This document shows positions 1 to 64,000 of a DNA stretch of 64,000 bases, piece by piece. Where the stretch lies: positions 163,940,209 to 164,004,208 of the forward strand of contig NC_055988.1 of NCBI RefSeq assembly GCF_018446385.1, given 5' to 3'. Under the pieces are notes generated by a model that ran no database searches, was not told the origin of the DNA, and saw nothing but the letters and a program-made list of their open reading frames with translations. A program made the translations under genes and the position numbers. The DNA comes from Zingiber officinale (lineage: Eukaryota > Streptophyta > Magnoliopsida > Zingiberales > Zingiberaceae). The first letter of the stretch is position 1. Every line of letters starts with the position of its first letter.

Positions 1-1398
1 GGAACTAATTGAGACAATGCTTGTTTGGTCAGGGTTATCTGAAACTTACCACAACTCATTCTTTAATTTCGTCTGCCAGTCATAAAGTGGAGATAAAACA
101 TTAAAAAGAGAGTAGGGGGAGAGGAAATGCACCAACTGAAGCACTCACAATAGCAAAGCCAAGTGACACTCGAATTGGAGAAACTGGGATGTATGCATGT
201 GTGGTACTTAAACTTTATCAAGGAATCAATTACAATACTAGATATCTTGAAAATATTATTTGATATGGACTTTGGAAAATTATAAGATTAATCTTAGCAA
301 CATGATACAAGAACCAATTCTCCAATTTAATGCATGAGATTCATCCAAGTATTAAAAAGGTATATGATCATTAGTTGAAAATTGTCTCTGATATTTTTGA
401 AAATTGTTGTGTTAAATTTGAATTCAATTGATTTTGTAATTGCTATGGATTTATATTTAAAGTTAAACCAGTCAAGTGTAATATATTTTAGTTGATTTCA
501 AAATGCCTTAAAATGTGATAAAGCTTGCCATTATTGTTGAATGGAACATAAGCATAATAGATGTAGTCCTATCTATTTTTCTATAGGTTTGAGAATGTTA
601 GATAGGCAAACCCATGAATCCATGATCTCATGTCAGCTTTTGCCTTATGTGTTTGTGAGTTGTATTCCATTCCAGTGAAGTTCTAAAAAACCTTACGATT
701 TATACCTCTTGAAATTTCCTCCTATTCTTATGGATTTACAACAAGTCACATTAAATTCAGTGTCTTTCTTGTTTTTATTCATTTAATCATGCAAATGCCA
801 AGTCGATTCTTGTTTGGTTTCCCTTAAGATGTGAGCCTTGCATCCTCATCACCTGAATCAGGACAACACTGTAGCTGTTATAACATGTTGCACGGTCCAA
901 TTCTAGTTATCCAACTGTGAGAGTTTGCTTTTCTCAATTTTCTTGTCTTCTGGATTTATATCATTGGAATGGTCAAGTGACCATTGTTGACCACTAAATA
1001 TTCTAAAGTTGAAGTTTACGGGTCAACTGATCTTAACCCTTCCCAGTTGTATGATGAATATAATTAGGTCACTCTTGTTAAATTGATCTTTTTTGTATGA
1101 CTTTCTATTGGTTCCTCTTTTTTTTTCCTTGTAATAAAGTTTCTATTATCTTGAAACAATCAAATATAGTTGTGTATCTGCCTGAATATTGACTAGTTAG
1201 CTGTTATTATCAATTATGATGGATGCCTTTCGCATTTATGGTTGATAATTATGCAATCATTTTAAGATGGACAAACAGTAGATAATCTCTCAAAAACTTG
1301 TTCCCAAGTTATGGTTCATCAGGCCTACCATAATCCATAGCAGAAACACAAAAAATGCTGCTTATCTATAACCTTACCCTGTGCACTTTACAACACAG
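1..1398. other. AT-rich spacer or intron, no gene seen
   Basis: No open reading frame, RNA gene or repeat in this stretch could be supported on either strand. It may be intron of a gene that enters the window from the left, because two exon-like pieces follow it at 1399 and 1601. Confidence 0.5.
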
Positions 1399-1657
1399 GA
1401 TAGGAAGAGCTACCTTTTTAACTAAAGAGGAAGCTGAAATGCTTCAGGATCATGTATGATTTACTTTTCACTTGCTATATTTCGAAATTTTACTAAGTCT
1501 TATGCTAAACTGGTCATGAACTTTGTCTGTGGCCTATCTTGAGGATCCCCTGGATTTCTTATTTGTAGAATTCTTCCTGCTATTAAATTAGTCTTCAGAG
1601 ACATCCTATGCTCTTTCAGTGGTACAAATGGTAGCTGGTGACCTGAAAAACTTCTAG
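1399..1657 (+). CDS. Possible last two exons of an unidentified upstream gene
   Basis: An acceptor (CAG) is followed by 1399-1453, which reads IGRATFLTKEEAEMLQDH and ends at a GT donor. A second acceptor precedes 1601-1657, which reads TSYALSVVQMVAGDLKNF and then TAG. The junction between them is in phase 0 and both pieces are free of stops. The residue mix (KEEAEMLQD, VVQMVAGDLKNF) looks like real protein rather than random AT-rich sequence. I do not recognise the family. The earlier exons would lie left of the window. The alternative is chance splice signals in spacer, since only about 37 codons are involved. Confidence 0.3.
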
Positions 1658-2046
1658 TGCTGCATCATCTTTGTATTGTGATAGTCTTGACGATTTAGCT
1701 TGTGATTGCATTGCGCTTCATTCGAGTTAACCAATCATGCAAAATTCACGTACATCAAACACGGTAACACTGGACTAAAGTGGTGTGTGCTCCTGCGCTA
1801 CGGTGCACCGACAATGAACTTTCACAGTTAACTAGGTATTCATCGGTCAGTTCCTAATTGAGATGCACTGTGAATTAATTTTCTCCAGTGAAAAAATAAT
1901 CTTGAAATGTTGACTATAGAGTGATGTGCCATTCGCATCTCTGGATTTTTTTTAGTAGTTGATGGAAAATTTCAATGGTTGAATGAATTATTATTATTAT
2001 TATTTTTTAAGTGGTGTGTGGAAGGCCTTCTGGATCGAAACAATTA

Positions 2047-2187
2047 GGGGTGTTTGATTTACGTTTTTCACATTATTTTCTGTTTTCATTTTCTGATAAA
2101 ATGGAAAACACGTTTGATTTACGCTAAAAAATGAAAAACATATTTTTCAAAAAATGAAAATGAAAATGGGACAAATCAAACGCACCT
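2047..2187. mobile_element. Tourist-like MITE candidate (141 bp)
   Basis: The ends are inverted repeats: the left begins GGGGTGTTTGATTT and the right, read in reverse complement, begins AGGTGCGTTTGATTT. TTA flanks both sides (2044-2046 and 2188-2190), the target duplication typical of PIF/Harbinger elements. The interior is rich in GAAAA and TTTTC runs that could fold back on each other. There is no coding capacity. The call rests on the ends only. Confidence 0.5.
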
Positions 2188-3462
2188 TTATATTTTTTTC
2201 ATATTCCAATTGTGCTTCAAACTCTAATTGACAAACAGATGCTTTAATGATCTTTATATTTTCTATCAAAATATACCATTCTTCTTTTAAATCTTTAATG
2301 AAAAATCAATGTTACTTTCAAATTGTTAACAATTTTAAATATATTTTCTAGCTTTGTTACTGTCTTTGTATTTCTTAGATAATTTATTTTTAATGTTTTA
2401 TAATTGATATTAAGTATATATTTGCAGTGGTTATCGTAAAATATCTTTAAGTTATCGCATCCATTATTGTGCATGACTCAGGTAGGGACGGAGCCCGACA
2501 GGATGGACTAAGCTGTACTCATGCTCTCACTTAGTGCATGAGTGAGTTCTTTCTTTCTGTACCATAAGTTGAAACTTACACCTTCGTACGCCAATTAAAA
2601 AATATTATTATTAAAAAAATTGTTTATGTTAATTCTACAACGACAACAAAACATGTCTTATTTCAAAGAATATATTGTGAAGAACAAAGCAAGAAAGCGA
2701 CGCGCAATATAGAAATAATGAAAGGGAATAAATATTCCACGAACAACTACCTTTTTCTTCTATTTTATTTCCTTTTTATTTGTTCTAAAAGGCAATTTTA
2801 TCTTTTTATAGCAGGAGATCTGAGCCGTCCATGGCGCGATCATGCCAACCAATGAGAAGCAGACAAGCTTTTTCTGGGGAGAATTGAATTCGGATTCGGT
2901 GCCGTACAGATTTGGTGAGTCAACGAAGGCATGAACATGTGGGGAAAATATTGTCAGAATGAAGGAGAATAAAATCATCAACAAATATTGAAATCTAAAT
3001 CCTAAATAATAATGCTATGATAAAAAATACGAGGAACTTTCAAAGACTAAGATCATGTAATATATTACATTTTCAAGATATATTAAAGAATTTATAAATT
3101 TTATGAATGAAAGGAAATAAAATCATCAATAAACATTAAAATCTAAATCCTAAATAAGAACGCACCTGCCCCACAATTATGGTATGCCTTAAACAAAAAG
3201 AATTCAAATCTAGTTTAAAAATTTTGTGATGCTAGGCCGTCTGAAGACCAGATAAGTAAGAAAAGATTAACACATACATGATAATACAATACAAATAAAT
3301 GAAAAGGAATAAGAATTTTTTTTTCTTTTATATCTAACAGCTTTGAATAAAAATCATAAAGTTTAAGAATTAAGAGATGATAAGCTCCGTTGTTGATAAT
3401 CAATATAACATCTTTACTAATTAGGTTGAATTTTTTCAACTCTAAACTTAAATAAACTTGTC

Positions 3463-3530
3463 GGTACATTAAGAGAAATTTTAAATCGATCAAATTGGTA
3501 CATTAAGAGAAATTTTAAATCGATCAAATT
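3463..3530. repeat. Perfect 34-bp tandem duplication
   Basis: Two adjacent identical copies, 3463-3496 and 3497-3530, each begin GGTACATTAAGAG and end CGATCAAATT. Perfect identity points to a recent slippage or repair duplication. Confidence 0.9.
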
Positions 3531-5114
3531 GAAATAATTGACGGAGAGGAAGCTAATGATAAGATAAGTAGACGATGCGATAGAATTGATTGATGAAGAT
3601 GGGTCGAACGAGAGATTCTGGATAGACTCCGAAGTAGTGAAAGAATTAGAAGGGACATGTCTTGTTTGATTCAAGATTTAAATTTGAAATCGATTAAACA
3701 ATGAATTTGAAAGTAAGATCATCCATATCAACTTTTCCTAAATATAGAATTTACTTTATATTTTATATTTTACTTAATTTTTTTATCTTATCTATTTTTT
3801 AAATTTAGATTTCATGAAATTTAGGAATGAAATCCATTTACTAAATATTAAAATATATTTAATTTAGGAGAGAGAAAAAAAATAAAGAGAATGTATTGAA
3901 TAATGAAAAGTAGATATTATAGAGAGAGAAAAAATAATAAAAAATCATAAAAATGAAAAGAGTGAAGAAAATAATAAAAAAATAAAGATAATAAAAAATT
4001 TAGGATAGCTGATGTAATATGCAGTGACAAATAATTATCTAAATTTAATAAAGGGAATGATGCATCTTAAATTTTAGAAATATTATAGGAAAATTAGGAT
4101 TGATGCTCCAAGTGTCATTTTGTAGGGATTGATGGGAGGGATTCTGTTTTGATAAAAATATATTAAAAAAATCCCCCTTTGACAATTTTAATAAAAAGGT
4201 GTTTTTTTTTATTTTTTGTCAAAAAAAAAAACAGGCGTCAAAATGAATGAGAATGCAATTCTTTCCCTACCTTTTCCCCTTATTCTTCATTTGTTCTATT
4301 ACAATTATTGCTATAACTTTCTTAGTTTCGAATATATTCTATGGATAAGGTGCTTCTCTTTATTTGATTCGTGTTAAATGTGTTTGGTTAATTAAGGAGG
4401 TCAATTCAAGTAGCTAAAGGAACTATAAACTGTTTTAATTGATTGGATAAGGATTTTTTTTATTAAATATTAAGTTGGACAATCAATTAACCCTAGAGTT
4501 TTCAATCAATTAGATGTAGAATTTAGGCATATAATAATAATTTTATTTAGGTTACAGTAGATCGATAGGATTTTAAATCAACTAAAAATTTGAGAAATTG
4601 ACTGAAAAATTACTCCAATCATTGAATGATATAGTTGTTGGAGCACAATTTATGTAGGATGAATTATAATCTAGGGTAAGTATAGCAAATAGAGTAGATT
4701 TTATTTTTGGGGTTCAAAAAAAAATATGCTATCTATTACGAGCTTCTCACAATACATAAATCATACTCGAAACAACAGCTTCTGATTTTAACCTTTCCCA
4801 CTTCCTTATTAGATCTACATTAGAGAGAATTATCACATGCATTGTTAACACATGAGGAGATCGCCATCGCCATCATCGACCATCGTTAAAAGGAATATTT
4901 GAGAGTCTATTCAAGTAAACACAAATTTAACCTTTTTTTTAAGAAAAAAAATTAAAGAATAAAAGATTTAATATGACGGTCTTTTATAACGGCACGCATC
5001 CGATACGTTCGACATGTACCTAAAAAGGGGTGAGCGTTACAGCGACGGAAGCAGACGGATGTGGTTTATTAGGGCTCCGTAGTCGGCACCCACGCTCCTC
5101 TTCCGAATCGATCC

Positions 5115-5171
5115 ATGGCTGACGGTGGAGAACGAAGCGGGATGAGAGCAATTAAGGGGGAAGAGGAATAG
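5115..5171 (+). other. Upstream ORF in the likely PP1 leader (18 codons)
   Basis: An ATG at 5115 opens an 18-codon frame ([18 protein letters not shown]) that closes at TAG 5169-5171, 80 bases before the PP1 start. The ATG lies in CCATGG, a good initiation context. It matters only if transcription starts upstream of 5115, which the sequence does not settle. Confidence 0.35.
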
Positions 5172-5250
5172 GGAGAGCGAGATCGCCTTCAATCCCTCCT
5201 TCGACCCTCCTCATCCCGATCGAGCGAAGAGGTGCGCTGGAATCACGAGG

Positions 5251-8200
5251 ATGCCCATGGACAAGGCCGTGCTCGACAGCATAATAAGGCGGCTTCTGCT
5301 AGCCAAGGGGACGAAGGCGGCGAAGAACGCGCAGGTGACGGATGCGGAGATCCGGCAGCTCTGCATCACATCCAAGGAAATTTTCCTCAGCCAGCCCATT
5401 CTGCTAGAGTTGGAGGCCCCAATCAAGATCTGCGGTATACGCCGAAAAGGAACTTTTTTTTTGGATTTTGTTGCGGTTTTGAATTATAAGGCCCCGTTTT
5501 TTAATATTTGATCTTTCTATCTTGTGCCAATTTCAATTTTTTTTTTTTGTTGAGATTGTGTGTTCTTTCTAATTTGTGAACCACCAAGATTCTTTGTCTT
5601 TGATAGCTAGCTGATGTCATGGTTTCTAGTCTTTCTTGATGCATACTTTATTGTTTGTTTTTAATTCTTTTACTTGATAAATTATGGCGATGCTTAAGAT
5701 GGTGGCTGGGAATTTTGACTATGGAGTGGAATTTATCGGCAAGACTGAATTGTTTGTTCATAACTAGGTCTTCATGAATGCATTTTATCCTGTTCTTTTG
5801 TGGTTGTTGAAAAGCTAATATATGTTTGCTTTCAATGCTCACAAAACTTCCTCTTCACAAAGTAATTGTTGTGGTTTTATCTGTCAACCATGGGGGACCC
5901 ATAGAGAAGCAATAGCCCTTCCCTGTTTCCGATGAGATATGGGATGCAACTTGGGGCATGGTTTATTCCTGATTGGTTTTGATCTGATCATCTAGCTAAT
6001 AGTTCCAAGGTAGAATATGATTGTCTGAATTGGATGATAATTATCTGTTTGTCTAAGATGGGATAGCAATCAGTGCAGGGATGCTTCTAAAGCTATTTCA
6101 GTTTTACTGAATAAGATTCTATACAAATTTTTTGCCTTTCCATCGCTAATTTATTTTTCCCTAGCAACTCATTTGGCAGATATTTCAATGTCATTAGCTT
6201 TATAGTAAAAATCTCTTTGGCTGCAAACAGTGATAAACTTGTGCCAATAAAGTGCTGTGGTATTGGAGTGTTTCATTTTGTTCAGTTGACTTTCAATGTA
6301 GTATATGAGAACGAAGATGTTTTTCTAGTTACAAAGGATATATTTGGGATTTTAATGGAAATTGTTTGTCTCAAATGTGTTTGGACAATATAAATTAGTT
6401 CCACAGAACTGTTTTTGTATGCAAAATTATAGCCTTGATAGATAGAATTTTTATGTAGATATTTGAGTGGTCACAAGATTTCAGTTGGGGAAATAGAAGT
6501 TCTACATATCCTGAAGTTGATGGCAAGATAGGTAAAATAGGGAATTTATAATACAAAACTTGCCCTATGGTACAATTTTCATGAGAAGGGAAATTATCAG
6601 CCTCAATAGATGAATTTTTTATATAGATACTTGAGTGGCCACAAGATTTCATTTTGGTAAATGGGAGTTCCACATGATGGAGAATGGTTGATACAAAAGT
6701 TGCTCCTTGGTACTATTTTCCTGAGAAGGATAATTGTCAGCTTGCATACATAAAATCTTTATCTAGAAATTCAAGTGGTGTCAAGATTTCCGTTGGGGAT
6801 TTATAGGAGTTCTACATATTTGGAAGTTAAAGGTAATATAGTGAAATAGGGAATACTAACAAGAGAAAAATGGTCTATTTCTAGTATAAATCATGACAGA
6901 AGCTTACATACCTAACTGCAAATAACCCATGTTACTGGTGAGAAGATCAACTTTATGTTGATGGCCATTTATTCAAGTACTGAGAAAAAAATCCTTGTAG
7001 TCAGCCATAAATAACTGAGACAATAAGACCTAGAACTTGTTATACTTTAGGACTTTGGTACTTCTTTTTTGTACTGTTCTATAATGTATTATTTTAGGCA
7101 AGCTTTTAATTGTCTCAATGGGTTTTGGTTTGATACTTAATTAATTTATGCAAAGATAAGTTGATTTTATTGGCGGTGTGTCAAGGGGAAGAATTATTTC
7201 AACTCAAAACTTTAAATCCAAAATTAATTTGAATTGTCTTTGAACTGTTTCAAGATACATTAGTGTTGTAACAGAGGCTTTCTTTTCTTGCATGAGCAAG
7301 GCCATGTGCTCACTTTAGTGTGGTGGCTTAACACTCAACACTAGTGATATTCTAAAAGAACTAGTTATAATTTTTGAATGCTTTTATGGACTATAGATAT
7401 ATAATTAGATTTACTTGATTCTTAAATTTGATTGATCTTTGGCAATCAACATAATTTTCTTGTTCTTATCTGCTAGCTATTTGGTTCTATTTTGGCTAAG
7501 TAGGACATGGATCTATTAACAACCCGACACAAATTGATACTCTATTTTTGTTTCCCATTTTTTGAGAGACACATATGAAACCAATTTTGATGCTTTGTTA
7601 TGGATATTAAACTTTTGATGTTGCAGGAGATATTCATGGTCAGTATACTGATCTTCTTCGACTTTTTGAATATGGTGGGTACCCACCACAGGCAAATTAC
7701 TTGTTCCTTGGGGACTATGTTGATCGTGGTAAGCAAAGCATAGAAAGTATATGTCTGCTGCTCGCATACAAGATTAGGTACCCAGAGAACTTCTTCCTCC
7801 TTAGGGGTAACCATGAATGTGCTTCCATCAACCGGATATATGGTTTTTATGATGAGTGCAAAAGGAGATACAATGTTCGACTGTGGAAAGTGTTCACAGA
7901 TTGTTTTAACTGTCTCCCAGTTGCTGCACTTATTGATGAGAAAATAATTTGCATGCATGGGGGCCTGTCTCCTGAACTAAAGAACTTGGATCAGATTAGA
8001 AATATTGCTCGTCCTGTGGATGTTCCAGACCAAGGGCTGCTTTGTGATTTGCTTTGGTCAGACCCGGATAAAGATATTGAAGGCTGGGGAGAAAATGATA
8101 GAGGTGTCTCTTATACTTTTGGGCCAGACAAGGTGTCTGAATTTCTTCAGAAGCATGACTTGGATCTCATCTGCCGAGCCCACCAGGTAAGTAGCAACTA

Positions 8201-9822
8201 GCCACTTGCTTCCAATAACATGGTCATTGAATGAATACATCCAGTTTGCTTCAACACATGGAGCTGATCTTGGCAGGTGGTGGAAGATGGCTATGAATTT
8301 TTTGCAAAGCGCCAGTTGGTGACGATATTCTCTGCTCCAAACTATTGTGGTGAATTTGATAATGCTGGTGCTATGATGAGTGTAGATGACACTCTCACAT
8401 GTTCGTTTCAGATTCTTAAACCAGCTGACAAGAAGAAAGGATTTGGAAATAATTTTTTGAAACCAGGAGTTCCTGCAAGAAAGGTAATAAATCGATAGTT
8501 TTCTGGGCAGTTTACAGTCATAAGAAAACACTTCATGCTTATGTTCAAGATAATCTGGTCCTTTTTAAGTTGCAATCTACTAGATATTATTCATGTTATT
8601 GACAATCTTCTTTAGTTACATAATGTAGATTCACTAAATCATGAACCTTTATTTATATGAAACCTGCCCTCAGGGCACATAGCATAGACGGTGGGTGCAT
8701 GACATCTCTGGCGTAATGACCAGAGGTCGATTCTGAGGAACTGACGACCTGGGGTTTACCCCACCATTCGCCTGACGCCTGTGTACCTGCATGTATCTCC
8801 CTCCATATTCGTGGGGCCGTTAATGTAGTGGATCTATATTTTTTTTATTTATATGAAACCTCGCCATTCTCTTGCAAGATGTCAAATGTTATTTTAATGT
8901 GTATAACCTGTTTCTCTTTTTAAATATATGTTACCCTAGGTTACCAAAAGGTCTAGTGGTCCCCATAGAATTTCTAGCCACCTGATGATGCCCTCAGGTT
9001 TTAAGAAGTTCTTGATATTTGAAGTGCATGCTTTAGATGTGTGTTCCTGGAGATCTTTATATGTAGCCAAAACATGCATCATATAAGTGAGCAAATGTAA
9101 ATTCTATTACCATTATCTAGCCTCATTTAACATACTAAATAGTTGTGCCAATGAATGAACAGGGAGTCATGCAAATAATGAGACAACTAATTCAATAGCA
9201 GATCTGGTTTAGAGCCACTACTAGAATTGATCAAGAACTTTAAAAAAATGGCTCTACTCTCCAAAAATCATGCAATTAAAAGTCTTGAAGTAACCTAAAA
9301 TTGTGTTAAAGCTTTTTTCCACAGCCTTCATCATCGGTGATACCGTATCATCAAACAATGTTTAGCTCCAACTATTTGGCATCATAGATGTTATTCATCT
9401 ATTGGACTCTAAAACCCAATCACTTGTAGCACTCAAATCTTTTAACAAATTGTTCTATAATTTTATGTTTCCTATCCCTTACCATTGTAACTCTCGTCGA
9501 GACATTTCATCATTGAATTATCATTTAATGAGGATCGAAAACACGACTCTGTTTTTGGCATAGGTTTACCTTTGTTTTTTTTTGTCAATATATTTCATGA
9601 ACCATCCCCTTATCTCAAGCGTGTTTTGAATTGTTATTGAAAAACAAATGTATCATATTATACCATTTCGCCACCTACTGCATGGTTATACAATTTTTAC
9701 TATTTACCTGCTTTGTATTCTATGTTTGTACTGAACTTGTTGTTACCTTACTACCGCACTAATGTTTGAAGAAGCATGTGTAATGAGTTCATGTATGGAT
9801 TCAACAGGGAGGGAAAGATTGA
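5251..9822 (+). CDS. Serine/threonine protein phosphatase PP1 catalytic subunit
   Basis: Exons are 5251-5434, 7627-8186, 8277-8483 and 9808-9822; all junctions are in phase and give 321 residues, the usual length for plant PP1 (TOPP family). It is the metal-dependent catalytic subunit that removes phosphate from Ser/Thr in nucleus and cytoplasm and is steered by RVxF-type regulatory subunits. All signature motifs are present: GDIHG (62-66), GDYVDRG (90-96), GNHE (122-125), MHGG, and RAHQ ending exon 2. The metal ligands D63, H65, D91, N123 and the late H247 sit one residue before rabbit PP1 numbering. The [16 protein letters not shown] loop is intact. The last exon adds only GGKD and a stop. 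The first ATG (5251) is followed by an in-frame ATG at 5257 in a better context, so either may be used. Intron 1 (2.2 kb) holds a degenerate triplicated repeat and intron 3 holds a SINE. Confidence 0.96.
6400..6850 (+). repeat. Degenerate triplicated repeat in PP1 intron 1
   Basis: Three diverged copies of a roughly 140-170-bp unit lie head to tail. Each contains a TTGAGTGG-like core (about 6463, 6631 and 6771) followed by CAAGATTTC and then a GGAGTTCTACAT-like segment. Copies two and three also share a GGTAC-ATTTTC-TGAGAAGG block. Divergence is high, so the amplification is old. No function is apparent. Confidence 0.7.
8666..8843 (+). mobile_element. tRNA-derived SINE in PP1 intron 3
   Basis: The body begins GCCCTCAGGGCACATAG and ends in a T-rich tail. 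It contains a B-box-like GGTCGATTCTGAGG segment. Flanking it is an exact 18-bp target duplication TTTATTTATATGAAACCT, at 8648-8665 and 8844-8861. The long exact duplication and polymerase III-type promoter are the marks of a SINE moved by LINE machinery. It sits in the sense direction within the intron and breaks no exon. Confidence 0.85.
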
Positions 9823-12039
9823 CAGACAATGATATGGGGAGGGTTGTACATTTAGGACTTGAAAGAAGCATCAAGGGAAGAAATGATCTGAACTGATGCT
9901 ACATCACGAGTCAGGAATTAGTACCACGTTGAAGTTTTTACTGTTGTAGCTGAGCTCAGGCAGTATTTGTAAAGTATTACCAGCTCATCTGATATTGTGA
10001 ATTCTGCAAGTTTTTATGACTCACCTTATATGATTGGGGCACTTTAGGTGTAGAAAGAAATATGTTTTATATGAAGCCCCAAATGTTTCTTCTCATGCAC
10101 AGAGCAAAAAATTTGTTTTCATCAATTTATGATCTGGTTCCATGTATGTGATGGAGTTTGGACCGATCAACCCCATCGGTTCTTAGGGTTTTTTTAGTTA
10201 AGTGTGTTGAAAATTTTTATTTTGACTTAGGAACTCAGAATAGTGGAAAACAGTCTAGATTGCCCCCCTTCCAATAGCATTGGTTCTCAAATAACTCAAG
10301 GGATTGGCGCTCTCATTTGACTATGTTTAAACATGCTGAGTTGTATAGGTTTGTAAATGAGTTTTGATCAAAATTTATTGATAGTTAAAACTAGTTTTGT
10401 GTTGGGAAATTTTAGGAAAAATATCGTGAAGAGAACAAGTAAAGTTTGGAGTGACTGTGTGTTTAAGTGCATTGGTGACTTTTTAGCCAGGGCAATTATA
10501 GGAAGAGAATGCATTATGTTTAGAATGAATTTAGTATGTCTAGATTTTTAGTTGAAATTTATTGATGATTGAATTTCTTTTTAGATCTCATAATCTAAAA
10601 TCAAAGAATTTGAGCAAGGATTGCGAGAAAGAAAATTGTACGTGTTTAAAATGAATCTCATATATTTATTTCTATTAATGTCGACTTTTGACTTTGTAGA
10701 TGGTTGAAAAAGTATCAGATTCACGTTAAGCATAGTTAGATTCAAGAGAATGTTAGAGAATAGAATGGTGTAAGTTTAGAGTGAATACATTTAAGTTCAT
10801 TAATGATAAACCTCTAAATTTTTAAAAATAATAATATAGATGAATTTAAGAGATTGTTAGGAGTATAATGGTGTAAATTTTCAAATAAATTTGAATTTTT
10901 TAAGGTCATTAATGACTTTAGGTTAAAATTTAATAATGATTATATATATATAGGGATAGATTTATGGGGTCGATAGGAGTGTAATTTTATTTATTTAGCA
11001 TGAATTTAAAATCTTTAGAGCCATCAAACCCTCTTAATTTAGGGCTATTAAATGTTTTCAATATAAAGTCATCGGTGACCTTAAAAAGACTTTAAATATG
11101 GGGGAAAAAAAGAACTTGAATCTATTTAGGGGACTAATAGAAATATAATGACGTAAATTTAAAATAAATATAGTTATTTTAAGACCTCAATGACTTTAAA
11201 TAAATATAATGACACAAATTATTATTATTTTTTATCTTAAACAAGAAAGGTTCTACTTTAGCTACAATAAGTGAAAAACATGCTTTTTTAATAATCAATG
11301 TGTCTGAATTTTATCCCATTAATGAAATGCAAAATATTTTTTAAAAAAATGATAATTTCAGTTAATCTATAATATCTGAGGTGTTTGAAATCTAATTGCG
11401 ATCCTCATTTGGAAAAAAAAAAAATCTTATAAATATATCAGGATAAAATACAAACCACTTAGAAGCTGCGTATGGTGACCAATAAAAGTATCATCGAGGC
11501 CTTGTTAGATTTCAACACCAGATTGTTGCCATGATGTGCAAAAGAGATTTATAAATTCTATAGATTTTTTAATTTAAATTTATTTAACTGTTTGAATTTT
11601 TTTATTTTTAAGTTTGCGTAATTTGTTAGTAAATTTAATATATAATATTATTTGTTATCGTTTTTAAAAAATTTATTTATGAACATATGTTCTAATTTTG
11701 AAGAACATTTAATTCGAGCCACGTGTAAATTCGTTAAAAAAAAAAGATACATTCGGAAAAATAAAAAAACCGAATTTTCCCTCTCTAGTTTAATGAGTGT
11801 TACGAGGGTTCGGGTTATCAGTTTTCAACCGGATCCGATAACTCTTGGGCTTTTTGAATGGGCCTTTTCCATCTTCAATGCTGTGGTTCGCTTAGGATGA
11901 CGTCACCCGTGGCAGTTTCCAGGGGTGAACTGTCCGGCTCAAGTAGCCGGTCCATTCCTTGACGGTGGAATGAACCAGCGATGTTTCGCAGAGTCGTGAA
12001 GGAAGCCTCGAACACCTAGACGACGGCCACCGGCGCTGG
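9823..12039. other. PP1 3' UTR and spacer to the WDR7-like gene
   Basis: The first few hundred bases are presumably the PP1 3' untranslated region. About 10,430-11,220 contains loosely repeated units around an AATGACTTTA-like core (see findings). The last part before 12,040 becomes GC-rich and includes two short overlapping upstream ORFs (11970-11999 and 11981-12019) that could lie in the WDR7-like leader. No other gene is supported. Confidence 0.5.
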
Positions 12040-15000
12040 ATGAAGTGCCCGTCGGCCACGTGCCTTTGGCCTGCCGCTCCTCCCTCTCACCGTGTCACCG
12101 CAGCTCTCGTCCTCAACCTCCCGTCTCCCGCTTTCTACACCGGTGGATCCGATGGCTCCATCGTCTGGTGGAGCCTCGCTGCCCTTCCCGAGATCCGACC
12201 CGTGGCCTTGCTCTGCGGACACGCTTCGACCATTTCCGATCTATCCCCTTGCTCGTCCTCCGAGTTCGATCTGCACGGCCCCAAAGCGCTGCTGAGTGCC
12301 TGCGCCGATGGCGTGCTCTGTGTCTGGACCGCTGCGAGCGGCCGATGCCGTCGCAGGAGAAAGCTTCCGCCTTGGGCAGGGTCTCCTTCTCTTGTATCGC
12401 CACTACCTTCGTCTCCGCGGTACGCGTGCATCATCTGCACATCTCCCGACTCTGTTGGTCACCACGCGCCCGAAGGCTCGAGGTGTGCTGTGGTCATAGT
12501 CGATTCTTGGTCTCTGAACGTGCTTCGGACCGTCTTCCACGGAAGCTTGCCAATTGGTCCTGTGAAGTCGATGATGGTGATTCCGTTGTCGGATGATGGA
12601 GGACAGAAGAGGCACGATGCGATCTTGGTTGACGGGCATGGAAAGACAAAATTTTTTAGGGTTTCCGAGAAAGAACACGACGGTGAAGAAACCACATCCC
12701 CTCAAAGAGACTCATCTTCCGATGCCACTGCATCTATCTCCGGAAGGAGTTTTCAGGACGAACCAAACGCCGTAGCGGTGGCAGTTTCCATCGATGGGAA
12801 AATTTTGGCACTTATATGGGCGGATTACTGTGTGTTCAAGTTGGTTAAAGATGGTGCCACCTTAGGTGAGATCCATTTAGCTGGTAGCTCCCTCCTCAAT
12901 GAATACTCTTCTAAGAAGTCACTACTGATTGGAGGTATGTTTCTCAGAGAAGAAGATGAACAAAATCCGTCAGAGCCTGAGGATTTGGCTGATGGGTTTA
13001 CCAGGAGATTTTTTGCTTGGAGCAATACCGGGGCAGGAGTGGTATATATGGTTTCGATCTCAGATGCTACATTCAAGTTTCAGCTTCTGTGTGAAATTCC
13101 AGCAAACCCTAACATTCTCGACGAGAATAAATCTGTCCATTTCTGTCAATTAAATCAATGTCTAGTTCGTGCAGAATCTTTATGCTTCAGAGTTGGTGGT
13201 TCTTTAGTATGGAAACCTGTGATTACAAATTGGTGCATTACAAAATCAGAAGGAATGGTAGATGGTAGACCATATGCTACAGAAATGCTTGGCGAAGGCA
13301 GTTTTTCTGTTGAACCAGCATTTGCATGCATGAATGCGGTGGAAGAAGGCGCAGAGAAAAACATCCAGGATAGTTACCTCGGATACTCCAGTGGTTCATC
13401 TGGCAAGTACGGTGATGGTAGCAGTGATTTCTTTGGAGTGAATAATGCTGTCTCGTCTTCAATGGTCCTTTCTGAAGACTTATATGGCCCATATGCTGTA
13501 GTTTATGGTTTCTATAATGGTCAGATAGAAATATGCCAATTTGTAAATGTGTTTCATGAGGAGAATTCTTGTTCTGGAAGGTCAAATAATTCCAATTATT
13601 TGCAAATTTCTGATCGTGTATTTGATGGGCACACAGGTGCCGTTCTTGGTTTGGCTGCACATCGTATGGCTCCATATTCAGAGGAGCTTACTTTTCACAA
13701 TGTTTTGATTTCTGGAAGTATGGACTGCACAACTCGAATATGGAATATGGATACAGGTAACCTTATTTTAGTAATGCATCATCATGTAGCTCCTATTAGG
13801 CAAATTATATTGCCACCAACTTGGACCTGTCATCCTTGGAATAATTGCTTCCTGTCTGTTGGAGAAGATTGTTATGTAGCTCTTGTTTCACTGGAGACTT
13901 TGAGAGTTGAAAGAATGTTTCCTGGGCATCCCAGTTATCCATCTATGGTTGCATGGGACAGCACAAAAGGATATATAGCATGCCTGTGTAGGAACCTTCA
14001 GTCACTATCAGATGCTGTCAGTGTTTTATATCTTTGGGATGTGAAAACAGGTGTTCGAGAGCGGATTATCAGGGGGACAGCATCTCAATCAATGTTTGAT
14101 CATTTCTGCAAAGGCATCCATAAAAACTCTATTACTGGAACCATTTTAGGTGGTACAACTTCAGCATCTTCGCTGCATCTTTCAGCTCCTAAAGATGCAA
14201 TAATTTCACTATCCAATGTAAAACCAGAGGCTGGTGCAATCTTGTCTAAAACTGTTAAATCTCATAGGAGTATGGATTCTTTCGACAGCAATACTAATCA
14301 GCTAGAGAACACCAAGGCAAGGAAGCCAATTTTGATGCGCACTCCAAACACATGTGATGTTGATCACGATTTAGCTAGAGATATCTCTACAAGCCAAACA
14401 AAATCACAAAGAGCTAGTAGAAAGAAGCATCCTGTGAAATGTTCTTGTCCATTCCCTGGTATTGCGGTGTTGAAATTTGATCTTTCTTCTCTTATGTTTC
14501 CTCTCTCTATACAAAACAGTGATAAGCAAATAAATGTTCAAGTTTCTGAAAATGATATCACTGAGCCAGGTGGTCGTCACAAATCTTCTACTTTTAATTC
14601 TCAAGGACCTGATAGCAGACTTATAAAAGGGTCACTTGAAGGACATATACTTAGATTCAGTTTATGTTTTCTACATCTATGGGATGTTGATGATGAATTA
14701 GACAAAGTACTAGAAGATGAAATGCACATTTGTAAACCAGAAGGTTGTCGTATAGGTGCTGGAGTGATAGGTGATAGAGGATCCCTAACACTGATGTTCC
14801 CTGGCTTATGCAGTACTCTCAAGGTAATTGCTTCAGATTAGCACTTTTATTAGCTTCTTAGTTTTACTTTTATTAACTTGTCTGAGTTAGCTTTCTCTTT
14901 TTCAGCTTTGGAAGTCCTCACATGAGTTCTCTGCAATGAGATCTTTAACAATAGTATCTCTTGCACAGCGCATGATCACTATATTGCATACTTGTGCAAC

Positions 15001-18000
15001 AGCTAGCAGGTTTGTTTTCTTTTGTCTGCTATGAAAATTTTCTTTGAAGATGTTATACGTTCAGGTATTTGTGTTGGGCTATGCTATCATTAGATCATCA
15101 AGCTAATTATTGACTTGATGAATCAAATATTATCTATGACATGTGAAACTAGAGGACAATGACCTTAAGATTTCTTAATATTCTATTATAACAGAAGGTA
15201 TAAATGTATTGTCTCACTAGATATGCACCACCATGTACCATGTATCTACATGAAGATTTTGAAAGGCTCTATACTGTTTCTGTGTGGCATGTTTGTTGAA
15301 AAACCTAGTTGAGAGGAATAAAATTGCATTATGTTAATCAAAAGACAAGTAGACATCTCTTTCACCCATGAAACATTGAATTAACACCTAGTTGTGAGAG
15401 TGAATATCATTATAAGTTTAAAGAGAACCGCTATTGGACTCTAACATAACATCTAATGATTAAGTATTTAACATGGAATATTAATTCTAACATTCCCCTT
15501 AATGGTTCTAAAATGTGGTCGTCTAGGTCATATGTGGCCACCTTGATCCATTGGAAGTAGATCACATATAAATTACACATAGCTTATGCAACCTACATTA
15601 TGCAGATAAAAATCTTGGCTTATTTTGGATCATTTAAATTGAACTAGATTGACTTACAAACTTAAGCTAGCATATTTGGTAGCATATAACTCATAAGTTT
15701 CAACTTGTTTTATAAGTGATGGACACTTTATTTTATTGCGATGGACACTTTAGATATTATTATATATTGTTTATTAAATGATTGACATATATTTTTTATA
15801 TGAAATTTATAAATTGAATGTGTTGATTAATAAGCTTTAGAGTCATTATGATTAAAGGAATTAATCCACACGGCCTTAGGTAATCCTTCTATTTATATTT
15901 CAATATTATTATGAATATGGAATATTAAAAATGGACCCTTGTATCTTACACATTTATATATGAGCCCAATTATCTTATGACATTCTCCCTTTAGCTAGTT
16001 CAATTATATTAAAAAAACCTATGTTATTATAAATATATTCAATTTCAAGCCCTCTTAGCTATTTGGTTTGCAAATTTGCTAACTAATCATTATAACTAAC
16101 AAAAGATACGACAATCTTGCATTTTTTTTCTCCAATGAAGTGAGATTAATATTTATATTGTTTATTTATTTTGAAAAATGAGATTCAAGGCTATACGCTT
16201 CTTAGGTTGATTGTCACAATAAAACTTTATTGGCTTTATTAGGGTTTATACCTATTCTGCTATCAAATACATTCTTATATTGTGAGATATAAATATCTCC
16301 CTCAAAAGGAGTCATCTCTATGTTAAGGAATTATCTGAGATTAGCCAAACCTATTTCAATTTCAATACTATTGTTAGGCCCTAAGGCATTGACATCACTA
16401 CTTATTGCCTCTTGAACTCATCTTGTACTCCGAGCATAAGACACGGAGTTTCATCCAATCAATAGAGGAAACTAAGTAAATATGTTAAGTGGGTTGGATA
16501 TTTCTCTAGAAATACACTTTTGTCCTAAATATTAACTTGGTGTGGATGATAAAAATATTTTGATGCATTGAGCCATGTAATGGTCAAATTACACACAATG
16601 AACACCGCCAATGATAAGATTTGATTGTTGGCATAAATATGTCTCTGATGTTCGAGATGGGGATCACTATGATCTTTGATTTTTTGATTTGAGATCAATT
16701 TTGCTTGCTCATTGTGACAAGATATTGATTGGATCGTATCATAGATTCACATGTGTCACTCAGTCAAGGCAACTAAATAACACGTGTCTATCATTGATTC
16801 TCCATGAGCCTAGAAAGTCATTAGCACATACTTTGTTTTGGGTTTACCTGGGATTAATTAAAGCCATAACTAAATCTTAGTAGTTGTAAATTGATTTTAA
16901 GATGTCACCGTGTGACAAGGCCAAAAATGCATCACATATAGCTAAATTATTATTTAAAGAGATTTTTAGACTGTATGAGATTTAATTTAAGTTATGTTTG
17001 CTTTCCATCCATGTACTAATAGACCAAGGTCATTCATCATAGTTTAGGAAATTTAGTTAGATGTTTAGTTGGCAAAGAATAGGTATTTAGGATTCTATTT
17101 TGGCACTTGGTGAATTTGCTTATAACAATTTAGAAATCAGACTACTAATTGAAGTATATTTGAAGTCGTGTATAGGTCCAAAGTTTAACCTATTAATATG
17201 ATTCTTTTACCTACCACTTCCCATTTATGAGTCAATTGAGAACTTGTCGAGTCAATTGAGAACTTGTCGAGTCATTTGAGAACTTTGTTGAGTATATAGA
17301 TTCACTTTGATATCAGGAACATTGCACGAACTTTGTTGAGTCATTTGAGAACTTTGCTGAGTATATAGATTTATTTTGATGTTAGGAACATTGCACTGAG
17401 TAATGAAGCTTATGAAATTCAAGACATTATAAATTTAAGGAATATTATGTGCTTGTCATACCTGCCCTAAATGCTTTCCAAAAATTATATTCAAAAAGCT
17501 TTATATTCATTTCTCTAGACCCTTTATGATTGTGTGGAACATTATGTTAGGGTTGCAAGGTTGTAAATAAAGTCCCACATTGAAAACACATGGGTATACT
17601 TATAAGGGAAAGATTTCTCCATTGGTATGAGACCTTTTGGGTAAAATCCAAAAATAAAACCATGAGAACTTAAGTCCAAAGTGAACAATATCATACCATT
17701 ATGGAGATATCTAAATTCCTTTTGTCTTAACAATTGGTATCAGAGCCCGAACTGTTAGAAGGTCTAATCGTCGACTGTGCACAAGAGCTATGGTCTAATT
17801 GAGCCATGTGAGTAGAATATTGACCTCGAACAAAGGAAGTGGAGGCTCTCGTGTCTGGATCAAGAGGACCAAACACCATGCAGGAAGTTCGTGTAAAGTA
17901 GAAACCCTAGTTGCAACTAGGCAAGAAAGACCTAGTAAATCAGTTGGACTAAGGGGCAAAGAAGTCCTAGTAGGTCGGTGGATCAAGGGGCAGGAAGACC

Positions 18001-21000
18001 TAATAGGTCGGTTGGACCGAGGGGTAGAAAGACATGATGGATCAAGGATCGAACATCAAACGGATAGACTTTCTGCTTGAGAAGGCTATGGTCCTTCGTT
18101 TGAGAGAGAGAGAGAGGGGGGGATTGTTGGGGTTGCAAGGTTACAAACAAAGTCCTACTAGGAAAGATCATGAGCTTATAAGAGAAAGATATCTCCATTG
18201 GTATGAGATCTTTTGGGTAAGGCCTAAAAACAAAACCATGAGGGCTTAGATCCGAAGTGAATAATATCATACTATTGTAGAGATATATAAATTCCTTCGG
18301 TCTTAACACATTAGTACTAATGCATATGTTCATTTCTATGTATCCTAAACATTAGTCTAATTTTCAATATTAAGGACTTACTTTTATGCTAAGGACTTTT
18401 GAATCTTTTCAATTGGTTTGCTTTTATATCACACTCCTACAGTGTAATTCCTGCACTTTTATCAGTGACATAATCCACTCTTTAGATTGAGTGTGTGTAT
18501 TATGGACACTCTGACAGTGGGATTGATGAATTATTGAGGATGAGGCTGATGAGCAATCACCATGCTCCCTAATTACTTGAAAAACAAATGGAGAATTAGT
18601 CACCCAAACTATCTACAATGGCATCTCCACTTCGCACATATGTGCAGTGCCATAGATTCTGATTTGGAAAGTCAAGTTCTTTTTGATGGAGGAGAATGAT
18701 GTAAAAAAGAACCAAAATACAGAATAATTGAATTTAGATTTGAGTTATTGATAATTAGTCTATTTTGGTTTAAGGGATTATCTACTGACTAGGAAAAAGA
18801 ATCATATTATATGTTAGAATTGCTAACGATGAAAAATATGCTTTATTAATTTAGAGTGAAAGTATAGCATGTGTTGGAAACTTGGAATTATATGCTTGTA
18901 CTTGACTACTCGATAAAAGCTAATAGAATAAAGAAACAAGAGCTGCATTATCTTATTCTCACTGTTTCTGGAGGAGAAATACAATTCGAGACACTATCCA
19001 AGCCCTTGTCTACTATTCCATCCAATTTGTATAGATCATATGTATAAGTAAGAGCAGTGACAAGTATGGGTTTCAGAATGGAGTTTTAAACATTGCTTAC
19101 AAGGATAGATCTGTCACTCATTCAATAATTTTCCCTGTCAAAACACATTTAGTTCTGATGTTAAACCATACTGTGGCATGAAATAATGGTGATTTTTAAA
19201 GCATTTGCCTCCTTGCAGTGCATTGGCAGCATTTTATACACGAAACTTTGCAGAGAAAGTTCCGGAAATAAAGCCTCCTTTACTCCAGGTTGCGTAGTAT
19301 GCTAATGGTTTGCATCTTCTCTATCTATTTTTTTTTCTTAAAATATAGTGAGCTCCTAAGTCTTATATGTCTTTGATTTATTCTAAATAGCTTACTAATC
19401 TATTACTATATCAGTAATTGAATATATGATCTCGTAAATGGGAGAATGAATTGTCATCTTATTGGCAATGATCTGATATACCAAATAGAACAGTGAAACC
19501 ATATATTTTAAACTTCTATTGATGAGCAGATTGAATCATCGCTTATTTTCATCTGTCTATTTACGGTATTCATTTTCCATGGTGGGAATCATTTCTTGTT
19601 AAGATTTTCACTAGTTTTTTTTGTCTGTTGGAATGACATTGTTGATTGTTATTGTTTCACAAATATTTGGAAATCCTGTTGTAGGCTTTCTACACTTGAT
19701 TTTGGAACTAAATATACTTCAATTCCAGCTTTTAGTAAGCTTTTGGCAAGATCCCAGTGAGCATGTACGCATGGCTGCACGTTCTCTGTTCCATTGTGCC
19801 GCACCACGGGCTGCACCACATCCTTTGTGCTGTCAGAAAACAACAGATCCTGAAAGTACAAGTTCTGCTTTTATTTCAAGTGTTAATAATGAACACTCGA
19901 GTGGCTACTTAGACAGATCTGCCCAAATTTTTACAAGTGTTGAATCTGAAATAGCCTCCATAATTTCATGGCTGGAATCTTTTGAATTTCAAGAATGGAC
20001 TTTGTGGATCAGAGGAACAAATCAGGATGCAATTGCCTCAAACATTGTAGTTGCAGGAGCTTTAGTTGTCTGGTACCCCATCATAGTGAAGAATACTCTT
20101 CCCAAGCTGGTTGTTAATCAACTACTGAAGTTGGTTATGTCAGCAAATGATAGATACAGTTCAACGGCGGCGGAGCTCCTTGCAGAAGGAATGGAGAATA
20201 CGTGGCAATTGTGTCTAGGGCATGAAATTCCTCATCTTATTGGAGATATATTTTTCCAAATTGAATGTCTAAGTGGTTCTCCAGCTAAAAATACAATACA
20301 GAATACTGCCGTAGCTGTTACTATCAGGGAGGCTTTGGTTGAAATTCTTTTACCAAGCTTAGCAATGGCTGATGTTTTAGGCTATTTGAATGTAATAGAA
20401 AGACAAATATGGGCTACTTCATCAGATTCTCCTGTTCATATTGTATCAATTAAGACTCTCATCCGAGTAGTTCGTGGCTCTCCAAAGCTCTTAGCTCCAT
20501 ATCTTGATAAGGTACAAAAAACAATTTGTTTGAATGTGAAAGGTTTCCTTTTTAATGCATCTCTGTTCCTTTGGCATTACATCAATTATAATTTCTTTGA
20601 GACAGCCATACGGACCAGAATGTAGTTGTAATGATAACAGTTATGTTTTTGAGCTTGGTGTGGCAACAAAACTTCGCTAACAAAATGCATCTCGTGTCTA
20701 CCCTTTGCTAAAGTGATTTATGTTTAATGGACGTCACTGTATTCACTTGCAGATGGCTTTTTGTACATCAGCTTCTTATATACCCCAATACATAATTTAT
20801 GTTCGGGTTCCATTTTTTCATTTTTTTTACATCTTAATTATTCAATATGGAAGCAACCAATTTCACTCTTAAATTATATGAAAGAGCAATTTCACAGATC
20901 AAATGGTACTTGGCTTGGTTCTCTCTACTTTTCTCTGGAGGTGTAAAGCATTCAAAGACATTTTAGAACCTAGAAAAAAAATTAAGATGATGATATTTTA

Positions 21001-23939
21001 GAAATTAAAAATTCAGATATTGAATAATTCCAAATCAAATTTTAGGAGCCTCAAATGGCTGAGTCTTTTTGGTTTGTTTAGACCAAAGAACTCTTATTGG
21101 GACAGCTATTTTGTATATTGTGGGAAACATTGCTAAACTGGCATTGATTGGATAGGCTTTATTATTTATCTTTCTTGTCTCACATAAATGATTTGACTTT
21201 ATTGTAATTATGCTCGCATTTATCATTTTCACAAAGAAAATTTTAGAATTGTCTTTTAAATTGTACGCATCCCTGCAGTCTTTTCATACTAATCCATTTA
21301 ACTTTACCTATTTTCTATAAAACTAAATAGTTTATTTGCTGGTACAGTTATCGCTACTAGATCTTAACTAGTGACAAATTGCAGGTAGTGCACCATATTC
21401 TACAAACTATGGACCCTGGAAACTTGGTCATGCGTAAGGCATGTTTCAGTAGCGCCATGATTGCTCTAAGAGAAGTTTCTCGTGTATTTCCAATGGTTTC
21501 TTTAAATGAAACATCCACTCGACTAGCTGTTGGAGATGCTATTGGAGATATTAGCACTTCAGCTATTCGAGTATATGATATAGAAAGGTATACCAATGAT
21601 GATATAAATTAAGTTAAAGGTATACCAATGATGGTATAAATTAAGTTGGATTTGTGTGTACAAATGTTGTTTCTTGCTGTTATTTTCCAACTCCATCTTC
21701 TTTTGCTAGGTTTTTATAGTTTAATTTTAATTAATTAAGATACTTCTTTGTTAAAAAGTTATGGATTGAAATGTTCCTCCTTTTATAAATGTAATCATTT
21801 CAATTTATGAAAGTTTAGCCCTGTACTTGTTGGCATAGTTTGGACTACCAATTGAAGCAGTAACTACTGTAACTGCCTATTAAGCTTTGAAGAGGACCTT
21901 TCACAACATAAAAATATAATACTATATGTATGCTGAGCTTTTGCCTGACTTGCAGACAGTCAAACCTCACTAATTGATTCACTGAACAGACTTAAAATAG
22001 ATGTGACAGGCCCTTTTACTATCAGGAGCAATGGAGAAGCATGGCATATTTAGTAATATCATTTCAATTAGATTGAAGAATGTAAACATACCAAACATTT
22101 GTGAACAAACTCGGAACTTTAGTCAATATGAACTTGTTTACAAAAAAACTTGAACACCGTGTTTACAGTTCAAAGATGATGAAGCTTAGCCTTCTTGTAA
22201 ACAGATCTTTTAAACTTTAGGCAAATACAGAAAAAAAAAGAATCATTGCTGGATTGAATCTAGGGATCGAGTTGTAGCGGGATTATTGTTCTTCTTGGAG
22301 CTTTGGGTCTTCTGTTCCTTGCTTTGTTATCTTGAACATTCTGTAACTTCCATTTTTTTCTTTCATTGTAGTGTTTCAAAAATAAAGGTTTTGGATGCTA
22401 GTGGACCACCAGGACTCCCAAGTTTGCTTGAAGAATCATCAAACTCAAGAATTACCACGGTCATCACAGCTTTGACCTTTTCACCTGATGGAGAGGTACT
22501 TTTATCTTTATCTTAATGCCTTTTGCACCCTTATTCATGCCTATGTAGTATTTCCTTGCTTTCTGCTGGAAGTAAAATTGTTTGGTGCATTGATTTGCAG
22601 CTGTAATTGATCTCCAGCTTGTAAAACCGTGTCTGGCAGCTTCTTGCTTTGTGGCACTTCTGTTTTAAAACTTTAGAAGAACATTCATTATGCCGGTTCA
22701 TTTGTATCCAGTTTTTTGTCTTTAAGTTTGACCTTTTAGTCTTGATCCAATGCGTTGCATTATGCTGGTTAGTAGAAGTTGACAATAATTCTGACGCATG
22801 AGCAGTATAAACTAAAACTGCATTTCATATATCATCTTTTGTTTGTGTTACATACGTTTATGAATGCCACATCTCTCTTCCTGGCTAAATGAGACTATGA
22901 ATAGACAGACCTAGGATCGTTTCATTGTGATTCTTGTAACCAAAATTTATAGATACTCTTAATTTATTAGGTATTTCCTTTGCCCGCCTTTTGGGCTTAA
23001 TATACTCTATAAATCTGTAAAACCATGATTCTGCAATATTTTCTGAGTCTCAAGATTGCTTGTAACTTGTTGCTGGTCTGACATTGTTTTGTGCTGATCC
23101 AGGGATTAGTTGCATTTTCTTCTAACGGATTGATGATCAGATGGTGGTCTCTTGGTACAGCATGGTGGGAAAAACTGAGCAGAAGTCTCGTTCCTGTCCA
23201 GTGCACCAAGCTCATATTTGTTCCTCCAGAAGGATTTTCACCCAACTCTTCTCGCTCAAGCATGATTTCCAGCTTTCTCGGTTTCCCTAAACAGAATTCT
23301 CAGGTATATTTATCTAAAGGATATCTTCAAATATAACTGAAGAATGCGTTCGATAATTTTTCAAGTTCCAATTGTCATAAGTTGCTCTGGACTTGCTGTT
23401 GCCTGTGTTGAATTGCTGAAGGAAATGGTTCCAAATCTGTTAATTTCATATTTTCACAAGTTTTTAAAGTTTGGAGTGAATCATGTAAAAGGTGTAAGGA
23501 GATCAAACAAAACTCTAGATAATATATTAAATGATTAATTTGAATATTGCTAGTGATACAATATTGCATAGAGCTCAACTAAATGTAGCTCACCCCAAAT
23601 ATTTCAGACAAACACCTTAATGTTTGGTTATTAATAATGACATGGTAACGGTATGGTCTGAACTCTGAATAGCATGATACGACTCGTGTAACCAACATCA
23701 AATAGTTCAGATATGTACAAGTTCTTGTTTTATTTCATTTGTCGGACAAAGAAGATATAAATGCAGCATTTTTTATGAATGTGATCCATTTGCAGGATGA
23801 GATGCAAGAGCCAGATGATGCAGACTTGCTAAAGCCATTGATTCACAGCCTTGACCTTTCATACCGTCTTCAGTGGGTTAATCCAAGGAAGGTTGGGCTT
23901 ATCCGGCATGGCCATGAGTTGGGAACATTTCAGCTGTGA
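12040..23939 (+). CDS. WDR7 / rabconnectin-3 beta-like WD40 protein
   Basis: Eight exons (12040-14823, 14906-15009, 19219-19288, 19729-20511, 21385-21587, 22372-22495, 23103-23303, 23796-23939) join in phase to 1,470 residues, close to Arabidopsis At4g11270, which I recognise as the family. The animal member WDR7 partners DMXL proteins in the RAVE/rabconnectin complex that assembles V-ATPase; the same role in plants is inference. WD40 repeats lie at both ends: TGGSDGSIVWWSL near 35-46, LISGSMDCTTRIW near 556, VLYLWDVKTG near 662, and NGLMIRWWSLG near 1365. The segment between (exon 4 onward) is helical and repeat-free. The start MKCPSATCLW matches the family's conserved start. Exon 1 alone encodes 928 residues without an intron and is GC-rich at its 5' end. 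The 4.2-kb intron 2 has been enlarged by repeats, including a TRIM. Confidence 0.94.
17229..17397 (+). repeat. Short tandem and near-tandem repeats in WDR7-like intron 2
   Basis: Two exact 20-bp units (17229-17248 and 17249-17268, GAGTCAATTGAGAACTTGTC) are followed by a longer related unit starting GAGTCATTTGAGAAC at 17269. That longer unit recurs after a 10-base spacer, with both copies ending GGAACATTGCAC. This is layered local duplication just upstream of the TRIM insertion. Confidence 0.75.
17545..18308 (+). mobile_element. TRIM: miniature non-autonomous LTR retrotransposon
   Basis: Two direct terminal repeats of about 188 and 184 bp (17545-17732 and 18125-18308) begin TGTT and end AACA. 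An initiator-Met-tRNA-type primer site (TTGGTATCAGAGC) follows the left repeat, and a purine tract of GA repeats and G (about 18104-18124) precedes the right one. A 5-bp target duplication CATTA flanks the element (17540-17544 and 18309-18313). The roughly 390-bp interior has no recognisable gag or pol and carries loose internal repeats. Structurally the element looks whole for a TRIM. The two terminal repeats differ at a fair number of positions, so it is not recent. It lies in sense orientation in intron 2 of the WDR7-like gene. Confidence 0.9.
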
Positions 23940-24432
23940 GTTAAATCTCATTCGAATGATAAAAAAATGCCAATAATAATGAATCAGGTGCACGAGAACT
24001 TTGCCCTCCCAAGATTGTTTCACAACTTTTTTCCACGGTGATAAATTTTTGTAGTTTAGTATGTTAATTGAGTAAATTCCTTTATTTTAAGGTGTGTTAA
24101 GGATACAGATTTGTACCCCATGAATATTATTGTGTTAAGGATACACATTTTGTGTTCATTTTAACCAAAAGAAGAAATATGCAAATGGGTATAGATGAGT
24201 GGTTGTATAAAATAATATATAGATTTTACAATTTTTGTATGATTTAAAGTTGATCGATGTGATATATAATCTTATTGCTATAAATTGTGTTTTGATACAA
24301 CTGAATCACACTCATTTGTTCCAAGAGTTTGCAGTGGAGAAAGATGATTCATTACCTTCACAGGCTTTGTGACAAGAGGCAGCAGCAAATGCCTCAGTTC
24401 AACAGGATTCTCAATTGTGCATGGCAAAACTC

Positions 24433-24900
24433 TCATTTGTTCTTAGTAGGCAAGGAAACAACTTGAGTAACTGCATCCGTCGAACAACCCTGTCGATTGG
24501 AAACATTTAGTGCATTGACAATGCAGAAATTGCCAAGGGATGAAACCATGTCGCATTTGATGAATGGTCTACACAGAAGGCAACTGGCTCTGAGCAACTT
24601 CAACAAGTTTCCAATATTCATGGACTCATTCCCACCAAAAAGTAACTCAGCCCTAAATGATTTTGCAATCAGGCGACTAAGTGCCATACCCTTGCGGCTC
24701 AGTAGTAATTGTTCTTGCCTCCGGTGATGCCTCATCAGTCGATATGACTCCCACTACCGGCGAAGGAATCAGAAGTCTGACAGATCCAGTCGCTGCGAGT
24801 GGAGGTTAAAAGAGAGAGGCCGGCTATCCATGGGGCCAAGGACGGATCCGATTTCCTAGTGTGGAATTTGATGAAGAAGTGTGAGGGTGAGGGGGGGACT
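24433..24900 (-). pseudogene. Unidentified gene-like stretch, possibly a remnant
   Basis: On the minus strand a 100-codon open frame (24433-24735, starting MRHHRRQEQLLLSRKG) follows a GC-richer segment (24740-24900) that resembles a plant 5' leader. I do not recognise the protein. A second minus-strand ATG near 24,831 opens a short frame that stops before joining it. It could be a gene remnant, a retrocopied piece or simply chance. No splice model linking it to further exons was found. Confidence 0.2.
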
Positions 24901-25271
24901 GGTAATCAGTCTGTTGCATAGAGCAGCTACATTGGTCCCCTTACACCTACAATTCTGGATCAAGTAACTCAAATCTTTCACTGGATTCCACTGCCCTCCA
25001 TTGGCAATAACCATCCATCTCAATTATTGAATCTCAAGTCTGACTCATCTTTCATTCCTATATCTACACATGGATTGGATTATAGTAGAAGTATAAAAAT
25101 ATTTTCAAATTAAAAATAAATTATATATATAGTATAAGTATATAAAAGGAATTCCCTTAATTCATCTATTGGTTAAATCTGAAGTACAATTACGTTGTAA
25201 TTGCTATAATTACATGCTTGTGATGGAAATAAAGAAAATAATTTTGCATCTAGTAAATAAAGAAAAATATT

Positions 25272-25682
25272 TAGGGGTGTTAAAAATGAATCTCATTCGT
25301 CAATTCGATCCGAGTTAACTTGAAAAAAATTAGGTTCAAGTTAGGAATTTTCGAGTTCGGGTCATATTCGTGTTAGGGGTTTTTGTGTTGGTCTAATTTT
25401 GGATCGGTTTCGAGTCGAGTTCGGGTTGACCTAAATTTAGGATTTAAGATTTTTTTAGATTAAATTAAATTTTATTTTAAAAATTAAGATATATACATAA
25501 ATAACATAATGTAGTATAATAATTATTAAATATTAAGATAAAAGTGAAAAATTATAAAAAAAATAAAAAAAAAAACAAATTGGATGGGTTGGACGGAATA
25601 TTTGGATTATTTGGATTAGGATTTAAGTTTAAATTTTTCGTATTAAATTGAACTCACTCAACCCATCTAAATTGACATCCCT
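25272..25682. mobile_element. Mutator-like MITE candidate (411 bp)
   Basis: The element begins TAGGGGTGTTAA and its right end, in reverse complement, begins AGGGATGTCAATTT. A 9-bp direct repeat AAAAATATT flanks it (25263-25271 and 25683-25691), the length typical of Mutator-like insertions. The interior shows TCGGGTTGACC-type motifs common in such plant repeats. No coding capacity. The end motif resembles that of the element at 35631-35866. Confidence 0.6.
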
Positions 25683-26452
25683 AAAAATATTATCAAATAT
25701 TTATCTCACACTACCTCCTTTTACTTTAATAAATGAATTTTTTTTTTGTCTAAAAAAAATCTCAATGGAAAATAATTAATTTTTTCCCATTCAAATAGCA
25801 CTCATTTACTTGAATAAAAAACTTATAAAATTATATATGAAACTCTATGAAAGTAAAATTATCTATTGTATTATTATTTTATTAATTTATTTTTTTTTAA
25901 AAAAAAAAATAAGTTCTATATAAATAAATTAAAAAATAGAATAAAAATGATGATTGAAGTGGGTGGGAGTGAGGGACAAGGGAGGCCCACATGAAGGGGG
26001 GTGGAGAGGCATCAAATGGGGAGAAAGGGAAAGGAGCATGTGCGATGTTTCCAAAATAATATTAGAAAAGATCAAAATAATAATAATAATAATAAATAAA
26101 TAAATAAATAATTTATTTCATTAGGAAAATAATTCTGTTTTTTTTCTTTCTCTTTGGCTGGCTCTTTTTCTTCCAAAGGAAACGGAAGAGAACTCTTTCC
26201 ATCCTTTATTTATTTATTAGTTATTAATAAATCTTTCACAAATTTGGCATTAATCTTTTTCATTTTCTTTCAATTTACCAAGTAATCGAGAGATAAATTC
26301 TTAATTTCTATTTCAATGTTGAGAAGATAGATGAAAATGAAAAGAAAATACACAATTTCAACTTCTCTCGGCATTTCGTTTGATACTCGAGCAAGATAGA
26401 GGATGACTCTAAACGAGACTCCAAGAGTCAATTGCAATCACTATACTTAATT

Positions 26453-26458
26453 TGTCTC
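26453..26458 (+). promoter_or_regulatory. Candidate auxin response element (TGTCTC)
   Basis: A canonical TGTCTC hexamer lies 438 bases upstream of the Aux/IAA start. Such sites bind ARF proteins, and Aux/IAA genes are classically auxin-induced. A single hexamer is expected by chance every few kilobases, so this is only a candidate. Confidence 0.25.
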
Positions 26459-26866
26459 ATCATATTATAGTTAAAAGTCAATTCCGAATCTTAACACCTC
26501 CGAAGTCAATCGTATCAATACAATCGATCTACCTAAACTAAGCTCAAAAGATTAACTATAATCCCACATCGTAAGTTTTTTAGGTCATCCTTTAAAACTC
26601 CATAACCATCCCCGAGCGTAAATATTTTTATAATATTATATACTTTTAATAAAATATAAAATAATGGTATTTTGTGTTATTATTTTTTAAAAAAAATAAT
26701 TAAATAAATAAATAAAGCTTCTTCTCTCCCTCTCTTTCTCTCTCATCCTTTTTTTTTATTTCCTCCCTCCTCACTCCTCCAGAAATTGGAATATTCCTTC
26801 TTCCTCACGCTCACACTTCTCTTCTCTCCTCTCCTCTCTTCTCTTCTCTCGAGCTCGACGCTTTTA

Positions 26867-26896
26867 ATGGTAGCTGGCTCTAGCTGCCGAGGCTGA
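26867..26896 (+). other. Nine-codon upstream ORF overlapping the Aux/IAA start
   Basis: ATG at 26867 opens MVAGSSCRG and stops at TGA 26894-26896. The A of that TGA is the A of the Aux/IAA start codon, giving TGATG. Any ribosome using this short frame ends exactly at the main start. It is close enough (27 bases) that a real leader must include it. Confidence 0.6.
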
Positions 26897-29739
26897 TGTC
26901 ACCGCCTCTCGAGCATGACTACATAGGCCTCTCCGAGCTCCACTCTCCGGCCGCCGCCGTCGCCACCGCCGAGGATGGGGCGCTCAACCTGAAGGAGACG
27001 GAGCTAAGGCTCGGCCTCCCGGGATCCGGGTCCCGCGACCGGAGTGACTTGGCGGGGGGGCTCACCTTGGGCCTCATCCCCAAGTCCTTCGTCTCCGGCG
27101 CGAAGCGAGGGTTCTCCGACGCCATCGACGGGGCCGGCAAGTGGGGGTTCGCGGCCTTAGGGGGTAGATCTGAGGTGGATTCTGGAAAATGTGGCGCGTT
27201 GTTCTCCCCTAAGGGGGAGAACGGCGATGGGCAGCTGCCCGCTCTGGGAAATGCGGGCAAAGGCATGGACGCGGTGGCTAAGGCGACCGAGCATGAGAGA
27301 AAGTCTGCCGGAATGGTCGGGAATTCGACTGGGAATGAGCGTGGAGTCGCGCCTGCGGCAAAGTAAGTGTCTCGGATTTTTGCTACGGCTCTTATCTCGT
27401 CTGTCCTGTGTGATGGGTTCATTTGTTCAGAGAAGATTATTCTTTTTTGGTTTACATCCAGAAAAATACAATTGTCGTTTCCTATTAAATATATATTTAA
27501 GTGATTGCCCAGAGAAGCAATATGTGAAAGTACTGATGAGCTTAGTTATTCGCAGTTCTTCGCCGTAGATTTATTTTGTGATTTGCAGATAAGGTCCAAG
27601 TATCCCACCCAAAATAGTTGAGATTAAGATGGTTTGTTGTTATTGTTATTCTTTAACTTGAAAGGGTTGCTGTAATTTTTGTTTTTTTTTCTCGTTCATT
27701 TTCAAATATTTTCACTTGGTTTCTTTTAATTTTGCTGAGATACAAAATGATGAGGATGAACTCTTACAGGGCACAGGTGGTGGGTTGGCCACCAATTCGT
27801 AGTTATCGTAAGAACAGCATGGCTACAAATCCATCAAAGAACAAAGAAGATGCTGATGGGAAGCAAGGATCAGGATGCCTTTATGTTAAAGTCAGCATGG
27901 ATGGAGCACCATACCTTAGGAAAGTTGATCTGAACATATACCAGAATTATAAGGAGTTCTCATTGGCACTAGAGAAAATGTTTAGCGGCTTCACTATTGG
28001 TGAGCTCTGGTTTTTTGTCCAATATTTCCGTACTCGTAAAACATTAATTCTTTTGTTACCTGTTCATTGTAATTGATCTCACTCTTCTTTAGATATGTTG
28101 ATAAACATATTGTTTGAGTTCTTGCCAAAAGAAACTTTTCTTTCATGCTGTTTGATTTTTTTTAGATATAGTGGCTTGTTTTCATTACCTTTCCATGTTG
28201 TGATAGCTTGAAAGCAAAGTTATTTCTTAACTATTATATTTATATATTTTTTAACATCTTTTCTTCATTCTACTTTTACAGACCATAGATGAATGTAAAT
28301 TGCCATTGAGAAGTTTGTGGTTGTCTTCTTATATGAAATACTGAAAATGCACATTGTATTTATGTGTATATTAGATTTAGGATCAATTCATGTAAAAGTC
28401 TCCCAAGCAATAATGCAATATTGCAAAATAATATTTATAACAGGCCCTGTGGGTTGATCATTGCATGGGTCAACTTTAATACCCCCGACAGGGTATCTAG
28501 TTCCTCCTTCCTTGGTCAATCTACTACTCTTGCCTACGGATTTCCACTTGATTGCAAAATTACTCATGCAATCTTTGATAGATTGACTAGATCACAAGTG
28601 TCTCATCTCGAGCTTCCCTATGAAATCTTAGGCCGTGACCAATCTAAATCCCACGGGTGCATTTCTATCCACCCAATCTTATTCTGTATGTATGTTTTTC
28701 TTGTCTGAAAGAGTTCAGAAACAATTATGGAACAACATGTGTTATACTTGTGGAAAACCATAATGTATGGGATTCTGATAGCTGAAGCAGAATCTGTATG
28801 CGCTTTTTGTTCTTGAATAGAAATCTTTACATACCATGATTGCTTGGTTTGGGGAGGAGTTTACTTGTTCTGTGTAATTTGTGGTTACTTCAGGCCAGTG
28901 TGATTCTCATGGAATACCAGGCCGAGATGGATTGACTGACTGCAAGTTGACTGATCTTCTAAGTGGATCAGAATATGTGCTCACATATGAGGACAAAGAT
29001 GGTGATTGGATGCTTGTTGGGGATGTGCCATGGGAGTAAGTACTACAAAGTACCGATGGGTGACATTTTTTAGTCTTTTTTTATCTGATTTTTTTTAATC
29101 TTTGATTTAAAATTTCAGGATGTTCATCGACTCTTGCAGGAGGCTGAGGATAATGAAGGGATCAGATGCAATTGGACTTGGTGAGTACAAAAAACCATAT
29201 GAAAGTAACCTGAACGGCCATTAAGTTTTCATAAGCCATTGAAATTTATTCCCATACATGAGATCGACCAACTTACTATGATATCTATGGCTAGACCAAG
29301 CAATAATACATCATAGTAGGCCTCCTTTTCACTTCAATAACAATAACTGTGTTTTATATATTGCTACACTTAGGTATTGTAGTTTGATATATTGTGTTTT
29401 AAATTTCACCATATATTTGGAAGCTTTTTTCTCTTTTGAGCATACATTTTATGCTTGATTCAGAATCCACTATTATTAGCCTTATTATCATTTTCCTTCT
29501 TTTAATGCATTGCCAAAGCATGTATAACTCTGTTCTACCAACTACAATGGAGTAAATAGTGGGCACTGATATTCCAGCAGTTTCAAGACTTCAAATTTAA
29601 CATTATGTAGCATCACAAAAAACCCTGCTTGTGGCTTTGGTGTTATGGCAAGGATGAAAATGCATGTTTTAAACTAACCAAACATGAAACATTTCTTGCA
29701 GCTCCAAGGGCCATGGAGAAATGCAAGAACCGTAACTAG
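26896..29739 (+). CDS. Aux/IAA transcriptional repressor (IAA8/9/27-like)
   Basis: Exons 26896-27362, 27770-27999, 28894-29035, 29119-29180 and 29702-29739 join in phase to 312 residues. Aux/IAA proteins block ARF transcription factors in the nucleus and are destroyed when auxin bridges them to TIR1/AFB. All four family domains are present: domain I EAR motif LRLGL (37-41, recruits TOPLESS), domain II degron [10 protein letters not shown] (160-169, canonical and unmutated), domain III starting [18 protein letters not shown] (193-210), and domain IV with [16 protein letters not shown] and the acidic PB1 patch around 264-275. The ends [14 protein letters not shown] and [12 protein letters not shown] place it in the long IAA8/9/27 group. 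Exon 1 is GC-rich and Gly/Ser/Ala-rich, and later exons are AT-richer, as in many monocot genes. Introns follow the usual family positions. The exact orthologue number cannot be given. Confidence 0.96.
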
Positions 29740-32700
29740 GTCTCTGGGTTGGACACTTCAATGAAAGGAAATGCACACCTGATCATGTCAGTAAGGCTCT
29801 CCTTGAGACCGAAAGGTCTAACAAGGTTATTGGCAAATTGTTATATATCTATTAAATTAGCTGGTTTGCTGCTTCTTTACATGTACCAAGACTCCGTTAG
29901 ATAAGATTCTCTAGGGGAACTAAGCTTTCTATGATTGTGAATTCAGTATGTGTATGCACTGCAACTACTGTGTCTGTATGTGTAAACACTTGGCTTGGCT
30001 GTTTGGAATTGCTATAATTATATTTCCTGTTTGAAAATGTCGTTCACAAAGTCTTTTTCACTCATCTCTATCCTAGCTACCGAACAACAAAGGATAAATA
30101 GTTTGTATTCCATTTTATTGAGTTTTGCAAGCAGCTCTCTGGTCATGTAAAGGTCATCACTTCATAAATCATTCTCATAACTTTGTCTTGCTCCCTTGTG
30201 TATATGTGTATTAATTGATGCAGATATATCTGTCTCTTTGAAAAAGTGTTCTTCAGGTGGGTGTCTCATGGCTATGGCTACACTGTGTTTCTTATCCTGC
30301 AATTTTGATGATTCTTCCATTCGTGTTTTTTTTTTCTAACTCTCCTCAGTATTAGACATGTATGCTTTTTGGAGAAGCTGTGTTGGGTGAGAACCTGCAT
30401 TCATTACCTATCTTTCTTAAGAACATCGATAAGATACTGTCAATGTAGCTCACGGGCTCCCAAACAATCATTAAATCTGGGAAAAAGCATAGGCAAATAC
30501 TGATGGTGGCGGGTTCATTTTCCCTGGCAACATGGCTTTCCTTCTCCTGGGAATCAGGCTTCCTTCTAAGCAATGATGGTGCTTCACTCCACTTCCTTTA
30601 CTCATGATGCCTCCTGTTGGTGCCATTTAAAGTACTGCAATATATTTAATACCACTAGAAAAATGGATACTTGATGCTCCTCATGCAAACATTTATCATC
30701 ATACTATATGCTGCAGCGTTCTTAAACTTTGATGCTTCCTAGCACATTTGTGCTTCAACTAGACTTATTGTTTGTATATTAGTATGCTCCTTTTTCGAAA
30801 GTAAAAGAAAATTCCATATGTTGGCAGGTTGGATGGATTCTTTTTTAGAACATCGCTTCTGATATATTTTCAATCATGCTGGCACATCATGACAACTACT
30901 TTTTCCTTTACATGCTTCAGATATATTTATGCTGATTCTTCGTTGAACAGCACTTGTCAGATCATATAAAATGTTGCATGTTTTTAGCTGAAGCTTCTAA
31001 AAGAAGCAGCAGATAAAGATAAACACAGATGAGCAAGGAGACACTCAACACTATTTTTACTTTATAGTTTCTAATTATTATTCATTATTCTAATGATTCC
31101 TCCTGAACAAGCCTGGGAATATATGAAATGCCCCAAAACCACAAAATCATGAACAAGCTTGAACTGATGTGTCTTGTTGCTTGCTTCCATGTACAACCAC
31201 AAACAAATAGATTAAGAGTCCCAGTTATTTCAAATTTGAATAAAACATATTTTAGCTTGAACAGGACCTATTGTTACATAAGATATTTTCTGGGAATATA
31301 TTTACGTTATTTTTGCTCCTTGAAATTTTGTTGTCTTTCTTGAACATTCCTTGTCACAGATCATAGAAACTATCACAAAACCGTACTAACTAGATGAACC
31401 CCATTCTTGATACAGTCACTAGTGCTGTTACTATCTTCCATGTCATTTGTCCCTGTATTACTTTTGAGATATAGAAAAGGCTAACATTTTCAATCTCAAG
31501 GCTGCAGATCAACCAAACACATGAACACGGTTCATCGACTCACTACCTCTGTTTCTTTCCTCCATGTTATTTGTTATTTTATACCTTGAAATTATGCTGT
31601 CTTCCTTGAACGCCACTTTTGAGTAAGACATCTGCAAACCTCAGTCATTTCTTTCCTTTATCTGAAGCTTCTAAAAAAAGCTGCAGATTAACCAAAACAC
31701 AGCTGAATGCCATTGATGCTCTCCAATGCATCAGAGAAGAAAAGCAAAAGATGATCCATCATCCACTATGACTGATGTTGATCGGTAAAATTGAATAGCA
31801 ACTAGCAATTCATGGAAGACTCTCAGAGCACTGGATGCTGATGTATAGGAAAGTGATGTGGGGCAGTGACATAAGGCATGGTGCAACGAATGAGGGGCCC
31901 CAATGAACACCCTTTGTTTAATTAAAAGAGTGGCCATAAGGTGACTGATAGAATGCCACTACTGACAGCATCCTTGTCCCAGAAGCTATTTGGCTGACCC
32001 CTTGAGTTGATTTCATATACTCAAACATGATGAACTCAGTTTTAAGAACCCGAAACGATTATTTGCATGAACTTTTGAGGTTCCTGAAGCATTCAAGCAT
32101 TGCGTTCCTAGGTAAGTAAATGTTTATCAATTGCTTAACAATATAATACCTACCTATGATTCCAATTGAGGTACAGTAAGATGGATCACAACCACCATCT
32201 CGAGGCGAAGCAGTAATCACACTGAAAAGGACAATGGTTATTCCTCATAAAAGAAGACTTCAAATGTTCTTGGCTGGCATTTTCCACTTTATAAAGGCTA
32301 TCAATCACTTTTGCTCAAAAGCGATTGATAGATCTACATTGTTTAAACAGGTAATGTTTCACTATGAATGTCTTCTTAATGTTTTAGAAGTCTATACAGG
32401 TCTTCGAGTAGGTAATATATTACACTATTGAGGTTCTAAAAGTTCATATATGTTCTTGATTGGTATTTTCCTCTACATATTGTTCATCAAGTACTTCATC
32501 TAAATTTGGTGGGCCTACACCTCATGTAGTTCAAAACAGAACTATCCAATTCAATCCGTTGAACCGAGAACCAAGTCCCAACTGATGAGTTCAATTTCTT
32601 ATACAATATTATTATTCGATTTATCTGAACTTTTGAAATGTCATGACTCATGGGCCTTAATGAGGAACAAAGGAACTCATTTGGTTCTAAAGAAATAACA

Positions 32701-34567
32701 AGTCCCCTGGTTTGTCAAGTGATGCACCAGGGATTCTACTCTGGAGCCTGGAGGTAAGTATCAACTGAGACAGTATCGAAAACTTATATTTAAGATCTCC
32801 AACAGGACTCGTGCCTACTCATGGAAGACAAAGTTAAAATGAGAGATAACTGGCTTGAGGATAATCATATTTGTGGGGCAGAAAACGATATTATTGGTCT
32901 TGAAGAACAAACAGAGATTCAGCCACAAGGAGTCTATCACAAGATCTAGAGAAGACGAGGAGCACAAATATGGGAACATGTTAGCAAGTTAAGTAAATAG
33001 TTAGAACAAAGTTTGTAGCTACTATGTGAGAAAGTCTATTACAGTTTACACAGTGAAGGCAATCATACAAGCAAATTCTCCTCCGTTTCCTTCCTCTTCT
33101 TGTATCGCCGCTATCCCTCATGTCTCTCTATCAATCTCTCTATCAGACCCCATTGCTTTATCTCTTCTCGATCTCGATCCTTTTCTTTCATCATGTGTTA
33201 TTTCCCACCACTCGGGCCATCTCCCTATATGAAGGCTCTGGTTAGCTTTTCCAACTCATTGTAAGTCATTCATTGTGTAATTTGGGATAGTTGACAAAAT
33301 CAATTGAACCAAAGTACTCTCCCTCCCATGGATAAAGCTTCAGTTGTTAAACCTGTTAGCTTTCCTTTGACCTTCTCCACAACATCTCGAAAGTGGTCTT
33401 TAGCAATTGTGTTGTGTATCGACGTCGCTTTTATGATCGAGTTTAGCCATGGTGTTTTAATATAGTAGCAACATAAATTGGGTGTATACTTGAGCTTTAA
33501 GGGTCTGACACTTGGGTTGAGCAGTGATGGACGCGAGCCGGGATCTAAGAAGAGCTTGACCGACTCAAGGGCAAGAGGCCAAGATCGAAAGGATGCTCGG
33601 AATACTGAGGGGAGGAGAGAGCTTGATACTGAGGCAAATGACTTGAGGGTGAAGAGCCCAAATTTAGGAGTTAAAGAACTCCGAAATAAGATTTTTCAAT
33701 CATTTGAATAATTCACTCTTAATATATCGACATACAAGTTATTTTCTTCATATATATACATAATTTATCATGATTTAGTCAGGAAGCTCTTCAAGGCTTG
33801 CAAGATGCAACTATGCAACGTGCATATATATATATTTTTTAGTTTTTTATTTAACAAAAAATAGGATGTTGATAATATTATGTAGTGTAGTTCTTGGAGG
33901 TTACCTAGGGTTGTGTCTATATCAAAAAGTCAACTAGACAAAGGATTTCCAATCTTCTCATATCATACATTATCATGCAAAGTAGATAGATAAATGCTTT
34001 CACATGAACAATGAGTCAAAATGAGTTGTCTCTTCTCTATTAGTCGAGGTTTTTTTGTCCTTTTTTTTTAAATGATAATTGCTGCTGTCTTGCATGTGAA
34101 ATCAAGCTTACATTATTCTTTATTATTTGTTAATTAATTAACTGATCTCATCATCACATTTGGCAATGGTGAGAAATAAAATAAAAATAAATGAAAGTTG
34201 ACTCCATAATTTAAGTGCATCAACGGGCCTACTCCAACAACTTACTATGCTACTAACTACAATTATTTGCTCGCAAGGTAATAATATAGTGGTAGGAAGT
34301 TTAATTTTTCAATTTCATAAGCATGAACAGATAATTTTTATTAATGAACTGTTGATCTAAAAATACTAGATTAATGGACCGTCTAGTAATAAAACTTTTT
34401 AAATTATCTAATGATGGATGAGAATTTTTTATAGGGTTGAATTAGTTACCTTGAAATGAGATGCTAACTAAAAAAAATAAAAAACTACAATCATAGAAAC
34501 AAGAATATGATATCCATTCGTTAGTACATGATGACAGTCAATTTAATGTTTTTTTAAAAAATTATTC
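29740..34567. other. Spacer between the Aux/IAA gene and the duplication
   Basis: The first few hundred bases are likely Aux/IAA 3' UTR. A minus-strand open frame at 30352-30573 (starting MLRRKPDSQEKE) and pieces near 32,700 and 33,030-33,710 look slightly less random than their surroundings but match nothing I recognise. The 33.0-33.7 kb part resembles decayed retroelement sequence. No gene, RNA gene or clean transposon boundary could be supported. Confidence 0.5.
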
Positions 34568-35630
34568 ATATTTTTACTTGTTAATTTTAGTAAATGAATA
34601 ATATTAAATTATTTTTAAAAATTTTAAAAGATATAGAGGTGTAATGATGCATGAAGGCACTCTTGGTTTTAAAGTCAACTCCATCTTTTTGTGTGTCTCC
34701 TCAACCACAAGCAATCCTTGATGGATCTCAATGTTCAAGAAAAAAAACAAAATATAATTATTTTTAAAGGAAGAAAATAGATGAAGCATAAATATTAGTT
34801 TATTTAGCCTATACAATATAAAGAACAAAAGTAAAATTTTCATATATGTATATATAATTTTGGCAAATCTTTCTCAAATATTTTTCCAATCAATCTGCTT
34901 TGTCCTAACCTGTTATTATTCAACAAGCAATCAAACACTTTTGGATGCTTGTAATAATGGGATATTATTACCCCGGGATTATGATGTGATGCTAAATAGG
35001 GAACAGACTCCCTACAAAATGAAGCTTCAAATGGGTTTAAAAAAACTTAAATAGAAAGAATTGAATACCTAAATTATATATATATAAATGAATATTATTC
35101 CAATTTGCTAGTAATCATAACAACTCTATAATGGATTAAGGAATTAGAGATAGATTGAACCGGAAGGGATGGATTTTAATAGATTAAGTAAAAAAATTTA
35201 CATAGATAATTATACTTCTTTAGTAATACTATTAAAGAAGTATAATTAAACTTCAAAATTAAGTAAAAAAACATAAATATAATCAGGGTTGGTTTGATAT
35301 TAATTTAAAGTCTTTAGAATCGTTCAATAATTTTGATTAAGAGGTTTAAGGATTTATAGAGCTTTAATCACTTTTGACAAAAAAAAACTGAATGCTATTT
35401 AGGAAACTAATTGAAAATTTAATTAATTAATTACTAATTAACTATTTAGTAATTATTTAATTGACATTTGAATAATTAGTAACTGTTAATAACCAAAATT
35501 AATAAATTTGATTACCAAAGAGTGGTAGATGATCAAAATTATAATTCTTTAGGAAATAATAGGAGTTTGGCTGCCAAAATTATTCATTATTTAAAATAAA
35601 TATAATTATTAATTATTTAACAATGGGAGG

Positions 35631-35866
35631 TAGGGATGATAATTTTTTCTATGGATTTGATATGGAAAAAATTTGAAACGGAGATAGTTTCGGAAAGTCT
35701 TTTTGGGTATGAATTCAGATTGAGAGATTTTTTAAATCCCTATAGTAGTTAAACGAGGAGGATGAGAATTTCTCGATTAAATAAAATAATAGATGAGGAC
35801 GAAAAGGGGCTCAGATATAATTTTGGGGCAGGACTACAAACCTGCCTCCGCCCTCTCGCCATCCCT
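35631..35866. mobile_element. Mutator-like MITE (236 bp), left unit
   Basis: The ends are TAGGGATGAT and, in reverse complement, AGGGATGGCGAG. A 9-bp target duplication AATGGGAGG flanks it exactly (35622-35630 and 35867-35875). A related copy occupies about 40131-40475 in the second unit, with its left boundary eroded and some extra interior sequence. The insertion therefore predates the tandem duplication. Confidence 0.75.
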
Positions 35867-36098
35867 AATGGGAGGTCACACCATAATTAATTTATTTGCT
35901 TTTTATTTAGCAATAAATTATTAAATAATTTTAAATGTATGCTATTTTTTCAATTAGAGAAGAAGTTGAATTATTAATTTAATAATATATAGATTAATTA
36001 CATTCTTAATAAGAATATATATATAAGAATAAAATAAATGATGTTATGTTGTTTTTCCTGCATTTTATGAATTCACATGATTAATGAGTTGTCACCTC

Positions 36099-36106
36099 TA
36101 TAAAAA
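36099..36106 (+). promoter_or_regulatory. TATA box of the first TIP gene
   Basis: TATAAAAA lies 66 bases upstream of the start codon, leaving room for a leader of about 35 bases. It is conserved at 40710-40717 in front of the second TIP gene. Confidence 0.75.
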
Positions 36107-36164
36107 GAAGGCAACGCCCAAAGTTGAAGGCAGAGCAAGAGCAATCGCCACAAACACATCAACA

Positions 36165-36903
36165 ATGGCGAAGATCGCGTTGGGAGACCACCGGGAGGCG
36201 GCGGAGCCCGGTTGCATCCGGGCTGTCCTTGCTGAATTCATCCTCACCTTCCTCTTCGTCTTCTCCGGCGTTGGCACCGCCATGGCCGCCGGTGAACTCA
36301 CCAATCCTTCCTCTGTTCCCTCTTCGTTCCGATTCCCCTGCTTTGAATGATTAAGTGTTGCATGCGTGCAGAGAAGATGATGGGCGGGGACTCGATCATG
36401 GGGCTGACGGCCGTGGCAGTGGCGCACGCACTGGTGGTGGCAGTGATGATCTCGGCCGGGCTGCACATCTCCGGTGGCCACCTGAATCCGGCGGTGACGC
36501 TGGGGCTGGCCGTGGGCGGAAACATCAGCGTCGTGCGTTCGGTGCTCTACGTGATCGCGCAGCTACTTGCCTCCGCCGCTGCATGCTTCCTCCTCAAGTA
36601 CCTCACCGGCGGATTGGTAATCATTTATCCCATTTTACTTTTTACCCCTAAAAGCTAAGATTATAACACTATCGTACAATTTCGTAATTTATTCAATACA
36701 TATAACTCCCTAACACGTAAAAGTTAAGGTTGCAACATATTTAAATATACAAAAGCTTTGGTTGTACTATATTGCATTATTTTACAAGTTTCTTAAATAT
36801 ATCTTTTGCATCATTTTACTTGTACATTATTTATAAATAAGTCAACTATTGCATCATATTTTTAAACCCTTTCAATAATATCATTATAAATTTAAGTATT
36901 CGA

Positions 36904-36941
<38 letters not shown>

Positions 36942-37360
36942 CTGCATTTTGACTAACATAATTCGACTAATGACATCAGGACACTCCAGTGCACACTGTA
37001 GCAGTCGGGATGGGCTCTCTACAGGGAGTGATCATGGAGATCGTCCTCACTTTCTCTCTTCTCTTCTCGGTCTACGCCACCATTGTGGATCCTAAGAAGC
37101 TCATCCCTCCAGGACTTGGACCCTTGTTGGTAGGTCTTGTGGTTGGGGCCAACATCCTCGCCGGTGGCCCATTCTCCGGTGCATCAATGAACCCGGCTAG
37201 ATCGTTCGGACCAGCCTTGGCCACCTGGAACTGGACTGACCATTGGGTCTATTGGGTCGGACCGCTCGTTGGAGGTGGCCTTGCGGGGCTGATCTACGAT
37301 CAAGTGTTCCTGGTGAGGCCAACACATGTGGCCCTCCCAAGAGAGGACGTGGACTTCTGA
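36165..37360 (+). CDS. Tonoplast intrinsic protein aquaporin, TIP4-like, copy A
   Basis: Exons 36165-36291, 36372-36616 and 36980-37360 give 250 residues, normal for a TIP. TIPs are six-helix channels of the vacuolar membrane passing water and often urea, ammonia or peroxide. Both pore motifs are present: NPA at 81-83 and NPAR at 195-198. The selectivity filter read by spacing from the NPA motifs is H61, I183, A192, R198, the H-I-A-R set of TIP3/TIP4 types. The start [17 protein letters not shown] and overall match to rice TIP4;1 favour TIP4. The start codon is the family start; in-frame codons upstream belong to the leader. Intron 2 contains a 36-base AT microsatellite. The protein is identical to that of copy B at 40776. 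It is convergent with an At4g37920-like fragment ending 230 bases away. Confidence 0.95.
36906..36941 (+). repeat. AT dinucleotide microsatellite in TIP intron 2
   Basis: About 18 AT units occur here against about 10-11 at the matching place in the second unit (41519-41540). Slippage has changed the length since the duplication. Confidence 0.9.
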
Positions 37361-37590
37361 GGAGTTAATTAACTATGGTTGTAGCTTCTTTGTTTGTCTA
37401 ATAATAATGCCATGAATGTTTAGGCTTAAGCTAGTAATTTAAACAAACAGGTTGATGCCTGGCCTTAATGAAAGCAAGTTGATGTTTGGAAGTCTTTGTA
37501 TTGCCTTCTTGGGTGAAATTGAACATTATCATATAACATGGCATATTCCTACAAGTTCTAATGCAACGACACTGACAATGTGTTAGGGAA

Positions 37591-38367
37591 CTATAGAAAC
37601 TTATCTTGGACTTCTTTCTTCAACTGCTCCAGCCTCTGAATGATCTTTGGGTTCATCAAGTCCCTTGCTTCCTTCACTAGTGTACCTTCCCTGCTGAATA
37701 GATAGGCATCCACCACTGTGTTAATCAAACTGTACAATACCTCTGGAGTTCTGCAAGCAATGCACATAGATTCAATCAAAAATAATAATACTGAACTGGG
37801 AGAGCAATGGTGTTAGTCGGAAAGACTTACGTGAACAAACAATCAACATTCTCTCCTTCCAATTCATCCCCAGGTGTAAATGCATCCCGGAGTGCAGATA
37901 GTCGTTGTTCAGGATCCTCGATTGTGAGGAGATATTTGAGTATCCTGACTTCCTTCGGCATCAATCTCTGAAGATTACCAGCAGCAGTCTTGTATAGATG
38001 ATAAAGTATATCCTTTGCCTGGTCAATGGTTTGAACGACATGCAAACATGTGAAAGATCAAAAAAGGCATTGCAATACGCCTCTAATAAAGGGAACTAGC
38101 CGTTTAAGAAAATAACTAGTACCTCATCTTTCATCAAGTTTGATTCTTTTGCAGCTGACCACGCTTTGGTAAGCATCAGCGTCAAAGCAGAATCAAGTTC
38201 TTTTTTCTCGGCTAGATTGTCAATCTTCCTGCAGGCAGCATCTAAAGTCGGCGAATTGAGTATATCATTTAACTTCAGCTCGGCAGTATTGAGGGCCTCA
38301 ATGCTTTCTGATGCATTGTCGTATGATTGTACAGCGGCAATACAAACATTTCCTAGCCTTGCAATCT
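37591..38367 (-). pseudogene. Duplicated 3' fragment of the At4g37920-like gene
   Basis: Three exons (38123-38367, 37831-38018, 37591-37750 on the minus strand) match the last three exons of the complete gene at 42190-46489, at a constant offset of 4,599 bases. Their frames and splice sites are intact and the encoded peptides appear identical. I saw about four base differences, all silent. The fragment has no start, transit peptide or exons 1-3, because the duplication edge at 38923 falls in the intron 5 bases from the exon 3 donor. It is a truncated copy made by the tandem duplication. It could be transcribed only from a fortuitous promoter. Confidence 0.9.
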
Positions 38368-39129
38368 CTGTTGATCAATTAATTGACCAGAAGCTAAATT
38401 ACACCGAGAACAGAAGATCCACGAGAAAAGACGATAAAAAGGATATCTATAAAAAACACCACCACCATCATTCAGCCATTTTCCCCCAACTATTTGAGGT
38501 CAGCATGATACTCATCTATAAACAAACCTCTGAAAATTCAACTCCAAACAAAGGACAGATATCTTTGCGAGTATACATGTATTGTGCATCAAGTTTAATG
38601 GAACAGTGTACTCATTTATTCATCTTTAAAAACTGGATTGGGAACCTACATGTTAGGGCCGCATCCTAATCGAATAAATTGGTGGATTAAACAAGAAGCA
38701 CTAAAAAAAATTACGTGTTCGTCTTAAATTTATATTCAATAACTAACATTGAAGCATTGCAGAAAGAAAAGTTATTGCTATAACAATGGCCAAAATACTT
38801 GGGGCAAGATGGCCAAAACTATAGAAGGAATGTTGCTAGTGGAGTGAATTTGTCAAACAATCTGCACAACTCAACTCTATTTAGCAATAAGAGAGTTGGG
38901 TTAAGCCTTTCAAAATCGCATTGATATTTTTACTTGTTAATTTTAGTAAATGAATAATATTAAATTATTTTTAAAAATTTTAAAAGATATAGAGGTGTAA
39001 TGATGCATGAAGGCACTCTTGGTTTTAAAGTCAACTCCATCTTTTGGTGTGTCTCCTCAACCACAAGCAATCCTTGATGGATCTCAATGTTCAAGAAAAA
39101 AAACAAAATATAATTATTTTTACAGGAAG

Positions 39130-39166
<37 letters not shown>

Positions 39167-39937
39167 GGCAAATCTTTCTCAAATATTTTTCCAATCAATC
39201 TGCTTTTTCCTAACCTGTTATTATTCAACAAGCAATCAAACACTTTTGGATGCTTGTAATAATGGGATATTATTACCCCGGGATTATGATGTGATACTAA
39301 ATAGGGAACAGACTCCCTACAAAATGAAGCTTCAAATGGGTTTAAAAAAACTTAAATAGAAAGAATTGAATACCTAAATTATATATAAAAAAATGAATAT
39401 TATTCCAATTTGCTAGTAATCATAACAACTCTATAATGGATTAAGGAATTAGAGATAGATTGAAACGGAAGGGATGGATTTTAATAGATTAAGTAAAATA
39501 ATTTACATAGATAATTATACTTCTTTGGTAATACTATTAAAGAAGTATAATTAAACTTCCAAATTAAGTGTAAAAAAAACATAAATATAATCAGGGTTGG
39601 TTTGATATTAATTTAAAGTCTTTAGAATCGTTCAATAATTTTGATTAAGAGGTTTAAGGATTTATAGAGCTTTAATCACTTTTGACAAAAAAAAAAAAAA
39701 AAAAACTGAATGCTATTTAGGAAACTAATTGAAAATTTAATTAATTAATTACTAATTAACTATTTAGTAATTATTTAATTGCCATTAGAATAATTAGTAA
39801 CTGTTAATAACCAAAATTAATAAATTTGATTACCAAAGAGTGGTAGATGATCAAAATTATTAATTCTTTAGGAAATAATAGGAGTTTGACTGCCAAAATT
39901 ATCCATTATTTAAAATAAATATAATTATTAATTATTT

Positions 39938-40105
39938 GGAAGGAGAGCCTTGGTGCAACAGTAAAATTATTATTTTATGATCAAAATATCACGGATTCAA
40001 ATTCTGAAAACAATCTCTTACAAAAAAAGAGAATAAAACTACGTACAATGAATCATTCCTCGAGATCCCGTATAGTGAAAGCTTCGTGCATCAGGTTATC
40101 CCTTT
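39938..40105 (+). mobile_element. Au-type SINE, present only in the right unit
   Basis: The body reads GGAGAGCCTTGGTGCAACAG at its head, contains a B-box-like GGATTCAAATTC and ends with a T run. An exact 17-bp target duplication ATAATTATTAATTATTT flanks it (39921-39937 and 40106-40122). The left unit has a single copy of that target at about 35600-35617, an empty site. Compared with the better preserved Au SINE at 45196-45352, many C positions are T or A. Confidence 0.9.
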
Positions 40106-40709
40106 ATAATTATTAATTATTTGACAATGGAAGGATGATAATTTTTCTTATGGATTCGTGGAAAAAAATTTTTGAAATAGAGATGGATTCGGAAAGTCTT
40201 TTCAGGTATGAATTCGGATTGATATTTTTCAAATCGCTATAGTTAAACAAGGACAGATATGGGGATCCTTTTATGAAAGATATTGAAAATTAAAACCCTT
40301 TTTGCTAAGTGAATGGACACTTAAAGCGGACATGAAAATGAAAATTTAATTCTAACTAGATAAGGATTTTTTGATTAAATAAAACAATAGATGAGGATGA
40401 AGAGGGGGCTGAGATATAATTTGAGGGCAGGATTGGGGAATCCGCCCCCCGCCCCGTCCTCTTGTCATCCCTAATGGGAGGTCACACTATAATTAATTTA
40501 TTTCCTTTATAGTTAGCAATAAATTATTAAATAATTTTAAATGTATGTTATTTTTTCAATTAGAGAAGAAGTTGAATTATTAATTTAATAATATATAAAT
40601 TAATTACATTCTTAATAAGAATATATATATATAAAAGAATAAAATAAATTATGTTATGTTTTTTTTTTCTGCATTTTATGAATTCACATGATTAATGAGT
40701 TGTCACCTC

Positions 40710-40717
40710 TATAAAAA
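40710..40717 (+). promoter_or_regulatory. TATA box of the second TIP gene
   Basis: TATAAAAA occurs 66 bases upstream of the start codon, the same spacing as in copy A. The surrounding 80 bases are nearly identical to those of copy A. Confidence 0.75.
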
Positions 40718-40775
40718 GAAGGCAACGCCGAAAGTTGAAGGCAGAGCAAGAGCAATCGCCACAAACACATCAACA

Positions 40776-41959
40776 ATGGCGAAGATCGCGTTGGGAGACC
40801 ACCGGGAGGCGGCGGAGCCCGGTTGCATCCGGGCTGTCCTTGCCGAATTCATCCTCACCTTCCTCTTCGTCTTCTCCGGCGTTGGCACCGCCATGGCCGC
40901 TGGTGAACTCACCAATCCTTCCTCTGTTCCCTCTTAGTTCCGATTCCCCTGCTTTGAATGATTAACTGTTGCATGCGTGCAGAGAAGATGATGGGCGGGG
41001 ACTCGATCATGGGGCTGACGGCGGTAGCAGTAGCGCACGCACTGGTGGTGGCCGTGATGATCTCAGCCGGGCTGCACATCTCCGGCGGCCACCTGAACCC
41101 GGCGGTGACGCTGGGGCTGGCCGTGGGCGGAAACATCAGCGTCGTGCGTTCGGTGCTCTACGTGATCGCGCAGCTGCTTGCCTCCGCCGCTGCATGCTTC
41201 CTCCTCAAGTACCTCACCGGCGGATTGGTAATCATTTATCCCATTTTACTTTTTACCCCTAAAAGCTAAGATTATAACACTATCGTACAATTTCGTAATT
41301 TATTCAATACATATAACTCCCTAATACCTAAAAGTTAAGATTACAACATATTTAAATATACAAAAGCTTTGGTTGTACTATATTGCATTATTTTACAAGT
41401 TTCTTAAATATATCTTTTGCATCATTTTACTTGTACATTATTTATAAATAAGTCAACTATTGCATCATATTTTTAAACCCTTTCAATAATATCATTATAA
41501 ATTTAAGTATTCGACCAAATATATATATATATATATATAACTGCATTTTGACTAACATAATTCGACTAATGACATCAGGACACTCCAGTGCACACTGTAG
41601 CAGTCGGGATGGGCTCTCTACAGGGAGTGATCATGGAGATCGTCCTCACTTTCTCTCTTCTCTTCTCGGTCTACGCCACCATTGTGGATCCTAAGAAGCT
41701 CATCCCTCCAGGACTTGGACCCTTGTTGGTGGGTCTTGTGGTTGGGGCCAACATCCTCGCCGGTGGCCCATTCTCCGGTGCATCAATGAACCCCGCTAGA
41801 TCGTTCGGACCAGCCTTAGCCACCTGGAACTGGACCGACCATTGGGTCTATTGGGTCGGACCGCTCGTTGGAGGTGGCCTTGCGGGGCTGATCTACGATC
41901 AAGTGTTCCTGGTGAGGCCAACACATGTGGCCCTCCCAAGAGAGGACGTGGACTTCTGA
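40776..41959 (+). CDS. Tonoplast intrinsic protein aquaporin, TIP4-like, copy B
   Basis: Exons 40776-40902, 40983-41227 and 41579-41959 give the same 250-residue TIP4-like channel as copy A, with NPA 81-83, NPAR 195-198 and an H61/I183/A192/R198 filter. By eye I count about 14 base differences from copy A across 753 coding bases, all silent, so purifying selection or conversion has kept both proteins the same. Eight of these lie in exon 2. Promoter-proximal sequence and TATA box are shared with copy A, but the region farther upstream differs by a SINE and several indels, which could alter expression. It is convergent with the complete At4g37920-like gene, whose stop lies about 230 bases downstream. 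Confidence 0.95.
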
Positions 41960-42189
41960 GGAGTTAATTAACTATGGTTGTAGCTTCTTTGTTTGTCTAA
42001 TAATAATGCCATGAATGTTTAGGCTTAAGCTAGTAATTTAAACAAACAGGTTGATGCCTGGCCTTAATGAAAGCAAGTTGATGTTTGGAAGTCTTTGTAT
42101 TGCCTTCTTGGGTGAAATTGAACATTATCATATAACATGGCATATTCCTACAAGTTCTAATGCAATGACACTGACAATGTGTTAGGGAG

Positions 42190-45100
42190 CTATAGAAACT
42201 TATCTTGGACTTCTTTCTTCAACTGCTCCAGCCTCTGAATGATCTTAGGGTTCATCAAGTCCCTTGCTTCCTTCACTAGTGTACCTTCCCTGCTGAATAG
42301 ATAGGCATCCACCACTGTGTTAATCAAACTGTACAATACCTCTGGAGTTCTGCAAGCAATGCACATAGATTCAATCAAAAATAATAATACTGAACTGGGA
42401 GAGCAATGGTGTTAGTCGGAAAGACTTACGTGAACAAACAATCAACATTCTCTCCTTCCAATTCATCCCCAGGTGTAAATGCATCCCGGAGTGCAGATAG
42501 TCGTTGTTCGGGATCCTCGATTGTGAGGAGATATTTAAGTATCCTGACTTCCTTCGGCATCAATCTCTGAAGATTACCAGCAGCAGTCTTGTATAGATGA
42601 TAAAGTATATCCTTTGCCTGGTCGATGGTTTGAACGACATGCAAACATGTGAAAGATCAAAAAAGGCATTGCAATACGCCTCTAATAAAGGGAACTGGCC
42701 GTTTAAGAAAATAACTAGTACCTCATCTTTCATCAAGTTTGATTCTTTTGCAGCTGACCACGCTTTGGTAAGCATCAGTGTCAAAGCAGAATCAAGTTCT
42801 TTTTTCTCGGCTAGATTGTCAATCTTCCTGCAGGCAGCATCTAAAGTCGGCGAATTGAGTATATCATTTAACTTCAGCTCGGCAGTATTGAGGGCCTCAA
42901 TGCTTTCTGATGCATTGTCGTATGATTGTACAGCGGCAATACAAACATTTCCTAGCCTTGCAATCTCTGTTGATCAATTAATTGACCAGAAGCTAAATTA
43001 CACCGAGAACAGAAGATCCACAAGAAAAGACGATAAAAAGGATATCTATAAACACCACCACCACCATCATTCAGCCATTTTCCCCAACTATTTGAGGTCA
43101 GCATGATACTCATCTATAAACAAACCTCTGAAAATTCAACTCCAAACAAAGGACAGATATCTTTGCGAGTATACATGTATTGTGCATCAAGTTTAATGGA
43201 ACAGTGTACTCATTTATTCATCTTTAAAAACTGGATTGGGAACCTACATGTTAGGGCCACATCCTAATCGAATAAATTGGTGGATTAAACAAGAAGCACT
43301 AAAAAAAATTTCGTCTTAAATTTATATTCAATAACTAACATTGAAGCATTGCAGAAAGAAAAGTTATTGCTCTAACAATGGCCAAAATACTTGGGACAAG
43401 ATGGCCAAAATACTTGGGACAAGATGGCCAAAACTATAGAAGGAATGTTGCTAGTGGAGTGAATTTGTCAAACAATCTGCACAACTCAACTCTATTTAGC
43501 AATAAGAGAGTTGGGTTAAGCCTTTCAAAATCGCATTGCTTACCATTTTGTTTTTCTAGGTCGGCATAATAGGATTCTGCTACAGTATGAAGATGTGCAA
43601 AGAATTCCTTTGTGAAATCCTTCCGACGCTTAGCAACAATATAACCTATATTATCTGGTGTCTCTATAATAACTTGAAGAAGCTCATCATGCCTTTGCAC
43701 GTCATCATCAACCTGAAATAATTGAACAGGAATAACTGATCAAAGATAAGAAAGCACTAATTCGATCCCAAAGATAGAACAAGATATGTTAGTCCCAACC
43801 ATTTTAGGGTCAACTATACGAATCTTATCCTCCATTGAACTTGCATATATTACTATATCACTAGCAACATCTCTATAATCACTATCATCGCCAACCTGCC
43901 TTTGTCTCAACCATTTGCATCAGATACATGATGCTTGTCTTTACATTGAGCTAGCTATCTCACTAGTAATATTCAAATCATTAAATCACTTTTAATTACA
44001 TTAACCAGAATTTCTTGCATTCTTTCTCTACCATTTACACCGGGAATTCTAGTTGAGTCAGCTTGTCTGACCATAGAATATATTAGTTGGATTAAATATA
44101 TTTATGTTATAATTAACATATTTTCCTTCTATCACTTTTGGGAACTACACAATTTTTCTTGAATATATCTTTCATCGCTTGAAACTTAAGCATTCCTAGG
44201 CATTGTTTAACCATGTTAAAGTGAAAAATAATTCTCTTACTCTCTCCTTCCATCCTTAGTCCCAACATCACCAGAGCTGGAGGACCAAATTTGATAACAT
44301 GTACACGCCCAAGGGAGCCTCAATCCAACAGCAAGGCATTTAGGTGAAGGGCCCTTGATATTTATGCCTGTTCAAGGAGTCAATTATGTGAGACTAAAAT
44401 GAAGAGGTTACCACTTATTATACCCTCAAAGCTACAAACATCCATCTGAGTGCTCTCATTGTTTTATTTTTTTCTACCAGTTTTCTTTTCTGACTACTCT
44501 ATAATTTGACCTCTGAAAATAAAACTCATCTTTTGCCCACTCCATAATCGTGTCAAATACTAACACTCAAACACCAACGCTCCTAGTGGACAAGATATCA
44601 CTATTGACCATATACAAAAGATTTTAGAAATAACATATCACAATCCACAACTATGTCAGATACTCTATTTGAGTCCAAGTAACATAGACTTGGACTCATA
44701 AAGTATAGCTTGCTATACCATAATCTTACAAAGTTTCCTTTTACCCTAATGAATACACCACAAGAATCTACAAGAATCTAGAAACTCATCTTCATTCCAA
44801 TAATCTACTATACCATAATTATGTTATCTTCATCATCCAAATATTTAGACTCTTCATTTCCCATTCATAGCCATGGTAAACACTGATACTACCCTATTGA
44901 TCACTTGTAAACAAAATTAAGAAAAAAATGTGTCAAACACTTGGATGCACAATTCACACCCATGTTGGATAATTGGTGATAGAATCCAACCAACATAATT
45001 TCATCAACATCTTTTTGAACAAAAAATAAAATATATCTAAAATTCTAATAGAAATTTTGTGTGCCTCCAATTTAATACTTTCCTAATATCTCTTCTTACT

Positions 45101-46489
45101 GGTGAACTATGTTTCATTTGTTCTTTTTGAGTTCTACTTAACATAAAACCTTTGATTTTTTAAAGTCTAACTTCATAACTCAAAGCTTTGACTTAAAAGA
45201 GCAGTCCGGTGCACGAAGCTCCCGTTAATGAAGGGTCCCACTATTATATGCAGCCTTACCTTGCTTTGCAAGAGGCTGTTTCCGAGACTCGAACTCATGA
45301 CCTCTAGGTCACATGGTAACAACTTTACCATTGCGCGAAGGCTCCCCCAACTAAAGCTTTGACTTATTCTATTTACATGCTAATCAATTAGTATATTAGT
45401 GCCTACAAGTAGAAAACACAAAAATATCTGTGTTGATTAAGATCTGAAACAATAGACGGACTACAGAGAACATTCATCACTATAATACACCAAGGTAACT
45501 ATCAAACAAGTGATCATATTTGAAAAGTGAGTTCAACACTATTGAGCACTACCCATCAAGGTTATTCTAGAACCTAAAGAGCATTCAGAAGAACTTGGAG
45601 AATCATACGAGCAAACTTGATAATGCAAAGAGAGAATTCAAAAGAAAAGGTGTAAAAAAACCTCTTTCAATTTTCTACTCAATCGAAGAAGCATGTGCTT
45701 CCTCCCTGGATCACTCTCACTATCTGCTCTTTCCTGACAACGCTTGTAAAAATGTGGCCTGATATTATTCCATTCTCTGCTAAAAGCTAGCAATCTTCTC
45801 CAATCGGTTGTGGTAGGCTTATCAACCAGGAACACTCCAATTAGTTTATCACAAACTTTAACCATCTTAGAATCACTGATTTTTCCTGGGTCACTGCCTT
45901 CATTTTTATTTCCCTTGTCATCTTTTGATTGCTCTTCACACAAGGTTGTGTTCTCGGACTCTATGAGATTTGATGAAACCTTTTCAGTAATGCTACTTGG
46001 CACTGCTGTCATGTCACCGAGTGCTGCAAAGAAAACAGCAATATCATGAGCACCTTGGTTGAACCCACAATGTAGAAGCGGCCAGATAGACCACCCAAGT
46101 CTAAGTAGTTCAAATGAATGCCTAATAGATGATTTGAAGAGTATAGTCAATTCCAAAGCTTCCTCAAGCAGAATATCTACAGGCAAATCTTGCACTATTG
46201 TTCAGATATGTAATAAAAGGACGAGCAAACGCATAATTGTTTTTCACGGGTAGCATAATTTCCTCTTCAAAACAACCAACAAAAAGAAGGGAAAATGATC
46301 TGAAATAGTCGAATTACCCCTAATTGTAAAGGAAGAAGACAAGATTCCTCTTCGACGATCGGATTGGATGGGAAGAAGCCTCACAGATACGATGGCACGC
46401 GAAAAGACCGGAGCGGCAGCTGAACTCCGTGACGAACAAGAACCGATGCAAAGAGGCAGGGACGACCGGAGAACGAAGGAAGAAACCAT
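42190..46489 (-). CDS. At4g37920-like plastid protein of unknown function
   Basis: Minus-strand exons 46318-46489, 45662-46194, 43544-43712, 42722-42966, 42430-42617 and 42190-42349 join in phase to 488 residues. I recognise the family as the protein annotated At4g37920 (chloroplastic, uncharacterised) from shared stretches such as KVCDKLIGVF, RRKDFTKEFF, LNDILNSPTLDAAC and KAWSAAKESNLMKDE. The first about 55 residues (MVSSFVLRSSLPLCIGSCSS onward) are rich in Ser, Arg and Ala and poor in acid, as in a plastid transit peptide. The rest is largely charged and helical, with no membrane segment or catalytic motif that I can name. A telo-box-like TTAGGGTTT lies about 20 bases upstream of the ATG. 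Intron 2 (about 1.95 kb) holds an Au SINE. Introns 3-5 and exons 4-6 lie inside the tandem duplication. Confidence 0.88.
43378..43435 (+). repeat. Short tandem duplication in intron 3, right unit only
   Basis: A 21-base unit around GGCCAAAATACTTGGGACAA occurs twice in a row, followed by a third partial copy. The left unit at about 38,787-38,823 has it only once plus the partial copy, so it arose after the large duplication. Confidence 0.8.
45196..45352 (-). mobile_element. Au SINE in the At4g37920-like intron 2
   Basis: Read on the minus strand it begins GGGGGAGCCTTCGCGCAATG, contains the B box GAGTTCGAGTCTC and the family block GGAAACAGCCTCTTGC, and ends GCACCGGACTGCTCTTTT. These are the diagnostic parts of the Au SINE of flowering plants. 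A 14-bp target duplication AAAGCTTTGACTTA flanks it (45182-45195 and 45353-45366). It runs in the gene's sense direction, well away from the exons. Confidence 0.92.
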
Positions 46490-47139
46490 CTCCGCGATTC
46501 AATCAATCGTTAGGGTTTCCAGCTCGCAGATCACTGCGCGAGAAACCTCAAAAACCAACAAGACGCCACGACGAAGGTATCGTAACGACCCTATTTGCGA
46601 TGTTGCTTGTAGCGTATGGAGTGATATATCAGTGATATACCGGTGGAAGTTGTTACCATTCCGGGATATTAATTCTGATATGTTCTGATCTGCAAACACA
46701 AATTTTCAGAAAACCCCCTCCTCAAACTTCAGAGAGCAATTCACCCCCTTCTCGTTCATTCTACTATTTCATCCTCTTCCTCGAATCAAATTTAAGTTTA
46801 GATAGAGCCATTCTAACCTTAATTTGAACATATTCGAACCATCAAATCTTAATTTGAAACCATTAAATAAAAGCTCACAAATGACTCAAGAACAAGTACA
46901 TATTGCACGGTGGGCAAATTGAAATATTCACACCATAGAAAATTTTCCTAATTGCAAACTGCAAAGAATTCGATACAATTTATTCTATACAATAGGGAAA
47001 ATATCTCAAAGCTACGAGAATCAAAGAATCAAATACTGACTGAAGACGTGAACAAGCCTGTACATTGTTAAAATTTGGGGAAATAACCGAAAGAATGAAT
47101 GAAATGGATGAATACACATGCAGACCGACGACTAACTCT
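46490..47139. other. Spacer between two minus-strand genes
   Basis: The left part is the leader and promoter of the At4g37920-like gene, including the telo-box-like element near 46,510. The right part would hold the 3' UTR of the STK11IP-like gene. I see no further gene. Confidence 0.5.
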
Positions 47140-50100
47140 TCAAGATATACACTTCACAGGTAGAGGAGAAGATTTTAATCCTAAATAAATCGCCTTCACA
47201 ATGGCAACGAATTTTAACAGGGTGTCTTTCGTGTACCACTTCAACTTCCATGTGTGGACCTTTGGGGTTTCGACTGGTCGCTTCTCCTTCTTGATATTAC
47301 CAGAAAAGAAGTTAGTAGCAGGCATGACTTCGACGAATGTCAAGGTCACATATCCCTCGGGACAGAGCTCAATGACCTGAGGAGGCAGACATGGATAAGT
47401 TGTAAATACTTTATGCCACAACAAATCAATGTGAAGGATCTATGAACTTGAGATGCAGGCCAAACACAGATATGTCAAACGATATCCATCAGCCTTTCAA
47501 CTATAATAAACATAGTCGCAGTCTAATGATTTTCCTGCTTTGTGTGGTCTGCATGTCTCAACGTCCTATCGAGCTATATATATAACGAGTTCAGGAAGAA
47601 TAATATCATGGATAATTAAAGTTTTGACAGAAAAAAGGAAGAGAAAACTCATAAGAACCATGTTTGTATGCATATTCATTTACTATAGGCCCATCATTAA
47701 CTGATCTATAATGTTTATTAACATTAAAGATTTTAACTACCAGCATGGTAGCGAAAGAGAACTATACCTGACTTAGAGAACAAAAACATGCAACTTCAGG
47801 ATAAACAACAATCAACTATTACCATTTCAAGTATATCCTGAATTATGCATCCAGAATCCAGAGAATAGTATGGGGAGCTCGATTCAGAATCAGCTATGGA
47901 AGTACCAAATTGTGGATGATTCTCAATGCACACGAGCATATATTCTTCAACTACAATAATTGTCCTCGCAACCCAAGGTTCACCTGTGCATTTGACCAAA
48001 GAAACTGATAGTCCAACTAATCAATCCATCCTCAAAGATCATCAAAAGTAAGAGGGTGACAGTGCAAGATGTCTTTCGAAAAAATTAATCATTGAATGCC
48101 ATAACACGAAAGATTAATATGAAAAAGACTCCAATACTCTCGATCTTGAACCTAAGAAGCAAATTTAATGCCAGAAATTGTTAAACCATGGCATAGACAT
48201 CAAGTCTAATAGAATTGAACACAGGCAAGCACTATACAGTGCTAACCTACCAACCTGCCTGGTTTTGCATGGAAATTTGTGCAAACCATAATTTAAAATT
48301 CATTCCATTCCGTGCCGTCGGCATGGACGAAAAAATTGATTCCACCTGCCAACCAGTATGTGAAAAAGCCAGACACCTATTCTGCAAGATTTATTTCCAC
48401 ACGATACAAAATGAATGTGTGCAGTGACTCATCCATACCCCCTCCAGACCCCTTCTTTATAGAGAAAGAAACAAAAGCAGAGCTCCTCCTCTGCACACCT
48501 CCTTAACACAACGAAAGCATGAGTAGATATCTTCTTCCTCTTCTTCCATTGCTCCTCCTATGCATTGGCTCCGCTCAAAGCTCTAGGTGTGTCAGGTGAG
48601 TTCCTCATCTCTACTCTTCCTCTCCAACCTCCTTCCTTCTCTCCTTTCCCCTTCTCCTGCTTCAAGACCCACCCATCTAGCATCGATACCAACATCGACA
48701 ACATTATCTCAAATTCTCAAGCCACTCAGACACTGAAGGTCTCCTGATCATATATAATTAAAATGAGTCTCCCAATCATGTGTAATTCCAATGAGTTAGA
48801 TCCTGTAGCAGACTAAGTAAGAAATACACTCTGGCATTCCTGAGGTTATACACTCACTGCTGAGTTTGTGCTTAGGACAGTTTGTGCTTTGTTGAGCAAA
48901 TAAAGAGCTAAGGAAGACTTCACCAAAAATGAGAACTAGGAGATGTGAAAAAAATGCATTGTTATCTTTCTACAAACCAAAACTTGATCTACTCACTAGA
49001 GATGTCAAGAAAAGTTAAACAAAATAAGAAAAGAACTAACAGATTCATCAAAAGTTTCTGATCTAATGACTTCAGGAACATGGATGCTTGTTAGAGACTA
49101 AGAGTAATTAAAATTAGCTAGATACTATAATAGTGTAATTAAAATAAGAAACACAGACACTCATGAGGTTCTTGATTGATTCTGTAGTTTGCACTAAAAT
49201 GGTTCATGCTATCTTGAGCAAGTCAAGCTGTGAGGCTAAATAAAAATAAGAGCCAGGAGATTTAAAAGAAATGCATTTTGTCTTTGGACAAAACTTGACC
49301 TACTCACTAGCAATGTGAAGCCTAATTAAACAAATCACAAGAAAATAACTAAACAGATTCTTTAAGATTGTGCCTACGTGAGGAGAAGAAGAGGGAAAAG
49401 AAAGGAAAAGTTTTGGGGAAGGAAAGAAGTTAAGAAAGGGAATGGCGAGGGATTTTCTTTATTTCATCTGATCAAAGAATGGAAAGATGACAAGCTTAAA
49501 CTCTTTTCCCTTTTTTCCTCCCCTCTTACGCCAACTTCTGGAAGGAACCAAAATAAATTGCTCCTTTATTTTCCCTTATTATTCATTCTGCTACTGAAGT
49601 AGACAAGGGACTGCTTTCCTTCCCCCCTTAACAGCATACAGGGTCTTGATCTAATAACTTCAGATTCATACCTCCAGCGTTGTCATGCCAAAACAGAACC
49701 ATGGAGCATAGGAGCAGTCCCATCTTCGGAATTCCACATACATATTTCTCAAGCATTTTTACCTGGACATTCTCCCAACTGCAATTCAAATTTTTGAAAG
49801 AGAAATCAGAGAAGAAGTGCCAAAACTGGAAAAACATAAAGTTTGTGTGGGCATCATAGTTAACACTATTATGACATGATTGGAAGCTTACCTCTTCAGA
49901 GACCATATACCGTTCAATGCAGCAGAATCAGATATCTGTAACAGAGATAGTAGATTCTCCAATTTTATAGAACTCCTTGTCAAGAACAGGTACGTTATCT
50001 TCCCCTCCAGATATATCCTAACAATGATTTCACAATTTAATGCACAAGTCCTAGATTAGCAATCCAAGAACAAAAACTATATGAAACCTCAGTGCTTGCA

Positions 50101-53100
50101 GTCCAAGTCCAGCCCAAATTTCTCTTATATCTTCCAGTTTGTGGCTTCCGACAATTTGGGTAATAATGTCTGATGAGGAATTACAGAGTCATTCCTTGAA
50201 GTTGTATGAAAAATAATAAACAATTGAAACAGTTTATACAGCAAATAGTCATACAAGAATAATTGATTCAACTTGAAAATGATTCAAACCTTGGCTATCA
50301 GGCATTGTATCAATAAAAATGACATATATTTTTCTCTCACAAGTTCGCAGAATAGCAACTTCACTGCATAATATACAGAAGCAATTTACAAGTAGCTTCA
50401 AATGAACATGATTATTTAGCCACTGGCATAAGATACAAAATTGATGTCCTAAACCTTACCGCTCTTCAACAACCGTTCCGAGCTGAAATATACAACCACA
50501 ACAAACTATATCCTCAATTGTTTCTGCTTCAGAAGTGCCAAAGTCCACTATCTTCAGTTGCAATAACTCCTTTAGGTTTTCATTTTGTGCAGGATTAAGG
50601 GCTCCACTACCAGTATCTGAATATGTCATGTTACTTTCTTGTGAATCCTTCAAATGGGTTTGAGTAACTTCATTGCCAGTTGGTTGATCAAGTATTGGTT
50701 CAGTATTAAGATTTCCTGAGAGTGAGATAAATCTTCTCTTAGGTTTTGATCTAACTTTCTGTTTCTCAGATCCACCAACTTCATGATTTGCAATGTGATT
50801 GAAACAGTCCCCACCATTACTGCAAATGCCGTGTGCATAAGATAGATAGTCACTGTCTTCTAGGTTAACTTCCACACTGACATCTTGCTCAACACAATTA
50901 TCATATAATAGAATGTTATTTACTATTGATGGCCTGCAATGCCTTCCACCAGCAAGATATTTGATGTCCAGTGATGTCAGTGAGTTGTCACTAGAAACAT
51001 GTTTCATAGGTGCTTGATTCAACAAGCTATCCAAACTGGAGGAGCTTAGATTGTGTGAAACACCACCACTGCTACTGGTATCATCTGATGTTTCCATAGA
51101 AGTTACATCAGCTGAGTGCTGCAAAAATTCTTCCTCATGGTCAAGTTTGTGATGAAGGATATCCTCTCTATAATGTGGAGGTGAGTTAGGGTGCAGAGAG
51201 GATGGGTGTGATCCAATGATCTTCTCAGGAGCCATAGTTGGTGCATTTTCTGACTCATAGCCTCCATCTGGTGAATCACCGTCAACAGAGTGAAGCTTTA
51301 CTTTTAAATGAGAAACATCTTTTGTTTCTAGAGAATAGAAGTTTGATTTGCCTTGCTCACAATTAAATCCTGAATTTCTTCCATTCAATGACGTATTGCT
51401 ATCATTCTTGGTAATCTCAAGCTCAGTTATCTCCTTACTGGAATAATTACCATTATCACTATCTTTAACTGGCATATTGAGGTCCAAGTTGCTTTGACAT
51501 GTTTCTCCTTCTAGAGTTTCTGCAACCTCCGTAATGTATTTTGAACTTGAAATACTTCCGAGCTGATTATGGTATTTTATTTGTCTTATCATAGGATAAG
51601 CCAAACCAAACTCCACTGAGTGGATTTTATCCACAAACTTATCAGGTGTCTGATTCAAATACTTTTTAAATTTTTGCGACCAAATGGTAGATCGTTCATT
51701 CTTCATGTATTTTGCTACATTCATTAACTCAGCTATTCTTGATTCACTGTCAGAAATGATCTCATCTTTTCTCAAACTTTCACTATCACACAATATAGAT
51801 TCTTGGTCAGAGCTAATTAATTGCCTCTCATCCTCAATATTCGCTAGACGAGAAAACTTTTTCTACAAAGAGAATATTTTATTCTCAAAATTCATAATTT
51901 TTTGCATTTTTGACAAATGTATAGAAATTCTTCATTTTAGAAGGTAAAAGGTGATATGAAAGTTTCACAACAAATATTAGGTTATTAGTTTGCCATTTGT
52001 ACCTTCTTAGTAGCTATGATACTCTCATCTTCAACAATATCTTTTGCAGGAAAATAATATCCACATCCAGCAGCAGGCTTCTTTTGGCTCCTTGCAAATA
52101 TAACATGTCTTTCCCAATACTCCCTTGTGCTAATGCTTTTTCCATCTAGCACTAACTAAAGCAGATAAATGATAAAAACATCACCAACAATTTGTACTGT
52201 ATTATGTAGAAACGACAAAGTAAATTATTTCAGGAATACAAGAATGAAGAGTAAAGAAAAAAGTCACAGCTTACTCTTTCCGGATTAGAGAAGAAACTGA
52301 AAACATGTGCTCTGAACCACCGAGTGCAACATATTGGATTTCCTTCCAGCCACAGGTTATGCAGGGAAGGAAGGATGCCGAGGATTTCAAGTGCTGTGAA
52401 ACTGGAAATAATATTGTAGGAGAGATCGAGCCCTTCAAGTGACTTTAGATTCTCAATTCCATGAACTGAAGTTAAGGCATTATATCTTAGAACAAGTTTA
52501 ACTATTCGACAAGAAACCTGGAGAAAGTGAGGACAAAAATATCATTTCCACATCTTGCATGCACTCCTCTTAATAAAGGTCATTTTAATCTGAGTACTAA
52601 AACTTCTAATAGGCAATGAAGCGACAAAAACTTCAAAGCAGTATAGTAAGCCCATGAAAACCAACTATACCTCACTAAATCGTGCTACTGATCGTAGATG
52701 ATTGAACCCAAGATCAAGATATCGCAGCTTTGTAACCTTTTGAAGGTTGTCAATTTTGGCAAACCTGTTCTGACTTAGATCCAAAGACTCGACAGCGGGT
52801 AATAATTGCAAGGACTCATCCATTAGAACTAATCGATTGCAAGCACATGATATAAACTTCAGTTTGTTCCAGGTTGGAGATTCTTTTATGTCCACGATTC
52901 TATTGGCAAATACATGTCTGAGGCATTCCTAAGTTTCAGCAACATAGAATGTGAAAAATAAGCGCCCTTGAGAATCATCAAAATCAGCAAATGCCTAAAG
53001 ATTCTGGCATAAAACTTAGAGGAATGCGTGAAAGATAATAGTAAAAGTTTTCATTTCATATTGCAAATTATGATCTTTCATATTTTTTTCTCTTAAGTCA

Positions 53101-53985
53101 AATCTGCATACTCATAGAGAATTTTTGAGCCATAAAAATTTGAATAACTAGCACGAGAAATCTTGGGCCAAAAAAAACATATCTGACGCAAGAAAATTGG
53201 AGAAGGAATGGAATCTCAAAAGAATTTAGAATAAAAAAAATATCAATCAACTCATTTCTAGGAAGAAAAGGCACAAAACCAAGAATCCTTGCGCGTGAAA
53301 TATGCACATAATCTGCTATTAATTCTTTCCTTAATAAACAATATATTAGAGTAAACTGGAACGAACCGAAACAAACTGTGGACACTAAGTTAAGCAAGAG
53401 AACAGTTAATTAAGAGCACTCAAACGAAGTACGCGGACATGCTGTAAGTAGCCATACATGTTATTCAACAAACCGAAAGTTCGAAACCTTCATGCAGCAC
53501 TTCTGGATCAATTGAAAATGAAAGGCAGCAAGAAAGAATCTTACAGTGGAATTGTAGCAAATAAGCTTCTCGAGCGAGTGGCGTAGCTCGAGCAAGCCCC
53601 TGGCGGAAGAGGTGGAGAGGTCGCATCCCCGGAGCTCGAGGACCTTCAGCCTCCCAAAAGGAAGCAGCGAGATGGGCGTCGGGTCCCTGCCCGGCGGCGG
53701 GAGCACAGACACCACCTTGAGCGAGGTGAGCAGCGCGAGGATTCGCCGCATATGCTCGATCGCCCTGTGGTCTCCGAGATCAGAGACGTAGGCACGGAGG
53801 TAGTCAACAGGGGCGCCGGCGAGGAGGCCCTCAAGCTCCTGCAGCGCCTCCAGCCGCGTGTGGACATAGCGGAGCCCCAAGGGATTCAGCTTCAGAGTGA
53901 GGGATCCCTCAAGGAGCGGCCCGGCGTTGCGCTCGACGAACCGCAACAGCTGTTCGAGGTAGCGATCTCCCGTGACGATCGCCAT
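47140..53985 (-). CDS. STK11IP-like leucine-rich repeat protein
   Basis: Eleven minus-strand exons (53545-53985, 52671-52928, 52275-52517, 52003-52155, 50460-51862, 50290-50363, 50088-50169, 49892-50017, 49672-49778, 47823-47983, 47140-47376) join in phase to 1,094 residues. The order matches STK11IP/LIP1 family proteins: a conserved N-terminal domain (MAIVTGDRYLEQLLRFVERN, then LPFGRLKVLELRGCDLS), then leucine-rich repeats (VESLDLSQNRFAKIDNLQ, LRYLDLGFNHL, LEGLDLSYNII, LHNLWLEGNP), then a REYWER/FPAK segment. A long polar, disordered exon 5 of about 467 codons follows, then a C-terminal domain ending in VIELCPEGYVTLTFVEVMPA. Human STK11IP binds LKB1 and acts at lysosomes; the plant role is not established. 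Some databases call plant members outer-arm dynein light chain-like because of the repeats, which says little about function. Intron 9 is 1.7 kb and holds an opposite-strand secreted-peptide-like ORF. Confidence 0.9.
48456..48598 (+). CDS. Possible small secreted-peptide first exon nested in an intron
   Basis: On the plus strand, inside intron 9 of the STK11IP-like gene, a TATA-like TTTATAGAG (48456-48464) stands about 55 bases before an ATG at 48519. The frame reads MSRYLLPLLPLLLLCIGSAQ and then SSRCVR before a stop at 48598. The leader is a textbook signal peptide with a likely cut after SA. A strong donor (GTGAGT) starts at 48596, so it could be exon 1 of a secreted cysteine-containing peptide. 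I found no convincing second exon before the opposite-strand exon at 49,672. It may be a 26-residue ORF, a broken gene or coincidence. Confidence 0.3.
48822..49370 (+). repeat. Old local duplication in STK11IP-like intron 9
   Basis: Two diverged copies of about 220-240 bases lie side by side (about 48822-49060 and 49150-49370). They share ordered blocks: TGAGGTT, a TTTGTGCT- or TTTGCACT-like segment, GAGCAA, AGGAGAT, AAATGCATT, CAAAACTTGA, CTACTCACTAG and AACAGATTC. Indels separate the blocks. This is an old direct duplication without visible function. Confidence 0.65.
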
Positions 53986-56110
53986 CCCCCGGCGAACCGA
54001 GCGAAGGGCGTCGAACGATTAGGGTTCCCGAGGCACCGCCATTGGCAAGGGCTCGAATACAAGGAAGAGAATTTCGGTTTAAAACTGACGAATTAGGGCT
54101 GATAGGAGACCGGAGGAGAACGACGACGAGGGAGCGCGAGAGGAACCGCCACGGCGATGATCGAGCATCTCCGTTTCCGCCAAGGAATTTCCGCGATTGA
54201 GCAACCGTAAGTAGTGACGAATCCTAATTATTGGAAATCAAATAATTATTTGAAACATTTATTGATTTATTTTAAAGACAATGGGTCCAAAAAAGGCCAA
54301 CCTGTCCCACCGGCTAGTGGTGACGTGGGTTAACTTGTGGGAGAGAAGGTGATCGTGGGGCCCGCTTCGGCAGCGTCGTGGATGGAGAATGGATCCGCTG
54401 TCGTGCACAGATCCGTGTTCGCTGTCCGTTGAACAAGCATGTGGTGACAAAGAAGCCGCAATTATGGAGCACAATGGGGTCATAACTGTGCTTTGATGTG
54501 ACGACACGTGGTTTGGGCAGTTTAGTCTGCCTGACTTTTTGTATGGGACTTGTTTTGATAAGATAGATACCTCTAGTTTTTTCTAGAGACAAAAACTTTA
54601 AACCGCAATGATTTTTTTTATTGATATTTATTTTTTTAAAAAAAATAGAAAGTTTAGAATTTTGGAAAAAAAAAAGTATTATTGATGGAAAATTAACACG
54701 AAAATTAAATAAAAACATCATTAGATTTAAGATCACATATATAAGTAATTTATTAATCTTCCTTCTTGTGATATTAACGTCTCAATGGTCCAATATCGGT
54801 CATGAATAAAAAAAGGATTAATGAAGTCACTGTGAGAACCTCTTTTTTTTTTTTCACCCCACCTTCCTTTTATATATTCCTTTATAAATGAAAGTGGGAT
54901 TAAGGAGGTTATAAAAAAAAATAATCATTCCCTCCAAACATTCAAATCTAATATTTAAATTTATTTAAGTCAGGTCGGGCCGGGTTAGTCCTCATTAGCG
55001 ATCCATTTAGTCATTATCTATTTCTTACATCTCACATTCGCATATGAGGATTTAACTTCTTCCATCTCTAAATAGATCATAATCATATACCATCAATTTC
55101 ATACAAGGAAATGGATTATATGACCAATGAGCATATTAAATTAGAGCTCATAGTCAAACACATGTGAAGAATATATAGCAGCTCATTTCAAAGTAATCAT
55201 GAAGACATTCTACTTGTTATACCCCAGATTTATTTTACCACATTAATCAACATATCTCTTATCCCAAAAATAATAAGAGCATACTTGATTCAAAATATTT
55301 ATCTATATTCATATATTCACAATTATGTTATAACAACTAAGTTAAACATAATTAGCTTGGTTGTGAATATAAAACAAGTGCAAAAATAAATCTTCCCCTT
55401 TCTCACTAGAAACTTTCAATCTTTATTTTTTTTAGTTGCTTTCTTAGACATATACCATATTGTCGAATCATTCATAGCTATTGCTAGCATGTTAAAGTAG
55501 CATCACTAAAAAAAAAAATAAAAGAAATAGTTGAAAGTCTTAAGGGTATTAGATTGGGTTTATATTTATAAACATATGGATCTCACATAATGAACTGGGA
55601 TTCAACTATTCATTTTCCAAATGGTCACTTCAACACATGTGATATGAAACACATGCTACAATATGTTTCTTCCTCTTTAGAAGCGTATGTCATAAAATAT
55701 TCACATCATACAAATATTAGTTCAAGTGTGTCTCAACATTTACTTGAGTTTTCTCCTTGTGTTTCCTCCAACATGTATCAATATAATGAAAACTCTCATC
55801 TGGCTATCAGGCAAGTTTAATGGATTGTGAAAAAAATCCATTTCAATTACAATAAAGATTTATAAAGTAATCTCATCTTAGTAATATATTACTAAAGCAA
55901 CATATGTATGGATTTGTTGCGACAAAATCAATGTTGTCTTGCCTCTACTTGTTTCTTAGCATTAGAGGCGATTGTTTGTGTGAGAGAGTCAATCTCAACT
56001 TGTCAGACATACCTTTAATGTGCAGATTAATAACTCATAAAGTAAATGTGTACACATAATGCATAATAAAATATTATTATAATAATGAACATAATGTCTT
56101 AAATACTTAT
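53986..56110. other. STK11IP-like promoter and AT-rich spacer
   Basis: The first 250 bases are GC-rich and carry an ATTAGGGTT motif about 30 bases upstream of the start codon; this is probably leader and core promoter. From about 54,600 the sequence is AT-rich. The part near 55,000-56,100 is probably retroelement-derived, since copia pieces follow directly, but I could not fix LTR boundaries. Confidence 0.5.
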
Positions 56111-56124
56111 GTGTTCAGTTATAA

Positions 56125-56835
56125 TCACATCTTACGCAATTTAAGAGATCTAACATGATAAATAAATACGTCTCTTAGTATTGGCTTAATAAAAGGATCA
56201 ACCACCATCATTCGCGTATACATGTATTTCAAAGTCACTTCCTTCTTTCCAACTATATATCTAATAAAGTTGTACTTCATGTTGATATGTTTGATTTTCC
56301 CATAATATTTAGGGTCATTTGTATAAGCAATGGTTAATTGATTATCGTAATAAACTGTTAGAGCTTCTACTCTATTGCTTACTACACCCAAATTATTGGA
56401 TCGAAAGCACTAGAGGGGGGTTGCATGTAACTCCCGTTTTGATCTTTGCGCTAATTTGGGTTGCCTTTTTCTTTTTGCACATCTTCCATACGAGCTTTAT
56501 GAGTTCGGCAGTAAGCTTGTCGTCTTCATCGTCTGAATCAGGTTCTTCTTCTGATTCTGGTTGGGTTCTGCGCCTCGATTTCGGTTCACGTGTTCTACTA
56601 GTACCTGCAATCCTTTTCGACCGGGCATGCATTAATCTGCTCATGCAATTCAAATTCAGAGAAGAGTTCATCTAATTTAATTGAGGATAAGTCCTTGGAT
56701 ACCTTGTACGCATCTACCATGGATGTTCACAAGGTATTCCTAGGGAAGGCGTTGAGTGCATACCTTATTACATCCTTATTCTCCACTTTCTGGCCTATTG
56801 CGTGGAGTCCATTTAGCAGGTCTTGAATTTTGGCT
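56125..56835 (-). mobile_element. Ty1/copia retrotransposon fossil (gag-like and RNase H-like parts)
   Basis: On the minus strand 56125-56391 matches the C-terminal end of copia RNase H (blocks such as YYDNQLTIAYTNDPKYYGK and VRSLKLRKM). Directly beside it, about 56395-56835 matches the copia gag region of the UBN2 type. In an intact element these two parts lie at opposite ends of the coding region, so most of the element is missing or two fragments have been brought together. It is broken and old; several breaks are evident. No terminal repeats could be assigned. Confidence 0.75.
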
Positions 56836-58407
56836 AAATTAGTTTGGTTAATTATAAAGTAAATTAGTTTGGTTTTAATTAAAAGAATTTTGATTATTGA
56901 ACTAAGAGGCTTTATTATTGAACCAATATGATTTGTTCTTAAACCAAATTTAAGACTAATGGTTTGGACTTTAGGTTATTGGATATGAGTTTTAGACTTG
57001 CTCCTCAAACTTGATAAGTGATCTATATATTGATATACTTGGGAGAGAAATAGAATTAACAAAAAACATCCTAATTGAGAATTAGATATTTTTGTTTATG
57101 CTCCTCCCTCTATTCACCGCCGCCCGAAGCAATCCTCTTGTGTAGTCGCCAATAACAAGGAGAAGAATTCTCCTTGTGTCACTGCCGACCAAGGATGACC
57201 GTCTTGTTGTGTCGGCCACTCGATAGGCTTTCTACCCGCCAACATCTCGCTCTAGCCAGCCCTGCTGATTGCTCCAACTCATGTTGTTGCTGGAGATTTC
57301 TGGTTGAAACGTGAACTACGACTTATGTTGCTATTAGATGTTGCTTTTGTTCTAATCAGTAAAGGTTATTGATTGAAACATGGACAACAATTGTTAACAA
57401 TGACTCATGTTGCTTTTTGCCCCAATCAGTAAAGGTTGTGGATTGAAACGTGGATAGCAATTGTTGTTTTTGCTACAATCAACAAAGGTTGACGATTGAT
57501 ACGTGGACAACAATCTTGAACAATGACTCATGTTACTTGTTGCTCCAAACGCGGAAAGCCACTCACGTTCAGAACAACAAAGTTTGAGGCTCCGAACAGT
57601 GGCTACAAGGGTTATAGTCGTCGGTCGATTTGTGCCAATTGCAATTACCGCTGGCACAAATAGGATTATGATCCCTCTCTCGGATCATTCTGTCTTCCCA
57701 CTTGGGCTAGTACTAAAGAGAAGACTTGACTCAAGCTTTGGAATCCCTCTTGACCAATGCTCAACATGGATACAAATAGAGGCGAGACTTCCGAGTGTCG
57801 CTTAGTTGATTCCAATTCCACTCTGCATCATATATCAAGTATATGTAGTATAAATTTAATTTTATAAAATTTTATTTCATGATCATGTTTGGTATGTTGT
57901 ATCATATATGCGTGTAGTGCATATGATGTAATAATTAGATTTTAACTATTACTGTTTATGTCTTTCACTGCACATGTTAATGAAACATATTTTAGCACTT
58001 ACCATGTCAGGCTCTGCAGCAGGGGGAAGGTGGACAAGGTATTCAAGATCTAGAAGCATGTCACTCCACACTCCTATGTCGGACGCTTCGAAGCATTTAA
58101 AGCAAGATGTATTCACTTTGGGTGAGATGGGTGCATCACGATTACCTCAAGAGCTCAAACATTTGGCAAAGGCAAGGTAAAAAATCAGACTCGCCATTGA
58201 TTAAGAGATTGCTCCAGATCAGGAATCAGCTTATAGGTTGAGCAGGTGGCATAGGAGCAGTAAACATGCTACTCCTGGACTAGTTTGCCATAGACAAGCA
58301 TGGTGCAGCAAACTCTTATGCATTCTTTTGTATGCTGGGACCTGTGGTTTATTGAGTGGTAGTAGTATGGAGTCCAGGCATCCTCCCTAAGCTCCACTTC
58401 ACCTATT
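56836..58407. other. Repeat-derived spacer with minisatellite-like units
   Basis: About 57,280-57,550 holds four or five degenerate units of roughly 57-69 bases, each with CAATCA-CAAAGGTT, GATTGAAACGTGGA-CAAC and often AATGACTCATG. An exon-like open stretch lies at 57998-58180, reading MSGSAAGGRWTRYSRSRSMS and ending near a GT; I do not recognise it, and it may be a gene fragment. Nothing else is supported. Confidence 0.45.
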
Positions 58408-60235
58408 TATTGATGCAATTATCCTCGAGTCAAGATTGACCAAGTTGACTGAGCTCGAGTTGGTTCAAGCTTGAATTTTGATGTTTTGACAATATGTGAG
58501 AGAGAAGTCAAGTAGGTCAAGGGAGAACCAGATACTTGACTAAAAAAGTCCTAACTAAATGTTAGGAAATATATACTTCTAGTGGAGCTAGGCAGTGGAA
58601 GACCTAGTTGGAAACTAGGTAATGGAAGTCCAAGTGGAGTCAGACGGTGGAAGACCTAGTTTCCCCTAGTTGGGAACTAGGTAATGAAAATCCTAGTGGG
58701 GCTAAGTGGTGAAAGACCTAATTTGAAACTAAGCAATTAAAGTCCTAGTGGGTCTAGGTAATAGAAAAATCTAAGTGGACCAAAGGGTGACCAGACACTT
58801 TATGATTGGAAGTTCAACGGGAAGGTTGGTAAGGGAAAGTCTAAGTGACTCAAGGAGGACCGGATACTTAGTGAAAAAGTCCTGGCAGGTTAAGGTTGAT
58901 CGGATGCTAGGCATGAAAAATCCCAACAACTCACGGATGACTTTAACATTGGGCAAAAGAACCCTAAACTTAGATTCAAAGTTTAAGGTTGATCAATTAA
59001 TTAGGGTAACTGATTGACCAAAAGTGATCGATTGATAGCAGTTTTGTAGAAAATAGAAGGCTATCAAATCAATTAGCATAATCGATTAAGTATTGCTGAA
59101 TGGCAAGGTTTTCGTGAGGGAACACAAGGTTGATGAATTATTGGCTTAATCGATTTAGCATGGTCAATCAATTAAGACAATCAATTAAGAACTTTTCGTG
59201 AGATAACAGAAGGTGCTGGAATCAATTAGGTAAATCAATTCAGTAGAGGGTCAATCCATTAGACTAATTGGTCGAAGCATTTTCATGAAGAACAAAAAGC
59301 TTTTGAATTAATTGAGATGATTTATCAATCGATTAATGGATAAAAAAGAGTCATTCGGTAAGTTTTGAATAGTCGATCTGATATGACAATCGATTGGGGA
59401 TACGATCAATCGATTAGGAGATATTTTTTAGCCTAAAAGAAATCCTATAAAAGGGGGTTTCATGAAGACTTTGAAGTGAAGTGTTGTTGCATTTTGGAGT
59501 CAACAAGAGGCATTTTGGAGCAACAAGAGATCAAGCAAACAAGATGTTCATTGTATTTATATTTGCTTTCTTGTTTTTATTCTCGTGTTCAAACTTCACT
59601 ACAACAAAAACGTAAAAAGACAACAGATTTTATCTGTTGTCGTAGACCCTTTAAAACCATTGTAATTGATAGTATTGTTAAAAGTAGGGGCTACGATAAT
59701 GGTTTTAAATCATTGTCTTTGAATGAAAAGACAATGGTTTAAAATCATTATTATTTAGAGCACTTTTAATAACACTGCCAGTTACAACGATTTTTGGGGC
59801 TATAATAACTATTTTTTACTATTGTCTTTGAGGGTGATAAACAATAATAATAGTTTTAAACCATTGTCTTTTAAACTATTGTCTTTTAATATCAATATAT
59901 TATATTTCAATATAAATATATAATAAAGAATCATAATCACAAAAGAAAGAATATTCCCCACATCAATGTCATTCAAAATGTTACTTATACAAAAATTACA
60001 ATCACAAAAGAAGAAATATGTCTCGTGTTTAAATAAAATTTATCCCAATACAAATAAACAAATAAACTCTATTTATAACTAATGAACAATAGCCAAAAGA
60101 CTAGAAACTTATGATGATGGTTCATGCCATGTAAGATTACACTTAATTATTGTAAACCCAAGTCTCATTACAATCTTCAACTTGTAGGATTTCATTGGAC
60201 TCTTCTTTCTCACTTGCTGATTTTTTCATGTCAAC

Positions 60236-60350
60236 CTTTTCTAATATTGTTGATCATCAGTTCCATAATAAATCCAGTCTTCCCCACACCAGCTCCATCA
60301 AAAAGTCCAATCTTTCCACCTCTTTGATAAGGCACCAAGATATCAACATC
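60236..60350 (-). pseudogene. Captured fragment of mitochondrial ATP synthase beta
   Basis: On the minus strand, after an acceptor-like TAG, the frame reads [17 protein letters not shown], then [14 protein letters not shown] and NNIRKG, up to a possible donor. It matches the Walker A exon of the F1-ATPase beta subunit, normally (V)[32 protein letters not shown]. The P-loop core GAGVGKT is kept, while the flanking Gly and Val are replaced and one residue is inserted. Only about 38 codons remain. It is a transduplicated exon inside the CACTA element, not a working gene. Confidence 0.85.
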
Positions 60351-61392
60351 CTATTAATATCAAAAGAAATACACTGTTATACACATGAAAAAAACTTATT
60401 CTGAAAGAATAATAAACACACATATATTTTTACAATAGTTACCATAAGTGTGCCTTTGTTATTCTTTCAGGATCGTGAATGATTCCACAATTTAAAAGTA
60501 TACATAAATTTGAGATTTTATTTCTGAATATGCAAAAATATGATAATTTAGATTTTACCTTTATATTCTGCATCAGTCGTTGATCTTGTGTAGGGTAACA
60601 CTTAAACAACTTCCAAGTAAATTGCAAGTGCTAACATGCACAAGGCACAATATAATCTACAATTATAGAAATAAAAACAAAGTTGTTAGATCTTGTAAAA
60701 ACAATCATATAAATCAAGGAAATGTTTATCAGATCTTGTAAAAACATGCAAGTTATTTATGATCAAAAGAGACAAGTTTCAAGATCTTTGAAGAACAAAA
60801 AACTTGAACTTAAAAGAAATAAAAATGCAATGCTAACTTTAAATTGATAAACTATTCAGATTATGTTGATGTTGTTTTTAGAAAGTATAACAAATAGAGA
60901 AATACAAAAGTATATTACATATAAAGAAAATCATTCACATAAACTAAAATAGAATAACTAGAATTTAAATGTTAAAGAAAAACACACTAAGTTTGTAAAA
61001 ATATTAAGGAAATTCATGTTTTCCCATAAGAAATCTCGAAATCAACCAAATTTATTAAAAATAAGGTGCATGAAGCATATTCTTATGAATTTGCTGATCT
61101 TATTTTTTTTTAGTGCAATTAAATATTCACAATTAACATATAAAAAATATACATGAATAAGCAAGTAATGTGATATATCCCAAAAACTAAAAAGTAAGTA
61201 ATATAGCATATCACAATTTACTATAATCTGATAGTGTAAATAAGAATATAATAACAAAAATAATAATATTAAACATGGTGTATACCATTCTTAGTTTGTA
61301 ATGCAGAGAATGAATAAGGAATCTAAAAAAAATCCAACAAGAAAAGTAAAGAGTTTAAAAGCATTAAAAAGATGATAGAAGCACCTTCTATG

Positions 61393-62055
61393 TAAAGTGC
61401 AGGGCACTCCGACCGTTCAAATAGTCCATTCTTGTCACCTTCAGGATTTTCGATCTAGTTAACTCTCAACTCCCAAAAAAAAGGATTTCAATTTATGTAA
61501 ACATAAAAAGGAAATCTTGACGAACCCATACATAGAATACTTCCATAGATGAGCAGAGTCTGCACCACCTCCCAATGACCGTGACGACAAGCTTGCATCA
61601 ATGCTGTCTATATATTCAATTTCATTCATGATAAACACAAAGATCAAACCTTTCGAATATGGAAGTTCCAATAAAAGGATAGATTTAAATCGCAAGGCAA
61701 AAGAGGGAGAAAACAAGTAATCGAATACCTGGCCACAATAGTTTCTCAGATTCACGTCAGACCCATTCTCTAGCAGCAACGTCACGATCTGAGGAGACAC
61801 GCTGAGTTAGTAAGACAATCCACAACACGGCGAGAAACATTGAAAGGTCAAATCTTGTAAGAGGAGAAAAAAACCGACCTCGTTGTGGCCCTTGGCGGTG
61901 GCGAAATGTAGAGGGGAGTTGAGGCCACGGAAGGTGGAGTACTTGACGAGTCCAAGGTTGAACTCCAGCAACATGCAGGCTTCGATTAGATCACCATCCC
62001 GAGCCACAGACACCAATCTCTCGCTAGAGGCCGAGCACTCGAGAGAGTTCCCCAT
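61393..62055 (-). pseudogene. Captured 5' part of an XB3/XBAT32-type ankyrin E3 ligase gene
   Basis: Minus-strand exon 1 (61879-62055, 59 codons from [20 protein letters not shown]), exon 2 (61729-61788, IVTLLLENGSDVNLRNYCGQ) and exon 3 (from 61607, [19 protein letters not shown]) join in phase with good splice signals. An exon 4 piece (about 61393-61440) reads VTRMDYLNGRSALHF and then meets a stop. In XB3/XBAT ligases this is the N-terminal MGNS myristoylation-type start and the first ankyrin repeats. The later repeats and the RING domain are absent. Leader-like sequence continues to about 62,500, so the capture may include the parent's 5' UTR. The piece sits inside the CACTA element and could at most give a short ankyrin-only protein. 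Confidence 0.88.
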
Positions 62056-63059
62056 GCCTCCAAACCCAAGCCTCCAGCGTGGGGGCAAGTCGATGGCTGC
62101 CGAGGAGCGTGCTACGCCCTCTCCCTCCTCTTCTTTCGGTAGATACAAACGCTGCTTGGGTTCCAAGGGAAGCGGAAGCAAACAAACTTAGCAATGGGTC
62201 GAAATGAAAAAGGGGTGGATGTTGGTGTTTCCAATCTACCTCAACATTTTGATATACAAACAAAAGTACTGCAGTTCTAGGGAAACAACTATCACTTTGG
62301 GGAGAGGAGCTCTAAGGAGTGTAGTTCGTCAAGAGGGATGGAAGGCAAAAACATGTGAGGAGAGGAGAAGATCGTATGAGGAGATCGTGAAGAGGAGATT
62401 GTGTGAGGAGAGGGAACATGAAGAGATCGTGTGAGAAGAGGAGAAAGACACAAAAAGCTAGGGTTTAGGAAGACTAAGGATGGAAAACAAGCACCCAAAA
62501 TTTTTCAAAGAGGGAATCAAAACACGGCATTCGAAGGAAAAAAAGAAAAAGAATTAAGTCAAAGACAATGATTTTAATAAATCATTGTCTTTGACTATAT
62601 AAAATAATATAAAAATATAATGATTTAAAAAATTATTATCGTAGCCCTAAAAAATATTTTAAAATAACAATTTTAGAAAATTATTATAAAATACGTTGTT
62701 GATTTTAAAAAAAAATCCGCTCAACGACAACAATTTTTACAAAATTGTTATCTTTTATCTTTTGGGGAGCTCAAAGACAACGATTTTATTAAAAACTGTT
62801 GTCTTTGAGTAAATTAACAACAGTTCCTTCTAAAATCATTGTCTTTATGTTGTTATCTTTTAACAGCTTTGTTGTAGTGCTTATATGAGGCTCCTTTACC
62901 TCTGAAAAGCTTCCGAGAATGAGATTTTCATAGTGAATCTCTGAGAGAGAGTTAGATCATAGATTAGTCATTTTAAGGAGATGAATACCAAGTAAATCGA
63001 AGGTGTTAGTGTTTTGATGTATTTGCTTCAAGTTTCTGCTGTAAATGAAGTGAGCTATT

Positions 63060-63082
63060 CCCCCCCCCCCCCCTCCCCCCCA
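63060..63082 (+). repeat. Poly-C tract
   Basis: Fourteen C, one T and eight C lie near the 3' end of the solo-LTR-like repeat. Such tracts are prone to length error in sequencing and assembly. Confidence 0.9.
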
Positions 63083-63129
63083 ATCTCTAGCTCATACAAG
63101 TCCTAACACTATTGGTTGCTTACGCATGG

Positions 63130-63537
63130 ATAGTTGCAGACAACAAATAGAATGCCTTACGAGCCCTACAAGACTTGCTCACCATGTCAGCAAGAAGATG
63201 AGACCAACAGACACATATTATTTCACTATGCAATTGTGGAGCAAGGTTCATGGTTGGATTGACATCAAATCAGAGAAACACACGGTGACAAGCCTATTTT
63301 TCAACCTTTCCAATGGCAATTCGGTGGCAAAGGATGAGTGCAGAAAGCACGTTACTTAGCGGTATCTTGTATGATTTTTCTCTTATGGCAAGATCACAAT
63401 CGATGTCATTTTGAGAGATGTGAGCCTAACATTGAGAGCATGTTTCAGAATGTGTAGACTTATGTCTACCGTTTTGTAGACATCTAGTACTTGTATAGCC
63501 TCTTTAGTTCGGCTATATATTTAACATTCCAAAAAAA
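63130..63537 (+). mobile_element. 5'-truncated LINE 3' end (zf-RVT domain)
   Basis: Around 63173-63240 the frame TCSPCQQEDETNRHILFH fits the reverse-transcriptase zinc-binding domain (C-x2-C, then H) found at the end of plant L1 ORF2. The following WSKVHGWIDI block lies in another frame, so a frameshift separates them, and further stops follow. The copy ends in a seven-base A run at 63531-63537. It is a dead 5'-truncated LINE tail next to the solo-LTR-like repeat. Confidence 0.6.
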
Positions 63538-63800
63538 TGAGAGAGAAGCTTTGCCATTTAGCTCAGCCTACTCGAGATAAGAAGTTTCATCATTTGACTC
63601 AATCTATCCAAGATGAGAAGTTTCATCCTTTGGCTCAATCCAGTGAGATAAGAAGCTTCTCCATTCTACTCAGTCCACCTGAGATGAGAAGCTTCGTCAA
63701 TCAGCTCATTCTACCCAAGATAAGAAGTTTCATCCTTCGACTTAGCCCACCCGAGAAGAGAAGCTTCACCATTCGGCTTAGCCTATTCGAGATGAGAAGT
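63538..63800 (+). repeat. 36-bp minisatellite, about seven copies
   Basis: Adjacent units of about 36 bases follow the pattern GATGAGAAGCTTCATC-ATTCG-CTCAGCC-ACCCGA. Because 36 is a multiple of three, the array stays open in one frame and mimics a 127-codon protein with a 12-residue periodicity (MRSF, RLSPPE). One unit is one base short. A second repeat of about 40 bases with GATATGACGCTCCTACTCATCTCCT follows at 63,805-63,920. Confidence 0.88.
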
Positions 63801-63920
63801 CTTACTGATATGACGTTCCTGCTCGTCTCCTCTTGGCCTCTCCGATCTGATGCTCTTGCTCATCTCCTCTCCCCCTCCCCTGATATGACGCTCCTACTCA
63901 TCTCCTGTTGGTCCCACTGA

Positions 63921-64000
63921 TCCAACATCTCTCATTCCAATCCAACTACTCCATCTATTAATAGCACGTGAGACGTCACGTAGGTTAGCATAACATGTGA
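63921..64000. other. Window end, no feature seen
   Basis: This is ordinary sequence after the second repeat array. It contains CACGTGAGACGTCACG-like G-box and ACGT-core motifs near 63,965, but no gene is visible to use them. Confidence 0.4.

Follow-up and report, generated by a model that had tools for sequence, protein, structure and literature searches.

The element at positions 59597–62879 of a 64-kb window of the ginger (Zingiber officinale) genome (C3:163940209–164004208; "the window" denotes this whole stretch) is best understood as a non-autonomous Pack-CACTA transposon, in which a left arm with an old ATP synthase beta (ATPB) exon and a right arm of another type surround an 876-bp piece of an XB3/XBAT31-type (XBAT) gene. 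We put the probability of this reading, in which the XBAT piece was taken up once and is now a silenced passenger, at roughly 0.87. The searches covered the 3.09-Gb assembly, which is described as haplotype-resolved in the part of its publication cited here (PMC8342452). Because the assembly is of this type, paired matches on C3/C4, C15/C16, C9/C10, and similar pairs were interpreted as alleles.

Boundaries and copies of the element

The element as a whole (3,283 bp, no strand assigned) was delimited by its exact ends, its target-site duplication, an allele on C4, and a copy on C6. The sequence CACTACAACAAA occurs exactly at its start (59597) and at its end (62879), and the trinucleotide CTT is duplicated directly outside (59594–59596 on the left and 62880–62882 on the right, both without strand). 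When up to one mismatch was allowed, CACTACAACAAA had two matches in the 64 kb, both of which were the element ends, and 0.46 were expected; since 8 of 100 shuffles of the window also had two or more matches, the ends are not decisive by themselves. Terminal inverted repeats beginning with CACTA are present (29 bp, imperfect, 83%). The two ends of the element contain 11 copies of the motif AAAGACAA/TTGTCTTT, which was picked post hoc after inspection of the element, and the middle contains none; in 1,000 shuffles, the mean was 0.06 and the maximum was 2. The left subterminal repeat array spans 59597–59890 (no strand assigned). The CACTA ends, the CTT duplication, and the subterminal arrays described in an earlier note on this DNA were thus all recovered, as was its placement of both host fragments on one strand (minus) of a single CTT-bounded unit.

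The search for other copies that the note had proposed located two. The allele on C4 is 96% identical over 4,428 columns including both flanks, has the same CTT duplication, and differs by one base in the right end, and the C6 insertion is 87% identical from end to end, has its own ATA duplication, and carries one change in one end. The window element is allelic on C3/C4 and C6 is a second insertion, so two loci carry the element as a single unit. No empty site opposite the C6 copy was found; the flank is itself a repeat with 2,021 candidates, and the best other match was 80%.

A six-frame Pfam search of the window element (E 0.1) yielded no hits other than minus-strand ankyrin and ATP-synthase pieces. 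As no transposase family was among them, and a TNP2-type transposase marks the autonomous members, the element was filed as non-autonomous. Elsewhere in the genome, there were 6,544 candidate CACTA transposase genes (PF02992), and all of the 150 that were scored exceeded the cut-off. No autonomous element sharing these arms was identified. The pair L075 and L076 on C16, a candidate on account of the roughly 12 kb between its arms, was ruled out as an autonomous element: the pair represents a sister into which a Copia-type retroelement is nested.

The XBAT segment and its donor gene

The captured segment (61391–62266, minus strand) consists of 876 bp of genomic sequence with introns and is 92% identical to a gene on C16/C15. 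It comprises, all on the minus strand, 211 bp of 5′ leader and upstream sequence (62056–62266), exon 1 with the natural ATG and a retained donor (61879–62055), exon 2 with both splice sites retained (61729–61788), exon 3 (61536–61607), and the first 48 nt of exon 4 (61391–61438). Exon 3 retains its acceptor, and its donor GT is lost in all three copies of the element (CT in the window and on C4, AT on C6). The acceptor of exon 4 is present in the window copy, and the exon is cut by the capture junction at 61391 and has no donor. The earlier description of exons 1–4 with natural start and splice sites therefore holds for exons 1–3, the start codon, and the sites of exons 1 and 2, but not for the donor of exon 3 or for exon 4 beyond its first 48 nt. 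When joined, exons 1–3 matched Pfam Ank on the minus strand (1.6e-16).

Exon 1 was found at seven places in the genome: the three elements, two places of the parent gene, and two of a paralogue, with the latter two sets read as allelic pairs. Parent genes were recovered for both fragments, for XBAT on C16/C15, where exons and introns match, and for ATPB most closely on C8. The XBAT donor, the C16/C15 gene, lacks CACTA arms in the stretches seen, and continues into further ankyrin exons and an XB3/XBAT31 RING (PF24921, 7.5e-13; 48.8 bits, just below the cut-off of 50). The C15 gene is the partner of the C16 donor gene (98% identical in coding sequence), and the two are identical in coding sequence across the captured exons; the paralogue is 84% identical to the element at exon 1. 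Because the homology over 61391–62266 includes introns, DNA and not cDNA was taken up. The junctions of the segment are identical in the window, the C4 allele, and the C6 insertion.

The ATP synthase beta exon

The ATPB exon remnant (60231–60350, minus strand) encodes 39 residues followed by TGA, and was identified by a PDB match (1.5e-11) and a Pfam match (1.1e-4, below the Pfam cut-off). Mitochondrial-type ATP synthase beta genes were located via PF02874, and of the four retrieved for comparison, the gene at C8:132.86M is the closest donor (84% over 182 columns including intron). The acceptor AG is kept at 60351–60352. The match to the genes stops at AAAGG, short of their last bases and natural donor; in the genes, the exon ends in …KAHG and is followed by GTTAGT or GTTTGT. 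The captured exon also has three extra nucleotides, and the first glycine of Walker A is replaced by aspartate (DGAGVGKT vs GGAGVGKT in the genes). What the earlier note had called the Walker A exon was thus correctly named and has its acceptor, while its end, its donor, and the motif itself are altered. The adjoining captured ATPB intron sequence (60351–60473, minus strand) has about 30 bp repeated in inverted orientation (arms 60398–60427 and 60444–60473), which may be a sign of template switching.

A genome search with the ATPB exon returned 288 first-look candidates; the best 40 were scored, and the 39 besides the window were 91–95% identical. Left-arm sequence flanks the exon in all 29 of the retrieved non-window loci, and the terminal base of the element, or the next base, was reached in 27 of them. 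The ATPB exon belongs to a left arm common to a large CACTA clan and is not private cargo. The proposed load from two unrelated host donors is real in itself, but the element made no private second capture. Purifying selection on the clan exon was suspected, as the exon is 91–95% identical and whole left arms are often about 78–89% identical; this signal was gone in gap-free alignment windows, in which the medians were 93.3 and 91.5 for the exon halves, 93.4 for element positions 300–450, and 92.3 for positions 930–1195.

Arms, sister elements, and origin

The left arm (59597–61389, minus strand), which is common to sister elements and includes the ATPB fragment, ends where the alignment to the CCT-carrying element L041 (TCT duplication) ends (85.7%). 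The right arm (62276–62879, no strand assigned) consists of subterminal repeats and the inverted terminal repeat; XBAT copies aside, it is closest to the L044/L074 type (88%). No right-arm match was found in L041, the sole CCT-type right end seen. A left arm as in L041 and a right arm as in L044/L074 fit the fusion of neighboring CACTA insertions around host DNA. However, some of the L074-type cargo is also present in L070, a CCT-type sister. The two arms may therefore have belonged to a single element at one time, which weakens the two-element version, and replacement inside one element may instead have produced the arms of the window element.

We infer that the left arm with the old ATPB exon existed before XBAT was acquired, and that a single uptake event, at the DNA level, brought in the XBAT piece. 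Two neighboring CACTA insertions could have fused around it, with their inner ends being lost, or the template could have been switched during gap repair. Later movement would have used transposase supplied in trans. The cargo would now be a silenced passenger whose protein products, if any, are not under selection, although an occasional chimeric RNA may arise from it.

Past the left arm, the bodies of the clan diverge, with joins near element positions 810, 839, 924, 1195, 1552, and 1793. The body of L041 contains a CCT/TCP-1 chaperonin fragment (Pfam 3.5e-8; 33 bits vs a cut-off of 34.3), and its cargo DNA is 93–94% identical to a C15/C16 pair and 86% identical to a C7/C8 pair. A Piwi domain was found in L014 (Pfam 8.4e-14) and GH85 in L016 (Pfam 4.4e-11); no Pfam match was obtained in six frames for the bodies of L033, L020, and L074. 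L094 and its left part (L083, L093) form a 6.25-kb element with an ACA duplication, which carries ATPB, Argonaute, nucleotidyltransferase (PF22600, 3.8e-6), and type II peroxiredoxin (PDB 1tp9, 7.6e-10) fragments, together with a weak C2H2 stretch (0.0038, below the cut-off). HESO1 was considered for the nucleotidyltransferase of L094 and dropped; the PDB matches were weak and were to GLD2 and URT1, and the fragment was left unnamed. An RNA nucleotidyltransferase fragment is present in some of the Argonaute-bearing sisters. All supported cargo fragments in the sister bodies and L094 lie in the direction of ATPB: no supported fragment was found in the plus-strand frames of six sister bodies, and those of L094 contained only a doubtful phage profile (0.0043, below the cut-off).

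Coding state and alternative readings

The earlier note had proposed that an ankyrin-only product serves as a decoy of the parent ligase. Under this proposal, the element would be a maintained chimeric gene, with an XBAT-led transcript and a 118-residue product, and several features are consistent with it: the natural start, the splice sites of exons 1 and 2, and 211 bp of the parent leader are retained. Each of the three exons concerned (XBAT 1, XBAT 2, and ATPB) has phase 0; joined, they form a 118-residue open frame, and a spliced XBAT–ATPB fusion is possible on paper. A 118-residue decoy candidate could arise with the ATPB exon or by read-through into intron 3. The window allele is open, but stop codons occur at codon 7 in the C6 copy and in exon 3 of the C4 allele, and the exon-3 donor is gone in all three copies. 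The dN/dS ratios against the C16 parent were 0.25 (window), 0.32 (C4), and 0.41 (C6), and the ratio between the parent and the paralogue was 0.05. In a crude neutral simulation (2,000 runs), in which the comparison includes the constrained parent branch, the amino-acid-changing fraction of the window copy was below expectation (0.46 vs 0.60; 2.2% of runs as low), which speaks for the proposal, whereas the C4 and C6 copies were near neutral (0.53 vs 0.59, 17.5% of runs as low; and 0.59 vs 0.63, 26.7%, respectively). The coding changes were also fewer than simulated (24 vs 39.7 in the window, 30 vs 43.6 in C4, and 27 vs 43.0 in C6); because of the constrained parent branch, part of this deficit must stem from the parent, and weak constraint on the window copy is unproven. 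Divergence was similar in coding and noncoding sequence (0.061 vs 0.073 in the window, 0.077 vs 0.089 in C4, and 0.077 vs 0.076 in C6), and among sites with a known ancestral base, C>T/G>A accounted for 17 of the 20 coding and 21 of the 28 noncoding changes on the element branch of the window copy. A conserved decoy is hard to reconcile with the stops in two of the three copies and with the predominance of C>T/G>A changes. Codon 6 of the captured XBAT is changed from Gly to Glu, which would presumably disrupt an N-myristoylation motif. The XBAT coding parts appear to be in decay, with earlier constraint that was probably weak at most; the decoy idea is weak, and we regard a maintained chimeric gene as very unlikely.

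The XBAT fragment might alternatively act through small RNAs, if siRNAs derived from it matched the parent gene and reduced its expression. Perfect 21-mers are available for such an action, since exact counterparts of 174 of the 856 in the fragment occur in the C16 parent (184 in the C15 gene), and captured fragments in maize are reported, in the part of the review cited, to serve related elements and donor genes as siRNA reservoirs (PMC13317346). However, only three XBAT-bearing copies were found, two of which are alleles, and we consider this effect unlikely. The refuting case named in the earlier note has the XBAT and ATPB fragments as residues of separate insertions and not as cargo of one element; taken as nested insertions, it could draw on the occurrence of the left and right arms on different sister types. 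Against it, a single target duplication encloses everything, the window contains no extra CACTACAACAAA end (≤ 1 mismatch), and the C6 copy repeats this set and order of parts inside an ATA duplication of its own. The C6 copy largely refutes this explanation, which we judge to be extremely improbable. The Pack-CACTA reading is the preferred one.

Argonaute fragments in the clan

Sister elements carry Argonaute PIWI-domain fragments at no fewer than 131 places with both haplotypes counted, a lower bound given by the union of the protein-search places and the L014-body places, with CACTA arms checked in a sample. Among 150 of the 162 protein matches, 24 fell in 14 places that were classed as genes, and the remainder were distributed over 118 places. 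In the search with the L014 body, the best 40 of 249 candidates were scored, and all were ≥ 90% identical, including L014 itself. The ATPB arm lies upstream of L014-like bodies in all 12 sampled, and the commoner ATPB–Argonaute junction had 48 matches with ≤ 3 mismatches (reversed control, 0). No Argonaute fragment was found in the window element itself.

The parent of these fragments is the gene at C3:13.23M, which is paired with C4:11.40M. Three of the five copies tested are 89.6–90.2% identical to it over 722 columns, and the other two are 87.1% identical over 410 and 93.8% over 192 columns; the longer copies match it across exons and introns. The next-closest gene, on C10, is 80–82% identical. 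Perfect 21-mers in common with 701 bp of the C3:13.23M gene numbered 65 to 200 per copy in the five copies. The best PDB match of the Argonaute fragment is to plant AGO10 (4e-48); the name AGO1 is used provisionally, in view of the motif HPHPGED where AGO10 has HPENGEE. It is conceivable that the clan is an anti-silencing parasite: RNAs from the AGO1 fragments would reduce the activity of AGO1 or draw off the siRNA pool, which would help CACTA elements to spread; we consider this unlikely. On this view, the Argonaute module would either have been lost from the branch leading to the XBAT element or have never been present in it. Among the titles and abstracts listed in an open-access literature search, none concerned Argonaute fragments in CACTA elements or CACTA elements in ginger; this does not prove absence.

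Comparison with known elements

In the parts of the sources cited, Pack-CACTA elements are described as having CACTACAA ends, no internal transposase, and host DNA in the body, and a model is given in which neighboring CACTA insertions fuse around host DNA (PMC8903248; PMC13317346, citing Catoni, 2019). The window element likewise has CACTACAA ends, no transposase, and host DNA inside. Its terminal parts are common and the bodies variable, its arms differ in type as that model predicts, and the same ends and cargo occur at more than one place (the C3/C4 and C6 loci).

The soybean element Tgm-Express1 is described, in the part of the report used, as a CACTA element in an intron of F3H that contains five host gene fragments with exons and introns kept, and chimeric spliced RNAs were demonstrated for it (PMC1947982). 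The ginger elements similarly contain unrelated host fragments that retain exons and introns, and the load of L093/L094 (four well-supported fragments and a weak fifth) can be set beside the five of Tgm-Express1. In contrast to the soybean RNAs, the ginger fusion is known as a predicted sequence. Rice CACTA elements contain miR820, directed against OsDRM2, according to the part of the source cited (PMC3459959). The ginger sisters resemble them in containing sequence that matches a host silencing gene, but this sequence consists of direct genomic Argonaute fragments and not a microRNA, and does not by itself imply regulation.

Implications

The window element is real and of the known Pack-CACTA kind. 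It provides a clear natural example for the neighboring-insertion model in the literature, and shows in one element how such a structure is built up: the shared arm holds an old exon, a gene segment was later acquired a single time, and the two arms occur on differing sister types. Counts of Argonaute and ATP synthase genes in ginger may include transposon fragments. The Argonaute load of the clan is the lead most worth testing, since a clan with multiplied AGO1-type fragments allows one to ask directly whether the silencing pathway that should control transposons is disturbed by captured host sequence.

Cargo of the sister elements

In sister elements of the Pack-CACTA element, the ATPB exon is adjoined by a genomic DNA segment of the AGO1-type PIWI domain, which lies at L014:1790–3129, L094:1–1345, and in loci L081–L092. 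The parent of this captured segment is at C3:13226100 (L096; C, chromosome), and AGO1-type fragments occupy at least 131 distinct places, both haplotypes counted, apart from 14 presumed genes. One of these sisters, an element of 6.25 kb (C3:147325666–147331920, covered by L093 and L094), carries pieces of ATPB, Argonaute, RNA nucleotidyltransferase, and peroxiredoxin II, and perhaps of a C2H2 factor, all on the minus strand; its nucleotidyltransferase piece has 33 genome matches, many at 95–98%.

Other sisters differ in cargo. A GH85 (ENGase-type) fragment (L016:2055–3128) joins the common left arm of the clan at element position 1195. The CCT chaperonin cargo of another sister (L041:2244–5859) switches near ~L041:4131 to sequence found on C22/C21 and at five more places (86–91%), and because of these matches an additional donor is likely. 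A further sister (L075/L076, C16:81298300–81312700) is broken by a retroelement, judged from its reading frames to be of Copia type, with long terminal repeats 97% identical.

Left arm and flank of the window element

A nearly all-C tract of 22 nt (window 63060–63081) lies little beyond the end of the element. In the left arm, short matches to chromosome pairs were found at window 61187–61389 and 61221–61268 (C10:30.42M/C9:32.85M, 90–91%; C15:125.36M/C16:102.85M, 46–48 bp, 94%), which suggests that this arm holds further captured or shared pieces. At window 60398–60473, a piece of the ATPB intron is present in both orientations around a 16-nt spacer, possibly a trace of template switching during capture.
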